From Halobacillus ihumii (GTDB lineage Bacteria; Bacillota; Bacilli; Bacillales; Halobacillaceae), in assembly GCF_902726645.1 (NCBI RefSeq), contig NZ_CACVAO010000001.1:3146764-3210763 (forward strand): DNA of 64,000 nt. Reading direction: 5' to 3'. The position numbers and the translations under genes were made by a program. Positions 1 to 64,000 of the stretch are shown piece by piece. Numbering within the stretch: position 1 is the stretch's first letter; the number at the start of each line of letters is the position of its first letter. Under the pieces are notes generated by a model. It ran no database searches and had not been told where the DNA came from. It saw only the letters and a program-made list of their open reading frames with translations.

Positions 1-307
1 CCGTCCAGTACCCGATCGAAGCACTTCCGATGGCAGCGAGTATCATCAGCATCTCGACATTTAATTCCTTGTCACGAATTGTCGCCTCTATTCCCTCTTT
101 GGCCTTGGCATACCCTCCAGTGATGAAGGCGATGATATGCAAAGTAATATAGGCACTTTGGGAAAGGTGTTCGATGTTCAGCCATGTAAGAAACAGGGTC
201 AGGCCGCTAAACAGAGCAGCAATTAATTCCAAATGTTCTTTACTATTTTCAATGAGTGAAAAAGAAGAAAATGGACGTACACGAATGGAACGAACTTCTG
301 CAGGCAT
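1..307 (-). CDS. zosA: Zinc/metal-transporting P-type ATPase, 5' part only
   Basis: The first about 102 residues of a P1B-type ATPase; the rest runs off the left edge. After a short hydrophilic start there are hydrophobic segments and a loop reading YAKAKEGIEATIRDKELNVE, followed by MLMILAAIGSASIGYW, the usual beginning of the heavy-metal ATPase core just ahead of the A domain. No N-terminal CxxC metal-binding domain precedes it, as in B. subtilis ZosA. The start is an ATG at 307 behind GGGAGATGAG. A perfect Per box lies about 90 bases upstream, which fits ZosA, a PerR-regulated zinc importer. Another CadA/ZntA-type ATPase cannot be excluded because the CPC and DKTGT motifs are outside the window. 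Confidence 0.75.
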   Translation of the reverse strand, partial: MPAEVRSIRVRPFSSFSLIENSKEHLELIAALFSGLTLFLTWLNIEHLSQSAYITLHIIAFITGGYAKAKEGIEATIRDKELNVEMLMILAAIGSASIGYWT

Positions 308-326
308 GGCGTTCTCATCTCCCTTT

Positions 327-342
327 TTATAATTGATAATAA
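327..342. promoter_or_regulatory. Second, imperfect Per/Fur-like box
   Basis: TTATAATTGATAATAA resembles a Per box with one extra base in the centre. It sits about 20 bases before the zosA-like start codon, so a bound repressor here could block transcription. Confidence 0.4.
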
Positions 343-398
343 TTTTCTGCTATGTTGTTAGGAACTAATCCATAAGGTGTATGGGTAGGAGTTTCTAT

Positions 399-413
399 TT
401 ATAATTATTATAA
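399..413. promoter_or_regulatory. Perfect Per box upstream of zosA-like gene
   Basis: TTATAATTATTATAA is an exact match to the 15-base PerR operator consensus of Bacillus. It lies between the zosA-like gene (minus strand) and the amino-acid ABC importer (plus strand); PerR control of zosA is known in B. subtilis. Confidence 0.75.
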
Positions 414-536
414 ATTTGTATTTGTTATTATATTATCATCATTTCAATATAAGTCAATGGAATAAGCGTCAAAAAGGAATTATAAATTCAGAAAATTTTT
501 ATATAGGTGCGGAGGGAAAATATCCGAGCTAGAAGG

Positions 537-566
537 TTGATATTACATGTGTCAAGTTGCTATATT
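537..566 (+). promoter_or_regulatory. SigA-type promoter for the amino-acid ABC importer
   Basis: TTGATA, an 18-base spacer and TATATT. It ends about 40 bases ahead of the ATG at 607, so initiation would fall downstream of the longest possible ORF start at 547; this supports 607 as the start. Confidence 0.55.
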
Positions 567-606
567 GAATAAGTGTCAAATTAACGTAGAGAGGTGGACA
601 TATTCC

Positions 607-1491
607 ATGCGAAAAGGTCTTTTACTTATATTTATTCTCATGTTTTCTGTAGTTCTCGCTGCATGCGGAGCAGATAAGGGTGAAGAGGGTTCAACTGAAA
701 ACAGTGAGTCAGCAGAGCAGGCATCGGACTCAAAATGGAGTGAAATCCAAGAGGCAGGTGAGATTGTAGTTGGTACGTCAGGAACGCTTTATCCAGCTTC
801 TTACTACCCTGAGAATTCTGACAAGCTTACAGGATATGACGTGGAAATTATCCGTGAAGTGGCTAAACGATTAGGTTTAAAGGTTTCTTTTGAAGAATAC
901 GGTGTAGATGGATTGTTATCTGCTATAAAAAGCGGCCGGATAGACGTTGTCATCAATGATATGGAGGTTACTGAAAATAGGAAGAAGGAATTTGCATTTA
1001 GTGATCCATATAAGTATTCGTATTCAACGATGATTGTGCGTGAATCAGACCTTTCAGGTATTGAAACTTTAGAGGATCTGGAAGGCAAGAAACATGGTGG
1101 AGGTGCAACCACAGTATTTTCAAAAATTGCTGCACACTTTGGAGCTGAAACGAAGACATACGGAAATGTAGCTAATGATGTGTACCTTCGTGATGTAGCT
1201 AATGGACGTACGGATTTTATCATCAATGACTACTATCTGCAGACGTTAGCGCTAAAAGCATTGCCAGATATACCGGTGAAGCTTCACCCAGATCTCAAAT
1301 TTCATCCAACAGAGTCGGCTATTGTCATGCCAAAAGATGCTTCCACTCTTAAAAAGAAAATTGATGAAACATTAAATGAGATGAGAGAAGATGGAACACT
1401 AACAAAAATTTCTAAAGAATTCTTCGGTGGAAAAGATGCTTCTAAGAAACCCGAAGCCGATGTAAAAGAAATTAAAGGTTTAGACCTGTAG
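607..1491 (+). CDS. Amino-acid ABC transporter substrate-binding lipoprotein
   Basis: Extracellular receptor (294 aa) of a polar amino-acid ABC importer, SBP family 3. The N-terminus is a lipoprotein signal ending LAAC, with Cys20 as the lipidated residue. The mature part has the typical start GEIVVGTSGTLYPASYY and the GYDVEI motif. It resembles the YxeM/TcyA-like group; the ligand cannot be read from the sequence. ATG 607 behind GAGAGGTGG is preferred over an in-frame ATG at 547, which lacks a ribosome site and would put hydrophilic residues before the signal peptide. The permease gene follows after 10 bases. Confidence 0.9.
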   Translation: MRKGLLLIFILMFSVVLAACGADKGEEGSTENSESAEQASDSKWSEIQEAGEIVVGTSGTLYPASYYPENSDKLTGYDVEIIREVAKRLGLKVSFEEYGVDGLLSAIKSGRIDVVINDMEVTENRKKEFAFSDPYKYSYSTMIVRESDLSGIETLEDLEGKKHGGGATTVFSKIAAHFGAETKTYGNVANDVYLRDVANGRTDFIINDYYLQTLALKALPDIPVKLHPDLKFHPTESAIVMPKDASTLKKKIDETLNEMREDGTLTKISKEFFGGKDASKKPEADVKEIKGLDL

Positions 1492-1501
1492 GGGTCTCGT
1501 T

Positions 1502-2194
1502 ATGTTTGGTATTGAAATCAATGACATCAATTTAGAGAAGCTGTTTGTGCCAGAACGTGCTTGGGACAACTTACCGTTTGTATTAGAAGGGGTACCGTAC
1601 ACGTTATTAGTAGCTATTCTAGGTATGGTGCTCGGTCTGATTCTCGGATTCTTCTTAGCTTTGGCAAGAGGATCAGACAATCTTCTATTGAGGTGGCCTG
1701 CTCGTATTTATATCACCTTAATGCGAGGGACACCGATTCTTGTTTATTTATTCGTGCTTTATTTTGGTCTTCCGGTAGTCGGAATTACACTGACAGCACC
1801 AGTTGCCGCTATTATCGGTTTCGGGACGAATAGTGCTGCGTACATCGCAGAGATCAATCGCTCGTCACTGAATAGTGTCGATCATGGCCAATGGGAATCA
1901 TCGAGGGCTCTTGGATTATCTTATTGGAAAACGATGCGAAGGATTATTATGCCACAAGCGACGAGAATTGCGATTCCGCCATTAGCTAACGTTTTTCTTG
2001 ATATATTAAAAGCTACCTCTTTAGCTGCGATGATTTCGGTTCCGGAGATTTTGAACAAGGCCCAAATTGTTGCAGGACGCACAACGGATTCATTAACCAT
2101 GTATATCCTGGCTGCGATGATCTATCTAGTATTAACCTTGTTTTTCTCGGTTCTTCAAGATTATTTAGAGCGTCGTTACAATAAATATTTATAA
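1502..2194 (+). CDS. Amino-acid ABC transporter permease
   Basis: Integral membrane subunit (230 aa) of the His/Glu/Gln/Arg/opine family, partner of the binding protein just upstream. It shows about five membrane segments and the cytoplasmic EAA loop around residues 125-155 (WESSRALGLSYWKTMRRIIM, then PQA), which contacts the ATPase. The start is ATG 1502 after GGGGTCTCGTT. A strong terminator follows directly, and the next gene is an unrelated zinc ATPase, so no ATP-binding subunit belongs to this two-gene operon. It presumably borrows or is served by an ATPase encoded elsewhere. Confidence 0.9.
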   Translation: MFGIEINDINLEKLFVPERAWDNLPFVLEGVPYTLLVAILGMVLGLILGFFLALARGSDNLLLRWPARIYITLMRGTPILVYLFVLYFGLPVVGITLTAPVAAIIGFGTNSAAYIAEINRSSLNSVDHGQWESSRALGLSYWKTMRRIIMPQATRIAIPPLANVFLDILKATSLAAMISVPEILNKAQIVAGRTTDSLTMYILAAMIYLVLTLFFSVLQDYLERRYNKYL

Positions 2195-2200
2195 ACATCA

Positions 2201-2230
2201 ATCGTCGGTCCTGGAGGGCCGACGATTTTT
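2201..2230 (+). terminator. Intrinsic terminator after the amino-acid ABC genes
   Basis: ATCGTCGGTCC / GGGCCGACGAT stem around a short TGGA loop, followed by a run of five T. It separates the amino-acid ABC genes from the zinc cluster. Confidence 0.85.
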
Positions 2231-2288
2231 AGCTGTGTGTGACTTGCATTACGGCTTCGTTCCTACTATGATATGGTGTGGCATTTGT

Positions 2289-2309
2289 AAATCGTAATGA
2301 TTTTGAATT
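2289..2309. promoter_or_regulatory. Zur box 1 upstream of znuC
   Basis: Starts AAATCGTAATGATT, identical to the left half and centre of the Bacillus Zur operator (AAATCGTAATnATTACGATTT); the right half is weaker. It lies 95 bases before znuC. Confidence 0.6.
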
Positions 2310-2344
2310 ACTTGTTTACAACGAAAGCGTGAACTATTATAATT

Positions 2345-2365
2345 AAATCGTAATCATTCTTATTT
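2345..2365. promoter_or_regulatory. Zur box 2 upstream of znuC
   Basis: Starts AAATCGTAATCATT and ends ATTT, differing from the Zur consensus only in three bases of the right arm. It lies 19 bases ahead of the znuC start, so occupancy would block transcription of the zinc cluster, including zur itself. Confidence 0.7.
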
Positions 2366-2383
2366 GTGAAAGGGAATCTGTAT

Positions 2384-3163
2384 ATGGGCAATGATAAAAT
2401 TATAGAAATAGACCATGTTTCTTTTAAATATGATGCAGAGTGGATTGTGCAGGACGTGGATCTATCTATTGAAAAAGGACAATTCTTAGGTCTTGTCGGC
2501 CCAAACGGCTCCGGGAAGTCTACGCTAATTAAATTAATGCTTGGACTGGTCAAACCAGATCAGGGGAAAATTCGCCTCTTTGGCCAGGAACTGCGACATT
2601 TTAATCAATGGCAGGAAGTCGGGTTTGTTTCGCAAAAAGCAAATAGCTTTAATTCAGGATTTCCGGCAACTGTACTTGAGGTTGTGAAAACTGGGCTCGT
2701 GTCTCGTATAGGAGCCTTTCGTTTTTTTAATCGGAAACATAAAGAGAAAGCAATGAATGCTCTAGAAATCGTAGGGATGGAAGATTACGCTGAGAGCAGT
2801 ATAGGCGAGCTATCTGGCGGTCAGCAGCAGCGTGTATTTATTGCTCGGGCACTTGTCAGTGATCCTTCTTTATTAATCCTGGACGAGCCCACAGTTGGTG
2901 TGGATGCCAAGCACGTGGCCAATTTCTACGACTTACTGGCTAAGCTAAACCGAGAACAGGGCATATCCTTGTTAATGGTGACACACGATATCGGGACGAT
3001 AACAGAGCATGCAACACATGTTGCGTGCATGAATAAATCTGTGCACTTTCATGGGGTGTCTGAAGAATATAAAGGTTTTGAAGAGGGGAATTTGAATCAA
3101 CTGTATGGTCATTCTGTTCAGCCGCTTACTCATAACCATCATCATGAGGTGAAACACTCATGA
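2384..3163 (+). CDS. znuC: Zinc ABC transporter ATP-binding protein
   Basis: Cytoplasmic ATPase (259 aa) of the high-affinity zinc importer ZnuABC/AdcABC. Visible motifs: Walker A GPNGSGKST near residue 40, Q-loop VSQK, ABC signature LSGGQQQR near 145, Walker B LLILDEPT and the switch His in MVTHD. The C-terminal tail ends with THNHHHEVKH, a small His cluster. ATG 2384 is favoured because AAAGGG lies 8-9 bases ahead; a GTG at 2366 is in frame but falls between the Zur box and the ribosome site. It overlaps znuB by four bases (ATGA), so the two are translationally coupled. Confidence 0.93.
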   Translation: MGNDKIIEIDHVSFKYDAEWIVQDVDLSIEKGQFLGLVGPNGSGKSTLIKLMLGLVKPDQGKIRLFGQELRHFNQWQEVGFVSQKANSFNSGFPATVLEVVKTGLVSRIGAFRFFNRKHKEKAMNALEIVGMEDYAESSIGELSGGQQQRVFIARALVSDPSLLILDEPTVGVDAKHVANFYDLLAKLNREQGISLLMVTHDIGTITEHATHVACMNKSVHFHGVSEEYKGFEEGNLNQLYGHSVQPLTHNHHHEVKHS

Positions 3164-4017
3164 TCGAAAGCTTTTTTCAGTATCAGTTTTTACAAAATGC
3201 AGCCATAACAGGAATGCTAATCGGGATAGTGGCACCGTTGTTAGGCGTTTTTATCGTGGTTCGACGACTCTCTTTAATTGCCGACGCCCTATCCCACATA
3301 ACACTGACAGGTATTGCGGCAAGTCTTCTTCTTGAAAAGAAAGTCTCAGCCGTCCAAGGTCTTAACCCTGTTTATATGGGGATGGTATTTTCGGTAGGCG
3401 GGGCTATTTTAATTGAGAAACTCCGGAAAGCCTATAAACATTATGAGGAACTGGCAATTCCGATCATATTATCTGGCGGTATTGGGTTAGGTGTGCTGCT
3501 GATCTCATTAGCAGACGGTTTCAATACAGATTTATTCAGTTACTTATTTGGCAGTGTCACGGCCGTTACCCGTTCTAATATGTGGACAGTTTTAATCATT
3601 ACCATTGTTGTTATCACGATTGTTATCCTTTTTTATAAGGAATTGTTTGTGCTTTCATTTGATGAAGAACATGCTTCCATTTCCGGAGTGAATGGCAAAT
3701 GGATTCATCTTTTGTTTATTGTAATGGTGGCTTTAGTGATTGCCTCAGCCATGCAGGTAGTCGGGATATTGCTCGTGTCAGCATTGATGACTCTTCCAGT
3801 TGCGGCAGCCTTACGAATTGCTTCCAGCTTCAAACAAACTATTGGGTTATCGATTGCATTTGGGGAACTATCCGTTATCCTTGGGTTGTATGCTTCTTAT
3901 CATTTAAGCGTCCCTCCTGGGGGAACCATTGTGCTGACAGCTATTATTATTCTGATGATGTCAATGCTTTATAAAAAGGTGAGAAATCAACTCTATATAA
4001 AGGGTGAAGCAATATGA
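3160..4017 (+). CDS. znuB: Zinc ABC transporter permease
   Basis: Membrane subunit (285 aa) of the zinc importer, ABC-3 family, with about eight hydrophobic segments. The family stretch RRLSLIADALSHITLTGIAA lies near residues 36-55. It overlaps znuC at its start and the Fur-family gene at its end, each by an ATGA, making a tightly coupled znuC-znuB-zur unit. It forms the translocation channel, energised by ZnuC and fed by the lipoprotein ZnuA encoded 520 bases further on. Confidence 0.93.
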   Translation: MIESFFQYQFLQNAAITGMLIGIVAPLLGVFIVVRRLSLIADALSHITLTGIAASLLLEKKVSAVQGLNPVYMGMVFSVGGAILIEKLRKAYKHYEELAIPIILSGGIGLGVLLISLADGFNTDLFSYLFGSVTAVTRSNMWTVLIITIVVITIVILFYKELFVLSFDEEHASISGVNGKWIHLLFIVMVALVIASAMQVVGILLVSALMTLPVAAALRIASSFKQTIGLSIAFGELSVILGLYASYHLSVPPGGTIVLTAIIILMMSMLYKKVRNQLYIKGEAI

Positions 4018-4424
4018 ATGTGGAAACAGCCTTGCAACGACTTAAAGATAAAGGATACAAACGGACGAGACAAAGAGAGCGTATTGTTGAGATCTTCGTC
4101 AATCAAGACCAATACATTGCTGCAAAAGCTATTCTTAAACAAATTCAAGAAGACTTTCCAAGTGTGAGTTACGATACAGTGTATCGCAACCTTTACTTGT
4201 TAACGGAAGAAGAAATTCTTGAAGCTACGGAACTGGGTGGAGAGAAGCATTTCCGTTTAGGCTGTGAAACCCATGGTCATCATCACCATTTTATATGTAC
4301 GGATTGCGGAAAAACCAAATCAATTGAGTTTTGCCCCATGGAAAGTATCAACGAACGTCTGAACGGTTATGATATTGAAAATCATAAATTTGAGATTTAC
4401 GGAAAGTGTCCCCAGTGCAGTTAG
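4014..4424 (+). CDS. zur: Zinc-responsive Fur-family repressor
   Basis: 136-residue Fur-family regulator. An N-terminal winged helix includes VSYDTVYRNLYLL; then the metal-sensing HGHHHHF cluster near residues 86-92 and two CxxC pairs (CTDC near 96, CPQC at the C-terminus) that hold the structural zinc. Its place inside the zinc-uptake operon, between znuB and znuA and flanked by three Zur boxes, argues for Zur rather than Fur or PerR. In B. subtilis zur is not linked to the znu genes, so the order here makes a self-contained autoregulated module. Confidence 0.9.
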   Translation: MNVETALQRLKDKGYKRTRQRERIVEIFVNQDQYIAAKAILKQIQEDFPSVSYDTVYRNLYLLTEEEILEATELGGEKHFRLGCETHGHHHHFICTDCGKTKSIEFCPMESINERLNGYDIENHKFEIYGKCPQCS

Positions 4425-4470
4425 TCAAAGTCTGCGACACAAGTCGTAGGCTTTTAATTTGCGTTGTTGC

Positions 4471-4491
4471 AAAAAGTAATGATTACAATTT
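4471..4491. promoter_or_regulatory. Zur box 3 upstream of znuA
   Basis: Core AGTAATGATTAC with flanking AAA and TTT arms, a near-symmetric match to the Zur operator. It lies between zur and znuA, giving znuA its own zinc-controlled promoter region. Confidence 0.7.
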
Positions 4492-4541
4492 AGAGGCAGT
4501 GCGATTCATGAACTGATTTTTCAAGAGAAGGAGGAGTTACA

Positions 4542-5555
4542 ATGGGGAAATACGCTAGTCTTATTTTGATACTTACATTATTGTTGTCTGCATGTGGAAA
4601 TGAAACATCCCCAGAAGATTCATCAGACAAACAGTTAGAAATTTATACGACTGTATATCCGTTAAAGTTTTTTACACAGCAAATTGCTGGTGATTTAGCA
4701 GAGGTATCGACCATCTTGCCACCAGGAACAGACCCTCATACTTATGAACCCACCACAAAAGAGATGATAAAAATAGCCGAAGCGGATGCTTTTATTTATA
4801 ATGGAGCGGGTCTTGAGTCCTATGCGAAAACAATCGCGGATACAGTAAAGCCCGAAGGAGTGCAAATTCTAGAAGCGTCGAAAGGAATCAAACTTGAAGA
4901 GCATGTTCACGACCATGGGGAGAATTCCAATTCGAAAGAAAAAGATACACATGCTGAAGAAGAGCATTCTCATGAAGAAGAAAAGGAACGTTCACATGCA
5001 GGCGAAGGGCATGGAGGGCATACACATGGGAATCAAGACCCTCATATTTGGCTTGACCCCATTCGTTCGATTCAATTAGCTGAACATATTAAAAACACGC
5101 TCATTTCTATACAACCTGAATCTAAGGAGCAATTTACTGAAAATTTCAATCAACTGAAAAATAAATTGGTTGAATTGGATCAGCAATTTCACAAACAGTT
5201 AGAAAGCAAGCCTAAGGATAAAATTATCGTTTCCCATGCTGCTTATGGGTACTGGGAGCATGCGTACGGAATTGAACAAGTGGCTGTCTCAGGTTTAACC
5301 CCAACTAGTGAGCCATCGCAAAAAGAACTAGAAGAAATTATTGAAACAGCTGAGGAGTTTCAGTTGGATTATGTATTATTTGAACAAAATGTTACACCTA
5401 AAGTAGCCAAAGTTGTTCAAAATGAAATTGGGGCAGCACCATTGCGTATTCATAACCTCTCGGTGTTAACCGAAGAAGATATTCAAGCGAATGAAGACTA
5501 CTTTAGTCTAATGAAACAAAACTTGGAAGTGCTCTCTAAAGCCTTGTCGAAATAA
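4542..5555 (+). CDS. znuA: Zinc-binding lipoprotein of the ZnuABC importer
   Basis: Solute-binding receptor (337 aa), cluster A-I family. The signal peptide ends LLSAC, so the protein is membrane-tethered by a lipid at about Cys18. The first metal His is in PGTDPHTYEP; a His/Glu-rich flexible loop (about residues 118-165, many HxH and HEEE groups) precedes the second metal site DPHIWLDP; further ligands are expected in the HAAYGYW region. The loop is typical of zinc rather than manganese receptors. The start has a strong GAGAAGGAGGAG site. It is separated from zur by its own Zur box. Confidence 0.93.
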   Translation: MGKYASLILILTLLLSACGNETSPEDSSDKQLEIYTTVYPLKFFTQQIAGDLAEVSTILPPGTDPHTYEPTTKEMIKIAEADAFIYNGAGLESYAKTIADTVKPEGVQILEASKGIKLEEHVHDHGENSNSKEKDTHAEEEHSHEEEKERSHAGEGHGGHTHGNQDPHIWLDPIRSIQLAEHIKNTLISIQPESKEQFTENFNQLKNKLVELDQQFHKQLESKPKDKIIVSHAAYGYWEHAYGIEQVAVSGLTPTSEPSQKELEEIIETAEEFQLDYVLFEQNVTPKVAKVVQNEIGAAPLRIHNLSVLTEEDIQANEDYFSLMKQNLEVLSKALSK

Positions 5556-5557
5556 CA

Positions 5558-5760
5558 AAAAAGCCTGGCACAAGTGTGTTTTTTATCAAATGGTAATCCG
5601 AACTAGGTAGAAACGATCGGTGCATTGTAAACCGCTACGAAGATATACTTCGCTTTCCGCGGGCGGCTGTTAAGCCTCCTTGTGCTGGCGCACTTCGGGG
5701 TCTCACCTAGGCCTTTCCTCCCACTGGAGTCTACGTATATCTTCTTCGCTAACAGCACAT
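5558..5760. repeat. Dispersed intergenic repeat, copy 1
   Basis: This stretch shares more than 100 bases of clear similarity with 28707-28805 (from GGCACAA/GGGACAA through CCGCTACGAAGATATACTTC and GCTTTCCGCGG) and its second half matches the reverse complement of 44380-44485 (AGCCTCCT, GCGCACTTCGGGGTCTC, CCTTTCCTCCC). Short ORFs on it are not coding. It fills most of the gene-free gap 5556-6052. Confidence 0.75.
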
Positions 5761-5861
5761 AATTCGTACTTTTGCTTAAGAAGTTTAATATGTCCCAATT
5801 TTTTAAGCTTGTAGAGAAATACCCTGATTTCTTCTCTACAAGTTTTATACACGTATAAGCG

Positions 5862-5935
5862 ATGACCACCCGCTTTCCGCGGCCAGTAGCGTAGTGTGGT
5901 CGTTGAAAGCGAAGTGTGTATCAACGGGTGGAGAT
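5862..5935. repeat. Related repeat fragment with inverted ends
   Basis: ACCACCCGCTTTCCGCGGCC at the left pairs with sequence around GAAAGCGAAGTG and CGGGTGG at the right; the GCTTTCCGCGG...GAAAGCGA block recurs in the copies at 28795 and 44480. Together with copy 1 it forms a composite repeat region. Confidence 0.55.
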
Positions 5936-6008
5936 AGATGGCAACTGTCTATGTGAATACAGCTAAACCAAAAAATAGGCTCTTCAGACTGCCTCGACAA
6001 CCTGAAGC

Positions 6009-6036
6009 TGCGTACCGTCAGTAGTATGCAGCTTTT
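6009..6036 (+). terminator. Hairpin with T-run between repeat and MFS gene
   Basis: AAGCTGC / GCAGCTT stem followed by TTTTT on the plus strand; it would stop transcripts entering from znuA and the repeat region. Confidence 0.6.
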
Positions 6037-6052
6037 TTCAATGGAAACTATG

Positions 6053-7222
6053 TCAGGTTCTAAGGGGCTGAACCTGTGGGTTTCGTTTTGAAGCAGTTGA
6101 AATAAATACGAGTATGAGTAATGCAACAATAATATAAAAGAATGATAATCCAGGAAAAAGATCGATAACAATCCCTGACAGAAATGGTCCTGCAATACTT
6201 CCAAGGCTAAAGGCCATGCCGCACATAATATTGCCTGCGGGAAGTAATTCCTTTGGAAGCAAATCTGTCATATAGGATATTCCCAGTGAGAATAAAGAGC
6301 CTACAAAGAGTCCGCCTAAAGCAAAGGTTACGAATAACCATAGCGTAGAATGTTCAAAGAAGGCGGCGAATAGGAAGGCCACGATTCCACCCGCTACTAC
6401 TGAAAGGATGACTTTTTTTCTGCCGATTTTGTCACTTAAGGTTCCGAGTGGTATTTGCGATAATAAACTCGCCGCTGCAAATGATGGAATGATAAAAGAC
6501 AAAGTGTTAACATCATGGCCGATTCGCATCCCATAGACAGGGAAAATACCATGTAGAGTGGCTTCAAGAAATCCGTATGTCATAGGAGGGAGGAAAGCTA
6601 CCCACCCAAGCTTAAGCGCCCGGCTGAAACGTCTTATTGAACTTGTACTGTAGACAGTTGTTTCGTTATGGTCAGGCATCTCATTTCGTACAAACCACAT
6701 GGTACTCCAAACGATCAAACTTAAAAGAGCCGATACTAGAAACGGTATGTAAAGGCTGATCGACAGTAAGTTAGTCATTAAGGGCCCGAGAGTAAACCCT
6801 ACGCTGAAAAACAAACCGTAGTAGGCAATACTTCTGCCGCGGGATTCATGTGCAGCTGAGGCGGTAATCCATGTTTGTGTACCAAAATGAAGCACTTGGT
6901 CGCCGATTCCAACAAGCATACGTAGAGCAAACCAAAACCATAAAGCCTGCCAAAATGGAAACAAGGCGAGCGAAATAAAGACTAGGGCTCCCCCTATCAT
7001 AATGACGGGTTTATATCCTAGTTTCTGAAGGGGCTTCTCCATAAAAGGGGAAGAGATTAAAATTCCGATATATAATCCGGTAGCGTGAAGTCCGTTAATC
7101 GACGAAGAGACACCGTTTTGCTCTAAAATCACCGCTAATAACGGTAACAGCATACCTTGAGAGAAACCGGAAATTGTCACAAGTCCAATGAGAATCCAAA
7201 ATCTTGATCGTACTGAAACCAT
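6053..7222 (-). CDS. MFS transporter, drug/metabolite exporter type
   Basis: 389-residue major facilitator with about twelve membrane segments in two halves. Family motifs are visible: GIGDQVLHFGTQTW in the first half, and the loop 8-9 signature LGTLSDKIGRKKVI in the second. It probably exports a small molecule by proton antiport; the substrate is not readable. ATG at 7222 is chosen because GGGGGAGGGTG lies five bases ahead; the reading frame stays open another 143 codons upstream, but that part is not MFS-like and overlaps the divergent OsmC gene. Confidence 0.88.
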   Translation of the reverse strand: MVSVRSRFWILIGLVTISGFSQGMLLPLLAVILEQNGVSSSINGLHATGLYIGILISSPFMEKPLQKLGYKPVIMIGGALVFISLALFPFWQALWFWFALRMLVGIGDQVLHFGTQTWITASAAHESRGRSIAYYGLFFSVGFTLGPLMTNLLSISLYIPFLVSALLSLIVWSTMWFVRNEMPDHNETTVYSTSSIRRFSRALKLGWVAFLPPMTYGFLEATLHGIFPVYGMRIGHDVNTLSFIIPSFAAASLLSQIPLGTLSDKIGRKKVILSVVAGGIVAFLFAAFFEHSTLWLFVTFALGGLFVGSLFSLGISYMTDLLPKELLPAGNIMCGMAFSLGSIAGPFLSGIVIDLFPGLSFFYIIVALLILVFISTASKRNPQVQPLRT

Positions 7223-7381
7223 AACACCCTCCCCCTTCTGTATTAAATCATCCATATTATCGTAAACGAAATGAACTTCAGTCGGCAAGGATATTATTAC
7301 GTAGATGAGGTTATTTACTTGCCTAAAACGGTTATTATATATATAAAGAGGAAGACACTTTGCAGAAAGGGGAAGAGTACA

Positions 7382-7774
7382 ATGGAATTTTATATTAAAG
7401 ATGAGGGTGTTCGAACATCTTTTGATTACGGTGAACTTGACATCTCCAGCGATGAAATGAGTGGTTTCCGTCCGTTTCAGTTGATGGTTGCCTCGATTGC
7501 CGGATGCAGTTTGAGTGTGTACCGTAAAATTTTGGACAAGCAAAGAATTAATTATGAAGACATTACGGTTCAGGCAAAGGTTGAACGGAATACGGAAGCA
7601 GCCAACCGGATAGAGAAAGTCAGCCTGCGTTTTGTTGTTAAAGGGTATCATTTAAATCAAGACAAACTGCTAAAGAATTTAGAAGTTTCCCGTAATAATT
7701 GTTCCATGGTTCAATCTGTAAAGGATAGTATCGAAATAGAGGAATCTCTTGAGTGTATTCAGCTCAGCAGGTAA
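7382..7774 (+). CDS. OsmC/Ohr-family protein
   Basis: 130-residue OsmC-fold protein. The two family cysteines are present: Cys42 in AGCSLSVY and Cys107 in NNCSMVQSV. In Ohr and OsmC these residues reduce organic hydroperoxides; this short form is closer to the YhfA-like branch, whose substrate is less certain. The start ATG 7382 has GAAAGGGGAAGAG ahead of it. An in-frame upstream extension from 7271 overlaps the divergent MFS promoter region and is not supported. A terminator follows. Confidence 0.85.
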   Translation: MEFYIKDEGVRTSFDYGELDISSDEMSGFRPFQLMVASIAGCSLSVYRKILDKQRINYEDITVQAKVERNTEAANRIEKVSLRFVVKGYHLNQDKLLKNLEVSRNNCSMVQSVKDSIEIEESLECIQLSR

Positions 7775-7782
7775 AATAAAGG

Positions 7783-7820
7783 AGCCTATCCTGAAATAAG
7801 CAGGATGAGCTTCTTTTTTT
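7783..7820 (+). terminator. Intrinsic terminator after osmC-like gene
   Basis: Stem GCCTATCCTG / CAGGATGAGC around AAATAAG, then a run of eight or more T. Confidence 0.75.
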
Positions 7821-7875
7821 TGGATTATGAACCTGATCAGAATACATGAAAAGGTTCTGAATATGGGGTGAGAAG

Positions 7876-8487
7876 ATGAAAGCTTTTCTAGTGAAAACAC
7901 TTTTTTACATATTGGGTTTAATTATTATTTCACTCGGCATTACCTTAACCATTAAAGCGGATCTCGGAGCGGGAGCATGGGATGCGATGAATGTGGGGCT
8001 CACCGAAATAATTGGCTTTACAGTAGGGAATTGGGTCATCATTATCGGCTCCATTTTGATTGGTACTAATGCTTTAATTGCAAGGGAACGTCCCGACATA
8101 TTAGCGGTTATTACCATTTTAATCATCGGGAAGATGATTGATTTTTGGCTGGTCACAGGCTTGGTACATGTCTCTATAACCGGGTTTTTGACTCAGTTGG
8201 TCTTTCTGATTTTAGGGATAGTTATACTTGCGATCGGTGTTTCGCTGTATTTACAACCAAACTATTCGCTCAATCCAATTGATGGTTTTATGGTAGCCTT
8301 ACAGAAACGGTTTAGTTTATCGCTTACTGTCGCAAAAACGTTAACAGAAGGTTTTGCTCTGATCCTTGCCCTGTTCTTCGGAGGACCTATCGGGCTTGGG
8401 ACTGTAATCATTCTCGTACTAATTGGTCCAATGATCCAGTTCTTTGATCCAAAAGCAGAACGTGTGATGAACAAATTGATTGCTTAA
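7876..8487 (+). CDS. YczE/YitT-type membrane protein
   Basis: 203-residue integral membrane protein of the YczE/YyaS/YitT group, with about five hydrophobic segments. The family start is clear: after the first segment comes IKADLGAGAWDAMNVGL, and a second similar turn occurs at LYLQPNYSLNPIDGFMVAL. B. subtilis YczE is needed for surfactin production, but members are widespread and the general function is unknown. The start follows TGGGGTGAGAAG. It is monocistronic as far as spacing shows. Confidence 0.82.
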   Translation: MKAFLVKTLFYILGLIIISLGITLTIKADLGAGAWDAMNVGLTEIIGFTVGNWVIIIGSILIGTNALIARERPDILAVITILIIGKMIDFWLVTGLVHVSITGFLTQLVFLILGIVILAIGVSLYLQPNYSLNPIDGFMVALQKRFSLSLTVAKTLTEGFALILALFFGGPIGLGTVIILVLIGPMIQFFDPKAERVMNKLIA

Positions 8488-8550
8488 AAGAGAATAGTTC
8501 AGGACCATTTTTCACAAGCTATAGAAAAATGAAAGGTGGTCAGAACCAGG

Positions 8551-9345
8551 ATGAGATTCAAGTGGCTAGGACTTATTGTTCTTATTGGCTTCATCTCTTT
8601 AGTTTCATCACAGGGTACACTTGCCAAGGAAAAAGAACAGAACAAAAATTCAACCATCCCTAATCACGTCTTAAATATTTCAAAGGATAATACCTATCCT
8701 AACTCAACAGAAGATCAGGAAATATTAGAAGCTGAAGAATTAACAGATGAACTGATGGAAGAGTCGGATGTACGCATTACGAACCCACAGTTGATCGAAA
8801 TGCTAAATGAAACAACCCTTAAACCTTCCCCGTTTGCCTTAGGTTACAGAGCGGAGATTTTTTTAGGACGATGGCCGTTAGCTTATAAATCAACAGAATC
8901 CAATATTAATTGGGAGTATCAGCAGATTAATGTTAATGAACTCGATAATCATGGAGGCAGTCAACCAGCCAAAATGAGCTACGAGCAAAAGGAAGAAAAG
9001 CATGTGAAAGGCGGACTAACATCCAAGATCAGCCATAGTGATCAAATTATGAAGTTGATTTTATTAGAGGCACAAAAGAACTCGAAGCTTCCTCTTTCGT
9101 TCCACACGGTTATAGGTGCGGGAACGAAGCAGCAGAACACATACTCTGTGCCCGTGAACAAAACAGGGGTGCTTCAAGCGTATGCCCCCGCTATCAATGA
9201 AAAAGGGGAAGTCACTTTTGGTGATGTTTACATCAAGTTAAAAGGCTCGAAGACAACCTTAGAAATTAAAAATGTTACCAGACAAGGGATAGGAGCCTGG
9301 ATTCCAATTCAGGATCATGTCAGTTTCTCTTTTGAATTAAAATAA
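8551..9345 (+). CDS. yfkD: YfkD-like exported protein
   Basis: 264-residue protein with an N-terminal hydrophobic signal segment (residues 5-25) and otherwise hydrophilic, secreted-looking sequence. It matches what is known of the YfkD family, which has no assigned function. The convergent neighbour is a MscS-type channel, and in B. subtilis yfkD lies next to the MscS-type gene yfkC, which supports the call. ATG 8551 is preferred, with AAAGGTGG 11 bases ahead; a GTG at 8536 overlaps that ribosome site. Confidence 0.75.
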   Translation: MRFKWLGLIVLIGFISLVSSQGTLAKEKEQNKNSTIPNHVLNISKDNTYPNSTEDQEILEAEELTDELMEESDVRITNPQLIEMLNETTLKPSPFALGYRAEIFLGRWPLAYKSTESNINWEYQQINVNELDNHGGSQPAKMSYEQKEEKHVKGGLTSKISHSDQIMKLILLEAQKNSKLPLSFHTVIGAGTKQQNTYSVPVNKTGVLQAYAPAINEKGEVTFGDVYIKLKGSKTTLEIKNVTRQGIGAWIPIQDHVSFSFELK

Positions 9346-9349
9346 AGCC

Positions 9350-10207
9350 TTACTCCTCTTTAGAGGAATAAGACTGAACTTGAACGCGCTGCTCCGCCAT
9401 GGCAATGTTATGATCAAACATTGTCTCGGCAATGATACGGCGCGTTTCTTTTGATGCGGTCCAATAGACCAGGTCTTCCACAACACCTGTTATCGTATAT
9501 TGATAACCATGGTATTGGTCATTGAGTGAATACATTCCATAAACTTTAAAGGGTTCAATAGGCTTTTTCGCTAAATCCTTTTTCAGAAACATGCCTACTT
9601 CATCATTTAATCGTACACATGCTGCTTCTAAAGCCGTAAACACTTTTCTAGGGTCTTCAAGAAAGTTCGTGGTTACATGTTCGATGACACGCATGTATTC
9701 AATATTATAATTCTCAATGGTTTTAATCTGGCCATTGCTGATCGTAAGGAGTTTTCCGCTCCATTCTCTAATTTTCAGGAAACGAAGCCCGACATCTTCA
9801 ACGATACCGTGGTGCGTGTTATTCAGTGTAATATAATCCCCTTTAAGCAACTGTTTTTCATACAAAAGGAATATCCCTGCAAAAAAGTCTTTAATAAGGC
9901 TCTGAGCGCCAAAGCCGATAATGATCCCGATGATTCCGGCACCGGCTAGAATTTTTCCGATATCAATCCAAGTAGATAACACGATAATAATAAAGGCGAT
10001 CAGGGCTCCATAACTGACGATCGAGTTGACCATGGCTTCGAGAGTTTTCTCTTTTCTTTCTTCTATAAATGAAGTTCTCTTAAAAAATGATCTAATCACT
10101 TTACGAATAATCATGACAGCAACAAACAAAATGATCGCACTGGCAAGAATTTGAACCGTATTATTATATTCAAACAGGTCTATGATAAAGCTTCCGAATT
10201 GTTCCAC
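9350..10207 (-). CDS. yfkC: Small-conductance mechanosensitive channel, MscS family
   Basis: 285-residue MscS-type channel. Two N-terminal membrane segments are followed by the pore helix region ILAGAGIIGIIIGFGAQSLI and the beta domain start GDYITLNNTHHGIVEDVGLR. It would release solutes on hypo-osmotic shock, consistent with an organism that accumulates osmolytes. GTG at 10207 is chosen because AGGAGG lies eight bases upstream; the open frame continues to 10288 but without a ribosome site and with unlikely residues. It ends four bases from yfkD, tail to tail. Confidence 0.88.
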   Translation of the reverse strand: MEQFGSFIIDLFEYNNTVQILASAIILFVAVMIIRKVIRSFFKRTSFIEERKEKTLEAMVNSIVSYGALIAFIIIVLSTWIDIGKILAGAGIIGIIIGFGAQSLIKDFFAGIFLLYEKQLLKGDYITLNNTHHGIVEDVGLRFLKIREWSGKLLTISNGQIKTIENYNIEYMRVIEHVTTNFLEDPRKVFTALEAACVRLNDEVGMFLKKDLAKKPIEPFKVYGMYSLNDQYHGYQYTITGVVEDLVYWTASKETRRIIAETMFDHNIAMAEQRVQVQSYSSKEE

Positions 10208-10400
10208 GTGAAATGCCTCCTGATTAAGCTTATGCAAGGGATGATTCGCTGTATAGCTATAGGACCCATGAGACCAGAAAGTCATCATGGACTTACGTTA
10301 TTATACCATGTATATCGTGTTGGTCGTATGGACACACTTCCTGCTTTGTACTATGATAGGCAAGGCGGCTTAAAAACAAACGTTGAAAGGGTATGAGCGA

Positions 10401-10547
10401 ATGTCCCAGCAAGAAAAACTATCCGACCTTAAAACGCGGCTATCAGCTTTTATGAATCGTGTTGATCAAATGGATCCTAATGAAACCTCCGTTGAAGATA
10501 TTGATGAACTGATCAAAATGCTTGAGGATCTTGAACGAAAAATGTAA
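10401..10547 (+). CDS. SE1561-family small protein
   Basis: 48-residue soluble, acidic, helical protein. The core FMNRVDQMDPNETSVEDIDE is characteristic of the SE1561 family, a small conserved protein of staphylococci and bacilli with no known role. GAAAGGG lies about 11 bases before ATG 10401. It is followed at once by a terminator, so it is a single-gene unit between the MscS and YuiF-like genes. Confidence 0.7.
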   Translation: MSQQEKLSDLKTRLSAFMNRVDQMDPNETSVEDIDELIKMLEDLERKM

Positions 10548-10560
10548 ATAATCGATCTGA

Positions 10561-10590
10561 CTCTCACAAAATTGTGAGGGTTGATTTTTT
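10561..10590 (+). terminator. Intrinsic terminator after the SE1561-family gene
   Basis: CTCTCACAA / TTGTGAGGG stem, then TTGATTTTTT. Confidence 0.75.
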
Positions 10591-10667
10591 GGCCATAATA
10601 CTTTATCATGATAAATCGCTAATGCAAGAAAGTATAAAGAGATCATACATCTGAGAGAGGAGCGACC

Positions 10668-11984
10668 ATGATGGCGTCAGCTGTTATTGTATCCGTACTT
10701 GTGCTGACTATTTTAAGTTTAGCTCGAGTGAATGTTATTATAGCGATTCTTGCAGCGAGTCTTACAGCAGGAATCATGAATGGAGAAACGTTAATAAGTT
10801 CTTTAGAACTGTTAGTTAGCGGAATGGGGGATCAGGCGAGGGTTGCATTAAGTTACATCCTGCTTGGTGCTTTTGCCGTAGCCATAAGCCATTCAGGAAT
10901 CACCAGTATGTTTGTTGGCTATTTGCTAAAAATATTAAAAGACAAACGGACCATTACTGTTCTAATTATCGCGGGGGTAGCAAGCTTATCACAAAATGTG
11001 ATACCTGTTCATATTGCTTTTATACCTATTCTAATCCCTCCGCTGCTTCACATGTTCGATCGCATGCAAATAGACAGGCGGGCAGTAGCTTCTGCGCTGA
11101 CCTTTGGACTCAAAGCACCTTATATCATGATTCCAATCGGCTTTGGTTATATATTTCATGAAACGATTCAACAAGCCATGGCATCAAATGGTGTTTCTAT
11201 TACCATAAATACGATTGCCAAGTCCCTGTTTATACCAGGTCTTGGGATGATTGCAGGGTTACTGTTTGCGGTGTTTGTTACGTATCGAAAGAGAAAAGAG
11301 CCTTCCCAAGCGGAGAATTTTGATGAGGAACCGAGTTCACTGCTGAGAAATTTCACACCAGAGCGTTTCAACAAAAAGCACGGGTTTACGATCATTGCCA
11401 TCCTCGTAACTTTGGTTATACAAGCCTATTGGAAAGATCTTATTCTGGCTGCACTAGCCGGGTTGACACTCATGTTTATCTTTAAGGTTGTACCGTTTAA
11501 AAAAGGTGATCGAATTGTTAATGATGGAATTGCAATGATGGGGACGATCGCTTTCGTCATGCTAGTAGCGGCAGGCTATGCCAATGTTCTGACAAAAACC
11601 CAATCGGTTTCTGCATTGGTTGATGCAAGCTCTGGGTATTTAGGCGACAGCAAAGCATTGATTGCTTTTGTATTATTGCTTGTAGGATTAGTTGTGACCA
11701 TTGGAATAGGATCATCTTTTGCCACGGTTCCCATTCTGGCTGCATTGTTTGTTCCTATTTGTGTTAGTGCAGGATTTTCAGCTATGGCTATTGCTGCGCT
11801 GATTGGCACAGCGGGAGCCCTTGGGGATGCCGGATCACCAGCTTCAGACAGTACGCTTGGTCCGACTTCAGGATTAAATGCCGATGGGAAACATAATCAC
11901 ATATGGGATACATGTGTGCCGACTTTCCTTCACTATAACATTCCGTTATTTATTTTCGGATTGGCGGCTGCATTAATACTTTAA
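10668..11984 (+). CDS. YuiF-like Na+/H+ antiporter-family membrane transporter
   Basis: 438-residue integral membrane protein of the Na_H_antiport_2/YuiF group in the ion-transporter superfamily, with about eleven hydrophobic segments and a hydrophilic loop near residues 208-235. The C-terminal part carries GTAGALGDAGSPASDSTLGP, a glycine/serine/proline-rich re-entrant motif typical of the family. B. subtilis YuiF is listed as a putative amino-acid transporter, so substrate (sodium or an amino acid) remains open. Start is ATG 10668 (or 10671) behind GAGAGGAG. Confidence 0.8.
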   Translation: MMASAVIVSVLVLTILSLARVNVIIAILAASLTAGIMNGETLISSLELLVSGMGDQARVALSYILLGAFAVAISHSGITSMFVGYLLKILKDKRTITVLIIAGVASLSQNVIPVHIAFIPILIPPLLHMFDRMQIDRRAVASALTFGLKAPYIMIPIGFGYIFHETIQQAMASNGVSITINTIAKSLFIPGLGMIAGLLFAVFVTYRKRKEPSQAENFDEEPSSLLRNFTPERFNKKHGFTIIAILVTLVIQAYWKDLILAALAGLTLMFIFKVVPFKKGDRIVNDGIAMMGTIAFVMLVAAGYANVLTKTQSVSALVDASSGYLGDSKALIAFVLLLVGLVVTIGIGSSFATVPILAALFVPICVSAGFSAMAIAALIGTAGALGDAGSPASDSTLGPTSGLNADGKHNHIWDTCVPTFLHYNIPLFIFGLAAALIL

Positions 11985-12070
11985 GAAGAAATAAGTGGAT
12001 AAACATTCGATATTTCCTTATATATTTTTCTCTATCCTATCACATACTAAGTAAAAAGTGAGTGGTAGTT

Positions 12071-12850
12071 ATGTGGCGACAAATGTTTGCGTTGTGTATT
12101 GCTTTTACTTTACTTATTCTCCCAATAACAGCGTTCGCTGAGGGATGGGGTTATAAGAAAAGCAGTGAGGGGAAAGAACCCGAAGTAGGGAAATACGGCC
12201 CTTTGGTGGAGAAATACAATGGGTTTTATGTAGATCATTCTGGTGAAAAAGTGGTTTATTTAACCTTTGATAATGGTTATGAACAGGGTTATACAGGGAA
12301 AGTACTTGATATTTTGAAAAAACAACAGGTCCCTGCTGCTTTTTTTGTGACAGGTCATTATATTAAGAGTGCTCCCAAGCTCGTTAAAAGAATGGAAGAA
12401 GAAGGACACATTATCGGTAACCATTCATGGAGCCACCCTGACTTCACTAATTTATCGAAGCAGGAAATGAAAAAAGAACTTGAAAAAGTGGAAAAAGCCG
12501 TACAAGATCTGACAGATCAAGAATCCATGACATATGTACGTCCTCCACAAGGAAAGTTTAATGAACAAACTTTAAAATGGGCAAGGGAGCTAGGCTACGT
12601 TCACGCTTTTTGGTCGCTTGCTTTTGTTGATTGGCAGACGGACCATCAGAAGGGATGGGAATATGCCTATCAGAGTGTTATCAAGCAAATCCATCCGGGA
12701 GCCGTTATATTGTTGCATACCGTGTCAAAAGATAACGCAGATGCCTTGGATGAATTGATTATTCAGTTAAGAAAAAGAGGATATCATTTTGGGAGCTTAA
12801 ATGAATTAATGATGAAAAAGCTTCTACCTTTTCCAATAGTTCATTTATAG
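12071..12850 (+). CDS. pdaA: Peptidoglycan N-acetylmuramic acid deacetylase
   Basis: 259-residue carbohydrate-esterase family 4 protein with a signal peptide ending around ITAFAEG. The first catalytic motif is LTFDNGYEQGYT (PdaA-type, FDNG instead of FDDG), the metal His pair is in GNHSWSHPDF, and later come YVRPPQGKFNEQT and VILLHTVS. PdaA deacetylates muramic acid during muramic-delta-lactam formation in the spore cortex, so it points to an endospore former. ATG 12071 gives the proper signal peptide. The next gene is a YfjP-like glycosylase, as in B. subtilis. Confidence 0.9.
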   Translation: MWRQMFALCIAFTLLILPITAFAEGWGYKKSSEGKEPEVGKYGPLVEKYNGFYVDHSGEKVVYLTFDNGYEQGYTGKVLDILKKQQVPAAFFVTGHYIKSAPKLVKRMEEEGHIIGNHSWSHPDFTNLSKQEMKKELEKVEKAVQDLTDQESMTYVRPPQGKFNEQTLKWARELGYVHAFWSLAFVDWQTDHQKGWEYAYQSVIKQIHPGAVILLHTVSKDNADALDELIIQLRKRGYHFGSLNELMMKKLLPFPIVHL

Positions 12851-12856
12851 GATGTG

Positions 12857-12893
12857 AAAAGACCTGGCATTATTACTAGCCAGGTCTTTTTTT
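12857..12893 (+). terminator. Intrinsic terminator after pdaA
   Basis: AAAAGACCTGGC / GCCAGGTCTTTT stem with a long T-run. Confidence 0.9.
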
Positions 12894-12938
12894 ATATATT
12901 GGATTGGTGTAAACTTACAAAAAAAAGGATAATACATA

Positions 12939-12995
12939 ATGAAAGTCGAATGCAATAAAGAGGAGCAGGCTAGGTCCTCTTTTTTAGTTTTGTAG
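12939..12995 (+). CDS. Possible 18-aa leader ORF before yfjP
   Basis: ATG 12939 opens an 18-codon frame (MKVECNKEEQARSSFLVL) that stops at 12995, 13 bases before the glycosylase start. Its codons run through a hairpin, GAGGA / TCCTC followed by six T, at 12957-12985. The ribosome site is weak (AAGGAT). It may be a leader peptide whose translation affects the hairpin, or chance. Confidence 0.25.
   Translation: MKVECNKEEQARSSFLVL
12957..12986 (+). terminator. Terminator-like hairpin just upstream of yfjP
   Basis: AAAGAGGA / TCCTCTTT around GCAGGCTAGG, then T-run. It lies 23 bases before the yfjP start and downstream of the pdaA terminator, so it may be an attenuator for yfjP. Confidence 0.5.
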
Positions 12996-13008
12996 AGGAG
13001 GGCTTAGA

Positions 13009-13878
13009 ATGTGGGAAGTAGAAATGGAAGCTGCAGGGATATATGATTTTGACTATGCTTTGCAAAGATGGTCTATGGACCCATTAACGCATTTAAATGT
13101 AAGTGAAAAGTGGGTCGATATTCCTGTCCGTATGAAGGATGATTCCACCGTTGTTCGAGTGACCAGCTTAGGAACAACTGAACGCCCTTTGTTTAAGATT
13201 CAAGGAAATAGTAAAAAGAATAAGGAGAGCCTTCTTGCTCATGTAGTTCATCTCTTTCAATGGAAGCGTAGTTTGGAAGAGGTTCAGGAGCACTTTGCTC
13301 ATACAAATTTAGGTGACTTATTTGCGTGTTACCCCGGCACCCCGATTGTTAAGGATTTTAATTTATACGATTGTTTAATGAAAGTGATTATACATCAGCA
13401 GCTGAATATGAAATTTGCTTATACACTAAGCACAAGATTTGTCGAACAATTCGGGTATAAGAAGGATGACGTGTGGTTTTATCCTGATCCAGAAGTTGTG
13501 GCCTGTTTGGACTACGGGCAGCTTAGAGAACTGCAGTTTAGCCAGAGGAAAGCAGAATATATCATAGATACATCACGTTTAATTACGGAAGGCCGTTTAA
13601 ATTTAGACGAACTTGCTGACAAACCAAACGAGGAGGTTATGGCTGAACTTGTAAAGATACGGGGGATCGGGCCATGGACGGCGGAAAATTGGCTGATGTT
13701 TGGAGTTGGCAGAAATAATTTGTTTCCTAAAGCTGACATTGGTATCCAAAAAGCTCTACAGCGTTATTTTAAGTTAGATAAACGCCCAGACTTTGAACAA
13801 ATGAATGGACTAAGTGCTGACTGGGAGCCCTTTAAAAGTTACGCTTCCCTGACTCTTTGGAGAAGTATAGAAGGTTGA
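13009..13878 (+). CDS. yfjP: DNA-3-methyladenine glycosylase, HhH-GPD family
   Basis: 289-residue base-excision repair enzyme of the AlkA type. The helix-hairpin-helix is LVKIRGIGPWTAENWLMF (about residues 213-230), and the catalytic Asp follows in FPKADIGIQ. It removes alkylated bases from DNA. Start ATG 13009 has GTAGAGGAGGG ahead. The pdaA-yfjP order is the same as in B. subtilis. A terminator-like hairpin close upstream suggests separate control from pdaA. Confidence 0.87.
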   Translation: MWEVEMEAAGIYDFDYALQRWSMDPLTHLNVSEKWVDIPVRMKDDSTVVRVTSLGTTERPLFKIQGNSKKNKESLLAHVVHLFQWKRSLEEVQEHFAHTNLGDLFACYPGTPIVKDFNLYDCLMKVIIHQQLNMKFAYTLSTRFVEQFGYKKDDVWFYPDPEVVACLDYGQLRELQFSQRKAEYIIDTSRLITEGRLNLDELADKPNEEVMAELVKIRGIGPWTAENWLMFGVGRNNLFPKADIGIQKALQRYFKLDKRPDFEQMNGLSADWEPFKSYASLTLWRSIEG

Positions 13879-14051
13879 ATAAGCATTTTTTAAGTCATAT
13901 TTTATCAGTTCTGCTCGTATGATGGTAAAAAGCTACTCGTCCTTATTTTTTCCAAACGAAATGCTGGGATGATATTCAAAATTTAATATCAATGCGTTAT
14001 AATAAAACCCATGTTGGAAAATATGGATGGTAAAGGAAAGAGGTCTTAATA

Positions 14052-15944
14052 TTGGTGACTAGAGAGAGGTATTCTGACCATGTTCATAGCGGAGAAGTGT
14101 TGGACATTCTAGAAGCTAGCGGTACTCCGGCATGTCTCATCAATGTCCATTACCAGTCTGTTACATTCAATGATGAAATGCGTAAAATGCTGCAGCTTGA
14201 CCAAGTTTATCTATCTTTTTGCGAATGGTTGTCTTTGATCCGCACTTCAAATCGTCCGGAAATCCATCAATTAATTCATCAGACTCCTAAAGAAAAGGAG
14301 CAGAGTCTTTCAATTCATCTAAAGATTTCAAACGACTATCATATGTTTATGTGCAAGATGGTCAATTTAAAAAATGACCAAAAAGTGCTTATTTTTTCAA
14401 ATGCACAATCAACTGTAAACGGCTCACTGCCTTATAAAAGGGATGAAGACCCGTTACCCTCTAATTATTCTTATTTACACTCAAATACTTCTGCAAACCA
14501 ATCAATGCCGGCTATTCATAATTTAGATTTGATTACGGATTCATTTACCGATCATAAAACATCATCCAAAGAAGAATTGTTTACACAAGTAGCCGACCAC
14601 TTCCCGCACGGGTTAGCCATGATCAATAACTATTGGGAAGTCATTTATGCAAATGATAAAATGGAGCAGTTAACAGGTCTTTCTTACCATGAGAATTCTC
14701 AGAAGAAACTTTGGGATGTGATCTCTGTAGAGGAGTATGCCAGCTTCTTTCAGCGTTGTCTGAGGGCTATGGATACTCAGGAGATGATAGAACTCGAAGG
14801 AGATATGCGCGACCAGACTGTAAAAATGACGATTTTACCTACAGCTCAAGGTTTGACACTAATCGGACAAGATATTACTTTAAATAAACAGCAGCTTCAA
14901 GCATTACAAGCGTCTGAGAAAAGGTTTTCGATTTTAGCCAATAATATTAATGACGTTTTTTGGATCTGTGATTTTGATTTTCAAAAGGTTCATTATATCA
15001 GCCCTGCTTTTAATGAAATGTTTGGTATGAAAAGAAGAGAACTCTTATCAGGCTGGTCTTCCCTGAAGAATTTGATCCATATGAATGATTACAATAAAGT
15101 GTCCAGTGCTTTCTCTATAATGAAGCAGCAAAAACATCATGTGGAGTATCGAATAACGACCAGAAGCGGGGAAGAAAAGTGGATTCGAACACAAGGGTTT
15201 CCTGTCATCAATGAAGGCGCAGAATATGTCATTGGAACACATCAGGATATTACGAAGTTCAAAGAAATGGCCCAGCTTAAAGAGAAATCACAGCAACTAT
15301 CAACGATTACTCAAATGGCCGCTGGGGTGGCACATGAAATCAAGAATCCATTGACAGCTATAAAAGGGTTTCTGCAAATTGGTGCAGCTAATCCGGATTT
15401 ACGGGACAATTATTATGAAATTATCCTGGATGAAGTGAACCGTATTGAATCGATTGTCCAGGATTTTATGATGCTTTCTAAACCGAAGTCTTCCATTCAA
15501 TTAGAAGAAATTGATATTGAAGATGTTGTCTCATATGTTCTGCGATTGTTAGATCCTGAAGCAACCAACAAAAATATTAATTTAACTTTTACTTGTAACA
15601 TTGTAGAGAATTCTTTTCAATCAGAACCTAAAAGGCTGAAGCAGATATTGCTGAACATCATTAGTAATGCAATTGATGCGACTGACAAGGACGGTAATGT
15701 CGAAGTCTCTGCCTATACAAGAGAAGATGATTTGATTCTGTCTATTATTGACGACGGACAGGGATTAAGTGATCAAGATCTGGCTAAACTTGGAGAACCT
15801 TTCTTTACTACGAAAGAAAAGGGAACGGGATTAGGCGTCATGGTAACCAAAAAGATGGTTAATGATTTAAATGGTATGATTGCTTATAAAAGCGAACTGG
15901 ATCAAGGGACTTCCGTCACCATCAGTTTGCCATATGATCTTTAA
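14052..15944 (+). CDS. Soluble PAS-domain sensor histidine kinase, sporulation-kinase type
   Basis: 630-residue histidine kinase without membrane segments. PAS-like regions lie near residues 15-110, 175-280 and 290-405 (the last with a PAC tail, TRSGEEKWIRTQGFPV). The phosphoacceptor is His428 in AAGVAHEIKNPLTAIKGFLQ, and the ATPase domain has an N-box (NIISNAIDA), G1 (DDGQGL), F (PFFTTK) and G2 (GTGLGV). No response regulator is adjacent, as for the orphan phosphorelay kinases KinA/KinC/KinE, so it may feed Spo0F. The start is TTG 14052 behind GGAAAGAGG (GTG 14055 is also possible). A terminator follows. Confidence 0.85.
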   Translation: MVTRERYSDHVHSGEVLDILEASGTPACLINVHYQSVTFNDEMRKMLQLDQVYLSFCEWLSLIRTSNRPEIHQLIHQTPKEKEQSLSIHLKISNDYHMFMCKMVNLKNDQKVLIFSNAQSTVNGSLPYKRDEDPLPSNYSYLHSNTSANQSMPAIHNLDLITDSFTDHKTSSKEELFTQVADHFPHGLAMINNYWEVIYANDKMEQLTGLSYHENSQKKLWDVISVEEYASFFQRCLRAMDTQEMIELEGDMRDQTVKMTILPTAQGLTLIGQDITLNKQQLQALQASEKRFSILANNINDVFWICDFDFQKVHYISPAFNEMFGMKRRELLSGWSSLKNLIHMNDYNKVSSAFSIMKQQKHHVEYRITTRSGEEKWIRTQGFPVINEGAEYVIGTHQDITKFKEMAQLKEKSQQLSTITQMAAGVAHEIKNPLTAIKGFLQIGAANPDLRDNYYEIILDEVNRIESIVQDFMMLSKPKSSIQLEEIDIEDVVSYVLRLLDPEATNKNINLTFTCNIVENSFQSEPKRLKQILLNIISNAIDATDKDGNVEVSAYTREDDLILSIIDDGQGLSDQDLAKLGEPFFTTKEKGTGLGVMVTKKMVNDLNGMIAYKSELDQGTSVTISLPYDL

Positions 15945-15949
15945 TTTAT

Positions 15950-15985
15950 AAGAATCCGCTGCGGTTTTGGCAGCGGGTTCTTTTT
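15950..15985 (+). terminator. Intrinsic terminator after the histidine kinase
   Basis: AAGAATCCGCTGC / GCAGCGGGTTCTT with TTTT tail. Confidence 0.88.
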
Positions 15986-16143
15986 CATGCCCATTAGATA
16001 GTAAATTCAGAAAATATATATTACTTACTGGAGATACATCCTCATAATTAAGCCTTAAGAACTATGAACTCAATTGTAATGTTAAGAAAAATTAGGCAAT
16101 AAACGCTTACATTAAAAAACTTTATTTTTTTAAAGCAAAGCTG

Positions 16144-16172
16144 TTTACAAACTTCCAAAAGCCTTCTATAAT
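16144..16172 (+). promoter_or_regulatory. SigA promoter of the YitT-family gene
   Basis: TTTACA, 17-base spacer, TATAAT; about 60 bases before the start codon. The remainder of 15986-16234 holds nothing else recognisable. Confidence 0.75.
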
Positions 16173-16234
16173 CCCGATTGTACTAAAAAATAATCGACAG
16201 AATCAGACGTTATTGTGTAAGGGAGGGCTTTTGC

Positions 16235-17083
16235 ATGATGAAAAAATTACTTTCCTTCTTACTCATAAATATTGGGTCTTTAGGAGTAGCTGTAAATGTT
16301 CATTTCTTTCTTTCGCCAAACGATTTAGCCACCGGAGGAGTAAGTGGATTATCTATTGTTTTAAGCAATGTATTTCCTGATCTTTCCTTGGGATTGATTA
16401 TGCTTATGCTGAACGTGGTCTTATTTATTATAGGTTTTATATTTCTGGGATTTCAGTTCGGGGCTAAGACTATCTATGCAAGCTTTGCTCTCTCCTTTAT
16501 GGTATGGGGACTTGAAGCGCTATTTCCTATGAGCCAGCCATTAAGTGATGATTTACTAATCCAGCTTATTATAGGACAAATCATTGCCGCTTCTGGGATG
16601 GCCATTGTATTTCATCAAGGGGCTTCCACAGGAGGGACCGATATCTTTGCAATGATCTTAAATAAATATTTCTCAATCGAGGTTGGAAAAGGAGTCCTTT
16701 TCTCTGACCTTGCTATTGCTGTTTCTTCCATCTTTGTATTTGGGCCAGCGATTGGTATGTACGCCTTCTTTGGAGTGATCCTTAATGGGTTAGTAATTGA
16801 TTACGCGCTGCAGCAGTTTAATCACAATAAAGAAATTGTCATCATCAGCCGGGAAAGTGAACAAGTTCGTCATTTTATTGTGCATAATCTGGGGCGTGGA
16901 GCGACGATCCATTATGCCAGAGGCGCATTCAATCAGGAAGATAAAGAAGTTATCACCACTATCATGAACAGAAAAGACTATACACGACTTAAAAAGTATA
17001 TGACCGCTATCGATAATAAAGCTTTTATTACCGTCCATTCTATGAATGAAATTATGGGACAAAACTTTAAACGCTTAGCTTGA
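16235..17083 (+). CDS. YitT-family membrane protein (DUF161 plus DUF2179)
   Basis: 282-residue protein with five or six N-terminal membrane segments containing FFLSPNDLATGGVSGLSIVL and HQGASTGGTDIFAMILN, followed from about residue 205 by a soluble DUF2179 domain (EIVIISRESEQVRHFIV). It belongs with B. subtilis YitT, YpjC and YvjA, whose transported substrate, if any, is unknown. The start ATG 16235 follows TAAGGGAGGGC. Single gene with its own promoter and terminator. Confidence 0.85.
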   Translation: MMKKLLSFLLINIGSLGVAVNVHFFLSPNDLATGGVSGLSIVLSNVFPDLSLGLIMLMLNVVLFIIGFIFLGFQFGAKTIYASFALSFMVWGLEALFPMSQPLSDDLLIQLIIGQIIAASGMAIVFHQGASTGGTDIFAMILNKYFSIEVGKGVLFSDLAIAVSSIFVFGPAIGMYAFFGVILNGLVIDYALQQFNHNKEIVIISRESEQVRHFIVHNLGRGATIHYARGAFNQEDKEVITTIMNRKDYTRLKKYMTAIDNKAFITVHSMNEIMGQNFKRLA

Positions 17084-17097
17084 ACCAGCGTATAGCA

Positions 17098-17132
17098 GGC
17101 CACTGGAAAAGTTTTTTTCTGGTGGCTTTTTT
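17098..17132 (+). terminator. Intrinsic terminator after the YitT gene
   Basis: GGCCACTGGAAAA paired with TTTTCTGGTGGC, then a T-run. Confidence 0.85.
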
Positions 17133-17226
17133 TATACGAAATCATCTCATTTTAAAATTTTGAAAATTTTGATATACTTAAATAGATCAAAATGAATAGG
17201 TACTCATAATCAAAGGAGGAGTCATA

Positions 17227-18798
17227 GTGGACCAAGCTCAGCTGATTGCACCAGAACAATATAACATCGTAATGGAAATGGAAAAGTATGCTAAGGATTC
17301 TGATCGAAAAGCTTTATTATGGCTGAATGAAACAGGTGACCGTGAAGAAATTACATATGACGGGTTAATAAAAAATGCAAACAAAATTGGAAACGCTTTC
17401 CTTGAAGCTGGTTTAAAAAAGGGAGATAAAGTGCTAGTCATGATCCCAAGGCTGATCTCTGCATATCAAGTATATGTGGCCGCCTTAAAAGTGGGGATCG
17501 TTGTCATTCCTAGTTCTGAAATGCTCCGCTCTAAGGATCTGACTTACCGAATCTCTCATGGGGAAGTCACAGCAGTTGTTAGTCACCATGCTTTTACTGA
17601 TCAGTTTAATGAAGTGAAGGAAATGAAGCATGTGAAGGCATTTACTAGTGGTGGATCCAAAGAAGGCTGGTTAAGTCTTGATGACTTAATGGAGGAGCAA
17701 TCTGATTCATTGGAAATGGCTGATACCCATCGAGATGACATGGCATTCCTCTCTTATACTTCTGGGACCACAGGAAATCCAAAAGGAGTCGTACATACCC
17801 ATGGATGGGGATTCGCCCATTTAAAGACGGCCGCCTATAAATGGTTGGCGATCGAAGATGGAGATACAGTATGGGCTACGGCAGGACCAGGCTGGCAAAA
17901 GTGGATCTGGAGTCCTTTTCTTTCGGTCTTAGGAACAGGGGCAAAGGGGCTTGTTTATCAAGGTAAATTCGATCCGAAGACATATCTGGGTTTACTTGAT
18001 CAACATCAAGTCAATGTCTTGTGCTGTACACCAACTGAATATCGATTAATGGCCAAGGTTGATAATTTACAGGAATACAGCCTCAAGCACTTACATAGTG
18101 CTGTTTCAGCCGGAGAACCGTTAAATCGAGAAGTAATCGATACATTCAATCGTTACTTTGACGTAACGGTTCGTGATGGCTATGGTCAGACTGAAAACAC
18201 ATTACTTGTTGGAATTATGAAGGATATGGAAGTGCGGCCTGGTTCCATGGGACGTCCTACACCTGGAAATCATGTTGATATCATCGATGAGGAAGGCGAT
18301 CCGGTTGAGGCAGGTGAAGTTGGGGATATTGCTGTTCGTTTAGATACCCCTGCTTTATTTAAGGAGTATTATAAAGACAGTGAACGCACTAAGCTGGCCC
18401 AAAGGGGTAATTATTATGTAACCGGGGACCAAGCTAAAAAAGATGAAGATGGATACTTTTGGTTTGAAGGAAGAAGTGATGATATTATTATCAGTTCCGG
18501 TTATACGATAGGGCCATTTGAAGTAGAAGATGCATTAGTCAAACATGCCGCCGTGCAGGAATGCGCAGTGGTTTCCAGTCCGGATGAAGTTCGTGGAAGT
18601 GTGGTAAAAGCTTTTATTGTGCTGCAAGATGGATATGAAGGAACAGAAACGCTTATTAAAGAACTTCAGAATCACGTGAAAGAATTAACGGCTCCTTATA
18701 AGTATCCTAGAAAAGTCGAGTTCATTACTGAGCTGCCAAAGACAACATCAGGTAAAATCAGACGAATTGAATTAAGAAAACAAGAACAGCCCAATTGA
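17227..18798 (+). CDS. mbcS: Medium/branched-chain acyl-CoA synthetase
   Basis: 523-residue ANL-superfamily acyl-CoA synthetase. The AMP-binding motif is LSYTSGTTGNPKGVVHTHG (about residues 175-193), followed by DGYGQTENTLLVG, GDQAKKDEDGYFWFEGRSDD and the C-terminal lysine in KTTSGKIRRIELR. It activates a short, medium or branched carboxylate to its CoA thioester; length and the acetyl-CoA-synthetase-like sequence fit B. subtilis MbcS (methylbutyryl-CoA synthetase), but this is by resemblance. GTG 17227 is chosen because AAAGGAGG lies eight bases ahead. Single-gene unit. Confidence 0.8.
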   Translation: MDQAQLIAPEQYNIVMEMEKYAKDSDRKALLWLNETGDREEITYDGLIKNANKIGNAFLEAGLKKGDKVLVMIPRLISAYQVYVAALKVGIVVIPSSEMLRSKDLTYRISHGEVTAVVSHHAFTDQFNEVKEMKHVKAFTSGGSKEGWLSLDDLMEEQSDSLEMADTHRDDMAFLSYTSGTTGNPKGVVHTHGWGFAHLKTAAYKWLAIEDGDTVWATAGPGWQKWIWSPFLSVLGTGAKGLVYQGKFDPKTYLGLLDQHQVNVLCCTPTEYRLMAKVDNLQEYSLKHLHSAVSAGEPLNREVIDTFNRYFDVTVRDGYGQTENTLLVGIMKDMEVRPGSMGRPTPGNHVDIIDEEGDPVEAGEVGDIAVRLDTPALFKEYYKDSERTKLAQRGNYYVTGDQAKKDEDGYFWFEGRSDDIIISSGYTIGPFEVEDALVKHAAVQECAVVSSPDEVRGSVVKAFIVLQDGYEGTETLIKELQNHVKELTAPYKYPRKVEFITELPKTTSGKIRRIELRKQEQPN

Positions 18799-18828
18799 TC
18801 CGGTATGGTTTTTAAAAAATTCAGTAAG

Positions 18829-18870
18829 AGCAAAGACCTGAGATAAACTTCTCAGGTCTTTGCTTTTTTA
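18829..18870 (+). terminator. Intrinsic terminator after mbcS
   Basis: AGCAAAGACCTGAG paired with CTCAGGTCTTTGCT, T-run TTTTTT. Confidence 0.92.
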
Positions 18871-19026
18871 GGGATGATTCGGATGGTGTTCTCATGAAAA
18901 AATGAAACGAAAGACACGGGTTATTCGTATACCTTACAGGGTGAACCAGTAATAGGAATGTAATGCACTTTTTGCCAATTCAATTACCTATTAATTGTGT
19001 GAGTGCGTAACGACAGGGGTGTAAGG

Positions 19027-19452
19027 ATGCGAAAGAAAATAAATTATTCTATAATAGCGATAATTTTAGTCATAATTACGGTTATCTATATAAATCATAC
19101 ATATTTTTTTAACCCTTTGGCCTTCAATCAAGATAAAATTACGCCGCATGCGTGGAGCGACTATCAACGTCCTTTAATTCTTAAATTATATCGGTTTGAT
19201 GAGAAGAGGGAAATTTTCACCATCAAAGAAGAGGGAGAAATCCGGGAATTTTTGAAGGCGTTAAAGAAAAGTAATGAAATGGATCAGAAAGTAAGCGGCA
19301 GCGGAACACCAATTGGAGGGCTTACACTATCAACGGGGGATGCTAAACTGCTTAATATTTTATTTTATAATGATTATTGGGTGATTCTGAAGCAGGACCG
19401 ATCCGCTTTTGAGATGACAAATTCTTTGAAACAGCTCTTTCAAAGTTACTAG
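19027..19452 (+). CDS. Hypothetical membrane-anchored protein
   Basis: 141-residue protein with one N-terminal hydrophobic segment (residues 6-23) and an outside-facing soluble domain. Family not recognised. The soluble part looks like the small extracytoplasmic alpha/beta domains common in bacilli (hydrophobic strands LTLSTGDAKLLNILFYNDYW, then WVIL). ATG 19027, with AGGGGTGTAAGG ahead, is preferred over GTG 19003. Confidence 0.65.
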   Translation: MRKKINYSIIAIILVIITVIYINHTYFFNPLAFNQDKITPHAWSDYQRPLILKLYRFDEKREIFTIKEEGEIREFLKALKKSNEMDQKVSGSGTPIGGLTLSTGDAKLLNILFYNDYWVILKQDRSAFEMTNSLKQLFQSY

Positions 19453-19557
19453 GCAGGCGCTTCTATCAAATGCTTCTGCCTGATTAATGTACATCTTTTC
19501 AGGGAATCTGCTATACTTGTCGATGTTAGAATTAGGTGTTTTGTGAGGTGAATTAAG

Positions 19558-19812
19558 GTGAGTAAGACGTTTACGCATATTTTTAATTCTATACTAGGTA
19601 TCCTCATCCTTATTGAGGGCGGCGTCTATATTTTTTTAAATACTAAAGATGGAACCATTCATTTACAAAGTATTATTGTAACGGTGCTGTTATTATTGGC
19701 TTGGGCATTATCTTATCGGAAACAATTAACAAGTAAGGAGTACAACAGGTGGCTTATTGTCACCATCATTATTACGATCCCGATAATTTTTCCTTGGTTA
19801 TTCTTTATTTAG
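19558..19812 (+). CDS. Small hypothetical membrane protein
   Basis: 84 residues with three hydrophobic segments (about 9-27, 36-52, 63-84), no recognised family. GTG 19558 follows GTGAGGTGAATTAAG. It is convergent with another small membrane protein gene at 19818-20087. Confidence 0.6.
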   Translation: MSKTFTHIFNSILGILILIEGGVYIFLNTKDGTIHLQSIIVTVLLLLAWALSYRKQLTSKEYNRWLIVTIIITIPIIFPWLFFI

Positions 19813-19817
19813 AAAAC

Positions 19818-20087
19818 TTAAACCAGCCAATAGCAAAGACCGGCTATTGAAATCAAGAGGCCTGCACTTAAGTACAAATAACCGAACAAACGATGTTTCT
19901 TTTCATCGCTATTTGTTTCGACTGTCCCTGCGAAAACGAGGAACAGGATAATTAAGATGAGCAGAACAATTTCGACATCCTTCCATTCAGATGGTTTGAA
20001 CAACAACCAACAAGCGACAGGCCATGCCGTGTATGAGGGGATATACAAAGGTGAAAAGAACCTGTCCCAATTTTGAAATAAACTCAT
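19818..20087 (-). CDS. Small hypothetical membrane protein
   Basis: 89 residues with three likely membrane segments and a charged loop (VETNSDEKKHRLFGY) between the last two. No family recognised. The ribosome site AAAGGAGGCTGG before ATG 20087 is strong, which supports a real gene. It ends five bases from the convergent gene at 19558-19812. Confidence 0.65.
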   Translation of the reverse strand: MSLFQNWDRFFSPLYIPSYTAWPVACWLLFKPSEWKDVEIVLLILIILFLVFAGTVETNSDEKKHRLFGYLYLSAGLLISIAGLCYWLV

Positions 20088-20159
20088 CGCATCCAGCCTC
20101 CTTTCTCATGGTCTAGGCAGCGAATAAAAAATGACTGTCGTGATAAACTAAGCGAGCAC

Positions 20160-20190
20160 AAACGTAATCCTTGATGGGTTACGTTTTTTA
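20160..20190 (+). terminator. Terminator-like hairpin
   Basis: AACGTAATCC / GGGTTACGTT around TTGAT with a T-run. It lies in the gene-poor stretch 20088-20440; which transcript it ends is unclear. Confidence 0.65.
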
Positions 20191-20261
20191 TTATCTCTTT
20201 ATTTGTTGCGAACAGTATTTGAATAAAGAATATCAACGATGTGAGAATCTTGTCGATTATT

Positions 20262-20288
20262 GTGTTAATCTTTTGGGGAAGAGGGTAT
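20262..20288 (+). promoter_or_regulatory. SigB-like promoter upstream of the BCCT gene
   Basis: GTGTTA, 15-base spacer, GGGTAT, near the SigB consensus GTTTAA-N12-15-GGGTAT. General-stress control is known for some osmolyte uptake genes (opuE, opuD) in B. subtilis. Confidence 0.4.
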
Positions 20289-20440
20289 AACTATATCATA
20301 CTGCTTCTAAAGTCATAGTCTTTGTTCTTTTTATTACAGGTGTGCTCCCATCCCCTTGACACATTTTCTTCAAAGTTTTTCCCTCTCTACAATATCACTA
20401 TGGTGAAACGCAATTGTTTTACCGGGAAGGAAGATGCATA

Positions 20441-22072
20441 GTGAATATGAAACTGATTGATTGGCCTACTTTTATTGGGGCCCTTGTCTTACTCTTGGCA
20501 GTAACGGTACCGCTTGTATTATTTCCAGAGGCCGGAAAGGAATTTGTTAATCAAGCCAACTCGTTTATGACAGGTACATTTGGAGTTCTGTATATTATTA
20601 TGGGACTAGTCGTTTTTGCCTTCTTAATTTTTGTAGCTTTTAGTAAAAATGGACTCATTAAATTAGGCGATGAAGGTGAAAAACCTGAATTCGGCACGTT
20701 CTCATGGGCAGCTATGCTGTTTGCTGCTGGTATTGGTTCAAGTATATTGTATTGGGGTGTCATCGAATGGGCTTATTATTATCAGGGCCCGCCATACGGT
20801 CTTGCACCTGAATCAATGGAGGCAATCCGGTGGTCCACAGCTTACGGCATATTTCACTGGGGGCCTATCGCCTGGGCGATCTATACATTACCTGCTTTAC
20901 CGATTGCTTACTTTTATTATGTTAGAAAGAAACCTGTATTAAAGGTGAGTGAATCGGTCCGTCCGGTTTTAGGAAAATCAGTTGATGGACCTTTAGGCAA
21001 CATTATTGATGTATTGTTTATGTTTGGGTTGTTAGGAGGGGCAGGAACAACACTAGCTCTAGGAGCCCCGATGATCGCTGAAGGCATTAGTGAGCTAACC
21101 GGTTTAGAAGTCACACTAGGACTTCAAGCAGGTATCATGCTCGTATGTACTGTGATTTTTGCCATTAGTTCATACTCTGGTCTGAAACGAGGAATCAAGG
21201 TATTAAGTGATATCAATATATGGCTCGCTTTGTTCTTGCTTGCTTTTATTTTCATTTTTGGACCTACCCGATTTTTAGCAGAAACAACTGTTAACTCAGT
21301 AGGAATAATCATGGATAATTTCTTTAGGATGGCAACTTGGATGGAGCCTTTTGGAAATCTAGATCAGTTTGAAGAGACACGTTTCCCAGAATCATGGACT
21401 ATTTTCTACTGGGCTTGGTGGCTTGTGTATGCACCATTTGTCGGCTTATTTGTAGCTCGGATTTCAAGAGGCCGAACGATACGGCAAATGATTTTAGGAA
21501 CTATGATTTATGGAACCATTGGATGTATTCTATTCTTCGGGATTATGGGGAATTTCGGTTTGTATCTGCAGCTGACAGGTCAATTCGATGTCGTCGTTTT
21601 TATGGATGCAAATGGTGCGCCGGCAACGATTATTGAGGTCATTAATCAGCTTCCCTTAGCGAAGTTTATGGTATTGGTCTTTACAGTTCTTGCGATTATC
21701 TTCTTAGCAACTACCTTTGATTCCTCTTCATATATTTTGGCTTCTGTTGTCCAAAAAGAAGTTGAGGGAGAGCCGCTTCGCTGGAATCGACTATTTTGGG
21801 CTTTCGCGTTAAGTATTATGCCGTTAGTGCTGATGTTTCTAGGAGGATTAGATACCTTGCAGACGGCTAGTATTGTCGGAGGGTTCCCGCTGATTTTTAT
21901 CATGTTTCTGTTAGCTTGGTCATTTATAAAAGCATCGAATACAGATATCCGGGCCTCTGATGATTACGAACCTCCTACCATTCATATCAAAAGATGGAAA
22001 AAACGTAATAAGAAGAAAAGACGTTCAGCTCTTGAGGTGTTTGAAGAGAAAAATCGAGAAGATAATGAATAA
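20441..22072 (+). CDS. BCCT-family betaine/choline/carnitine transporter
   Basis: 543-residue secondary transporter with twelve membrane segments. The first conserved region is AAGIGSSILYWGVIEWAYYY, the substrate-site tryptophans are in FYWAWWLVYAPFVGLFVARI, and the tail after residue 505 is highly charged (RWKKRNKKKRRS), as in osmoregulated members. It would take up a trimethylammonium osmoprotectant for salt tolerance. The canonical GMGIG of Na+-coupled betaine carriers reads AAGIG here. The start is GTG 20441 (ATG 20447 also possible) behind GGGAAGGAAG. Confidence 0.88.
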   Translation: MNMKLIDWPTFIGALVLLLAVTVPLVLFPEAGKEFVNQANSFMTGTFGVLYIIMGLVVFAFLIFVAFSKNGLIKLGDEGEKPEFGTFSWAAMLFAAGIGSSILYWGVIEWAYYYQGPPYGLAPESMEAIRWSTAYGIFHWGPIAWAIYTLPALPIAYFYYVRKKPVLKVSESVRPVLGKSVDGPLGNIIDVLFMFGLLGGAGTTLALGAPMIAEGISELTGLEVTLGLQAGIMLVCTVIFAISSYSGLKRGIKVLSDINIWLALFLLAFIFIFGPTRFLAETTVNSVGIIMDNFFRMATWMEPFGNLDQFEETRFPESWTIFYWAWWLVYAPFVGLFVARISRGRTIRQMILGTMIYGTIGCILFFGIMGNFGLYLQLTGQFDVVVFMDANGAPATIIEVINQLPLAKFMVLVFTVLAIIFLATTFDSSSYILASVVQKEVEGEPLRWNRLFWAFALSIMPLVLMFLGGLDTLQTASIVGGFPLIFIMFLLAWSFIKASNTDIRASDDYEPPTIHIKRWKKRNKKKRRSALEVFEEKNREDNE

Positions 22073-22078
22073 CGCTGC

Positions 22079-22115
22079 ACAGACCTGCTTTTTAAACAAG
22101 CAGGTCTGTTTATTG
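22079..22115 (+). terminator. Intrinsic terminator after the BCCT gene
   Basis: ACAGACCTGCTT / AAGCAGGTCTGT stem followed by TTTATT. Confidence 0.85.
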
Positions 22116-22164
22116 TTTCGGAAAGAGCATAGAGGGAAAATGATTAACATAAGGGGGCGATTGG

Positions 22165-22389
22165 GTGCTGCTAAATAGCATAGGCCTATTGATCGTAGGG
22201 ATTGCTGTGTTTATTTTGATCATCATCGTGGCATGGAAAATTTTCATAAAAAAGAAACCGGTAGATAGTTCTTATACTCCTTTCGATTATATAACAGGCC
22301 AAACCGACAAAGAATTCCATGAGAATGAGGAAATCATCGTTGAAGAAAAAGAGGATAACGATAGAAAAGAAAAGGATACTCTGAAGTAA
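22165..22389 (+). CDS. Small membrane protein, DUF3951-like
   Basis: 74 residues: one N-terminal membrane segment (residues 3-26), then KKKPVDSSYTPFDYITGQTD and a very acidic/basic tail. The YTPFDYITGQ motif is what I associate with DUF3951 small proteins of bacilli; no function is known. The start is GTG 22165 after AAGGGGG. The stop codon lies inside the stem of the following hairpin. Confidence 0.6.
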   Translation: MLLNSIGLLIVGIAVFILIIIVAWKIFIKKKPVDSSYTPFDYITGQTDKEFHENEEIIVEEKEDNDRKEKDTLK

Positions 22390-22425
22390 GAAGCCGCTGA
22401 GGCGATCCAGCGGCTTCTTACTTCA
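22381..22425 (+). terminator. Long perfect hairpin at the end of the DUF3951-like gene
   Basis: A 19-base perfect inverted repeat (left arm CTGAAGTAAGAAGCCGCTG) around an 8-base loop, containing the stop codon of the gene. There is no clear T-run, so it may act as an mRNA 3'-end structure or a bidirectional terminator. Confidence 0.7.
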
Positions 22426-22453
22426 GTTTGAGGCGCGTATAGTATTTATACAA

Positions 22454-22555
22454 TTATACAATATAGATAAGGATATAAAGAATACTTGCTAAAATTGCGG
22501 AACCACTAATACCATAGATGAAATCTGTAGAATTATATTCGGCTTGCTTTCTCAT
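22454..22555 (-). CDS. Possible 33-aa membrane peptide
   Basis: ATG at 22555 is preceded by AAAGGGG with eight-base spacing and opens a 33-codon frame. It has a polar start (MRKQAEYNSTDFIY) and a hydrophobic C-terminal half, ISGSAILASILYILIYIV, like a single-span small membrane protein. No homologue recognised. Most of the gap 22390-22905 is otherwise non-coding. Confidence 0.45.
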   Translation of the reverse strand: MRKQAEYNSTDFIYGISGSAILASILYILIYIV

Positions 22556-22690
22556 AATAGGAGCCCCTTTCTATAAATACAAAATCTTGTCAGTCTCACT
22601 GTTTCTTCATAAATCTACTGAATAATTACTGCACGAAGCGCATCGGCTTTAAATTCTTATACTTATTAGACGGATATAAATGGCAAAAGG

Positions 22691-22732
22691 TTTCATTTTT
22701 ATGACAAAATATTTCATTTTTGTTACAAAAAC
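22691..22732. repeat. Direct repeat upstream of mtlA
   Basis: TTTCATTTTTATGACAAAA followed by TTTCATTTTTGTTACAAAA, 21 bases apart, about 190 bases before mtlA. It could be an activator site such as one for MtlR; this is inference. Confidence 0.4.
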
Positions 22733-22905
22733 GATGATGACATGGAGTATATTTGTTAGTAATGCTTAATCTTTGCTTGTTCCCTCATTTAAAAAATGGC
22801 AACATTCCCTCTGCCAAACATGCATTTAGATTATATTGATAAGGACGCTGTAATCGCTTTAGTATTAAAGTATAGGAACGAAACAAAAGAGGGAGGAAAC
22901 ATACA

Positions 22906-24363
22906 ATGTCTGAACAAAATAAACAGACAGGGATAAGGGCGTTAGTGCAAAAGTTTGGCAGCTTCCTTAGCGGAATGATCATGCCAAACATTGCTGCCTT
23001 TATCGCCTGGGGGATTATTACAGCATTATTTATAGAGACGGGCTGGGCGCCAAATGAGGATCTGGCCGCATTAGTTGACCCGATGATTAAATATTTACTG
23101 CCATTATTGATTGCTTTTACTGGCGGCCGTATTATTCACGGTTTACGCGGGGGTGTTGTTGGTGCCACTGCAGCTATGGGGGTCATCGTAGGAGCAGACA
23201 TTCCTATGTTTATGGGCGCCATGCTTATGGGACCTATAGGTGGATATGCAATTAAATGGATCGACAAGCTTTTTGAAGGAAAAGTTAAGTCAGGATTCGA
23301 AATGCTCGTTAACAATTTTAGTGCCGGGATTGCCGGAGCTATCTTAGCCATTATCGGTTTACAAATCATTGGACCGATTGTTACTGGAATTACCTTAGCT
23401 TTAGGTGCAGGTGTCGAAGTCATGATCAATGCGGGACTTTTACCATTAGTCAATATATTTATTGAACCTGCAAAAGTTCTGTTTTTGAATAACGCTATTA
23501 ATCATGGAATTCTGAGCCCGATTGCAGTAACGCAAACAGAAGAATTAGGAAAGTCCATTTTATTCTTGTTGGAAACAAACCCTGGACCAGGACTTGGTGT
23601 TTTACTTGCTTTTTCGATATTCGGAAAAGGGATTTCCAAACAGTCCGCCCCAGGGGCAGCTATTATCCACTTCTTCGGGGGAATTCATGAAATTTACTTT
23701 CCTTATATTCTGTCCAAGCCGTCCTTAATTCTTGCCCTTATTGCAGGTGGTGTATCAGGGACAGCTACATTTGCCGCATTTGGAGTCGGACTTACATCTA
23801 CGGCATCGCCAGGCAGTATCATCGCAGTGCTTGCGCTTACGGCTAGAGGGGACTATATAGGAGTGATTGCTGGTGTACTTGTAGCTGCGGCTGTTACCTT
23901 TGTAGTCGCTGCCGTTATTCTGAAGTCTGGAAAACAAGAGGAACAGGACATTACAGCAGCTACTTCCAAAATGGAAGAAATGAAAGGGAAGAAAAGCCGT
24001 GTCTCTGATCAATTGACTGCAAATGAGCCACAGGAATCGGCTAATGACGAGACTCAAGAGGCTCCTCAGATCAACCAAGGAGCTATTGATAAGGTCATAT
24101 TCGCCTGTGATGCGGGTATGGGATCAAGTGCTATGGGTGCTTCGTTATTAAAGAATAAATTTAAAAAAGCTTCGATTGATATCAACGTAACGAATATGGC
24201 GATTAACGATCTTCCTTCAGATGTGGATATTGTCATTACCCATAAAGATTTAACAGAAAGGGCCAAACAGAAAGTTCCGAATGCTCATCATATTTCTGTT
24301 GAAAACTTCTTAAATAGTCCGAAGTACGATGAATTGGTTAGTGAATTACAGGAAAGTGAATAA
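22906..24363 (+). CDS. mtlA: PTS mannitol-specific EIICB component
   Basis: 485-residue mannitol permease. The EIIC part (about 1-345) has multiple membrane segments with GGIHEIYFPYIL near residue 264, the substrate-binding GIHE motif. After a charged linker, the EIIB domain begins near 395 with VIFACDAGMGSSAMGASLLK, where the Cys is phosphorylated. EIIA is a separate gene (mtlF), as in Gram-positive bacteria. Start ATG 22906 behind GAGGGAGG. First gene of mtlA-mtlR-mtlF-mtlD. Confidence 0.94.
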   Translation: MSEQNKQTGIRALVQKFGSFLSGMIMPNIAAFIAWGIITALFIETGWAPNEDLAALVDPMIKYLLPLLIAFTGGRIIHGLRGGVVGATAAMGVIVGADIPMFMGAMLMGPIGGYAIKWIDKLFEGKVKSGFEMLVNNFSAGIAGAILAIIGLQIIGPIVTGITLALGAGVEVMINAGLLPLVNIFIEPAKVLFLNNAINHGILSPIAVTQTEELGKSILFLLETNPGPGLGVLLAFSIFGKGISKQSAPGAAIIHFFGGIHEIYFPYILSKPSLILALIAGGVSGTATFAAFGVGLTSTASPGSIIAVLALTARGDYIGVIAGVLVAAAVTFVVAAVILKSGKQEEQDITAATSKMEEMKGKKSRVSDQLTANEPQESANDETQEAPQINQGAIDKVIFACDAGMGSSAMGASLLKNKFKKASIDINVTNMAINDLPSDVDIVITHKDLTERAKQKVPNAHHISVENFLNSPKYDELVSELQESE

Positions 24364-24370
24364 ATGAATG

Positions 24371-24458
24371 AGGTTGGGACAAAGTATATTTTCTTCGCTG
24401 AAACAGCATATCGCTCGTCTTCTCACTTAAGAGATTTAGTTATGTCTCAGCCTCTTTC
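24371..24458. repeat. Dispersed intergenic repeat, short copy with inverted ends
   Basis: GAGGTTGGGACAAA at the left and TTATGTCTCAGCCTC at the right are imperfect inverted repeats of each other, the same ends seen around 44305 and 44600. It lies between mtlA and mtlR and could act as a processing or termination structure inside the operon. Confidence 0.6.
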
Positions 24459-24486
24459 TACTTTTTAAGGAAAGGAGGGATAATCG

Positions 24487-26580
24487 ATGTTTATATCTGC
24501 AAGGGAAAGAAAAATGCTTCAGCTTCTGGTTGATTCAAATGAAACGGTACCTATAAAAGAGTTGGCTGAATCCCTTGATGTAAGTGCAAGAACCATTCAC
24601 AGGGACTTGCAGGGAATCGAGAAGGTTCTTCGGGAATATGGACTGCTTTTGCAAAGACAAGCAGGCAAAGGAATGGCGATCGAAGGAGATCAAGCGAGCA
24701 GGGAAAAGTTAAAAGAAGCGATCGTTTCACACGAGGCTATAGATTATACGCCTGAGGAGCGCCAGGTACTCATCTTATCTAAGCTGCTTGAAGCTAACGA
24801 ACCGGTTAAACTTTTTTCCTTAGCTGCAGAATTAGGTGTGACGGTAGCTACGATTAGTCATGACTTGGATAGGATGGAAGAGAGGGTCAATGATTTTCAG
24901 CTTGAACTGATTCGCAAAAGAGGGTATGGAGTTGAGGTTAAAGGAAGTGAGTCTCATATTCGCGAAGCGATCAGCTTATTAATTATGAAGCATATGAATG
25001 AGTTAGACTTTATAACGCTGCTTCGTGAGAACGTGAATGATACTTCGCTCGATCAAGTCTCAGAACAATTGCTTGGTCTGGTAAGCAGGGAAAATATCTC
25101 ACTTATTGAAACAACCGTCGAATCCATTCGCCCCTCTTTACACTATGATTTAACAGACCATGCTTATATCGGTTTAGTCATCCATATCGCTTTAGCTATT
25201 GAACGCTTACAACAAGGTGAAGTTATCGTTATGGATGAGGAATATTTACATTCTTTAAAGGATTCTAAGGAATTTGAAATGGCTGCAGAGCTGATTGAGA
25301 AACTTGAGAGTACCTTTGAGATCGATATACCAGAAGATGAGACAGGCTATATTACGATGCATCTTATGGGGGCAAAGATCCGCTATGATACAGATGCCAT
25401 AATTGAGGACAGCAGTCTAAGTATTGCTTTTAAAGCTAAACAGCTTATTGAATTTGTCTCAAAGGCAACAGGGCAGGAACTTCATCATTCTACACAGCTG
25501 CTTAATGACTTGGTTGTCCATTTGAAGCCGAGTGTATATCGAATTCAGCAGCAAATGGATATTCAAAATCCATTGACCGAGCAGATTGAACAGGATTATC
25601 CTGACTTGTTCAAGACTGTACAGAGTGCAGTTATACAAGTGTTTCCCGGTCTTGTTTTTCCTAAAGAGGAAACAGCCTATATCGTGATGCATTTTGCCTC
25701 GGCGCTGCTAAATATGGAGGGAGCCCGTGGCCTTCGGGTATTAGTTGTTTGTTCCAGTGGAATGGGTACTGCCAAAATACTTGCTGCCAAACTTCAACAG
25801 CAGTTTTATCAAATTGAAGAGGTAGATCATCGTTCCCTGTTTGATTTAGAAAAATCGGATCATCAACAGTATGATCTTGTGATATCTACGGTTCCTATGA
25901 GAGATTACACTGATTATGTGTTAGTCAATCCGATGCTTCCAACGAAAGATATTCAAAAACTGCAACACGTTATTCGAAAATTAAGAATGGATGAGCGAAT
26001 GAAACAAGCTAAGCCGGTTACCAGCCTTCCTCTCAAACATGAATCGAAGGAAGATATCCAGTATTCAATTGAGTCCATTCAGGCTTATGCGGAAACTGTT
26101 ACGGAAGTTTTGAAGCATCTATCCATCATACGTACTGCTGAAGCAGATAAGGAGAAGGTGCTGCTTGATGCTTGTCAGTATTTAAAAGAGATTAACGTTG
26201 TACATGATGTCTCTAAGGTTGCAATGGCCTTACTGAAACGAGAGGAAGCTGGCGGTTTAGGCATTCCCGAAACCAAACTTGCGATTTATCATACGAAATT
26301 AAAGGAAATAGCAAAACCATGTTTCACCCTCGTTCATTTAGAAGAAGCAATCGAGGTGCAAGGAATGGACGGAGAGAACATGAATAGTGATTCCTTTATT
26401 GTGATGCTCGCTCCAGCTGATTTGTCTCTCCGCGGGAATGAAGTGTTAAGTTATTTAAGTTCCATAATTATAGAGGATGAAGAAAGTACGAAGGTACTGC
26501 ACTCTCACGACGAGGAACGAATGAACATTTATTTTTCTAACAAACTATACCAATTTCTACAAGAAAAACTTTCAAATTAA
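24487..26580 (+). CDS. mtlR: Mannitol operon transcriptional activator
   Basis: 697-residue PTS-controlled activator. Domain order: two N-terminal helix-turn-helix regions (ARTIHRDLQGI near residue 32 and ATISHDLDRM near 117), PRD1 and PRD2 with HIALAIERL and IVMHFASALL, an EIIB-Gat-like domain with Cys422 in VVCSSGMGTAK, and a C-terminal EIIA-like domain (about 555-697). Phosphorylation of these sites by the PTS sets activity. The start follows GGAAAGGAGGG. It sits in the operon it controls, between mtlA and mtlF. Confidence 0.92.
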   Translation: MFISARERKMLQLLVDSNETVPIKELAESLDVSARTIHRDLQGIEKVLREYGLLLQRQAGKGMAIEGDQASREKLKEAIVSHEAIDYTPEERQVLILSKLLEANEPVKLFSLAAELGVTVATISHDLDRMEERVNDFQLELIRKRGYGVEVKGSESHIREAISLLIMKHMNELDFITLLRENVNDTSLDQVSEQLLGLVSRENISLIETTVESIRPSLHYDLTDHAYIGLVIHIALAIERLQQGEVIVMDEEYLHSLKDSKEFEMAAELIEKLESTFEIDIPEDETGYITMHLMGAKIRYDTDAIIEDSSLSIAFKAKQLIEFVSKATGQELHHSTQLLNDLVVHLKPSVYRIQQQMDIQNPLTEQIEQDYPDLFKTVQSAVIQVFPGLVFPKEETAYIVMHFASALLNMEGARGLRVLVVCSSGMGTAKILAAKLQQQFYQIEEVDHRSLFDLEKSDHQQYDLVISTVPMRDYTDYVLVNPMLPTKDIQKLQHVIRKLRMDERMKQAKPVTSLPLKHESKEDIQYSIESIQAYAETVTEVLKHLSIIRTAEADKEKVLLDACQYLKEINVVHDVSKVAMALLKREEAGGLGIPETKLAIYHTKLKEIAKPCFTLVHLEEAIEVQGMDGENMNSDSFIVMLAPADLSLRGNEVLSYLSSIIIEDEESTKVLHSHDEERMNIYFSNKLYQFLQEKLSN

Positions 26581-26593
26581 AAGGAGAATGAAC

Positions 26594-27031
26594 ATGTCTG
26601 AAACTATTTTAACTACAAACAATATTGTCTTAAACGAAAAGTTTGATGGGAAGGAGGAAGCGGTTCGCTTTGTAGGAAACTTGCTTCATAAACAGGGGTA
26701 TGTCGAGGAAGAATACATTGGCCAAATGCTTGAACGGGAAGAAGTAACTTCTACTTACATGGGAAATTATGTAGCCATACCACACGGGACAGAAGACGGA
26801 AAGAAAGCAGTGAAGGAAACAGGAATTACGATTGTAACGGATCCTGAGGGAGTTGACTTTGGTGAAGGGAATATCGTGAAATTACTGATTGGTATTGCGG
26901 GTAAAGGAGATGAGCACTTAGAGGTGTTGTCTCAAATTGCTCTTGTATGCTCTGAAGAAGAGAACATTGATAAAATACTGCAGGCTGATTCCAAGGAAGA
27001 TATTCTTGCCATTTTTGAAGAGGTGAATTAA
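26594..27031 (+). CDS. mtlF: PTS mannitol-specific EIIA component
   Basis: 145-residue cytoplasmic phosphotransferase domain, fructose/mannitol EIIA family. The active His is in YVAIPHGTEDGKKAV (about residue 63), which passes phosphate from HPr to the EIIB domain of MtlA. ATG 26594 is preferred to ATG 26588 because the AAGGAG site would be too close to the latter. It directly abuts mtlD (TAA then ATG). Confidence 0.93.
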   Translation: MSETILTTNNIVLNEKFDGKEEAVRFVGNLLHKQGYVEEEYIGQMLEREEVTSTYMGNYVAIPHGTEDGKKAVKETGITIVTDPEGVDFGEGNIVKLLIGIAGKGDEHLEVLSQIALVCSEEENIDKILQADSKEDILAIFEEVN

Positions 27032-28165
27032 ATGCTGGCGGTTCATTTTGGTGCAGGTAATATCGGAAGAGGCTTCATCGGTGCTTTATTATATAAGGCA
27101 GGTTACGAAATCGCATTTGTTGACGTTAATGGCGAGCTTATCGATCAAATAAATGATAGAAAAAGATATACGGTTGAGCTGGCCGGATCTGATGAAGCAT
27201 TAGAAGTGACAAACATATCAGGCGTCAATAGTTTGACTCACCCAGAAGAGGTCGTAGAACAGATTAAACAAGCAGACCTCATTACAACGGCCGTAGGTCC
27301 TTCAATTCTACCAAAAGTGGCTCCTTTGATAGCTGAGGGATTAAAGAATAGAGCAACTGCTGTTAATGTGATTGCATGTGAAAACATGATCGGGGGCAGT
27401 GATTTGCTTAAGAAACACGTGCTTTCACACTTAACCCAAGAAGAAGCAGCACGTGTAGAGGAAAGAACAGGTTTTCCTAATGCCGCAGTCGATCGAATCG
27501 TTCCGGGGCAAGCCCATGACGATAAATTGAAAGTGACTGTCGAGCCTTATTTTGAATGGGTAGTGGATTCATCCTCATTTAAAGGTGAGACTCCAGAAAT
27601 CGACGGGTTAAAACTTGTGGAAGATCTGACTCCCTATATAGAAAGAAAGTTATTTACAGTGAATACAGGACATGCTGTCGCCGCCTATTTAGGTAGTTAT
27701 TATGGACTGCAAACGATCAATCAGGCCTTACATGACGATCGAATTCTTCCTAAAATAAAAGGGGCCTTAGATGAGTCAGGCGATGTCCTCATTAAAAAAT
27801 ATGGATTTACAAAAGGTGAGCATGAACAGTATATAGAAACAATATTATCAAGGTTTGCGAACCCGGAATTATCGGACGAAGTGTCTCGAGTCGGTCGCGC
27901 TCCGAAGCGTAAACTGGGAGCAAATGACCGCTTAATTCGTCCGGCTGTTGAATATGTCGAATGGAATAAGGAAACACCGGTTCATTTAGTTGAAGTCATT
28001 GCAGCGGCCTTACTCTACAAACAGGACCAAGATCAGGAAGCAGAAGAGATTCAAGTCTTAGTAAAAGAAAAAGGGGTTAAAGCTGCCCTGATGGAAGTAT
28101 CTGAACTCAAAGAAGGGCATCCTTTACTTCAATCCGTAGAAAAACAATTTCAATCCATGCAATGA
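27032..28165 (+). CDS. mtlD: Mannitol-1-phosphate 5-dehydrogenase
   Basis: 377-residue NAD-dependent enzyme oxidising mannitol-1-phosphate to fructose-6-phosphate. The N-terminal nucleotide site is HFGAGNIGRGFIG (residues 5-17); the catalytic region has ERKLFTVNTGHAVAAYLG (Lys and His, near 208-225). It completes the mannitol pathway begun by MtlA and MtlF. Start at ATG 27032 immediately after the mtlF stop; the ribosome site GAGGTG is inside mtlF. A strong terminator ends the operon. Confidence 0.94.
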   Translation: MLAVHFGAGNIGRGFIGALLYKAGYEIAFVDVNGELIDQINDRKRYTVELAGSDEALEVTNISGVNSLTHPEEVVEQIKQADLITTAVGPSILPKVAPLIAEGLKNRATAVNVIACENMIGGSDLLKKHVLSHLTQEEAARVEERTGFPNAAVDRIVPGQAHDDKLKVTVEPYFEWVVDSSSFKGETPEIDGLKLVEDLTPYIERKLFTVNTGHAVAAYLGSYYGLQTINQALHDDRILPKIKGALDESGDVLIKKYGFTKGEHEQYIETILSRFANPELSDEVSRVGRAPKRKLGANDRLIRPAVEYVEWNKETPVHLVEVIAAALLYKQDQDQEAEEIQVLVKEKGVKAALMEVSELKEGHPLLQSVEKQFQSMQ

Positions 28166-28172
28166 CCATTTA

Positions 28173-28208
28173 AAAATCCTCTCTAGGAGTACTCCTAGAG
28201 AGGATTTT
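28173..28208. terminator. Perfect 36-base palindromic bidirectional terminator
   Basis: A fully symmetrical sequence with arms AAAATCCTCTCTAGGAGT, between convergent mtlD and the PilZ gene. The PilZ stop codon lies inside its right arm. Confidence 0.85.
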
Positions 28209-28554
28209 GCTGCTTCTGATATTCCTTTAGAACTTTTATTACCTCATCATGGTGATCGTCGAGGAAACGAAGTCCATAATGATAAGTCGTACCAACTTGT
28301 TTAGTCCAGACAATTTCCGAAATAAAGTGCAACGTATGGTGAAGAATCGTCGTTTCAAGAAAAAGCTGAATATTTCGCTTAGCTGGAAGTTTAAAACTGG
28401 TAGCAAGAAGCAGACCGCCGGCACTTATATTAACAATCTGTCCGCTGCCTTGTGAAGGATAAGCCGATTCCTCATTGTGATTGACCACTTTGAAATATGC
28501 TGGAATCATTTCTTTAAAATCATACCTCAGAATCTCTTGCCGTTTATAGCGCAT
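28195..28554 (-). CDS. PilZ-domain protein
   Basis: 119-residue single-domain PilZ protein. The c-di-GMP binding elements are RYKRQEILRY at residues 2-11 and the NISAGG motif (N/DxSxxG form) near residue 43. It would act as a small cytoplasmic effector of c-di-GMP; the target is unknown. Start ATG 28554 follows a weak AGGATGAT site. Its last codons and stop lie in the palindromic terminator shared with mtlD. Confidence 0.78.
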   Translation of the reverse strand: MRYKRQEILRYDFKEMIPAYFKVVNHNEESAYPSQGSGQIVNISAGGLLLATSFKLPAKRNIQLFLETTILHHTLHFISEIVWTKQVGTTYHYGLRFLDDHHDEVIKVLKEYQKQQNPL

Positions 28555-28706
28555 AGGATCATCCTTTCTCGTTAGGTTTTATACATGAAGACTAGATTTG
28601 TTCACTTTCTATTCGCTCCTTCCCACAATAGCCCCGTTTGTTGAATCTGAGTAAAGTTCCGTGTTCTTAATATGTAAGGGGGTAGGAAACCACTCACTTT
28701 CCGCGA

Positions 28707-28845
28707 GGCTGGGACAAAAGTGTTTTATCAAATAGAAGTCCGAACTATAGAAACTATGATGGGTGCATATAAACCGCTACGAAAATATACTTCGCTTTCC
28801 GCGGCCCCACGTCCTGTGGGGCCATTGAAAGCGAGTTATTTCCTC
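28707..28845. repeat. Dispersed intergenic repeat, copy 2
   Basis: Begins GAGGCTGGGACAAA and follows copy 1 (5558) through TCCGAACTA, AAACCGCTACGAA and ATATACTTCGCTTTCCGCGG; then GGCCCCACGTCCTGTGGGGCC forms a hairpin and GAAAGCGA closes the unit. It fills most of the gene-free gap 28555-28998. Confidence 0.75.
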
Positions 28846-28998
28846 AACCACCTTCTCCTCATCCAAAATTATAGGAAAATTATAACATGACCGATTAAGG
28901 AAACCTATACTTTATAACTGTCTATAATCTTTGCAAATTTCTGATACAATAGAAGTGATTTATAGAGACGTAAAAAACGATTGAAAAGGATGGTCGGG

Positions 28999-30774
28999 AT
29001 GACAGTTTATAAACCAACTTGGGATTTAGATACTATCTTCAAAGGGGGAAGCCGCTCAGAAGAATTGAAAGGGTACATAGAAGAGACAGAAACTCTTTTA
29101 AGCGAATTAGAAAAGCTCGTTTATCAATTTTTGCCACCGAAAAACCCTGAGCAGACAGACCAGCTGACCTCAATTATTGATAAACTCCAGGTAACATCAA
29201 AGCATTTGGGAGAGTTTGGTGCCTTTGTAAGCTGTTTGACAGCTCAAAATGTCGATGATAAAGCGGCTGGATCTTTAGTCACGAAACGAAGTGAACTAGA
29301 CGCATGGTTCAGGAATGTTATGACTGAGTTTGATCAGAAATTAGTTCAAATCGACGCACATGTTTGGGGGAGTATGCTGAAAATCCCATCTCTTGCCGAA
29401 TTGGCGTTCGTGTTGGAAGAACGCAGACAACAAGTGAAGGATAAGCTGGATGCCACTCAAGAGTCATTAATGAATGACTTATCAGTAGATGGCTATCATG
29501 CGTGGGGACAAATGTACGATACGATCGTTGGGAAAATGAAGATAGAATTGGATGGGGAGACGTTATCAGTTGGTCAAGCTGCTAATAAGTTGGATTCTTC
29601 TGATCGAGATCAGCGAAAAAAAGTATTTGATGAACTCCAAGGTATCTGGACCGAACAATCGGATTTGTTCACAGAAACACTGAACCATCTCTCGGGTTTC
29701 AGGCTGCAAACTTACAAGCACCGGGGATGGGATGACGTTTTAAAAGAACCGCTTGAATATAATCGCATGAGTGAAAAGACATTAACCACTATGTGGGAAA
29801 CAATCTCAAAGTATAAAGAGCATTATAAAGAGTTTTTACAGAGAAAAGCGCAATTACTCGGCCAAGAGAAACTGAGCATGTATGATGTGGGAGCCCCCCT
29901 CGGGGATAGTAATCAGAACATGAATTATAATGAAGGGGCACAGTTCATCATTGAACAATTTGAGAAATTCAGTCCCAAGCTTGCGGAATTCACTTCAATG
30001 GCTTTTGACAAGCAGTGGATTGAAGCGGAAGATCGGCCTGGGAAACGTCCAGGAGGATTTTGTACGAGTTTTCCGGACAGCGAACAAACCAGGATATTTA
30101 TGACCTATTCGGGGTCCCTTTCTAATGTAGCCACACTGGCTCATGAACTTGGACATGCCTATCACCAGCATGTCATGAACGAGCTGCCGATCATGAATCA
30201 AGGATATGCGATGAATGTGGCAGAAACAGCTTCTACGTTTGCTGAAATGATTGTGGCTGATGCCGCGGTAAAAAATGCCGGCAATGAGGATGAAAAAATA
30301 GCGTTACTTGAAGATAAAATTCAACGCAGTGTTGCATTTTTCATGAACATTCATTCTCGCTTTCTTTTTGAAACAAGATTTTACGAAGAACGAAAACAGG
30401 GAACAGTTTCTACTGAACGGTTAAACGAATTAATGGTGGAGGCACAGAAAGAGGCCTATGCAGACAGCTTAGATGAATATGACCCAACATTTTGGGCCTC
30501 AAAACTTCATTTCCACATTACAGATGTTCCTTTTTATAACTTTCCTTATACATTTGGTTATTTATTCAGTCTTGGTGTGTATGCGAAAGCAATTGAGGGA
30601 GGCCGCGATTTTGAGGATCAATATATCGCTCTTCTGCAAGATACAGGGCGTATGACGGTGGAAGAGCTGGCTCACAAGCATTTGGATGTTAATCTTGAAA
30701 AGCCGGATTTTTGGGAACATGCGCTTGAGCTTTGCCGGGCAGATGTGGAAGAATTTCTAAAGCTCACGTCATAA
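28999..30774 (+). CDS. M3-family oligoendopeptidase (PepF type)
   Basis: 591-residue zinc metallopeptidase. The active site is LAHELGHAYHQ with His382, Glu383 and His386; the third ligand Glu is in NVAETASTFAEM. It would hydrolyse oligopeptides in the cytoplasm. Length and motifs fit the M3B oligoendopeptidase F branch. ATG 28999 is preferred, with AAGGATGG upstream; a TTG at 28981 extends it by six residues. The pterin dehydratase gene follows after 32 bases. Confidence 0.9.
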   Translation: MTVYKPTWDLDTIFKGGSRSEELKGYIEETETLLSELEKLVYQFLPPKNPEQTDQLTSIIDKLQVTSKHLGEFGAFVSCLTAQNVDDKAAGSLVTKRSELDAWFRNVMTEFDQKLVQIDAHVWGSMLKIPSLAELAFVLEERRQQVKDKLDATQESLMNDLSVDGYHAWGQMYDTIVGKMKIELDGETLSVGQAANKLDSSDRDQRKKVFDELQGIWTEQSDLFTETLNHLSGFRLQTYKHRGWDDVLKEPLEYNRMSEKTLTTMWETISKYKEHYKEFLQRKAQLLGQEKLSMYDVGAPLGDSNQNMNYNEGAQFIIEQFEKFSPKLAEFTSMAFDKQWIEAEDRPGKRPGGFCTSFPDSEQTRIFMTYSGSLSNVATLAHELGHAYHQHVMNELPIMNQGYAMNVAETASTFAEMIVADAAVKNAGNEDEKIALLEDKIQRSVAFFMNIHSRFLFETRFYEERKQGTVSTERLNELMVEAQKEAYADSLDEYDPTFWASKLHFHITDVPFYNFPYTFGYLFSLGVYAKAIEGGRDFEDQYIALLQDTGRMTVEELAHKHLDVNLEKPDFWEHALELCRADVEEFLKLTS

Positions 30775-30806
30775 TCTTTAAACGTTGAATCAAGGAGGTA
30801 AAATTT

Positions 30807-31103
30807 ATGGAAAAAAGGATACCTGACGAAGAGAAGCAGGAAAAAGTGAATGCATTAGATGGCTGGAAACTGGATGGCAAGTTCATTGTCAAGCGATTTC
30901 GGTTCGGGGATTTTCTAACAGGAATTCAGTTTGTGAATAATGTGGCAGAGTATGCTGAAGATATTCAGCATCATCCGTTTATCAGCATTGATTATAAAAT
31001 GGTCACAGTTAAGTTGACTTCCTGGCAGGCGAAAGGATTGACAGATCTTGATCTCGAATGTGCAGTTAAATATGACAGCCTTTATAAGCAGATAACAGAA
31101 TAG
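30807..31103 (+). CDS. Pterin-4a-carbinolamine dehydratase
   Basis: 98-residue PCD/DCoH-family enzyme. The active-site signature is present as AEDIQHHPFISIDYKMVTV (residues 50-68), with the two His and the Pro, and a later TDLDLECA. It dehydrates 4a-hydroxytetrahydropterin. No aromatic amino-acid hydroxylase is in the window, so its physiological partner is unclear; in bacteria it may serve molybdopterin or pterin recycling. Strong AAGGAGG site. Confidence 0.88.
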   Translation: MEKRIPDEEKQEKVNALDGWKLDGKFIVKRFRFGDFLTGIQFVNNVAEYAEDIQHHPFISIDYKMVTVKLTSWQAKGLTDLDLECAVKYDSLYKQITE

Positions 31104-31113
31104 GAGAACAATT

Positions 31114-31500
31114 ATGCGTGTATTTCTAATCACTTGGTCAGTTGCCTTAGCAGCAGGTGCACTGACCTTTTTCTATCAAACGAAAATTCTTATCAGTCCT
31201 CCTGTGTCATTGGTGGAGGCCGTGATTTTTTGTACGGGGACACTAGTTGCAGCTGCATTCTTTATTTGGGCTTTGAAGGAATCACCAAAGAAGTACATCC
31301 TAGTTATTTCCTGGGCTGCGATCGTCTTTTTCATGTGTGCGCTGCTGCTGGCCATTTTAAATCAAGTTGTGATGAGAAATAATGAAGGGGCGCTTTTCAT
31401 TATGGACGCAGCCTCTGTGGTTGCTTCAGGAGCGGTTGCAGTTTACGGGGGAAATTGTATTAAGTACAAGCGAAAAGAAAGAAGTCGTTCATCGGAGTGA
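31114..31500 (+). CDS. Hypothetical four-span membrane protein
   Basis: 128 residues with four hydrophobic segments (about 4-22, 33-52, 61-85, 95-115) and a basic tail (KYKRKERSRS). No family recognised. It starts ten bases after the pterin dehydratase gene, so the two are probably cotranscribed. The stop codon falls within the following terminator. Confidence 0.65.
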   Translation: MRVFLITWSVALAAGALTFFYQTKILISPPVSLVEAVIFCTGTLVAAAFFIWALKESPKKYILVISWAAIVFFMCALLLAILNQVVMRNNEGALFIMDAASVVASGAVAVYGGNCIKYKRKERSRSSE

Positions 31501-31519
31501 TGAGCGGCTTCTCTTTTTT
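31478..31519 (+). terminator. Intrinsic terminator overlapping a stop codon
   Basis: AGAAGTCGTTCATC / GATGAGCGGCTTCT with GU pairs, then TTTTTT. Confidence 0.8.
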
Positions 31520-31532
31520 GCTTCGTAATTAT

Positions 31533-31679
31533 GTTAGGTTAGAATCTTTCTGCGCTAAGTTAGAATTTTTCTTTGTTAGGGGAGAATAATTCGGTTTTAG
31601 GTCAGAACTCCAATAAGTTTGGGGCGAATCCGTTAGTTTTTGGGCCGAATCATCGGTCGTATGGGCAGAATAAAAATTT
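31533..31679. repeat. Seven-unit degenerate tandem repeat, 21-base period
   Basis: Seven consecutive 21-base units aligned on GTTAGGnnAGAAT-like cores: GTTAGGTTAGAAT, GCTAAGTTAGAAT, GTTAGGGGAGAAT, TTTAGGTCAGAAC, GTTTGGGGCGAAT, TTTTGGGCCGAAT, GTATGGGCAGAAT. The other eight bases of each unit vary freely. It ends within the stop codon of the RluA-family gene. Confidence 0.8.
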
Positions 31680-32613
31680 ACTCGGAATCTAGTAATGCCT
31701 GTACATGATCAAAGGTAAACAAACTTTGTTTCTGTTCTGGTGGCGCGATACATTCTACAAACTCCTCTGTGAACGGATGAGTAAAACTTAATTTCGCGGC
31801 ATGAAGAGCTTGTTTGCCAAGGGAGTGTGCTTCCCCGCCATAAAGTTCGTCGCCAAGCAAAGGGTGACCGGCATAACTTAAGTGGACGCGAATTTGATGA
31901 GTGCGCCCTGTGCCTAGTCTCAGCTTAACGAGAGAGGCTCTCCGATCATCACTATATTGAATCCGTTCGTAAAACGTTTCAGCATGCTGTCCGCCAGCAG
32001 ACACTCTTCTTCGTGCGGGATGATGACGGTCTTTACCAATTGGCTGTACAATTGTACCTTGAGCTGGTTTGATTTTACCGTGCACCCACGCCAAATATGT
32101 TCTGCTAATTTCTCTTCTCTTCAACAAATTGCCCAGCAATGCAATCGCAAGTTCATGTTTCGCAAATAAAATGGCTCCCGAAGTATCACGGTCTAAACGG
32201 TGCACGTACTTTGGAGTGGATTCAATTCCATTAGCCTGGAAATAAAAGGCCACTGCATTAACGAGCGTATTCGTCTGTTCAGGTCTGTTTGGATGAGTAT
32301 CGACTCCTGCTGGTTTATTGACGACGAGTAGGTGATCATCTTCATATAAAATGGTGATGTCAGCATAAGCAGGGGTCACTTCCAATGGACGAGGTTCAAA
32401 CAATTTGATGCGGAGGGAGTCTCCTTCGCTCACATGCGTTTGTTTCCAATGCCTCGATTCATTGTTCAATGTTACACTCCGTTCCGTCCGATGTTTATGA
32501 AGGAGTTTTCTAGGGACTTTCCATTCACTCTTTAGGATCCGTTCAATTGTATAGCAATCCCATTTTTTGGGGATCGTAATTTCAAACCATTCACCCTGAC
32601 GTCTCGTTTTCAT
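31678..32613 (-). CDS. RluA-family RNA pseudouridine synthase
   Basis: 311-residue enzyme converting specific uridines in rRNA or tRNA to pseudouridine. The catalytic Asp is in YVHRLDRDTSGAILFAK (residues 137-153), followed by RTYLAWVHG and the C-terminal GRTHQIRVHL. An S4-like N-terminal region (about 15-75) is present. It resembles the RluD/YhcT-type proteins of bacilli; the exact target base is not inferable. Start ATG 32613 follows AAAAAGGTGA. Confidence 0.88.
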   Translation of the reverse strand: MKTRRQGEWFEITIPKKWDCYTIERILKSEWKVPRKLLHKHRTERSVTLNNESRHWKQTHVSEGDSLRIKLFEPRPLEVTPAYADITILYEDDHLLVVNKPAGVDTHPNRPEQTNTLVNAVAFYFQANGIESTPKYVHRLDRDTSGAILFAKHELAIALLGNLLKRREISRTYLAWVHGKIKPAQGTIVQPIGKDRHHPARRRVSAGGQHAETFYERIQYSDDRRASLVKLRLGTGRTHQIRVHLSYAGHPLLGDELYGGEAHSLGKQALHAAKLSFTHPFTEEFVECIAPPEQKQSLFTFDHVQALLDSE

Positions 32614-32808
32614 TCATTTCACCTTTTTCTCTTAAATCTGTTTCCTATTGTACTGTGAATAGATAGGATTAGAAAGGGTTTGAGAAAAAACCTACCATCT
32701 TCATGTGTACCCGATTCGAATTAAGTGCATAATAGGTATCGACAAATCTCGTTATGTGTTATACTAGACAGGTTGAATAATTTGCGATTTGAAAGAGGTG
32801 TGTGCTTC

Positions 32809-34650
32809 ATGCAACACAGAAACGATATTCGTAACATTGCGATCATCGCACACGTTGACCACGGAAAAACAACGCTTGTGGATCAGATGCTTCGCTATTC
32901 TGGTACATTCCGTGAGAATGAACACGTGGATGACCGTGCTATGGACTCTAATGATTTGGAAAAAGAACGCGGCATTACAATCTTAGCGAAAAATACCGCG
33001 ATTAATTATAATGATGCACGAATTAACATTCTCGATACACCAGGTCACGCCGATTTTGGTGGAGAAGTAGAACGTATTTTAAAAATGGTAGACGGTGTAT
33101 TATTAGTTGTTGACGCTTATGAAGGTTGTATGCCACAGACTCGTTTTGTTTTGAAAAAAGCATTGGAACAAAAGTTAACACCAGTTGTTGTTTTGAACAA
33201 AATTGACCGTCCTAATGCTCGACCTAATGAAGTGATCGACGAAGTTCTTGATTTATTTATCGAGCTTGGTGCAGACGATGAACAGCTGGAGTTTCCTGTT
33301 GTTTATGCGTCCGCATTGAATGGTACGTCCGGTGATGAGCCTGAAGATCAGAACGAAACAATGGATCCGATCTTTAAGCTGATTATGAATAATATTCCGG
33401 CTCCTGTTGATACACAGGATGATCCGCTTCAATTCCAGGTTACGCTCCTTGATTATAACGATTACCTTGGGCGTATTGGAGTTGGACGTGTGTTCCGCGG
33501 AAGTATTAAGGTAGGGCAGCAAGTGTCACTTATGAAGAAAGATGGTTCCGTCAAAAACTTCCGGGTGTCTAAGCTGTTTGGCTTCATTGGTCTGAAACGT
33601 ATCGAGATTGAAGAAGCGAGAGCCGGTGACATTATTGCTCTGGCTGGTATGGAAGACATTAACGTTGGAGAAACGGTTTGTCCGCCAACTCACCAGGAAG
33701 CAATGGAAATTCCGCGTATCGATGAGCCGACCCTTCAAATGACATTCCTAGTGAACAACAGTCCATTTGCAGGCCGCGAAGGAAAGTATGTAACTTCCCG
33801 TCAAATAGAAGAACGTTTATTGACACAATTAGAAACAGACGTAAGTTTGCGTGTTGAACCTACAGATTCTCCTGATGCCTTTACCGTATCAGGACGTGGA
33901 GAGTTACACTTGTCTATTCTTGTGGAAAATATGCGTCGTGAAGGCTTCGAACTTCAGCTTTCCAAGCCGAAAGTTATCTTGAAAGAAGTCGATGGAGTAA
34001 CGTGTGAACCTATGGAACGTGTTCAAATTGATACACCTGAAGAATATCAAGGCGCTGTTATGGAGTCGATTGGAATTCGTAAAGGTGAAATGCAGGACAT
34101 GGTTAACGACGGAAACGGTCAAGTTCGTCTTGAATTCCTCGTACCATCACGTGGCTTAATCGGGTATTCTACTGAATTTATGACACAAACTCGTGGTTAC
34201 GGAATTCTGAACCATACGTTCGATGGCTATGCGCCCCTGAATAAAGGGCAAGTAGGCGGACGTCGCCAAGGTGTGCTTGTTTCTCTTGATAAAGGGAAAT
34301 CTTCTACCTATGGTATTATGAACCTTGAAGACCGCGGCACAATTTTCGTAGAGCCGGGTACAGAGGTTTATGAAGGAATGATCGTAGGCGAACACAGTCG
34401 TGAAAATGACCTAACCGTTAATATTACAAAAGAGAAGCACTTGACTAACGTGCGTTCAGCAACGAAAGATACGACGAGCACCATTAAAAAGACTCGTCAG
34501 CTAACGCTTGAGGAAGCAATCGAGTACTTGGACGATGATGAGTATTGCGAAGTTACACCTGAAGCAGTACGACTTCGTAAGAAATATTTGAATAAAAACG
34601 AACGTGAGAAAATGGCTAAGAAGAAAAAACTTCAGAATGCAGAGTTGTAA
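32809..34650 (+). CDS. typA: Ribosome-associated GTPase BipA/TypA
   Basis: 613-residue translational GTPase, the usual TypA length. G1 is AHVDHGKTT, switch II DTPGHADFGGEVER, G4 NKIDRP and G5 ASALNG; the C-terminal part has the TypA-specific region around GYGILNHTFDGYAP. It binds the 70S ribosome and helps 50S assembly at low temperature or under stress. ATG 32809 after GAAAGAGGTG gives the standard N-terminus; the frame stays open to 32725 without support. A bidirectional terminator follows. Confidence 0.95.
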   Translation: MQHRNDIRNIAIIAHVDHGKTTLVDQMLRYSGTFRENEHVDDRAMDSNDLEKERGITILAKNTAINYNDARINILDTPGHADFGGEVERILKMVDGVLLVVDAYEGCMPQTRFVLKKALEQKLTPVVVLNKIDRPNARPNEVIDEVLDLFIELGADDEQLEFPVVYASALNGTSGDEPEDQNETMDPIFKLIMNNIPAPVDTQDDPLQFQVTLLDYNDYLGRIGVGRVFRGSIKVGQQVSLMKKDGSVKNFRVSKLFGFIGLKRIEIEEARAGDIIALAGMEDINVGETVCPPTHQEAMEIPRIDEPTLQMTFLVNNSPFAGREGKYVTSRQIEERLLTQLETDVSLRVEPTDSPDAFTVSGRGELHLSILVENMRREGFELQLSKPKVILKEVDGVTCEPMERVQIDTPEEYQGAVMESIGIRKGEMQDMVNDGNGQVRLEFLVPSRGLIGYSTEFMTQTRGYGILNHTFDGYAPLNKGQVGGRRQGVLVSLDKGKSSTYGIMNLEDRGTIFVEPGTEVYEGMIVGEHSRENDLTVNITKEKHLTNVRSATKDTTSTIKKTRQLTLEEAIEYLDDDEYCEVTPEAVRLRKKYLNKNEREKMAKKKKLQNAEL

Positions 34651-34654
34651 TTCA

Positions 34655-34693
34655 TAAAAACGTCTGATCCATTTTGGATCAGACGTTTTTTTG
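34655..34693. terminator. Bidirectional terminator between typA and the YtkA-like gene
   Basis: AAAAACGTCTGATCC paired with GGATCAGACGTTTTT around ATTTT; T-runs on both strands. Confidence 0.9.
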
Positions 34694-34695
34694 TG

Positions 34696-35502
34696 TTATT
34701 TAGTTACTTGAACGGTTTCTTCCTGATGACCATGAATCTCTTGTTCAGGTTTTTCGTAATGAATGGTTACTGTGTACTCTCCTTCAGAAGGGAACGTATA
34801 GGCAGCCGTGTACTCACCTGGGTTCATTTCTTCAGCGGGAACGTATTTATGCTTGTCCAGCTGGTCAGAGCTTATTTCAAATTTCACCATAGCGTTTTCA
34901 AATGGTTTCTCTTTGTGATTGATGTGCGTAGTCAGTGTCGATTCCTCAGCTGTTTTAAATTCGTGATCATTCATAAAGTGAACCATGAATGCGCTGTTTC
35001 CATGACCGTGGCTATGCCCCTGAGCTGATTCACTCTCTCCACCGTGACCATGGTCGTCTTCCTTCTTGGCAGCTTCCTTACCTGCTACTTCGACTTCAAC
35101 TTGAGGCATTACATGCATAGTGCTTGTCTGAGTATGAGCAATCACTACATAGGTGCCTGGTTTTTCAAAAGTATAGGCAGCCTCATAGACCCCGCCGTCC
35201 GTATGCTCAGCTTTCACCATATCGGATTGCTCTTGTCCTGCCTCAGAATGCCAGATTTCGAATTCAACAGACTCAGCATCTGTCACCTTTTCTTCACCTT
35301 TGGTAACAACGGCTTGAATGACTGTTTCCTCTTTCAAGGGAAGAGGCTCTTCCTTGAATTGCACCTCAACTTCCGGCATTATGGGTTCTTTACTGCTATT
35401 TGTACTGGAATCTTCACTTGCCTCGTTTTCGGTAGAGGATCCACAAGCCGCAAGTACGAAAATTAATCCAAAAAAGACGATTATGTTTGCTAATTTCTTC
35501 AT
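34696..35502 (-). CDS. His-rich lipoprotein with two YtkA-like domains
   Basis: 268-residue lipoprotein; signal ends LAAC with Cys20 lipidated. Two YtkA/FixH-like beta domains (about 45-140 and 170-265), each closing with a GxYxAAYTF motif (GGVYEAAYTFEKPGTY and GEYTAAYTFPSEGEY), are joined by a His/Asp-rich linker (DDHGHGG, GHSHGHGN). It is probably anchored outside the membrane and may bind a metal through the linker. The function of the YtkA family is not established; a copper or cytochrome-oxidase role is only suggested by relatives. Single gene. Confidence 0.72.
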   Translation of the reverse strand: MKKLANIIVFFGLIFVLAACGSSTENEASEDSSTNSSKEPIMPEVEVQFKEEPLPLKEETVIQAVVTKGEEKVTDAESVEFEIWHSEAGQEQSDMVKAEHTDGGVYEAAYTFEKPGTYVVIAHTQTSTMHVMPQVEVEVAGKEAAKKEDDHGHGGESESAQGHSHGHGNSAFMVHFMNDHEFKTAEESTLTTHINHKEKPFENAMVKFEISSDQLDKHKYVPAEEMNPGEYTAAYTFPSEGEYTVTIHYEKPEQEIHGHQEETVQVTK

Positions 35503-35665
35503 GTCAGAATCTCCTCTATTTTAAGTTAGTCAAATGGTCATACTCATCATAACATGTAGAATCCTGGGATGGCATGCCGTTAAAGCTGGTTGTTGTGGCA
35601 ATGGTGTGACACTGTTTTTTCTACTAAGCAATCGATTCATTTTAACTAATGGATCATAAATTAAA

Positions 35666-35696
35666 AAAAAACTGACCTGAACGGTCAGCTTTTTCT
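35666..35696 (-). terminator. Terminator after bshB2
   Basis: AAAACTGACC / GGTCAGCTTTT hairpin; on the minus strand the T-run lies below 35672, suiting the gene ending at 35697. Confidence 0.7.
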
Positions 35697-36371
35697 CTAA
35701 TCATCCCATTTATAGTTGTAAAAGGCTTCTCTAGTTACCCATTTTAATGCTTCTGGATCGTTGGCTCGAATTCCTTCATCAAGGGTTTCAAGCATCCTGG
35801 CTGTCTGAGAAATGTGGGCACGCATTGTGTTCAGCTTTTGTTCCTGAACATTTGTTATGTCATGGACGACATCTGGTTCACCAAGTTCCTCTTCCGTATT
35901 ATTGGCAAAGGCGACCGCATGAAGTTTCGGACGTTTAGCTCGTTCGATTTGTGTTAAAGCACGGACAACAGCTCTTGCTGTCGCTTCATGGTCAGGGTGA
36001 ACGGCATACCCCGGATAAAAGCTGATTACTAAAGAGGGCTGCAGTTCATCGATTAACGCACTGACAAGCTGAGTCATTTTGTGATCGTCTTCAAATTCCA
36101 ATGTTTTGTCCCGCAGTCCAAGCATACGTAAGTCTTCAATTCCCATCGCTTTCGCAGCTTTTTGCAGTTCTGTACGACGGATATCAGGCAGTGTTTCTCG
36201 AGTAGCAAAGGCAGGCATGCCAAGATTTCGACCCATCTCACCAAGTGTTAAACACGCGTAAGTTAGCGGTGTGCCTTGATTAATGTAAGAGGCAATCGTC
36301 CCTGAAACACCGAATGCTTCATCGTCGGGATGTGGAAAAATGACTAGGACGTGGTTTTCTTTTTCGATCAT
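35697..36371 (-). CDS. bshB2: Bacillithiol biosynthesis deacetylase
   Basis: 224-residue LmbE/PIG-L-type zinc deacetylase. The metal motif is FPHPDDEAFGVSGTI near residue 12, with the other His in YAVHPDHEATARAV. It deacetylates GlcNAc-malate in bacillithiol synthesis; length and sequence fit the BshB2 (YojG) form. The gene is alone here, with no bshA or bshC nearby. ATG 36371 (MIEKENHVLV) is preferred over the ATG at 36419: AAGGAG lies ten bases ahead of it. Confidence 0.85.
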   Translation of the reverse strand: MIEKENHVLVIFPHPDDEAFGVSGTIASYINQGTPLTYACLTLGEMGRNLGMPAFATRETLPDIRRTELQKAAKAMGIEDLRMLGLRDKTLEFEDDHKMTQLVSALIDELQPSLVISFYPGYAVHPDHEATARAVVRALTQIERAKRPKLHAVAFANNTEEELGEPDVVHDITNVQEQKLNTMRAHISQTARMLETLDEGIRANDPEALKWVTREAFYNYKWDD

Positions 36372-36524
36372 ATGTGTATCGCTCCTTAAGAGGGTATCTA
36401 ATTCTACATTATTACGCAATTGAGTTAGTTTTTAAAGCTATTTGTTTGCATTTAAACAGGTTTAGCAGAGTATGGAAGAAGGAATAAGACCATTAAGAAG
36501 AGACGGAGAGGAGTTCTTTCTTTT

Positions 36525-37274
36525 ATGGAACAAAGAATCAATCATCTTGTTGATTGGCTGCAAACGAAGGTAAAGGAAGCAGGGGCAAAAGGAGCATTGG
36601 TCGGTGTCAGCGGCGGCATTGATTCAGCTGTAGTGGCAAAGTTAATTAAACGAGCCTTCCCAGATAAATCGCTTGGAGTGATTCTTCCAATCAATCAACG
36701 GGTTGAAGACCAGACGGATGCCGTTGCAGTGGTGGAGGAAGCCAATCTCAATTATGTTGGAATAGAATTAACGGATGCTTATAATGAGACCTATTCAGCT
36801 ATACAAAAAACGCTGGTAGAAAAGGGAGATTGGAATGAAGAAACCTCCCAGCTGGGCGGAGCAAATTTTCAAGCCCGATTACGGATGAGCACCCTGTACG
36901 CAGTGGCCAGTAATTATGGTTATTTAGTGGTTGGTACAGATAATGCGGCTGAGGATTATACAGGTTATTTTACAAAATACGGAGACGGCGGTGTGGACTT
37001 AGTTCCCTTGATCCATATGAGAAAAGAAGAGGTACGGGAAATGGCCGAGTACTTACATATCCCTGACTCAGTGATCAAGAAGAAGCCAAGTGCTGAACTG
37101 TGGGAAGGTCAGTCTGACGAAGAGGAAATGGGTATTTCCTATAAGGCGATCGATGCCTACTTGCGCGGAGAAAATATTGACCCTGAAGATGAGCGACGAC
37201 TTCAAGCGCTTCATGATCGAACAGAGCATAAGAGGCAAGTTCCCGCCGGCCCTCCTAAATATGAGGACGAGTAA
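36525..37274 (+). CDS. nadE: Ammonia-dependent NAD+ synthetase
   Basis: 249-residue final enzyme of NAD synthesis, converting deamido-NAD, ATP and ammonia to NAD. The P-loop is VGVSGGIDSAVVAKL (residues 26-40); VGTDNAAEDYTGYFTKYGDG and the C-terminal RxVPAGPP-type tail (KRQVPAGPPKY) are typical. No glutaminase domain is present. It starts an operon with a cysteine hydrolase gene two bases on. Start ATG 36525 after GAGAGGAG. Confidence 0.92.
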   Translation: MEQRINHLVDWLQTKVKEAGAKGALVGVSGGIDSAVVAKLIKRAFPDKSLGVILPINQRVEDQTDAVAVVEEANLNYVGIELTDAYNETYSAIQKTLVEKGDWNEETSQLGGANFQARLRMSTLYAVASNYGYLVVGTDNAAEDYTGYFTKYGDGGVDLVPLIHMRKEEVREMAEYLHIPDSVIKKKPSAELWEGQSDEEEMGISYKAIDAYLRGENIDPEDERRLQALHDRTEHKRQVPAGPPKYEDE

Positions 37275-37276
37275 GG

Positions 37277-37834
37277 ATGGCCCAAAAAACTGCTTTACTC
37301 ATTATCGATATGATTAATAAAATGGATTTTGACGGCGGCGAGGCTCTGCTGGAAAATACGAAATCCATAATGGACAACTTAAATCGTTTAAAAAAAGAGG
37401 TCAAGCAACGAGGCATTCCTGTAATCTATGTAAATGATAATTTTGGGCTATGGCAAGATAATAAGACCGACCTTATTGAGGAATGCAGAAAGGGAATCGG
37501 CCGTCCTATCATTAACGGAATTCTCCCGGAAGATGATGACTATTTTATTATTAAACCTAAACACTCCGGTTTTTACGGGACCCAATTGAATATTTTGTTG
37601 GGGCAGCTGGGCATTTCCAACTTGATCTTAACCGGGGTCGCAGGGGATATTTGTGTTTTATTTACAGCCAATGACGCTTATATGCGTGAATTTAACTTAT
37701 GGGTTCCACGAGATGGAATAGCCTCAGAGAAAGAAGAAGATAACGAAAATGCGATTAAAATTATCGAAAGGTCACTGTTTGCGCATACAGCCAAAATCTC
37801 TAAAACCGATATTGATAAGGTTTTTGATTATTGA
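37277..37834 (+). CDS. Isochorismatase-family cysteine hydrolase
   Basis: 185-residue alpha/beta hydrolase of the isochorismatase/nicotinamidase superfamily. The triad candidates are Asp in LLIIDMINKMDF, Lys in IIKPKHSGFYG and Cys in GVAGDICVLFTANDAY. The metal-binding DxH of true nicotinamidases is not evident (DNFGLW in that place), so amidase substrate is uncertain. Coupling to nadE hints at a pyridine-nucleotide role. The stop codon overlaps the -35 of the next promoter. Confidence 0.8.
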   Translation: MAQKTALLIIDMINKMDFDGGEALLENTKSIMDNLNRLKKEVKQRGIPVIYVNDNFGLWQDNKTDLIEECRKGIGRPIINGILPEDDDYFIIKPKHSGFYGTQLNILLGQLGISNLILTGVAGDICVLFTANDAYMREFNLWVPRDGIASEKEEDNENAIKIIERSLFAHTAKISKTDIDKVFDY

Positions 37835-37859
37835 CATTTCTGAGGGAACTGTATATTCT
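37831..37859 (+). promoter_or_regulatory. SigA promoter of the mutS2-like leader
   Basis: TTGACA, 17-base spacer, TATTCT. Transcription would begin near 37866, leaving a leader of about 370 bases before the MutS2-like start codon. Confidence 0.7.
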
Positions 37860-37918
37860 AAAGGTAGAGAACGGTATGTTCTGCCATTTAATTCCATTCT
37901 TTAAAGGAGAATGTTTGT

Positions 37919-37939
37919 ATGAGTGTTGTTCTTAACTAA
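37919..37939 (+). CDS. Six-codon upstream ORF (MSVVLN) in the mutS2-like leader
   Basis: ATG-AGT-GTT-GTT-CTT-AAC-TAA with a strong AAAGGAGA site (37903-37910) at ideal eight-base spacing. Its last codons can pair with 38025-38037 (13 pairs, including a perfect TCTTAACTA/TAGTTAAGA). This is the layout of leader peptides that sense ribosome stalling by antibiotics; function here is inferred. Confidence 0.55.
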   Translation: MSVVLN

Positions 37940-38099
37940 ATCCGTTAATTGGATACTGTTCTGAAATTTTGAGAAAGACATGCAATATGCAGGTCATATT
38001 TGTGTTTTCTAAATTTTTCAGAAATAGTTAAGAGCGAGCATTCTCATAGCAGAAGCATCTGATATACAAGCTATGGCTTACTTAGTCATAGCTTTTTTT
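37926..38099 (+). promoter_or_regulatory. First attenuator: structured leader with terminator 1
   Basis: An outer helix joins the uORF to 38025-38037 and encloses a nested stem with the GACATGC / GCAGGTC tip at 37979-37997. Terminator 1 is AAGCTATG (38068-38075) with CATAGCTT (38087-38094) and seven T. CATAGC at 38045-38050 can instead pair with GCTATG (38070-38075), forming an antiterminator. Confidence 0.6.
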
Positions 38100-38130
38100 A
38101 TATCACTTAAATGGCGGAGCACCAAAAAGG

Positions 38131-38208
38131 CGCAGCAATGTGTCTTTAGGTTCTCCATAAATAACCATTTCAGCTGCGATGAGCCTTTGAGCTTATGGCG
38201 GCTTTTTT
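38131..38208 (+). promoter_or_regulatory. Second attenuator: antiterminator and terminator 2
   Basis: Terminator 2 pairs 38172-38184 with 38191-38203 (one mismatch) and ends in six T, 27 bases before the MutS2-like start codon. CGCAGC at 38131-38136 complements GCTGCG at 38173-38178, so an alternative antiterminating fold exists. A three-codon ORF (ATG-TGT-CTT-TAG, 38138) starts right beside this arm behind AAAAAGG. Confidence 0.55.
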
Positions 38209-38235
38209 ATGGTTGAAAATAGGAGGTAATCAAAG

Positions 38236-40161
38236 TTGAACAAGGTAACCTTTCAAACGTTAGAATTTCATGAGATTTTATTGGAAGTGAGCGGCTACGC
38301 ATTAACCGATAAAGGAAAAGAAACGATCTTAGCATGCAAACCATCAAACGATAAACGGTTGATTACTCATTGGCATCAGGAAGTTGATGAAGCAAAAGCG
38401 ATCCTCTCGAGCTCCGGTAATGTGCCTATTCATACCTTGAATGATGTCACTCAAATGCTGGAACAAGCCAAAAAAGGCATGTTAATTCGGGCTGATCAAT
38501 TTTCCCGGCTGGCTTCATTTCTAGATCATTGCACAAAATTAAAACGGTTCATGAAAGGGAAAGAAATCATGGCTCCGACGATTAGTCTGTATGCGTGGTC
38601 AATTGCGGATTTAACTATACTGGAAGAAGAATTACATCGGGTCATCCGGCATGGTCAAGTGGACGACTACGCCTCTAAAGCCTTAGCGAAAATCCGCAAA
38701 AAAATAGCATCTAAAAGCATGAAGATTAAAGAGAAAATCGATCACATGACAAAGTCTGCTAAGTTTAAACCATATATGCAGGATAAACTCGTGGTCGAAA
38801 AGAATGGGAGATATACTCTTCCAATTAAGAAAGAAAATCGAAATAAAGTAAAGGGATCCATTGTGGATCAGTCTTCTTCAGGAGCTACTTTATTTATTGA
38901 GCCCGAGGAGGTGACAGTTCATCAAGAAGAGTTGCATATTCTTAAAATTAGTGAGGAGCAAGAGGTGGAGCAAATCCTCTACACGCTGACGAACACGGTT
39001 ACATCCTACGAACAAGAGTTGTCTATTGCCATGGAAACGATGCATAAGTATGATGTTATTTTTGCAAAAGCGAAGTACAGTCAGCACATCAATGGAAAGT
39101 CAGTAACTATAAATGAGGAGGACATCATCAACTTACAAGAAGCCAGACATCCGCTGCTTAGGGAACAAGCTGTGCCTTTGACGATTACGATGGACTCGGA
39201 TGATCGAAGTTTAGTAATTACAGGACCGAATACAGGTGGGAAAACGGTTACTCTTAAGACAGTTGGACTTCTGGTAATAATGGCGCAAGCAGGTATTCAT
39301 ATACCAGCGTCAAAAGGAAGTACGCTGCCTCTATACCAACACGTGCTTGTTGATATCGGGGACGGACAAAATATTAAGGAAAATCTAAGCACGTTCAGTT
39401 CAAGACTAGTGAACATCATTGAAGTGATGAGGCAAGCCAACGAGTACAGTCTTGTGCTGCTTGATGAATTAGGTTCTGGAACGGATCCGGGAGAGGGAAT
39501 GGGTCTAGCTACAGCTATTTTAGATCAATTAGCTGATAAAGGGGCCAGAATATTAGCTACTACCCATTATAGTGAGATGAAGGATTATGCAGAAGGGAAA
39601 CAAGGATTTATCAATGCTGCCATGGAGTTTGATGTTGACACACTGCAGCCAACGTATAAACTTATCCTGGGTGCAACAGGGAAAAGTCAGGCATTTGATA
39701 TCGCCTTAAAGCTTGGTTTACACCCGAAGATTCTTGAAAAAGCTTACGCGATTACGTATAAACAGGAAAAAACTTTTCATGTCGATGATACATGTTTAAG
39801 GAAGCTTGATTATAGCCAACAAGTTGCCGTTAACCGTTACGGAAAGGTGTCTCGATCGAAAGGGAAGGTTGATCATACATCAGCCGAATTCCAGATGGGA
39901 GACAATGTTACCATTCAAGCAACAGGGGAGACGGCTATTGTCTATAAAGGGCCAGACCAACGGGGGAATTATATTGTGCAAATTAAAGGAGAAAAGCAGA
40001 CCATTAATCATAAGCGGTTAAAGCTTCATATCCCAGCAAAAGAACTTTATCCTGAAGACTACGACTTTGATATTATTTTCAAATCAAAAGAGTACCGTAA
40101 AATCAAACATCAAATGGGGAAGAAGCATGTGGAAGGGCAGTATCTTGAGGAGGAAGAATAA
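38236..40161 (+). CDS. MutS2-like ATPase lacking the Smr nuclease domain
   Basis: 641-residue MutS-family ATPase. It has the MutS2-type core and clamp region (residues 1-320), Walker A GPNTGGKT at 330-337, the stretch ENLSTFSSRL, Walker B VLLDELGSGTDPGEG and the His switch ATTHYSEMK. After about 510 the long coiled region of MutS2 is missing; a KOW-like segment follows (GDNVTIQATGETAIVYKG), and the Smr domain is absent. Canonical MutS2 (about 780 aa) splits collided ribosomes or limits recombination. Start TTG 38236 with TAGGAGG ahead. The attenuator leader suggests induction by translation inhibition. Confidence 0.82.
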   Translation: MNKVTFQTLEFHEILLEVSGYALTDKGKETILACKPSNDKRLITHWHQEVDEAKAILSSSGNVPIHTLNDVTQMLEQAKKGMLIRADQFSRLASFLDHCTKLKRFMKGKEIMAPTISLYAWSIADLTILEEELHRVIRHGQVDDYASKALAKIRKKIASKSMKIKEKIDHMTKSAKFKPYMQDKLVVEKNGRYTLPIKKENRNKVKGSIVDQSSSGATLFIEPEEVTVHQEELHILKISEEQEVEQILYTLTNTVTSYEQELSIAMETMHKYDVIFAKAKYSQHINGKSVTINEEDIINLQEARHPLLREQAVPLTITMDSDDRSLVITGPNTGGKTVTLKTVGLLVIMAQAGIHIPASKGSTLPLYQHVLVDIGDGQNIKENLSTFSSRLVNIIEVMRQANEYSLVLLDELGSGTDPGEGMGLATAILDQLADKGARILATTHYSEMKDYAEGKQGFINAAMEFDVDTLQPTYKLILGATGKSQAFDIALKLGLHPKILEKAYAITYKQEKTFHVDDTCLRKLDYSQQVAVNRYGKVSRSKGKVDHTSAEFQMGDNVTIQATGETAIVYKGPDQRGNYIVQIKGEKQTINHKRLKLHIPAKELYPEDYDFDIIFKSKEYRKIKHQMGKKHVEGQYLEEEE

Positions 40162-40229
40162 ACAATTCCTTCGGTTATTTATATAAGGTCGTGTTATGCT
40201 CAAAGAAATCATGAGGGAGAGGTGATCAT

Positions 40230-40919
40230 ATGACTGGTCGGATAAAATGGTTTATGGTCGTTGGTCTTCTAATTATTGTAGGTGTACTGGTTATTCCAGA
40301 AGCCTATGCTTACTTCACGAAAAGAAATTATGAGAGCCACGCGGTTACAGAAGCAGATATTCCCGATAATTATCATGTAGCCACTTTTGCAGGCGGATGT
40401 TTTTGGTGCATGGAACCGCCTTTTGAGAAGCTAAAAGGGGTGAAAGAAGCGGTTTCTGGATACACGGGAGGACATACTGAAAATCCTACGTATGAAGAGG
40501 TATCTGCCGGTGGAACAGGTCACCTTGAAGCTGTTCAAGTTTATTTTAATCCTGATGTAATTACCTATGAACAGCTGCTGGCCGTTTATTGGCGACAGAT
40601 TAACCCAACGGATGATGAAGGACAATTTGTTGATCGTGGTTATCAATACACGACTGCTATTTTTTATCACTCTGAAAAACAAAAAAAGCTGGCTCAGCAG
40701 TCCAAACAGCACATAGCTGAGTCGGGCCGTTTTGAAGGAGAGATCGTAACACCGATTCGACCTGCAGAAGAATTCTATCGTGCTGAAGAATATCATCAGG
40801 ATTATTATAAGAAAAATGAGTGGAGATACAAGTTTTATAGAGGAAATTCAAAAAGAGACGATTATTTAGAAAAGACCTGGGGGGAAGACCGAGAGCTAAA
40901 CCTTCCGAAAAAGGAATAA
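40230..40919 (+). CDS. msrA: Membrane-anchored peptide methionine sulfoxide reductase A
   Basis: 229-residue MsrA with an N-terminal membrane or signal segment (residues 6-28). The catalytic motif is FAGGCFWCMEPPFEKL, with Cys57 as nucleophile and Cys60 nearby; SGYTGGHTENPTYEEVSAG follows. Export would let it repair oxidised methionines outside the cytoplasm, unlike the usual soluble MsrA. No MsrB is adjacent. Start ATG 40230 has GGGAGAGG ahead. A terminator follows. Confidence 0.88.
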   Translation: MTGRIKWFMVVGLLIIVGVLVIPEAYAYFTKRNYESHAVTEADIPDNYHVATFAGGCFWCMEPPFEKLKGVKEAVSGYTGGHTENPTYEEVSAGGTGHLEAVQVYFNPDVITYEQLLAVYWRQINPTDDEGQFVDRGYQYTTAIFYHSEKQKKLAQQSKQHIAESGRFEGEIVTPIRPAEEFYRAEEYHQDYYKKNEWRYKFYRGNSKRDDYLEKTWGEDRELNLPKKE

Positions 40920-40927
40920 ACATCTAA

Positions 40928-40956
40928 AAACCCGCTGGCTAAGGCTAGCGGGTTTA
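40928..40956. terminator. Terminator between msrA and a small gene
   Basis: AAACCCGCT / AGCGGGTTT hairpin; could serve both convergent genes. Confidence 0.7.
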
Positions 40957-40962
40957 GTATCA

Positions 40963-41082
40963 TTAATACTGTTCTGTTTGTTTAGGTGTCATTTCCGTTG
41001 GTTTTGATTCAAGGTCTGTGTAACCTACAAAACCGAAGGAAATGACAATGAGTAACAAAATTGCGAATAATACTTTTCTCAC
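40963..41082 (-). CDS. Possible 39-aa secreted or membrane peptide
   Basis: GTG at 41082 lies six bases after GGAGGT and opens a 39-codon frame: a basic start and hydrophobic stretch (RKVLFAILLLIVISFGFV) followed by a polar tail ending KQTEQY. It looks like a small membrane-anchored or exported peptide. No homologue recognised. The rest of the gap to 41316 shows no gene. Confidence 0.5.
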   Translation of the reverse strand: MRKVLFAILLLIVISFGFVGYTDLESKPTEMTPKQTEQY

Positions 41083-41316
41083 TAAAATACCTCCAAGGAG
41101 TAATGTGTACATTGTGTTTAGACGAATGTTAGTTTAGAGATCCCTTGAAGTTATGATGAAAGAATTAAATGAATCGTCGCATTCCAAACTTTGTAAGAAG
41201 GGATCGAAGAAGTATCTATTAAATTGGTGACTTTCACTAGAATTTCCTTTTTTATTTTACTTGTTGCCTAGGACAATTGCAACATATTTTGTCGAATCTG
41301 CAAGAAAATTTCAATG

Positions 41317-41631
41317 TTAAGAAACTAGTTTTAAACCTACGACTCCAATCACAATACAACTAATGAAAAATAGTCGTTTCACACTAGCTTTTTCTTTAAA
41401 CAATAGGATACCGAGCAGTACGGTTCCAACAGAGCCTATTCCTGTCCAGATCCCATATGCGGTACCGATGGGCAGGTCTTTAAGCGACAGGGAGAGAAAG
41501 TATAGGCTTAATCCCCCTGAAACAATGGCTAACAGGGTAGGAATTTTTCTGCGGAATCCTTCTGATAGTTTGAGGAACAGCATCCCTGACATTTCTCCAA
41601 TACCAGCAAAAAGTAAAAAGATCCATGACAT
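41317..41631 (-). CDS. Small multidrug resistance (SMR) transporter subunit
   Basis: 104-residue four-span SMR protein. The essential membrane Glu13 is in LLFAGIGEMSGMLFLKLSEG, and GTAYGIWTGIGSVGTVLLGI is the family signature. It abuts another SMR gene (stop and start overlap at 41631), so the two probably form a hetero-oligomeric efflux pump such as B. subtilis YvdR/YvdS or YkkC/YkkD. Last gene of a TetR-SMR-SMR operon. Confidence 0.88.
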   Translation of the reverse strand: MSWIFLLFAGIGEMSGMLFLKLSEGFRRKIPTLLAIVSGGLSLYFLSLSLKDLPIGTAYGIWTGIGSVGTVLLGILLFKEKASVKRLFFISCIVIGVVGLKLVS

Positions 41632-41981
41632 TATAACCCCTCCTCAGTAATAACTTCCACCTTTGACGACTCTGACATTTTTAAGCCAATGATGCCAAAA
41701 ATTAAAACGGCAATAAAAAAGACCTTTCCGGCGCTTGCGATATCGCCAAGAAATGCCATTCCGATTACGGCTGTACCAGCTGCGCCGATTCCTGTGAAAA
41801 TGGCGTATCCAGTGCCGATGTCGATCATTTTTATTGCTTTTGTAAATAAGAAAAAGCTAATGAAAATGGATATCAAAGTAAAAATGGTAATGAAGGGTTT
41901 TGTAAACCCTTCAGACATTTTAAGACCCACGGCCCAGCCAATTTCAAACAAAGCACCTATAAATAAATAGATCCAGGCCAT
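41631..41981 (-). CDS. SMR transporter subunit, partner of the next gene
   Basis: 116-residue four-span protein with Glu13 in LFIGALFEIGWAVGLKMSEG and GTGYAIFTGIGAAGTAVIG. The longer, more polar C-terminal tail (SSKVEVITEEG) is typical of one partner in paired SMR systems. It follows a TetR-family regulator after two bases; the arrangement matches yvdT-yvdS-yvdR of B. subtilis. No guanidine riboswitch is seen upstream, in contrast to ykkCD. Confidence 0.88.
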   Translation of the reverse strand: MAWIYLFIGALFEIGWAVGLKMSEGFTKPFITIFTLISIFISFFLFTKAIKMIDIGTGYAIFTGIGAAGTAVIGMAFLGDIASAGKVFFIAVLIFGIIGLKMSESSKVEVITEEGL

Positions 41982-41983
41982 AT

Positions 41984-42574
41984 TTAATCCTCCTTGCTTG
42001 ACTTTTGTACACCAAGCCAGAATATTTTAAAACTTGCTTGCTCTCGTTGAGCCAGCGTATCTTTATCGTAGAAATTTTCTTCAAGAAACAGACCATCAAT
42101 TAACGTATAGAAGGCTGAGAGTACATCCTTAATAGGAAGCTGTCGTAAACTGCCTTCTTTCATTCCTTTTTCAATAATGGGCCGGATAATATCATTTGTC
42201 TGTTCCTCCACTTGCAGAAACACTTGCTTAATTTCTTCCGAGAAGTCTTCCGGCGGAAAAAAGGTAAACCGTTTAAAGAACGTACCTTCAGTTGAATTAG
42301 CCATGTGATCAACATAGAATTGATACACTCTTTCCAGACGTTGTTTAACGGGTTGATCGTAGGTTTTTTCCGTGAACGCTTGGAAATGTTCCGTCTCCTT
42401 CATAGCTACTTCTTTTAATACCTCCAGGAAAATTGCTTCCTTACTTCCAAAGTGATTATAAAGCGAAGGCTTTTTAATCCCTACTTTAGAGGCAATATCA
42501 GTAAGACTTGTATTTTCATAGCCGTTATGAGCAAAACGCTCCAGGCTGACATCAATGATTTTCTGTTTTGACAT
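41984..42574 (-). CDS. TetR/AcrR-family repressor of the SMR operon
   Basis: 196-residue regulator. The N-terminal helix-turn-helix is NTSLTDIASKVGIKKPSLYN (residues 20-40); the rest is a helical ligand domain. It is the first gene of the operon with the SMR pair and probably represses it until a toxic cation binds. ATG 42574 is preferred over ATG 42580, judging by the GAGGGATG site. A palindrome just upstream is its probable operator. Confidence 0.87.
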   Translation of the reverse strand: MSKQKIIDVSLERFAHNGYENTSLTDIASKVGIKKPSLYNHFGSKEAIFLEVLKEVAMKETEHFQAFTEKTYDQPVKQRLERVYQFYVDHMANSTEGTFFKRFTFFPPEDFSEEIKQVFLQVEEQTNDIIRPIIEKGMKEGSLRQLPIKDVLSAFYTLIDGLFLEENFYDKDTLAQREQASFKIFWLGVQKSSKED

Positions 42575-42588
42575 GTGCATCCCTCGCT

Positions 42589-42606
42589 AACTAACGGTCG
42601 GTAGTT
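42589..42606. promoter_or_regulatory. Probable TetR-family operator
   Basis: AACTAACGGTCGGTAGTT, an 18-base near-perfect palindrome 15 bases upstream of the regulator's start. Confidence 0.6.
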
Positions 42607-42751
42607 TAATTGTATCACCGAATAATTTGTTTGTCTAGCCTTTTTAAATGTTGAAGAGTGATCAGATGGTTTACTGAAAACGGGATAGGGTATAGAGGAA
42701 TAGGTCGAAATTTTTAGAAATTTCAGCTACTTTGTCTGGAGGGAACATGTT

Positions 42752-42973
42752 TTGAATAAATATAAGTTAGATCGTTATGAAGGTTCATATGCGATATTGA
42801 TTCAGGAAGATACTAATAAAAGTGAACTATTAGTCTTGAAAGAACGACTAATTGCATTCGCTGAAGCGGGAGATCTTCTGTCTATTGACTTTGATGCAAT
42901 GGGGAATTTAAAGGAAGTTCAGGTCGTGGAGAAAGAAAGTGGCAGAGGTGGGATTAAACCTTCTTGCCTGTAG
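42752..42973 (+). CDS. DUF3006-family small protein
   Basis: 73-residue soluble protein starting LNKYKLDRYEGSYAILIQED, the typical DUF3006 beginning (a small beta-barrel-like domain of bacilli and clostridia, function unknown). TTG 42752 is the likely start, with GGAGGG 11 bases ahead. Single gene followed by a strong hairpin. Confidence 0.65.
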   Translation: MNKYKLDRYEGSYAILIQEDTNKSELLVLKERLIAFAEAGDLLSIDFDAMGNLKEVQVVEKESGRGGIKPSCL

Positions 42974-43031
42974 AACGATTGATTATAGAAGTGGCGTTTC
43001 TAAAAGAAATTAAAGGCAAGCTCATAAAATT

Positions 43032-43077
43032 TCAATTAAAACTCCGCAAATGACGAGGGATGCGGAGTTTTAATTGA
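43032..43077. terminator. Long hairpin terminator between convergent genes
   Basis: A 17-base stem starting TCAATTAAAACTCCGCA; T-runs occur on both sides of the GC part, so it can serve both strands. Confidence 0.85.
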
Positions 43078-43106
43078 GGGTTTTTTTAGGGTCGATTTTG
43101 CTGCTG

Positions 43107-44222
43107 CTATTCTATAATTTCTTTTTCTAATTCATGTTCCTTTATATTGGCTTTTGGAAGCATAATGGAATCAAAGTCGAAAGGTTTAATTTCATTATTA
43201 TATAGGACTCGGTGAGGAAGATCCGGATTTTGTAATGCGCTGGTCGCTAAACTGACTAAGTCTGCTTTGTCTTCTTTTATTAGTGAACTGGCTGTCTCAG
43301 GGTCCTGGAGCTGGCCATTAGCGATTGTAGGCAGACCGCTATAATGTTTAGCTGCTTCAGCGATAGATTTGCTTCCTTCTCCAAAGCTTGGTTGTGTGCC
43401 GAAAGCATCTGTAACGTGAATAAAATCCAGAGAAGCCTCCCCGAGTTCTGTGAAAATTGTTTCAGCATCACTTTCTCCCAAAGCCCAACGATGATTGGCA
43501 TCTGTGACTTTTGCTTGTGAAATCCTAATACCGACCATGAACTCGTTTCCGACAGCTTTTCTAACATGAAAGATGACTTCAGTAAGAAAGCGAACGCGGT
43601 TTTTAGTTGCACCGCCATATTGGTCTTCTCTAAGATTCATATAGTCTGTTAGAAATTCATCAAGTAAATAACCATTGGCACCATGGATTTCAATACCATC
43701 GAAGCCAGCTTCTTTAGCATGTTTGGCAGCTTGTGCAAAGCCTTGTTTTACTTGTTCCATATTTTCGTGGCTCATCTCAGCGGGAACTGGGTATGGACCT
43801 TCACCTCCATATAGAGGAACCATATCTTTCTTGGGCTTCACAGCTGAAGGAGCAATCGAGTGATCGGCGTGGGGATTTCCCTGTGATTGTGAACCTGCAT
43901 GCATGAGCTGGGCAATGATTAGGGAACCGTTAGCATGAACACTTTCCACAATAGGTTTCCAGGATCTCATCTGTTCTACATTCGCAAGGCCTGGCTGGTA
44001 ATAGTACCCTTGCGAATATTCTTCGTCAGGATAAATTCCTTCTGTAATGATGGTTCCAAATCCGCCTTTCGCATAGCGATTATAATATTGCTCCATTGTT
44101 TTATTTGCCAGACCGTTATTCTCAGCACTAATTCGGGTCATCGGAGCCACTACATATCGGTTAGGAAGCTCCTTATTATTGATTTTCAACTTTTCAAATA
44201 AAGAATGATAAGTGTCATTCAT
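43107..44222 (-). CDS. NADH-dependent flavin oxidoreductase, old-yellow-enzyme family
   Basis: 371-residue FMN enzyme with a TIM-barrel. FMN-site residues are in RYVVAPMTRIS, IIAQLMHAG, and HGANGYLLDEFL; DYMNLREDQYGG follows. It resembles YqiG/NamA-type and 2,4-dienoyl-CoA-reductase-like single-domain members, which reduce activated C=C bonds; no iron-sulfur Cys cluster is evident. ATG 44222 is preferred: AAGGAG lies nine bases ahead, whereas for ATG 44231 it would be too close. Confidence 0.85.
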   Translation of the reverse strand: MNDTYHSLFEKLKINNKELPNRYVVAPMTRISAENNGLANKTMEQYYNRYAKGGFGTIITEGIYPDEEYSQGYYYQPGLANVEQMRSWKPIVESVHANGSLIIAQLMHAGSQSQGNPHADHSIAPSAVKPKKDMVPLYGGEGPYPVPAEMSHENMEQVKQGFAQAAKHAKEAGFDGIEIHGANGYLLDEFLTDYMNLREDQYGGATKNRVRFLTEVIFHVRKAVGNEFMVGIRISQAKVTDANHRWALGESDAETIFTELGEASLDFIHVTDAFGTQPSFGEGSKSIAEAAKHYSGLPTIANGQLQDPETASSLIKEDKADLVSLATSALQNPDLPHRVLYNNEIKPFDFDSIMLPKANIKEHELEKEIIE

Positions 44223-44304
44223 TGTTTCCATCTCCTTTTTCGCACATTAGTCATATAAGTATCCTTAAATCAAGATAGTTAAACTCTTAAACAATACGAA
44301 TCAC

Positions 44305-44603
44305 AAAAAAGGCTGAGACATAAGTAAAGTAATGATGTCAAAAAAAGAACGATGAAAAATGAATAGTATATAAACGAGATCGTTAGCGTAGTCAAAATAA
44401 GGAGACTCCTGCGGGAGGAAAAGCCTAGTTGAGACCCCGAAGTGCGCCAGCACGAGGAGGCTCAACAGCCGCCCGTGGAAAGCGAAGTGTTTTGACGGAG
44501 CGATGGTAGAAATCCTTTCTAACAAATAATCCGAACAGATTTAAATAAAAAGTAAATCGTTCGGATTATTTTATGTTTAATTCAGTTTTGTCTCAGCCTC
44601 TTA
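44305..44603. repeat. Dispersed intergenic repeat, full copy with inverted ends
   Basis: Left end AAAAAGGCTGAGACATAA and right end TTTTGTCTCAGCCTCTT are inverted repeats. Inside, on the minus strand, lies the same block as in copy 1: CTTCGCTTTCCACGGGCGGC, AGCCTCCT, GCGCACTTCGGGGTCTCAAC, TTTTCCTCCCGCAGGAGTC. It fills the gap 44232-44605. Confidence 0.78.
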
Positions 44604-44605
44604 GT

Positions 44606-45088
44606 TTACGATATAGAGTTGGTGATTTCCATGGCTTCTTTAAGACGTTTTTCTTTGTTCGTACTTGTATATTCTAGCTGGTAAATGACATCATAATCTC
44701 CGTTATACCACTCGACAAAAACGTGATCGTCTCGTTTTTGAATTCCCGCAACGCCCCCTGCGTCCAGAGGAATCTGTAAATCGGACTCTTCTAAATCATT
44801 GCCAGGATCAAAAATTGTACGAACTACAGCTTGTACAGCAGAATCCGATTGGTAAATAACTTCTGTTTCATTGCCGCTCACATTTGCTTTCAATGCTTTC
44901 AATTCAAATGGAAGCTCTTCAGGAAGTCCGAGCTTCTCTTGCTGTTCCTGAGACAAAGCTTCGATCGGGGCAGCGAAAGTCTCCGGGTAAAGTTCTTTTA
45001 AGTGACTTAGTGAAAGGTCTGGACCGGAAGAGCAGCCAGCTAATAAAACAAAGAAGATTACAAGCGATAATCTATGGATGAATTTCAT
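44606..45088 (-). CDS. Hypothetical lipoprotein
   Basis: 160-residue protein with a lipoprotein signal (LLAGC, Cys18 lipidated) and an alpha/beta soluble domain; acidic overall. No family recognised; the layout resembles the DUF4367 or YcdB-like small lipoproteins only loosely. ATG 45088 (MKFIHRLSL) with GGGAG seven bases ahead gives the signal peptide; longer starts to 45145 would not. Confidence 0.7.
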   Translation of the reverse strand: MKFIHRLSLVIFFVLLAGCSSGPDLSLSHLKELYPETFAAPIEALSQEQQEKLGLPEELPFELKALKANVSGNETEVIYQSDSAVQAVVRTIFDPGNDLEESDLQIPLDAGGVAGIQKRDDHVFVEWYNGDYDVIYQLEYTSTNKEKRLKEAMEITNSIS

Positions 45089-45332
45089 ACGTACACTCCC
45101 TATGTTAACTAACATCCTTATCATATACAGAACATATTTTAGCACAAATGGCTAGACATTAGAAAAGCCTCTACAGTTTTGTCTAAATCAGGTCAAAATA
45201 TTTTGAAACCAGAACAGAGGATCGTTCGTTATATAAGTAAGTTAATAGAAAGTCCTTAGTCTGATTATTTTATGGGAAGTTTCAGAAACAGAGAAGCTAG
45301 ATTAAAAAAATCTATTAAAAGGGGAGTCTCCA

Positions 45333-45740
45333 ATGAGTAACTTTGCCATTCGTACGTTTCAGGAAAATGATTTCGATATGATTCAGTCGCTGCTGCAACA
45401 AGAACAATGGAGCAATCTTGTGGAGAATAGGGAGGAGACGATGCAGGCATTGCTGAATTCTGATCTTGCTTTAGTAGTGGTAGATGGGCATGAAGTAGTG
45501 GGATACTTAAGAGGGCTGACAGACGGAGCAGTTACATTATATATTTGTGAAATTCTTATTAAAGAGGATTATCGGAAGAAAGGGATCGCCCAACAGCTAA
45601 TGAAGGAAGCGCATGGCTGTTATCCTAGTACGAGAATTGAAATGCTGGCTACCAGTTCTTCGAAGGAATACTATACGGACCGAGGCTATCGTCCTTTTTA
45701 CGGATTTAGAAAATCCGCGGAAGAATTGCAAAAGAATTAA
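45333..45740 (+). CDS. GNAT-family N-acetyltransferase
   Basis: 135-residue acetyl-CoA-dependent acetyltransferase. The CoA-binding motif A is ILIKEDYRKKGIAQQLMKEA (residues 70-90), and the late segment SSKEYYTDRGYRPF is the usual last helix and strand. Substrate unknown. Start ATG 45333 behind AAAAGGGGAG. Convergent with an ABC operon across a perfect hairpin. Confidence 0.85.
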   Translation: MSNFAIRTFQENDFDMIQSLLQQEQWSNLVENREETMQALLNSDLALVVVDGHEVVGYLRGLTDGAVTLYICEILIKEDYRKKGIAQQLMKEAHGCYPSTRIEMLATSSSKEYYTDRGYRPFYGFRKSAEELQKN

Positions 45741-45772
45741 CACATGGAAGAACAGCTATATATCCAAAAAAT

Positions 45773-45814
45773 ACCACCTCAGGTCATCCAATATTTGGAT
45801 GACCTGAGGTGGTA
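45773..45814. terminator. Bidirectional hairpin between GNAT and ABC operon
   Basis: A perfect 18-base stem (left arm TACCACCTCAGGTCATCCA) with a short AT loop. On the minus strand it runs into TATTTTTT, so it mainly ends the ABC operon. Confidence 0.85.
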
Positions 45815-45828
45815 AAATATGGGTTTGT

Positions 45829-46602
45829 TCAGGCGAGTTCTTTATGCTTTAGGATGTAGCTTGCTGAGATAAGCAGGCTGGCAATAAGCAGGGTGGTTAC
45901 GACTGCTGTTCCCCATAGGTCGGCAGGGATTGAACCGGTTTGCAGCATGTCTCCTAGGTACGATGTAAGAAGTGAAGGATTCCATTCGATAATATGGGCA
46001 AATATCGTACTGAGAATAAACAAGGCGATCAGTGTAATGATTGATAAGCACGCTACTAATCCGGGAGTTTTTACCAGGGTGTTCATGAAGATGGTCACGC
46101 TAATCACAAATACTATCCAAAGCCCGTAAAAGCCAGCAGCAGCCCCTATTAGTTCAAAGCTTAAACTACCGAACAAGAGGTTGACATAATACCAGCTGCC
46201 AAGGATTCCAGCAAACAAACTGAGCAAGCTCAGGGAGACGATACTTGCCCACTTGGCTGTAACATATGTACCATAGCGGACCGGCTTGACGAGAATTAAT
46301 TCTGCGATTCCACTTCTACGTTCGTTTGCGATCGTACCCATCGACATAAGGACGAGAACGACGACGCCAATCATATTAAATTGGCTGATGCTCATCATAA
46401 ATACATCCGCTGGGGGAGGAGTCGGGATGTTAATCGTTGCTCCCTCGGGTAAACCTCCTACTGATTCGAGGATTTGCGGCAAGTAATAAGTGGTCAGCGG
46501 ATCCATAATCCCGAGCAGTATAAAAACGAGAGGGACCCAGATCCATTTATAATTGCGCCACGCTCCGATCGATTCTGTCTTAAAGACGGTCATCCACTGC
46601 AT
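45829..46602 (-). CDS. ABC-2 type transporter permease (YxlG-like)
   Basis: 257-residue membrane protein with six hydrophobic segments, including a proline-rich external loop (NIPTPPPADVF). The cytoplasmic GTIANERRSGIAELILVKPV is typical of ABC-2/NosY permeases. It pairs with the ATPase whose gene overlaps it by 23 bases. The three-gene order (PLDc_N small protein, ATPase, permease) matches yxlE-yxlF-yxlG of B. subtilis. ATG 46602 fits the GGTGG site better than ATG 46608. Confidence 0.82.
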   Translation of the reverse strand: MQWMTVFKTESIGAWRNYKWIWVPLVFILLGIMDPLTTYYLPQILESVGGLPEGATINIPTPPPADVFMMSISQFNMIGVVVLVLMSMGTIANERRSGIAELILVKPVRYGTYVTAKWASIVSLSLLSLFAGILGSWYYVNLLFGSLSFELIGAAAGFYGLWIVFVISVTIFMNTLVKTPGLVACLSIITLIALFILSTIFAHIIEWNPSLLTSYLGDMLQTGSIPADLWGTAVVTTLLIASLLISASYILKHKELA

Positions 46603-47503
46603 GCTCATGCACCACCTTCATAAATAAGTCCTCGAGCGTAATCCGCCCAACCTCGAATTGCTCTAACTCCCACCCTTCTTCCAGAGATCGTTTCAAGAGC
46701 TGACTGCGCGCAGATTTTATGTCGTTTACATATATATCGAGGCGCTGTTTATCTTTTACCACACGATTTACAAACTGCAGTTGAGCTAGTTTATGTTGCA
46801 AATCGTCATGATTCAGCGATGTTTTGATAGAAATTTTGTCCACATGATGCCTTTCTCTCAGTTGATCTAACGTACCCGATTCGATAATCGATCCTTTATG
46901 CATTAATAAAATCTCATCACTTGCCTCTTCTGCATCATTGAGAATATGGGTAGAGAAAAGCAGTGTTGTTTCCTGCTTTAACTCCTCCATTAAATTGAGT
47001 ACATCTCGTCTGCCAATCGGGTCAAGGGCAGAAACCGGCTCATCCAGCATCAGCAGTTTTGGCCGATGGATCATTGCCTGAGCAATCCCGAGGCGCTGTT
47101 TCATTCCGCCGGAGTAGGCAGCGATCTTACGTTTGGCAGCATCTTTTAACCCTACCCGTTCCATTAAAAGTTCTGCCTCTTTCCGAGCTTCTTTTTTATT
47201 TAAATAAGCAAGCTGGCCTACATGGATGAGGAACTCCATTCCGGTCATCCAAAGATAAAATTGCGGATGCTGGGGAAGGTAACCGATCTCTCTTCTATTA
47301 TCTATATTGATGGAAGTGCCAAGGCTGACCGTGCCGCTTGTCGAGCGGATTAATCCGGCCATCATTCTTAATGTGGTTGTTTTGCCAGCGCCGTTTGGAC
47401 CTAATAAAGCAATACAGTTTCCGGGAGAAAGCTGAAAACTAACCTCTTTCACAGCATAGTTCTTGCCATACATTTTCGTAAGCTGGTCAACAGCAATCAT
47501 CAT
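46580..47503 (-). CDS. ABC transporter ATP-binding protein (YxlF-like)
   Basis: 307-residue ATPase. Walker A LLGPNGAGKTTT (residues 33-44), signature YSGGMKQRLGIA, Walker B LLMLDEPVSALDP and switch His in FSTHIL; a C-terminal domain of about 80 residues follows, as in NosF/CcmA-type ATPases. It energises the adjacent permease; export of a peptide, ion or toxic compound is possible. Its ATG 47503 overlaps the stop of the upstream small gene (ATGA). Confidence 0.85.
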   Translation of the reverse strand: MMIAVDQLTKMYGKNYAVKEVSFQLSPGNCIALLGPNGAGKTTTLRMMAGLIRSTSGTVSLGTSINIDNRREIGYLPQHPQFYLWMTGMEFLIHVGQLAYLNKKEARKEAELLMERVGLKDAAKRKIAAYSGGMKQRLGIAQAMIHRPKLLMLDEPVSALDPIGRRDVLNLMEELKQETTLLFSTHILNDAEEASDEILLMHKGSIIESGTLDQLRERHHVDKISIKTSLNHDDLQHKLAQLQFVNRVVKDKQRLDIYVNDIKSARSQLLKRSLEEGWELEQFEVGRITLEDLFMKVVHEHAVDDRL

Positions 47504-47724
47504 TGGTAATCTCGCTTTCCAAAAATAAAATAAATAATAGGACCGATAATATTAATAAAGATAATGATGAGTGCCCACATCCATTTGGGTCCATTTGCAG
47601 CTTCAGATTTTGCTAAGCTAATGAGTGCAGTGATCATAAGTATGAGCTGAATGATAAATAGAGGGGCCAAGATTGCAAAGTTTTCCTGAATCATTCGGGT
47701 GGCATCCTGCATGAGTAAAATCAT
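47500..47724 (-). CDS. Small membrane protein with PLDc_N domain (YxlE-like)
   Basis: 74 residues with two membrane segments; the second region, KWMWALIIIFINIIGPIIYF followed by FGK, is the phospholipase-D-nuclease N-terminal (PLDc_N) motif. YxlE, in the sigY operon, is a negative regulator of SigY, but no sigma factor gene is present here. ATG 47724 with a perfect GGAGG at eight-base spacing is the start, although the frame stays open to 48060. First gene of the ABC operon. Confidence 0.8.
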   Translation of the reverse strand: MILLMQDATRMIQENFAILAPLFIIQLILMITALISLAKSEAANGPKWMWALIIIFINIIGPIIYFIFGKRDYQ

Positions 47725-47801
47725 ATGTTGTACCTCCTTTTTGCTCTGTTGTTTTTGTACGTTTAACCTATCATGTTGGTTCCCTTTTTTAAACGAAAAA
47801 T

Positions 47802-47830
47802 TTGACTTTATTATCAGAATTTTATACACT
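47802..47830 (+). promoter_or_regulatory. SigA promoter of the trp operon
   Basis: TTGACT, 17-base spacer, TACACT; it starts transcription just before the TRAP repeat region. Confidence 0.65.
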
Positions 47831-47844
47831 GTTACGAAAGTATT

Positions 47845-47906
47845 TAGAGTTGAGAATGAGATTAGATGAGTTGAGGAAATAGGATGAGTTGAGCTGAGAG
47901 AGCTAG
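47845..47906 (+). promoter_or_regulatory. TRAP binding site in the trp leader
   Basis: Twelve TAG/GAG triplets spaced by one to four bases (47845, 47852, 47858, 47863, 47868, 47873, 47880, 47886, 47891, 47896, 47900, 47904). This is the RNA target of the tryptophan-loaded TRAP (MtrB) ring; B. subtilis has eleven. Confidence 0.85.
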
Positions 47907-47913
47907 GGATCCT

Positions 47914-47959
47914 TGGACATTTGGAGCCGTTTGGATTGCCTGTGCCAATATTTTTTTCA
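47914..47959 (+). terminator. Probable trp attenuator terminator
   Basis: TTGGACA pairs with TGTGCCAA (one bulge) around a loop with GGAGCC, then ATATTTTTTT. It follows the TRAP site and precedes trpE by about 70 bases, as expected for transcription attenuation. The matching antiterminator was not resolved by eye. Confidence 0.5.
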
Positions 47960-48026
47960 TCCCCTATTTTACACCCCCTCAACGTCTCATTTTCCATAAA
48001 ATTTTTATGGAGAGGTGAGTCCGCAT

Positions 48027-49544
48027 ATGAGTAATACCACTCTGGAATCGTTCCTTGCAAGCGTCAAGGAATATAAAACGATTCCCATCACTAAAACGTT
48101 TTACACCGATACGTTAACACCTATTCACATGTTTCATGCATTGAAAGAGGAAGCCGTATATATGCTTGAAAGTCAGGACCCGGAATCTCCATGGTCTAAT
48201 TTCTCATTCATTGGTTTAGATCCAATGATTGAAATTAAACAGAACAATGGTTCCTTTGTTATCCGTGACGTTCTAATCGGCCGAGAGGAGCAAAGATCTT
48301 CACTTAAAGAGGCATATGAAAGTACTGTTGATCAACTTGACGTGCAGCCAGCAGATGTTTCGTTACCCTTTAAAGGCGGGGCAGTCGGCTATGTGGCCTA
48401 TGATGGAATTTCTGATTTTGAACCTGTGCCGCAAGCTATCGAAGACGATATAAACTTATCCAATTACCATTTGTTATTCTGCCAGACGCTCATTGCCTAC
48501 CATCATCGAACAAAAGAAGCGACGATTCTGACCTATGCCAGGATCGATGAGAGCACGGATGTTGAGCAAGCATTTTATTCGGCGAAAGAAAGATTACAAA
48601 CGGTAGAGGGAGCCTTAAAGGGTCAGAATTTCCTGCCTGATTTAATGTTGGCTGATGAAAATGAAGATCTTACACCATCTATAAATTTCTCCAGTAATTA
48701 TCAAAAACCTGTATTTAAGCAGGATGTGGAGACTATCAAAGAATACATTCGAGCAGGAGATATCTTTCAAGCTGTTTTGTCACAGCGTTTTGAGGCAATA
48801 ACCAAAAGAAGCGGATTTGAGCTTTATCGGGTCTTAAGAAAAGTAAACCCTTCACCATATATGTTTTATTTGCATTTTGATGATGTAGAAGTAATCGGCA
48901 GTTCACCAGAGCGGCTGTTGCAAGTACAGGAACAGCGGCTTGAAATTCATCCGATCGCCGGCACAAGAAAACGAGGCGCCACCCAAGAGGAAGATGATGC
49001 TTTGGCTGAGGAATTGCTGGCCGATGAGAAGGAACAGGCTGAACACCGGATGCTAGTCGATTTAGCACGTAATGATATTGGAAGAGTTTCCGAATACGGG
49101 ACAGTGAACGTTCATGATTATATGACGATCGGGCGTTTTTCGAAGGTTATGCACATCATTAGTAAAGTAACCGGGCAATTGAAAAAGGATATTTCTCCAA
49201 TTGATGCCCTAATTTCAGCCTTCCCTGCCGGCACGTTATCTGGTGCGCCGAAGGTCCGGGCAATGCAGATTTTACGGGAACTTGAGCCAACTCCAAGACA
49301 TCTTTATGGTGGCGGCATCGTATATTTAGGATTTGATGGGAACATCGACTCTTGTATTACGATCCGGACAATGACTAAGGTGAATGAAAAAGTGTATGTA
49401 CAGGCAGGAGCCGGAATTGTGGCAGATTCTGACCCTGAGGCAGAGTATCAGGAAACATTAAACAAAGCGAGTGCCCTAAAGAGAACGATTGAATTAGCTG
49501 AGAAGTTATTTGAGCAGAGTAGAGAAGGAGCTGAGGCAAAATGA
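48027..49544 (+). CDS. trpE: Anthranilate synthase component I
   Basis: 505-residue chorismate-using subunit; it makes anthranilate with ammonia from TrpG. The feedback site appears as YMLESQDPESPWSNFSFIG (LLES-type) near residue 46; catalytic-domain motifs include IAGTRKRGAT, HRMLVDLARND and FPAGTLSGAPKVRAM. ATG 48027 is the start (GAGAGGTGAG ahead); a GTG at 48015 is less likely. It overlaps trpD by four bases. First gene of trpEDCFBAG. Confidence 0.94.
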   Translation: MSNTTLESFLASVKEYKTIPITKTFYTDTLTPIHMFHALKEEAVYMLESQDPESPWSNFSFIGLDPMIEIKQNNGSFVIRDVLIGREEQRSSLKEAYESTVDQLDVQPADVSLPFKGGAVGYVAYDGISDFEPVPQAIEDDINLSNYHLLFCQTLIAYHHRTKEATILTYARIDESTDVEQAFYSAKERLQTVEGALKGQNFLPDLMLADENEDLTPSINFSSNYQKPVFKQDVETIKEYIRAGDIFQAVLSQRFEAITKRSGFELYRVLRKVNPSPYMFYLHFDDVEVIGSSPERLLQVQEQRLEIHPIAGTRKRGATQEEDDALAEELLADEKEQAEHRMLVDLARNDIGRVSEYGTVNVHDYMTIGRFSKVMHIISKVTGQLKKDISPIDALISAFPAGTLSGAPKVRAMQILRELEPTPRHLYGGGIVYLGFDGNIDSCITIRTMTKVNEKVYVQAGAGIVADSDPEAEYQETLNKASALKRTIELAEKLFEQSREGAEAK

Positions 49545-50563
49545 AACAACAATTAAGCAGCTTAGTGGAAGGCAATGTATTGACAGAGGAAGAAGCTTAT
49601 CAGATCATGACTCAGATCATGGACGGCGAGGTGTCTACAGGACAGCTTATGAGTATGCTTTCTATTATGCGTCACAGAGGCGAGGCAGTGGAAGAAATGA
49701 CCGGTTTTGTTCGGGCGATGCGTGCTAAGATGACAAAGCTCGATATGGCACCGGACGACCTCGTTGATACGTGCGGTACAGGCGGCGACAGCAGTTCCAC
49801 GTTTAATATTTCTACAGCTGTTTCGATTATATTGGCAGCTCTTGATGTAAAAGTCGCCAAACACGGCAACCGTAAAGTATCTTCCAAAAGTGGAAGTGCT
49901 GATGTTTTAGAAACTTTGAGGGTCCCGATCGATTCAACACCAGAACAAGGTGTTAAGGCGATTATGGATAAAGGAATGACTTTTTTATATGCCCCCAATT
50001 ATCACCAGGCTATGAAACATGCTGTGCCGGCTCGTCAGGAATTAGGTTTTCGAACAATCTTTAATTTACTTGGTCCGATGGCCAACCCAGCTACTGCCAA
50101 GCGCCAGCTGATCGGAATTTATGATACGTCTTATGCTGAAAAAATGGCAGAAACACTGAGGCAGCTAGGGTCAAAACACGTACTATTAGTCACTGGCCGG
50201 GATGGATTGGACGAAATTACGATGACTGGGGTAACCGATATTGTGGAGTTGAAAGACGGTGACATTCATAGATTTACCCTTACCCCTGAAGACCTCGGCC
50301 TCTCAAGAGGAAAACTTGCCGATATTCAAATCACGGATAGTCAGCAGAGTGCTGAGTTGATTCAACAAGTCCTCTCAGGAAAAGCCAATGAGAGTGCCAT
50401 GACGATCGTGACCATGAATGCAGCAGCAGGGCTTTATGTGGCTGGAAAAGCCGCCAGCTTAACAGATGGCGTGAACCGTGTCCAGGACGCTATCAGCAGC
50501 GGAAGAGTACTAACCTATTTCACATCGATCCAGGAAGAAAAGGAGAATCGTCAGTATGCTTGA
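49541..50563 (+). CDS. trpD: Anthranilate phosphoribosyltransferase
   Basis: 340-residue enzyme joining anthranilate to PRPP. The PRPP motif DTCGTGGDSSSTFNIST (about residues 77-93) and KHGNRKVSSKSGSADVLE are clear. The ATG overlaps the trpE stop, and the end overlaps trpC by eight bases. It is a plain TrpD without a fused glutaminase; the amidotransferase gene trpG is at the operon's end. Confidence 0.94.
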   Translation: MKQQLSSLVEGNVLTEEEAYQIMTQIMDGEVSTGQLMSMLSIMRHRGEAVEEMTGFVRAMRAKMTKLDMAPDDLVDTCGTGGDSSSTFNISTAVSIILAALDVKVAKHGNRKVSSKSGSADVLETLRVPIDSTPEQGVKAIMDKGMTFLYAPNYHQAMKHAVPARQELGFRTIFNLLGPMANPATAKRQLIGIYDTSYAEKMAETLRQLGSKHVLLVTGRDGLDEITMTGVTDIVELKDGDIHRFTLTPEDLGLSRGKLADIQITDSQQSAELIQQVLSGKANESAMTIVTMNAAAGLYVAGKAASLTDGVNRVQDAISSGRVLTYFTSIQEEKENRQYA

Positions 50564-51317
50564 AACCATTTTAGCTATAAAAAAACAAGAGATTGAACGA
50601 CTGTATTTGCCAGAGGAGGCAGATGTATCGAAATATTCTTTCTATCAATCTTTGAAACAATCACCTTATACGGCCGGTTTAATTGCTGAGGTGAAGAAGG
50701 CATCCCCGTCGAAAGGAATTATTCGGGAGGACTTTAATCACGTGATGGTAGGAAAACAGTACTCTGATGCTGGAGTGCAGGCAATTTCAGTGCTGACAGA
50801 TCAACACTTTTTCCAGGGACATCGTGACTTCTTAACAGATATTAAGAAGTTTGTGGATGTGCCGGTAATGAGGAAGGATTTCATTATCGATCCCGTGCAG
50901 GTGGCAGAAAGTCAGCTGATTGGTGCGGATGCGATTTTGCTAATTGGAGAAGCCCTGGAAGCGAGGAAACTGCATGAGCTTTATTTGCAGGCGTATGAAG
51001 CGGGACTTGAAGTGCTCGTTGAGGTACACAGCGAGGAGACGCTTGAAGGGGTGTTAAAGGAATTCACCCCGGAGATTATTGGGATTAATAACCGTAATCT
51101 GCACACGTTTGAGACGACGCTTGAGCAGACAAAACAAATAGCAAAGTTGGTTCCGAATGACTGTTTACTCGTTTCGGAGAGCGGAATCTTTACTCATGAT
51201 GATATTGAGCAGGTAGCAGGGTACGGCGCAGAAGCTGTGCTAGTAGGAGAATCATTAATGCGTCAGGCCAATATTAAACAGGCAGTTAGCCAATTAATGA
51301 AAGGGGTGAACGTGTGA
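50556..51317 (+). CDS. trpC: Indole-3-glycerol phosphate synthase
   Basis: 253-residue TIM-barrel enzyme. Motifs: IAEVKKASPSKGIIRE (catalytic Lys), VLTDQHFFQG, MRKDFIIDPVQVAESQ, EVHSEETL, GINNRNL and LVSESGIF. It closes the indole ring. Stop TGA overlaps the trpF start by one base. The trpC and trpF activities are separate proteins, as usual in bacilli. Confidence 0.94.
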   Translation: MLETILAIKKQEIERLYLPEEADVSKYSFYQSLKQSPYTAGLIAEVKKASPSKGIIREDFNHVMVGKQYSDAGVQAISVLTDQHFFQGHRDFLTDIKKFVDVPVMRKDFIIDPVQVAESQLIGADAILLIGEALEARKLHELYLQAYEAGLEVLVEVHSEETLEGVLKEFTPEIIGINNRNLHTFETTLEQTKQIAKLVPNDCLLVSESGIFTHDDIEQVAGYGAEAVLVGESLMRQANIKQAVSQLMKGVNV

Positions 51318-51979
51318 TGCTTGAACCGTTAGTGAAATTGTGCGGCAATCGATCCTTACGTGATGTACAGAAGACGGCTTCTTCATCAGCGACTCACCTC
51401 GGATTTATATTTGTAAATAGTACGAAGCGCTATGTGCGTCCTGAGCAGGTAGGCAAGTGGATAAGAAAAGTCCGTCCTCAGCAAAAACTTGTCGGTGTTT
51501 TTGTAGAGCCTTCCATGGAACAGTTGGACGAAGTGTTAGCTTTTACCCCATTGGATGTAATTCAACTTCATGGCAATGAAACGGTATCCGATATTTTGAA
51601 AATTAAAGAATCGTTCGACCTGCCTGTATGGAAGGTTATCCATCATCAGGAAAACGCCTTGGAACAAATGGAGCTCTTTAAAGGTGTAGTGGATGGATAT
51701 GTGATCGATTCGAAGGTGGCCGGAGCTTATGGAGGCACAGGGGTTCGTTTTGACTGGGATGCCATTGAAAGCTATCTTGAGACAGCGAATGCCCAAAACG
51801 TATCCTGTCTTATAGCAGGCGGGATTAATCCAGATAATATTGGACAGTTAATGGAGAAGCAACTTGATGGAATCGATGTGTCAAGTGGAATAGAAACTGA
51901 TGAACAGAAGGACATTAATAAAATTCAAGCCGTGATGAAAGAGGTGGAACGTCATGTTGCAAGTGTTTCCGGACGTTAA
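51317..51979 (+). CDS. trpF: Phosphoribosylanthranilate isomerase
   Basis: 220-residue TIM-barrel enzyme. The catalytic Cys is in [11 protein letters not shown], followed by [20 protein letters not shown] and [16 protein letters not shown] 51317 shares its A with the trpC stop; the GTG at 51314 is an alternative. Its end overlaps trpB by 26 bases. Confidence 0.93.
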
Positions 51980-53147
51980 AGGTCGATTTGGAGATTTTGG
52001 AGGAAAATATGTCCCAGAAACATTAATGGGACCGCTGCAGGAACTGGAAGAAGAATTAAATAAAGCGATGGATGACCCAGCTTTTTTGCAGGAGTATCAT
52101 GATGTGTTGAAGGAATATGCCGGTCGTCCGACCTCTTTAAGTTTTGCTGATCAAATGACAGAATATCTAGGCGGAGCGAAAATTTATCTAAAAAGAGAGG
52201 ATTTGAACCATACCGGGGCCCATAAAATGAATAATGCAATTGGCCAGGCATTACTTGCTAAACGGATGGGAAAAAAGAGAATCCTTGCTGAAACAGGAGC
52301 TGGTCAGCATGGTGTAGCAGCTGCGACCGTAGCAGCTAAGTTCGGCCTTGAATGCCAGGTGTTTATGGGCGAAGAAGATATTCGCCGCCAGGAATTGAAT
52401 GTGTTCCGTATGAAATTACTCGGTGCGAAGGTCACTCCGGTTTCCAGCGGAAATGGGACGTTGAAGGATGCAACAAACGAAGCAATTCGATACTGGGTGG
52501 CGAACTGTGAAGACCATTTCTATTTGATTGGATCTGTGGTGGGTCCGCACCCTTACCCAAGAATGGTCAGAGATTTTCAGCGAGTGATTGGGGATGAATC
52601 GAAACAGCAATTTCTAGAAGTTGAACCGGAGCTTCCTGACCGGATTTATGCATGTGTCGGCGGAGGAAGTAATGCGATGGGCATGTTTTATCCATTTCTA
52701 GAGGATGCTTCTGAACTGATCGGAGTGGAAGCAGCCGGTAAAGGAGTCGATACTCCTGAACACGCTGCAACGTTGACAAAAGGTAATCCAGGTGTCATAC
52801 ACGGTTCACTGACGTATTTAATGCAAGATGAAAATGGACAAATTACCGAACCTTATTCGATCTCGGCTGGATTAGATTATCCAGGCATTGGTCCAGAACA
52901 CGCTCACCTCTTCCAAACGAAGCGTGTCAGATATGAGTCGATTACCGATCAAGAGGCACTGCATGCGTTGAAGCTTTTGACAGAACAAGAAGGGATTATC
53001 CCAGCGATTGAAAGCGCCCATGCGCTGGCCCAGGCCTTTAAAGAAGCGGGACATATGAGCTCCGATCAAACGATCCTGATTAATCTATCAGGACGTGGAG
53101 ATAAAGATATGGCCACATTAATGCAGCATTTTCAGGAGGAGGAGTAA
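51954..53147 (+). CDS. trpB: Tryptophan synthase beta chain
   Basis: 397-residue PLP enzyme making tryptophan from indole and serine. The PLP lysine is in [16 protein letters not shown] (about residue 89); ETGAGQHG and [10 protein letters not shown] (phosphate grip) are present. Start ATG 51954 inside trpF, with GAGGTGG ahead. One base separates it from trpA, its complex partner. Confidence 0.95.
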
Positions 53148-53148
53148 C

Positions 53149-53949
53149 ATGCTCACGAAAACATCTTTCCAGGGAAAACTAACGAAAACCGAAGATTTGT
53201 TTATTCCTTTTATTGTAGCGGGCGATCCAACACCGGAACTTACAATTGAGTTTGCCCTTCGATTACAGGAAGCGGGGGCAGATGTTCTTGAGCTTGGTAT
53301 TCCTTATTCAGATCCACTGGCAGATGGACCGACGATCCAGCGTGCTGCTCAACGTGCCTTGAAAAATGAGATGTCGTTGACGAAAGCCATTGAACTTGTA
53401 CCTGAAATGCGCCAGGCTGGTTTGCAAATCCCCGTCGTTATTTTCACCTATTATAACCCCGTGATGCAGCTGGGCTACGACCAATTCTTTGAATTGCTTG
53501 ATGCGAACGGGGCTGAAGGGGTGCTGATCCCTGATTTACCATTTGAAGAAAGCGAAGACATTCGTAAGCTGGCTTCTGAACGAAATGTTGAATTTATCTC
53601 ACTTGTCGCCCCAAATTCAGACAAACGAATCAAACAAATTGCCGAACACGCGAATGGGTTTCTCTATTGTGTTTCCACACTTGGTGTTACAGGGGAACGA
53701 AACGAAATGTCTTCAGACGTCATAACTTTTATCAAAAAAGTAAAAGAGCACAGCTCTGTACCTGTTGCGGTAGGATTCGGGATTTCGACAAATGAACACG
53801 TCAACCTCGTACGCGAACACGCAGACGGTGTCATTATCGGTAGTAAAATTATTCGCTTGATCGAAGAAGAGCTGGAGGCATTTGAGAATGGGAAATCGGC
53901 AGACGCTCTTTATCGTTTTTACCAGGGTGTTTATGAACTTGTAAAGTAG
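53149..53949 (+). CDS. trpA: Tryptophan synthase alpha chain
   Basis: 266-residue TIM-barrel subunit that cleaves indole-glycerol phosphate. Motifs: catalytic LELGIPYSDPLADGPTIQ (Glu and Asp), VLIPDLPFEES and GVTGERNEM; GFGISTNEHV closes the phosphate site. Its TAG stop is also the first triplet of the TRAP-like site before trpG. Confidence 0.94.
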   Translation: MLTKTSFQGKLTKTEDLFIPFIVAGDPTPELTIEFALRLQEAGADVLELGIPYSDPLADGPTIQRAAQRALKNEMSLTKAIELVPEMRQAGLQIPVVIFTYYNPVMQLGYDQFFELLDANGAEGVLIPDLPFEESEDIRKLASERNVEFISLVAPNSDKRIKQIAEHANGFLYCVSTLGVTGERNEMSSDVITFIKKVKEHSSVPVAVGFGISTNEHVNLVREHADGVIIGSKIIRLIEEELEAFENGKSADALYRFYQGVYELVK

Positions 53950-53984
53950 GATAGGGAGCTAGAGCATAGAGGAGTTGAGCAGAG
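53947..53984 (+). promoter_or_regulatory. TRAP-like site over the trpG ribosome binding site
   Basis: Eight TAG/GAG triplets (53947, 53952, 53956, 53960, 53967, 53972, 53977, 53982) with mostly one- or two-base spacers cover the trpA stop, the AGAGGAG Shine-Dalgarno and the first base of the trpG GTG. In B. subtilis TRAP represses trpG translation through such a site. Confidence 0.75.
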
Positions 53985-54568
53985 TGATTTATATGATCGA
54001 CCATTACGATTCATTTACCTACAACATCGTTCAATACTTAGGTGAGCTAGGTGAAGAGATTATTGTCCGACGTAATGATCAGGTGAGTATAGCGGAAATA
54101 GAGCAATTACAGCCAGACTTGTTATTGTTGTCACCAGGCCCATGCTCCCCAGATGAAACAGGGCTATCGATGGAAGTCATTAAGCACTTTAAAGAAGATA
54201 TGCCGATTTTTGGAGTATGCCTCGGTCATCAAGCAATTGCCCAAAGCTTTGGAGGAAAGGTAGTTCGTGCGGATCAACTCATGCACGGGAAGTCTTCACA
54301 AATTCATCATGATGCCCAAGGTATTTATGAAGGGCTGAGCAATCCAATGGAAGCGATGCGCTATCATTCATTAATTGTGGATCTCGATGGATTGCCAGAG
54401 TGCTTTGAAGTGACAGCGGCAACGGTAGAAGGAGAAATCATGGGAATCCGCCATGTAAGCCTGCCGATAGAAGGAGTGCAATTTCACCCGGAATCAATTG
54501 GAACTGGGGATGGAAAGCGATTGTTGAATAATTTAATAAAACAACGAATAAAAGCTATTATTTCTTGA
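53984..54568 (+). CDS. trpG: Anthranilate/aminodeoxychorismate synthase glutamine amidotransferase
   Basis: 194-residue class-I glutaminase. Catalytic Cys in FGVCLGHQAIAQ (about residue 79) and the His-Glu pair in VQFHPESIGT. It supplies ammonia to TrpE and probably also to PabB. GTG 53984 gives the family N-terminus (M)IYMIDHYDSFTYN and the exact length of B. subtilis PabA. In B. subtilis the gene is in the folate operon; here it closes the trp operon, with a TRAP-like site over its start. Confidence 0.9.
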   Translation: MIYMIDHYDSFTYNIVQYLGELGEEIIVRRNDQVSIAEIEQLQPDLLLLSPGPCSPDETGLSMEVIKHFKEDMPIFGVCLGHQAIAQSFGGKVVRADQLMHGKSSQIHHDAQGIYEGLSNPMEAMRYHSLIVDLDGLPECFEVTAATVEGEIMGIRHVSLPIEGVQFHPESIGTGDGKRLLNNLIKQRIKAIIS

Positions 54569-54573
54569 CTAAT

Positions 54574-54609
54574 AAGGCCAGCTGGCAGACAAATGCCAGC
54601 TGGCCTTTG
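54574..54609 (+). terminator. Terminator of the trp operon
   Basis: AAGGCCAGCTGGCA paired with TGCCAGCTGGCCTT around GACAAA; short T-run. Confidence 0.85.
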
Positions 54610-54792
54610 TGGGTATTTAGACTTATTTTTTCTGTATCCTTTAGCTGTCTGGCGACCATTTATTTAAAGTTTCGCAATTATAATTCAATTTCTCTATGCT
54701 ATGCCATAGAGGTAATAAAGTAGTTTGTGAAAAACTTACATACTTCATAATCGCGACAAATAGGCACTTTTTTAGAAAATAAAAGCTATTTT

Positions 54793-54811
54793 CACAATGT
54801 GTGAAATTGTG
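54793..54811. promoter_or_regulatory. Inverted repeat upstream of the symporter gene
   Basis: CACAATGTGTGAAATTGTG, arms CACAAT/ATTGTG, about 118 bases before the start; possible operator. Nothing else is recognised in 54610-54928. Confidence 0.4.
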
Positions 54812-54928
54812 TTAGGTTAGATAACGTTGTGCCAGCGAGCTCGTATAACACATTGGAATTGGGAAAAAATAGTCTAGACGGTGAAAGTTGATTTTATAGT
54901 TTATTTTATGGGAGTTGAGTATGTAATT

Positions 54929-56341
54929 ATGGAATTACAAAATGATCCGACATTACTTTGGTTTATCGGACTTTATGCCGTCGTTATGGTCGGTATTGGA
55001 ATATTCACATCAAAAAAAGTGTCAGGAAGTGAAGACTTCGTTCTGGCCGGAAAGAGTTTAGGACCATTCGTATTAATGGGAACACTGCTCGCTACATGGA
55101 CAGGCAGCGGAAGTATTTCCGGCGGGGAGACCTCAATGGCCTTTAGTTACGGAATTTGGCCTGCATTAATGCTGATGCTTCCAACGTTATTAGGTATTAT
55201 TGTCCTCTATGTTATTGCACCAAAAATCCGCGAATTCGGTAAATTTACAGTATCAGGCATTCTGCAGGCGAAATATGGCCGTAAGTCCCGGAATATAGCC
55301 AGTGTAATTATTATCCTTGCCTATGTGGGAATTGTGTCTTATCAGATGAAAGGCTTTGGCTTTATCTTAAATCTGACCACAGGCATGTCAGTGGGATTAG
55401 GGACACTGCTTGGCGGTATCTTGATAATCTTTTTAGCCATGATCGGCGGATTGCGTTCTGTATCCCAAACTGATGCAATCAGCGGCTTTTTAATGGTCGG
55501 CGGACTCATCATTACGGTACCTACGATTATTGCAGTCGCAGGCGGCTGGGGAGACATCGTGGCCAACGTCCCAGAATCCCATATGACAGCGACTGGCGGT
55601 TTAACAACCATACAGCTTATGGGGTACCTGCTTCCGTCACTGTTTCTGCTATTAGGTGACCAAAATATGTACCAGCGTCTTGCCTCATCAAAAGGCGACA
55701 GCTCTGCTAAAAAGGGCCAAATCGGCTGGCTGATTGCAATGATTGTCATTTCACCATCGATTTCCATTATCGCCTTTGCTTCACGCTCCATTTTTCCAGA
55801 TATTGATCCTGGAATGGCCTTGATGGCAACAACGCTCGCACTGCCAACAGTGATTGGCGGGATCTTACTTGCTTCAGCAGCATCCTTTATCATTACGACA
55901 GGTAACTCATACCTGCTATCTGCAGCGACCAACCTGACGTATGATATTTATAACAATTATGTAGATAAGGAAGCCTCAGACAAAAAGTTATTAGGGATGA
56001 CACGTCTGTTCATCGTTATCCTGGGTGTGCTTTCTTACCTGCTAATCAGCTATTTCCCAACCGTACTCAGCGTACAGATGTACGCTTACACCGTTTACGG
56101 AGCTGGTTTAACACCAGCATTGCTCGCCGTTTTCTTCTGGAAACGTGTCAACGCGATCGGCGGTATTTCTTCCATGCTCTCAGGTGTTGTGGCCACACTA
56201 GTATGGGAACTGATCTTGCAAAAACCGTTCGATATCAATAGTGTCGTTATCGCTGTTCCGATTGCTGTTATTGTCTTGATTGTTGTCACACTGGTGACGA
56301 CAAATGGCAATGGACAGAATCGTGAACCAGTGAATGCTTAA
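54929..56341 (+). CDS. Sodium:solute symporter (SSS family)
   Basis: 470-residue secondary transporter with about thirteen membrane segments. Family features: LAGKSLGPFVLMGTLLATWTG, the region MIGGLRSVSQTDAISGFLM, and LASAASFIITTGNSYLLSAATN. It would use Na+ to take up a solute; substrate not readable. ATG 54929 (MELQNDPTLLW) puts the first membrane segment near the N-terminus; a GTG at 54881 adds 16 unlikely residues. The operon is monocistronic, with a terminator right after. Confidence 0.85.
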   Translation: MELQNDPTLLWFIGLYAVVMVGIGIFTSKKVSGSEDFVLAGKSLGPFVLMGTLLATWTGSGSISGGETSMAFSYGIWPALMLMLPTLLGIIVLYVIAPKIREFGKFTVSGILQAKYGRKSRNIASVIIILAYVGIVSYQMKGFGFILNLTTGMSVGLGTLLGGILIIFLAMIGGLRSVSQTDAISGFLMVGGLIITVPTIIAVAGGWGDIVANVPESHMTATGGLTTIQLMGYLLPSLFLLLGDQNMYQRLASSKGDSSAKKGQIGWLIAMIVISPSISIIAFASRSIFPDIDPGMALMATTLALPTVIGGILLASAASFIITTGNSYLLSAATNLTYDIYNNYVDKEASDKKLLGMTRLFIVILGVLSYLLISYFPTVLSVQMYAYTVYGAGLTPALLAVFFWKRVNAIGGISSMLSGVVATLVWELILQKPFDINSVVIAVPIAVIVLIVVTLVTTNGNGQNREPVNA

Positions 56342-56353
56342 TAAGGAATGTGT

Positions 56354-56384
56354 AAGCCTCTCTACAGTTAGTTGTAGGGAGGTT
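56354..56384 (+). terminator. Terminator after the symporter gene
   Basis: AAGCCTCTCTACA / TGTAGGGAGGTTT stem with a GU pair, then TATATTTTT. Confidence 0.75.
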
Positions 56385-56402
56385 TATATTTTTATGAAAT
56401 AT

Positions 56403-56515
56403 GCAATTATGGTTTAGTTTCGCGCAATTAAGTTTGGATTTGTGCAATTAATAAAAATAAAATGCAATAAATGATAATTTTGGGCAATTAACAGCTTTTC
56501 CGTGTAATAATTTTT
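56403..56515. repeat. Six-unit degenerate tandem repeat, 20-21 base period
   Basis: The core GCAATTA (variants GCAATAA, GTAATAA) recurs at 56403, 56424, 56444, 56464, 56484 and 56504, i.e. steps of 21, 20, 20, 20, 20. Bases between cores vary freely. It is the same kind of structure as the array at 31533 but with another core. Confidence 0.7.
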
Positions 56516-56525
56516 GTGAAAAGTA

Positions 56526-56554
56526 TTGATTACAGAAAGTGAAAACGATATAAT
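56526..56554 (+). promoter_or_regulatory. SigA promoter of the tRNA-Ala gene
   Basis: TTGATT, 17-base spacer, TATAAT, 20 bases before the tRNA 5' end. Confidence 0.75.
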
Positions 56555-56573
56555 GATTAATGTCGATTCAGAC

Positions 56574-56618
56574 GGGGCATTAGCTCAGCTGGGAGAGCGC
56601 TACACTGGCAGTGTAGAG
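56574..56618 (+). tRNA. tRNA-Ala(GGC), 5' part, interrupted by an integrated element
   Basis: GGGGCAT acceptor strand, D-arm (GCTCAGCTGGGAGAGC) and anticodon arm CTACA-CTGGCAG-TGTAG with anticodon GGC are intact. After AG the sequence stops resembling a tRNA: no variable loop, T-arm (GGTTCGA) or acceptor 3' strand follows. A tyrosine recombinase gene begins 127 bases on, so this is the left junction of an element inserted at the anticodon arm. Confidence 0.85.
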
Positions 56619-56640
56619 AAACGTTAAAACCGCTCTACAT
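56601..56640. mobile_element. Probable left attachment site of the element
   Basis: The palindromic anticodon arm CTACACTGGCAGTGTAG and, 15 bases after it, CTCTACA (complementary to TGTAGAG) give the paired arms expected of a tyrosine-recombinase crossover region. The exact core cannot be fixed without the right end. Confidence 0.5.
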
Positions 56641-56744
56641 ACCTTATATAATAGGCAATTGCTCTGTTTTAGTATTATAGTCATTACAAGACCATATGAG
56701 AGATGAATTTGACCTGCTTACACATAATGTAAGGAGGATTTTTT

Positions 56745-57653
56745 ATGTTGGTTGAGATGAGTTTTAAAGAGCTAATTGCTGAAAAAAGGTTTCAAGGGTT
56801 GACGGAAAACAGCATTACATCTTATGTGAATTTGTTTAGTGACTTTGGGAAATGGCTTCGCAAAGAAGGGGTTAAAGATACACAAGATTTAACTTCCTCT
56901 GTTATTAAAGGATACTTGATGTACTGCAAGGAAAAAGGGAATAAGCCAAAGTCTATTAATAGTAAATTAAAGTTGTTGCGAGCATGGGTTCGTTGGATGA
57001 TTGATGAAGATATAATCGATAAGGACATCTGTAAAAACATTAAGTTAGTAAGGGAAGACGATTCACCTAAAATAGTTAGAGAAGAAGACATTCACTTGGC
57101 TTTAAGGCATCTTAGAAGGAAAAAGAGAAGAGAGGATAGTTTATACTCTATTAGAAATCATACGATTATGATTACTCTTATTGGAACTGGTCTAAGAGTA
57201 AGTGAACTAGTTAGTCTGAATTGGAATGATATTGACTTTAATGATTGGCTTATAACCATAAGGACTAGTAAGAGTAGAAAGAGGGGCTCAATACCTCTTT
57301 CAGAAGCTCTGGCAAAGGAATTAAAGTCTTGGAGAGATTATGTACAAGACAACTTTAAAGAAGCTCCAGAAGCGGTTTTTGTAACTCGTGAGGGTAAGAG
57401 AATAACGAGGAACGGAGTCCAACTATTTATAAAGCGGCTGAAGAAAGACTTAGGCATACAAGGTGACTTTTCCCCTCATGCTATGCGTAACGTATTTATT
57501 AAACGATTGTTGATGAATAAAGCTAACCTGAGAGAAATACAACTCTTAGCTAGGCATTCTAAGATTGAAGTAACAAGACAGTATATTGGTTACTTCCAGC
57601 ATGAATTGAAAGAAGTTTTAGATGAGCATGACCCATTAAGGGGGTTAATATAG
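56745..57653 (+). CDS. int: Tyrosine recombinase (element integrase)
   Basis: 302-residue XerC/D-like integrase. An N-terminal SAM-like core-binding domain (about 8-95) is followed by the catalytic domain with Arg in GTGLRVSELVSLNW, the HAMRN box (HxxR) in FSPHAMRNVF, a second His in LLARHSKIEVTRQY and the nucleophile Tyr in TRQYIGYF. No AP2-like arm-binding domain is evident. ATG 56745 has an ideal AAGGAGG. Its position beside a broken tRNA marks it as the enzyme that inserted the element. Confidence 0.92.
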   Translation: MLVEMSFKELIAEKRFQGLTENSITSYVNLFSDFGKWLRKEGVKDTQDLTSSVIKGYLMYCKEKGNKPKSINSKLKLLRAWVRWMIDEDIIDKDICKNIKLVREDDSPKIVREEDIHLALRHLRRKKRREDSLYSIRNHTIMITLIGTGLRVSELVSLNWNDIDFNDWLITIRTSKSRKRGSIPLSEALAKELKSWRDYVQDNFKEAPEAVFVTREGKRITRNGVQLFIKRLKKDLGIQGDFSPHAMRNVFIKRLLMNKANLREIQLLARHSKIEVTRQYIGYFQHELKEVLDEHDPLRGLI

Positions 57654-57685
57654 AGGGGGAGGAGTTACATCTCCCTCTATATCTT

Positions 57686-58831
57686 TTACAAAATTAAATT
57701 AAGTCTTTTTTCTACTTTCTGTAATTCATGTTCGTCCCAAAAACTAAAATTAAATTGTGTTTTTTGATTAACACAGTCTAACGCTGTTTTGAAAAACCTA
57801 TCTGAATATATTTTCTTCTTAGGTTGATTTGCTGGGTGTGCTATAAGGAAATCGATATCCAAATTATTTTCTTTATCATATTGAGATAAAGTAACCCTTA
57901 TGTCTCCTAAAGCACTTTTGTTGTCATATGAATTATCTATTCTTGCTAAGACAAGTATCTTTTTTATAGTTTCTTCATCGTTCATAACAAAATATGCTCT
58001 TAGATTGCCATGTGGTTGTGGGAGTGAGTAACTTTCATCTTCATCCTTCCATTTGAGGTTAAAAATATCATCTTGTTTTTCAGCATTTCGGAGCTTTAAA
58101 ACTCTATCTAATCTTTTCTGGAATTTATTTTTCTCAATAGCATCAAAGTTTTCATCAATTATTTCTTGTGTATCACTACTTGGAGTTTGCTGAAATTTTT
58201 TCTCCATATTTTCAAGCTGTTTTATTAAATGTGAATTTTCAGCCTTTAGCTTATTGTTCTCGCTAGTAATTTGTGCAACATGAAGAGCAAGTTTTTCATT
58301 ACTTTCTATGTCTTTTCTAGATATCCAACCAACTATGTTGCTATCTAGTTTTAGTTCAGACAATTTTCTAATTATAGCAAGTTTTATGTCCTTAGTATCC
58401 TCGCAAAATTCAGAAGTTTTACTAAGTACCTTTCTTTTAAACTCCTCAAATTGGTGTGGGTTTTGTCTTTCATAAACATCGTTAATAGATTTACCTTCTA
58501 TTTTCACTTTATTTTCTAAGGCTTGCTCTTCCATTACTAAGGCGAATCTGGGTTTTTTTAATTCTCCAGCATAATCATATTCCCAATGAGTATAGCTTTT
58601 CTGACTTGTTGACTCGATTGAACCGTATCTACCTCCAAGGATAAGTAAATAAACATCTGATTCTTGTATCCATTTTTTTATGGTTTCCTTTTGGGTTTCA
58701 TCCCCTGCCCGAAAGAGCTCCATACCAGCTGGAATATGCCCTGCGCTAATTACAGCTTCTACAGCTGCTTCTCGTTCACTTAATAGGTCTGTATATGTTG
58801 ATGATATAAATACCTGTAATTTTTTATTCAT
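57686..58831 (-). CDS. DUF4062-domain protein with coiled coil; possible defence protein
   Basis: 381 residues. The N-terminal DUF4062 domain starts VFISSTYTDLLSEREAAVEA and continues with IPAGMELF and LLILGGRYGS, as in the TIR-like/DUF4062 domains found in many multi-domain signalling and immune-type proteins. A coiled coil (about 180-215, ITSENNKLKAENSHLIKQLE) follows, and then a C-terminal domain of about 150 residues I do not recognise. It is the only main minus-strand gene of the element. A role in sensing infection is inferred from family and location only. Confidence 0.75.
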   Translation of the reverse strand: MNKKLQVFISSTYTDLLSEREAAVEAVISAGHIPAGMELFRAGDETQKETIKKWIQESDVYLLILGGRYGSIESTSQKSYTHWEYDYAGELKKPRFALVMEEQALENKVKIEGKSINDVYERQNPHQFEEFKRKVLSKTSEFCEDTKDIKLAIIRKLSELKLDSNIVGWISRKDIESNEKLALHVAQITSENNKLKAENSHLIKQLENMEKKFQQTPSSDTQEIIDENFDAIEKNKFQKRLDRVLKLRNAEKQDDIFNLKWKDEDESYSLPQPHGNLRAYFVMNDEETIKKILVLARIDNSYDNKSALGDIRVTLSQYDKENNLDIDFLIAHPANQPKKKIYSDRFFKTALDCVNQKTQFNFSFWDEHELQKVEKRLNLIL

Positions 58832-59069
58832 TATTTTCCCCCTGAAATATTTCCCATTTAATTCTATAATTATACTAACATAAAACCACTTTACAGAATG
58901 TGAAGTGGTCTTTTCTGTAATTTTATTAAAGTAATTATCTTACTTAGCTCAGGTGGGTTTTTAATTATGTTATTAGTTGGTGTAACAGTAACTTACTGAG
59001 TTAATAATTAACTGAATATTCAAAAAAATTAATTGACAGGCGTAGTGGCAGTGTTTTAATCTAATATAT

Positions 59070-59342
59070 GTGGTGGTTTTCAAAAATATTTTTTGCCATA
59101 AAGATGATTTGAGTATAGATGACTTTATTAATTACATGGAGCCTTCCCCTGATAATATCGAAAAGTCGACAAGGCGACTATTACAACAATTCCAATACTC
59201 TATGAATCTTTTGAATATGGAGGATGAAATGGGGGTAGAAAATTCAGAAGAGCAATATGATACTAAAGACTTAATCAATCTCATCGAAAAAACGGAAAAG
59301 ATTTTAAAAGTGTATAAAGCAAAAAAAATAAGTCACCTTTAG
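59070..59342 (+). CDS. Small hypothetical acidic protein, start uncertain
   Basis: 90-residue frame, helical and acidic (DDLSIDDFINYMEPSPDN, then EEQYDTKDLINLIEKTEKIL). No family recognised and no good ribosome site before GTG 59070. An ATG at 59068 in the neighbouring frame reads MWWFSKIFF before hitting a stop; one extra T in the T6 run at 59092 would join it to this ORF. It may thus be a frameshifted gene. Confidence 0.4.
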   Translation: MVVFKNIFCHKDDLSIDDFINYMEPSPDNIEKSTRRLLQQFQYSMNLLNMEDEMGVENSEEQYDTKDLINLIEKTEKILKVYKAKKISHL

Positions 59343-59871
59343 CTGCTATTTAACTAAACAGAATTAGGATATTTAATAAGATAGAAGAGTAAGGGGGATA
59401 ATTAACACATTTTAACCCTTGCTTATTTTGTGGAAGCCTATAAGTACACTCAGCCACACCAATGACGGTGTAAAATACCCGATACGAAGCGGATTTTTAG
59501 GGTAGGGAAGCCAATGATAATACTTATTAGATTAGTATTTATATTGGAGTTTTCGAAGCTAGTATAAATTTATATTACTGTTCCTTAAGTGAAGAAAATC
59601 TGCTGCCCCAATAGGTATGAAAAGAATTTCTGTGAATTTGAGTTTATGAACAGGAAAAAGTAAAAAAAAGATTTTGTTTCGAAAAAAACACTTGACACGA
59701 TAATCATGAAAAAATGCTCTAATTCGTTAGCTTTTTCCTAGCATTTTTGGGGTTCAAATGGCTAAATCCTTATTTAGTATAATTAACCATAGAAAGTAAC
59801 TTGTGAATCTGAATGAAGTACATGCTTACTAGTTCTATTTAGCAGTAGCTTTCAATTTCATATAGAAAGGG
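59343..59871. other. Gene-free stretch in the element
   Basis: AT-rich, with no ORF above about 40 codons. It holds an ACACC/GGTGT hairpin near 59457-59473 and, at 59712-59745, AAAATGCT / AGCATTTT with T-run, which looks like a terminator. No RNA gene was recognised. Confidence 0.5.
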
Positions 59872-59883
59872 TTGCACCAGCAA

Positions 59884-60366
59884 TTGGAAAAGAAATGCAG
59901 TAAATGTAAAAGAATTAAATTGATTTCGGAATTCTATAAAAATCGAGCTAGAAAAGGCGGACATGAAAATTATTGTAAAGAGTGTTCAAATAAACGAAAG
60001 AAGGAACGTAGCAACAATGGAGGCAACTTTTCGGAGAAAGTTAAAAAGGAAGCTTATGAGAAATATGGTCATAAGTGCCAAATTTGTGGTTATAGAAATA
60101 ATTTGCAAGTAGACCATATATTGGCGCAAATAGTATCAAACACAAAGAAATCAAGCGTTATTGAAAACGCTTGGATATTATGTGGTCCATGTAACATGAA
60201 AAAAGGGAATCGAATAATAATGGAATTGATTAGGAAAGTGCCAAAGCATATATTGGGAGGTATGTTATCAAAAAAATACGCTGAAGCAATTGTTAAAGGT
60301 CGATACGAGAAAAAGCCTTTTTCTATTAGTGGAAAGCACTACATTGAGGTTATAGTCAAATTCTAA
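59884..60366 (+). CDS. HNH endonuclease with N-terminal zinc ribbon
   Basis: 160-residue protein. The start CSKCKRIKLISEFYKN with the later YCKECSNK forms a four-Cys zinc ribbon; the HNH motif is CQICGYRNNLQVDHILAQ followed by CGPCNMKKGN (about residues 69-120). It probably cuts DNA. The start is uncertain: TTG 59872 is too near the AAAGGG site, TTG 59884 is at 12 bases, so 59884 is given. Such small HNH proteins occur in phages, homing elements and restriction loci. Confidence 0.75.
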   Translation: MEKKCSKCKRIKLISEFYKNRARKGGHENYCKECSNKRKKERSNNGGNFSEKVKKEAYEKYGHKCQICGYRNNLQVDHILAQIVSNTKKSSVIENAWILCGPCNMKKGNRIIMELIRKVPKHILGGMLSKKYAEAIVKGRYEKKPFSISGKHYIEVIVKF

Positions 60367-60441
60367 CATAATATTTATTCTAATGAAAGTTAAAGTACAC
60401 CAAAAAAATAGGTGGATATTAGAGTAATAGCTGAAAATACC

Positions 60442-60498
60442 ACCCTGAAATTAGGTGACCCTCCACAAAACCCCACTTGAAAATCAGGTAACCCTCTA
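60442..60498. repeat. Two imperfect direct repeats upstream of the HTH gene
   Basis: CCTGAAATTAGGTGACCCTC and TTGAAAATCAGGTAACCCTC, about 33 bases apart, share a GGTnACCCTC core. They lie 175-230 bases before the helix-turn-helix gene, as iterons do before plasmid initiators. Confidence 0.5.
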
Positions 60499-60595
60499 AC
60501 TGTATTTACCATAGTATTTGCTTAAGGTATTTAGCGATTTCGTAAGGGGAATAGATAGAAGAATATTAGATAAAAGAATTATAGTAGATAGAAAT

Positions 60596-60629
60596 GAAGG
60601 GGCAGTCGGCAAAGCCTCCTCCCCTTTCA
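60596..60629 (+). terminator. GC-rich hairpin before the HTH gene
   Basis: GAAGGGG...CCCCTTTC arms with an inner GGC/GCC; it lies 43 bases before the start codon and could terminate or attenuate. Confidence 0.5.
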
Positions 60630-60671
60630 TATAAATTTTCGTGAGTTTAAAGAGAAGGAGAAAATAAATTA

Positions 60672-61436
60672 GTGAGCAATGAAAATATATTATCAGTAAA
60701 AGAGGAAAATAGTGAATCCTTTATTAAAGTGTCAAAATCACTAATACAAACAAAAAAATTAGGTAAAAATGGTGAATTAGATGTTTATCATTTAATAATC
60801 ATCAAATCACTGGCTAACAACTTTAAAGGTGTTGCTTATACTGGAGTTAGTTCTTTATTGAAATTTATTGGCATGAGTACCGAACAAAGTTCAACAAAGG
60901 AAAGAACAAAGCAGTCGCTACTCAAATTACAGGAGATGGGTTATATTGAAATTTGCGAAAAAGGGGATGAAGAAAGTGTTATTACTGACTTAAAGCCTGC
61001 TAGTAACTATTTTATCAAACCGACTGGAAAAGAAGAAGAATTTGGTTTTGCTAAGGTTTTTTATAGAGATATCAAAAAAATAGTTTCTGTGAAGAGCGAT
61101 TATAAGCCTAAGATATTTGCAACTTATCTGAATATGGTTGGTAATTTATTCTATGGTGTTAGTAACGTCCCAATGTCATACACCAAAATCGATACAATTG
61201 TAAAGAATACAGGAATTAACAGAAAGTCGGTGGTAACATATCTGGAAGCTTTGCATAAAGAAGAAATTCTGTACTTTGTACATTTTCATATCAATAATTC
61301 TGTAACAAAGAACTATTGTACAAGGTGGGTTCACAAAGAACATACTGCTGCATGGGGATTACAAGAAGCGGAATTTACCTACAAAACCGATAAAAGTAAT
61401 TTTAAGGGTGGCAATGTTGGAGTATCAGAAGAGTGA
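60672..61436 (+). CDS. Winged-helix protein, possibly a plasmid-type replication initiator
   Basis: 254 residues with two helix-turn-helix-like regions: an N-terminal one around LIIIKSLANNFKGVAYTGVS with TKQSLLKLQEMGYIEI (about 40-105), and a second around SYTKIDTIVKNTGINRKSVV (about 170-205). This two-winged-helix layout resembles plasmid initiators and phage replication proteins, and repeats lie upstream, but no family is recognised with certainty. GTG 60672 is the likely start. It could equally be a regulator. Confidence 0.5.
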   Translation: MSNENILSVKEENSESFIKVSKSLIQTKKLGKNGELDVYHLIIIKSLANNFKGVAYTGVSSLLKFIGMSTEQSSTKERTKQSLLKLQEMGYIEICEKGDEESVITDLKPASNYFIKPTGKEEEFGFAKVFYRDIKKIVSVKSDYKPKIFATYLNMVGNLFYGVSNVPMSYTKIDTIVKNTGINRKSVVTYLEALHKEEILYFVHFHINNSVTKNYCTRWVHKEHTAAWGLQEAEFTYKTDKSNFKGGNVGVSEE

Positions 61437-61544
61437 TAAGACGGATACCTTTATATGGGGCATCTTTTATGTTCCGTTAAGGTCGCTGCTCCGTTACTAT
61501 AACATGGTATTGTTTTAATTTATAAATAAAAGGAGTACTTGGCT

Positions 61545-61970
61545 ATGAAGTTAGCATTAGTAAGTTGCACTAAGCTAAAGGCTATATATCCATGCAGTGC
61601 TAGAGAGATGTACCATCCGTCAGCTCTGTTCAGGAAAGCTGTTAAGTTTATTGAGCAGAAGGATTATGATGAGTGTCTTGTATTATCAGCAAAATACGGA
61701 TTATTAAGGCAAAAAGATGTAATTGAGCCATATGACATTACATTAAATAATATGAACGCATCAGAACGGAAAAGCTGGTCAAATTCAGTTATTAAACAGG
61801 TAGAAAGTTTACAATTTGATATAACTCAAATTGATTTTTATGCAGGAGGTAAGTATAGAGAGTATCTAATTCCCGCTCTAGAACAAAAAGGTATAAATTG
61901 TAATATACCGCTTCGAGGAAAAGGGATAGGTGAACAATTACAGTTTTATACAATAAATATAAAGCATTAG
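61545..61970 (+). CDS. DUF6884-family protein
   Basis: 141-residue protein. The start MKLALVSCTKLKAIYPCSAREMYHPS (written here in two parts: MKLALVSCTKLK and YPCSAREMYHPS) and LVLSAKYGLLRQKDVIEPYD are the recognised DUF6884 features; the fold is thought related to nucleotide-handling domains, and no function is settled. ATG 61545 follows AAAGGAG at nine bases. It lies 33 bases before the McrA-like endonuclease gene and is probably cotranscribed with it, suggesting a shared role in nucleic-acid defence. Confidence 0.68.
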   Translation: MKLALVSCTKLKAIYPCSAREMYHPSALFRKAVKFIEQKDYDECLVLSAKYGLLRQKDVIEPYDITLNNMNASERKSWSNSVIKQVESLQFDITQIDFYAGGKYREYLIPALEQKGINCNIPLRGKGIGEQLQFYTINIKH

Positions 61971-62003
61971 TAGTAAGTTTTCTAAACATAGAGGTGCTAA
62001 TTT

Positions 62004-63104
62004 ATGACAATACCGAAAAATATTAATAAGGAACATATCGTAAAAGCTATTCAAAAGATTGATAGAGATGGTGTTCCAGAAAGAAGAGAATCGACTAGGT
62101 TTACTCTTTATTATGGTAAAAGTTACCCACCTAAATATGTAATATCTATATCAAACATTTTTGCTAATGGTGAAGAATATTCCCCTTCAATGTTTAGTGG
62201 TGGAGAAGAAACTAATCAATTTCTAAGTAGACTTGGTTTTACAATTATTGAAAGTATTAAAAATGAAGATGGGATTCAAAAACAAAATGAGAGAATTAAT
62301 GTACCAGATTTAGAATCTTCAAAGAGGGCAAGGGAGTATAACATTTACAGCGATAAGGAAAAGGATTTAATAGTTTATGAGTACCTTTTTAAAGCCAGGT
62401 CTCACCGTTGGTTAGACGAACATATACTAGAAATCGCTTTCGATAGAAGAACAGGGCATGAATCAATGAATATTCTCCATTTTATTGGTCTTAAGGACAG
62501 GCATAAAGGATTGTTTAGGGGTTATAGTATATGGGAAGCCATAAATGAATTGGAGCGGCAAGATTCTAATTTTAGTTCAGTTATTGAATCTCTACATCGG
62601 TACTCTAATCAAATTTATAGTGTTGGAGATTATGAAGAAAGCTATTCTGCAGACGAATATATTGAAGTAGATTCAATTGCTAAAACTGAACCAGAACAAG
62701 TTGAACTAACAGAGACTGAGAAGGCACAAGTTATAAAGTCTAGAATAGGTCAATCAAAGTTTAAAAAAGCTCTCATGAATATGAAAAAGAAATGTCAGTT
62801 GTGTGGTGTTTCAGATGAACGCTTCCTTATAGCTAGCCATATAAAGCCATGGAGACTATCCAATAATAATGAACGTTTAGATGTTAATAACGGACTTTTG
62901 TTATGTCCTAACCACGACTCATTATTTGATAAGGGCTATATTAGCTTTGATGAGAGTGGAGAAGTCATAATATTAGAAAGTTTGGATATAGCAACGAAGG
63001 TTTTTCTCAATATCAATGAAAGCATGAAAATTACAATGAGCGAGAGTCAACAAGAGTATATGAAATGGCATAGAGAAAACGCTCTTAAATACAACGATGC
63101 ATAG
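62004..63104 (+). CDS. HNH endonuclease with ScoMcrA-type N-terminal head domain
   Basis: 366 residues. The N-terminal domain (about 8-85) has IVKAIQKIDRDGVPERREST, YPPKYVISI and FSGGEETNQFLSRLGF, the signature of the ScoMcrA head domain. A linker region of unknown fold (about 110-230) leads to a C-terminal HNH nuclease: CQLCG, ASHIKPW, LLLCPNHDSLFDKGYI (about 265-320). ScoMcrA cuts phosphorothioated or methylated DNA, so this is a probable modification-dependent (type IV) restriction enzyme; no SRA or SBD is recognised. ATG 62004 follows AGAGGTGC. Confidence 0.78.
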   Translation: MTIPKNINKEHIVKAIQKIDRDGVPERRESTRFTLYYGKSYPPKYVISISNIFANGEEYSPSMFSGGEETNQFLSRLGFTIIESIKNEDGIQKQNERINVPDLESSKRAREYNIYSDKEKDLIVYEYLFKARSHRWLDEHILEIAFDRRTGHESMNILHFIGLKDRHKGLFRGYSIWEAINELERQDSNFSSVIESLHRYSNQIYSVGDYEESYSADEYIEVDSIAKTEPEQVELTETEKAQVIKSRIGQSKFKKALMNMKKKCQLCGVSDERFLIASHIKPWRLSNNNERLDVNNGLLLCPNHDSLFDKGYISFDESGEVIILESLDIATKVFLNINESMKITMSESQQEYMKWHRENALKYNDA

Positions 63105-63208
63105 CTAAGTCAGTGGTAAAAAACTTCTCTTTTATACTTAGTTGTTGATTCTATTACCCTTATGAAGGAGAAATAAATAGTGTTACCAAAAGAGTGCAAA
63201 TACTTAAA

Positions 63209-63275
63209 AGTTATTGCACCCTTTTTATGTCCTTGCTATACTTAGCTTCAACTGGTGCAATAACTTAGTGCAATA
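63209..63275. promoter_or_regulatory. Probable res/operator site of the serine resolvase
   Basis: AGTTATTGCACC (63209-63220) and GGTGCAATAACT (63254-63265) form a perfect 12-base inverted repeat, with another half site GTGCAATAA at 63268 and GTGCAAATA at 63194. It lies just before the resolvase gene, where res sites and autoregulatory operators are found. Confidence 0.6.
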
Positions 63276-63303
63276 AAAAACTGGTGAAGAGTGAGGACTA
63301 ATA

Positions 63304-63867
63304 ATGAGATATGGATATGCAAGGGTTTCAACAACAGCTCAAGATTTAAAGCTTCAAATTCAAGCGCTACAAGCGGAAGGATGCGAGATAATATATAAGG
63401 AGAAATTCACAGGTACTAAAACAGATAGAACTGAGTTTAATAAGGTACTGGAAGAATTACAAGAAGGAGACACATTAGTCGTTACAAAATTAGATAGATT
63501 TGCAAGGTCTGCAATCGAGGGTATTCAAACAGTTAGAGCTTTATTTGCAAGAGGAGTCAAAGTTCACATTCTTAATATGGGGCTAGTAGAAAACAGCCCA
63601 ACAGGCAGACTGATTTTTAATATTCTCAGTTCATTCGCAGAGTTTGAACGTGATATGATAGTAGAACGTACTCAAGAAGGTAAGGCACTGGCTAAGCAAC
63701 GTGATGATTTTAGAGAAGGTAGACCTAGAAAACATTCAAACAAACAAGTACTTCATGCATTAGAATTGCTTAAAACTCATACATACAAAGAAGTTGAAGC
63801 AATGACAGGAATTAAGAAGCGAACCTTAATTAACAGAAAGAATGAACTGAAATCTAAACAATTATAA
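63304..63867 (+). CDS. Serine recombinase (resolvase/invertase)
   Basis: 187-residue small serine recombinase. Catalytic Ser9 in YGYARVST; the Arg-rich active site in [15 protein letters not shown]; the E-helix region [20 protein letters not shown]; and a C-terminal helix-turn-helix (about 145-185). It resembles Tn552/BinR-type resolvases and plasmid recombinases. It may resolve multimers of an excised form of the element. ATG 63304 has GTGAGGA ahead. Confidence 0.9.
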
Positions 63868-64000
63868 GGTACTCCTCAAGGGTGCTCTTTATTTATCCTG
63901 ATACTAATGGGGGTGTAATTCCACTTTTTCAAGGGGGAGTTTAGCAGAAATAGCCCCCATGTACCCTCATCCACACGCCACAATGTTTTAAGTTTTTAAG
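63868..64000. other. Right edge without a recognisable gene
   Basis: Contains GGGGGTGTAATTCC and AGGGGGAG near TAGCCCCCAT, which may pair as a hairpin; no tRNA fragment or integrase arm repeat is seen. Confidence 0.4.

What the first reader, a model, noticed from the sequence alone, without database searches (positions are those of the whole stretch)
37831..38235. Tandem attenuator leader with a six-codon uORF upstream of an Smr-less MutS2 gene
Seen directly: a SigA promoter, an MSVVLN mini-ORF with an optimal ribosome site, a long-range helix between the end of that ORF and 38025-38037, two intrinsic terminators (38068-38094 and 38172-38203), and for each terminator an upstream segment (CATAGC 38045, CGCAGC 38131) exactly complementary to its left arm. 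A three-codon ORF sits beside the second antiterminator arm. This is how antibiotic-resistance leaders (erm, vmlR and ABC-F genes) sense stalled ribosomes. Inference: the downstream MutS2-like ATPase is induced when translation is inhibited and may be a ribosome-rescue or resistance factor; I know of no described system of this kind for an Smr-less MutS2.
Basis: partly seen in the sequence, partly recalled or inferred. Interest (0 to 1): 0.88.

Follow-up and report, generated by a model that had tools for sequence, protein, structure and literature searches.

The report
Conserved ribosome-stall leader controlling MutS2 paralogue
Upstream of a shortened relative of the ribosome-rescue protein MutS2 lies a tiny conserved gene ending in Val-Leu-Asn-stop, inside an RNA switch that probably turns the rescue gene on when ribosomes stall there; the same switch also precedes a polyamine-synthase-like gene in related bacteria.

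Summary
The leader is real and widely conserved. In 144 of 147 upstream regions of MutS2-like genes from the window's order, a uORF of 6, 7 or 9 codons with a ribosome site ends in [V/I]-L-[N/D]-stop; the other three hold a displaced or altered copy. The uORF end (GTTCTTAAC) pairs with GTTAAGAAC 67-116 nt downstream, 9 of 9 pairs in 136 of 144. Between lie a covarying stem and a hairpin with a NusG-type pause motif; terminators follow in 143 of 144 (shuffles 33). Blocking the uORF end in fold models favours antitermination. The same leader precedes 13 of 17 BpsA-like (branched-polyamine-synthase-like) genes; two more follow leader-mutS2-like in an operon. Most likely this is a ribosome-mediated transcription attenuator of the vmlR/msrD/hflXr type that induces a ribosome-splitting paralogue under translation stress. 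Signal, stall and induction are untested. The second antiterminator arm and three-codon ORF are not conserved. New variant of a known kind, with an apparently unrecognised regulon.

The parts
37831..37859 (+). SigA-type promoter TTGACA-17-TATTCT; -35 overlaps the end of the upstream isochorismatase-family gene
   Evidence: >=10/12 promoter in 119 of 144 leaders vs 5.3% of shuffles
37903..37909 (+). Shine-Dalgarno AAAGGAG of the uORF
37919..37939 (+). uORF MSVVLN-stop (leader peptide); relatives have MSVxVLN*, MLGVVLN*, MEKVVLN* and others
37928..37936 (+). P1 5' arm GTTCTTAAC (codons Val-Leu-Asn)
37940..37955 (+). P2 small hairpin (ATCCGTTAATTGGAT)
37959..38023 (+). P3 long hairpin; its base stem covaries across the family
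37996..38005 (+). U-rich pause-like motif ATATTTGTGT after the apical hairpin (TTATTT in most relatives; imperfect here)
   Evidence: TTNTTT in 116 of 144 leaders; the window is one of the 28 without it
38027..38035 (+). P1 3' arm GTTAAGAGC (anti-antiterminator)
38030..38050 (+). Antiterminator 5' strand AAGAGC...CATAGC; overlaps the P1 3' arm, pairs with 38070-38083
38068..38094 (+). Intrinsic terminator 1
38172..38203 (+). Intrinsic terminator 2
38221..38226 (+). Shine-Dalgarno AGGAGG of the mutS2-like gene
38236..40161 (+). Smr-less MutS2-like ATPase, 641 aa, TTG start
39901..40032 (+). C-terminal KOW-like beta barrel (residues 556-599)

Best explanation
This is a ribosome-mediated transcription attenuator. 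Shown by sequence comparison: promoter, translated-looking uORF ending Val-Leu-Asn-stop, P1 helix between the uORF end and a downstream arm, P2/P3 with a pause-type hairpin, first antiterminator, terminators, then the gene. Inferred: RNA polymerase pauses after P3 while a ribosome translates the uORF. If termination is normal the ribosome leaves, P1 forms, the arm 38027-38035 is occupied, and RNA polymerase stops at terminators 1 and 2. If the ribosome stalls at the last codons or at the stop codon (drug in the tunnel or peptidyl-transferase centre, or failing peptide release), it covers 37928-37936, P1 cannot form, and the freed arm together with CATAGC pairs with the left arm of terminator 1, so transcription reads through. 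How terminator 2 is passed is not resolved. The product, a MutS2 paralogue with the ATPase core and a KOW-like barrel but no Smr domain, then probably binds and splits stalled or collided ribosomes, as was proposed for HflXr in Listeria. The BpsA-like enzyme under the same leader would be a second effector of the same response.
For: uORF in 144 of 147 regions, lengths 7 (127), 9 (14) or 6 (3) codons. Val at codon -5 in 112 of 144 with all four Val codons used (53/29/20/10), so selection acts on the amino acid there. P1 9/9 in 136 and 8/9 in 8 of 144; P1 is kept through change in L096 (AAC to AAT with GTT to ATT) and, read by eye, in L187 and L189. P3 base cognate duplex -13.4 against -6.8 kcal/mol non-cognate, n=87; all 87 elements fold with z below -2. 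TTNTTT in 116 of 144 against 39.6 expected, and in 26 of 31 further leaders, most from the class-level search, against 10.1. Terminators in 143 of 144, shuffles 33. Blocking the uORF raises sequestration of terminator 1's left arm: 40 up by more than 0.1 and 4 down, of 115; window 0.49 to 0.68; a block of equal length in P3 changes nothing. Leader and mutS2-like gene co-occur: 101 of 104 genomes with the exact pattern are among the 130 (of 397) with a mutS2-like match, and two more have a frameshifted one. Foldseek's top hits of the model are MutS2 structures, among them the disome-bound B. subtilis protein 7qv3.
Against: No experiment. P1 is almost invariant, so its own covariation is thin (1 of 8 pairs with a two-sided change, in one of 87 sequences). 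When the uORF ribosome-site region was included, the fold model gave the opposite sign for the window (0.32 to 0.09) although the family trend held (67 up, 6 down of 115). Most leaders change little (71 of 115 within 0.1). The antiterminator for terminator 2 is not conserved. The window's pause motif is imperfect, and 28 of 144 leaders lack TTNTTT. The P3 signal is weaker in the further set (-9.2 against -7.6, n=31). Relatedness was only partly removed from the counts. Two of 17 BpsA-like genes have no such leader in the stretch seen.
Confidence: 0.75

Rival explanations
1. The uORF senses polyamine state or general peptide-release capacity rather than antibiotics: a ribosome terminates slowly at Asn-stop when polyamines (or release factor 1) are short or in excess, and the leader adjusts a polyamine-type enzyme and a rescue ATPase.
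For: Same leader on BpsA-like genes and in an operon with them; stop codon UAA 143, UAG 1, UGA 0 of 144 although UGA was allowed in the search; nascent-peptide or uORF control of polyamine genes is listed elsewhere (search listing and abstract starts only).
Against: The BpsA-like subfamily scores only 140-155 bits on BpsA_C over about 190 of 243 positions, and the higher-scoring BpsA group (10 loci seen) has no such leader; its product is unknown. In the order-level sample the leader was found before mutS2-like genes, with one decayed bpsA-like and one GNAT exception.
Confidence: 0.15
2. Classical amino-acid attenuation: shortage of Leu- or Asn-tRNA stalls the ribosome at CUU or AAC.
For: Leu 144 of 144 and Asn 143 of 144 at fixed positions.
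Against: Only one codon of each is fixed, no run of control codons; the genes are not amino-acid or tRNA-synthetase genes; codon -5 prefers Val or other small residues, pointing to nascent-peptide effects.
Confidence: 0.05
3. The conserved RNA is a protein- or ligand-binding switch and the uORF is incidental; the near-invariant GTTCTTAACTAA/GTTAAGAAC is a recognition site.
For: Both arms are nearly invariant at nucleotide level, more than pairing alone needs.
Against: A start codon, SD and frame are kept in 144 of 147 while the 5' part of the uORF varies; synonymous use at codon -5.
Confidence: 0.04

Closest known systems
hflXr/rli80 attenuator of Listeria monocytogenes (PMC6310831, passages)
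   Same: A second copy of a ribosome-splitting factor behind a leader with small ORF, anti-antiterminator, antiterminator and terminator
   Different: 14-aa ORF with RLR motif and HflX-type protein; here 6-9 aa ending VLN-stop and a MutS2-type ATPase; induction shown there, not here
vmlR leader of Bacillus subtilis (PMC9226507, passages)
   Same: uORF inside the anti-antiterminator stem, pause hairpin with UUAUUU (TTNTTT), then terminator
   Different: uORF is Met-Ile-Asn with arrest at initiation; controls an ABC-F gene; one terminator plus an SD-sequestering hairpin
msrDL leader (PMC10314930, passages)
   Same: Very short hydrophobic peptide (MYLIFM-UAA); erythromycin blocks its termination and relieves an intrinsic terminator
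   Different: Different peptide, gene and genus; arrest and drug known there
tlrB (yxjB) leader of B. subtilis (PMC6851288, passages)
   Same: Short leader peptide plus NusG-dependent pause between peptide and gene
   Different: Arrest at RYR during elongation; rRNA methylase
uORFC-6-1 motif before hflX in Bacillales (PMC8632094, passages)
   Same: Computed uORF/RNA motif upstream of a ribosome-rescue gene in the same order
   Different: RLR motif, other gene; the word mutS does not occur in that paper's main text
MutS2 of B. subtilis (PMC10897456, passages; PDB 7qv3)
   Same: ATPase core 39% identical over 522 alignment columns; KOW-like barrel
   Different: No Smr domain and a shorter stretch between core and barrel; regulated by this leader, whereas the two full-length mutS2 genes and one B. 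subtilis copy looked at have no such motif upstream

Membership tests
Ribosome-mediated transcription attenuator of the antibiotic-leader kind | Short uORF with ribosome site ahead of the gene, conserved C-terminal residues | tested here: met
   144 of 147 regions
Ribosome-mediated transcription attenuator of the antibiotic-leader kind | Anti-antiterminator involving the uORF, conserved or covarying | tested here: met
   P1 9/9 in 136 of 144; P3 covariation
Ribosome-mediated transcription attenuator of the antibiotic-leader kind | Antiterminator exclusive with both P1 and the terminator | tested here: inconclusive
   Terminator 1: 81 of 113 with >=6 bp and model shift; terminator 2 arm at chance; window sign depends on set-up
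Ribosome-mediated transcription attenuator of the antibiotic-leader kind | Intrinsic terminator between uORF and gene | tested here: met
   143 of 144, shuffles 33 of 144
Ribosome-mediated transcription attenuator of the antibiotic-leader kind | Ribosome stalls on the uORF and induces the gene on a specific signal | not testable with these tools
   needs toeprinting and reporter assays
MutS2 | MutS2-type core and ABC ATPase with intact Walker motifs | tested here: met
   TIGR01069 600 bits, cut-off 400; GPNTGGKTV and the DELGSGTDP region kept in 38 aligned relatives
MutS2 | C-terminal Smr domain | tested here: not met
   no Smr match in Pfam; model ends after the barrel and short helices
MutS2 | KOW domain | tested here: inconclusive
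   five-strand barrel 557-599; weak alignment to MutS2 residues 631-689
BpsA (genes sharing the leader) | BpsA_C domain over cut-off | tested here: met
   PF01861 E 1.3e-41; PDB relatives 2qm3 and 5xnc; product not tested, domain coverage partial
Amino-acid attenuator | Run of control codons for the amino acid made by the operon | tested here: not met
   one fixed Leu and one fixed Asn codon; genes unrelated

The most novel reading that the evidence does not exclude
The VLN-stop leader marks an unrecognised translation-stress regulon of Bacilli: a seven-residue termination-arrest peptide that senses blocked peptide release and switches on an inducible ribosome splitter (Smr-less MutS2) and a partner enzyme of the BpsA fold that protects the ribosome by a polyamine or by modifying RNA, together a new kind of ribosome-protection module, also found on a plasmid.
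Probability: 0.45. Interest if true: 0.88.

Novelty: new variant of a known kind. Interest (0 to 1): 0.82.

Why it matters
It would give the short MutS2 paralogues, matched in 130 of 397 sampled genomes of the order, a defined trigger and role, make MutS2-type ribosome splitting an inducible defence as HflXr did for HflX, add a very short conserved arrest-peptide candidate, and tie a polyamine-synthase-like enzyme to ribosome rescue. Each link can be tested with a leader reporter and toeprinting.

Tried and rejected
Rfam search of the window and of the leader: nothing. Viral contigs: no exact match to the leader pattern. The idea that the leader in G050 controls a two-component/ABC-transporter operon was dropped: between leader and operon lie what I read by eye as remains of a bpsA-like gene (compare). 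Reverse-strand 'uORFs' (MISVVLN and the like) were set aside because the inverted repeat P1 makes the pattern match both strands; rows whose peptide began MIS were left out. RNAalifold on a MAFFT alignment recovers P1 only, because P3 varies in length; the cognate/non-cognate test replaced it. Of 90 less redundant leaders, 87 went into; L019, L100 and L139 were dropped as unusually spaced. Covariation of the window arm GAGC with the apex of terminator 2 was considered and dropped: L010 breaks it. High-scoring BpsA genes as regulon members rejected: 0 of 10 loci, two of them shortened by contig ends. Searches for print: no paper in the held library has both MutS2 and uORF; the listed results held no mutS2 leader, but several of those lists were capped. 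Subscription papers and preprints are not held. Two truncated mutS2-like matches (G031, G347) were not fetched for the 147 regions.

Full report
WHERE. The window is from a Halobacillus-like genome: the closest held locus is H. hunanensis, 94% identical in the MutS2-like protein; its own genome is not held. The gene 38236-40161 encodes 641 aa. It matches NCBIfam mutS2 (600 bits, cut-off 400) only up to residue 514, and in Pfam only MutS_V. The best 120 of 8000 relatives are mostly about 640 aa long; names among them include Halobacillus, Pontibacillus, Thalassobacillus, Evansella, Cytobacillus and Shouchella. All 44 genomes of the nearest family match the query at E 1e-100 or better, and a full-length MutS2 of about 780 aa at about 40% identity is present beside the short one where both were listed, so the short gene is a paralogue.

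THE PROTEIN. Walker A GPNTGGKTV and the DELGSGTDP region are kept across 38 aligned proteins. The AlphaFold2 model (mean pLDDT 84.4) has the MutS2 core and, after a poorly predicted linker, a five-strand barrel at 557-599. Foldseek ranks a MutS2 model (9a5o) and the B. subtilis MutS2-disome complex 7qv3 first and second (7qv3: TM 0.72/0.77). The barrel aligns weakly to the KOW position of full-length MutS2. In B. subtilis the KOW and SMR domains recruit MutS2 to collided ribosomes and the ATPase splits them (PMC10897456, passages). A protein with core and KOW but no Smr could therefore still reach and split ribosomes; this is inference.

THE LEADER IN THE WINDOW. Promoter, SD, uORF MSVVLN*, P1, P2, P3, two terminators and the gene's own SD were all found at the stated coordinates. 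The fold is far below shuffles (z -8.75).

COMPARISON. I collected 147 upstream regions including the window. A strict search found the uORF in 144. The three misses are explained: L013 has the leader farther upstream behind an insertion (L188); L064 has a variant ending VFN with P1 kept by a wobble pair (L189); L141 has, read by eye, a diverged uORF with P1 changed on both strands (L187). Peptide lengths are 7 (127), 9 (14) or 6 (3) codons. Counting back from the stop: Asn 143 and Asp 1; Leu 144; Val 136 and Ile 8; then Val 112 of 144 with all four codons in use. The last 12 nucleotides are almost invariant, so pairing and peptide are probably both constrained there; only codon -5 gives clean evidence for the peptide.

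RNA STRUCTURE. P1 pairs 9/9 in 136 and 8/9 in 8 of 144, against 2.3% for 9/9 in mononucleotide shuffles. On 87 of 90 less redundant leaders, P3 base stems pair better with their own partner than with others' (-13.4 against -6.8 kcal/mol; fewer than five foreign partners as good for 63 of 87, more than ten for 10 of 87), and all 87 fold with z below -2. TTNTTT, the NusG pause motif (PMC9226507, passages), lies between uORF and arm in 116 of 144, expected 39.6; the window has only an imperfect copy. A terminator finder gives at least one in 143 of 144 (two or more in 108) against 33 of 144 dinucleotide shuffles.

SWITCH MODEL. With the transcript cut in the loop of terminator 1, blocking the uORF end as a stalled ribosome would raises the share of terminator 1's left arm held by upstream sequence from 0.57 to 0.68 (40 up, 4 down of the 115 leaders whose first terminator lies near), and for the last terminator from 0.48 to 0.57 (49 up, 5 down of the 108 with two or more); for terminator 1 a block of the same length inside P3 changes nothing. 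In the window the induced structure pairs AAG-AGC...CATAGC with GCTATGGCT..CTT, i.e. the P1 3' arm is part of the antiterminator. A first version that included the uORF ribosome site gave the family trend (67 up, 6 down of 115) but the opposite sign for the window. The terminator-1 complement exceeds shuffles; the terminator-2 arm does not.

SPECIFICITY AND REGULON. The exact leader pattern occurs in 104 of 397 genomes of the order, and the reversed control pattern in none. 101 of these are among the 130 with a mutS2-like match; the other three are two genomes with frameshifted mutS2-like genes and one with bpsA-like remains. One genome (G216) has a second copy before a GNAT acetyltransferase. 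At class level 51 of 398 genomes match, control none. Not every class-level place was fetched; in the places looked at, the leader precedes a mutS2-like gene or a gene of the BpsA_C kind, and several genomes have both (for example G573, G567, G653, G779). A rough motif rule put all 45 distinct leaders of one set into these two families (28 and 17; this set was partly chosen through bpsA-like genes). Of 17 BpsA-like genes found by domain search in 299 genomes, 13 have the leader directly upstream; two (G445, G660) follow mutS2-like in an operon behind the leader; two have none in the stretch seen. Ten higher-scoring BpsA loci have none. Proteins like the BpsA-like one are named in Brevibacillus, Paenibacillus and Aneurinibacillus. 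The mutS2-like gene with this leader also occurs on records filed as plasmids of Cytobacillus spongiae (690 kb), Paenibacillus sp. IHB B 3084 (pHD01, 115 kb) and P. cellulosilyticus (2.7 Mb), all typed non-mobilizable; only pHD01 is of ordinary plasmid size. Two full-length mutS2 genes examined, and a B. subtilis copy, have no such motif upstream.

READING. The parts match the vmlR scheme (uORF in the anti-antiterminator, pause hairpin with UUAUUU, terminator), the very short UAA-terminated arrest peptide of msrD and the logic of hflXr, a second ribosome-splitting factor under an attenuator. I therefore hold that this is a ribosome-stall attenuator inducing a MutS2-type ribosome splitter. Shown: conservation, pairing, covariation, terminators, shared leader. 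Inferred: stalling, its signal, read-through, and the work of both proteins. The near-invariance of VLN-stop across two gene families suggests arrest at the end of the peptide, perhaps at termination, but nothing here shows it.

PRINT. No paper of the held open library contains both MutS2 and uORF. In the listed results of six other searches that named MutS2 I saw no description of this leader; several lists were capped. Subscription papers and preprints are not covered.

Noticed in passing
L183:7145-7948 (G216): A second VLN-stop leader (TTG start, LKVVVLN*) about 6 kb from the mutS2-like copy stands before a GNAT acetyltransferase of unknown substrate.
   Followed up: partly
window 38172-38203 and the last terminators of the other leaders: The last terminator often has an apex GAAC..GTTC (30 of 108) or GAGC..GCTT/GCTC (21 of 108), echoing the P1 3' arm; reason unknown.
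   Followed up: partly
L222, L230, L231: A small ORF (112-138 aa, membrane-protein-like) follows the bpsA-like gene in several genomes; recalled as DoxX-like, not tested.
   Followed up: no
L184, L185: Two genomes carry the leader before a frameshifted mutS2-like gene (pseudogene or sequencing error).
   Followed up: no
L188 (G020): A stretch inserted between leader and mutS2-like gene separates them by about 1 kb.
   Followed up: partly
   Followed up: no
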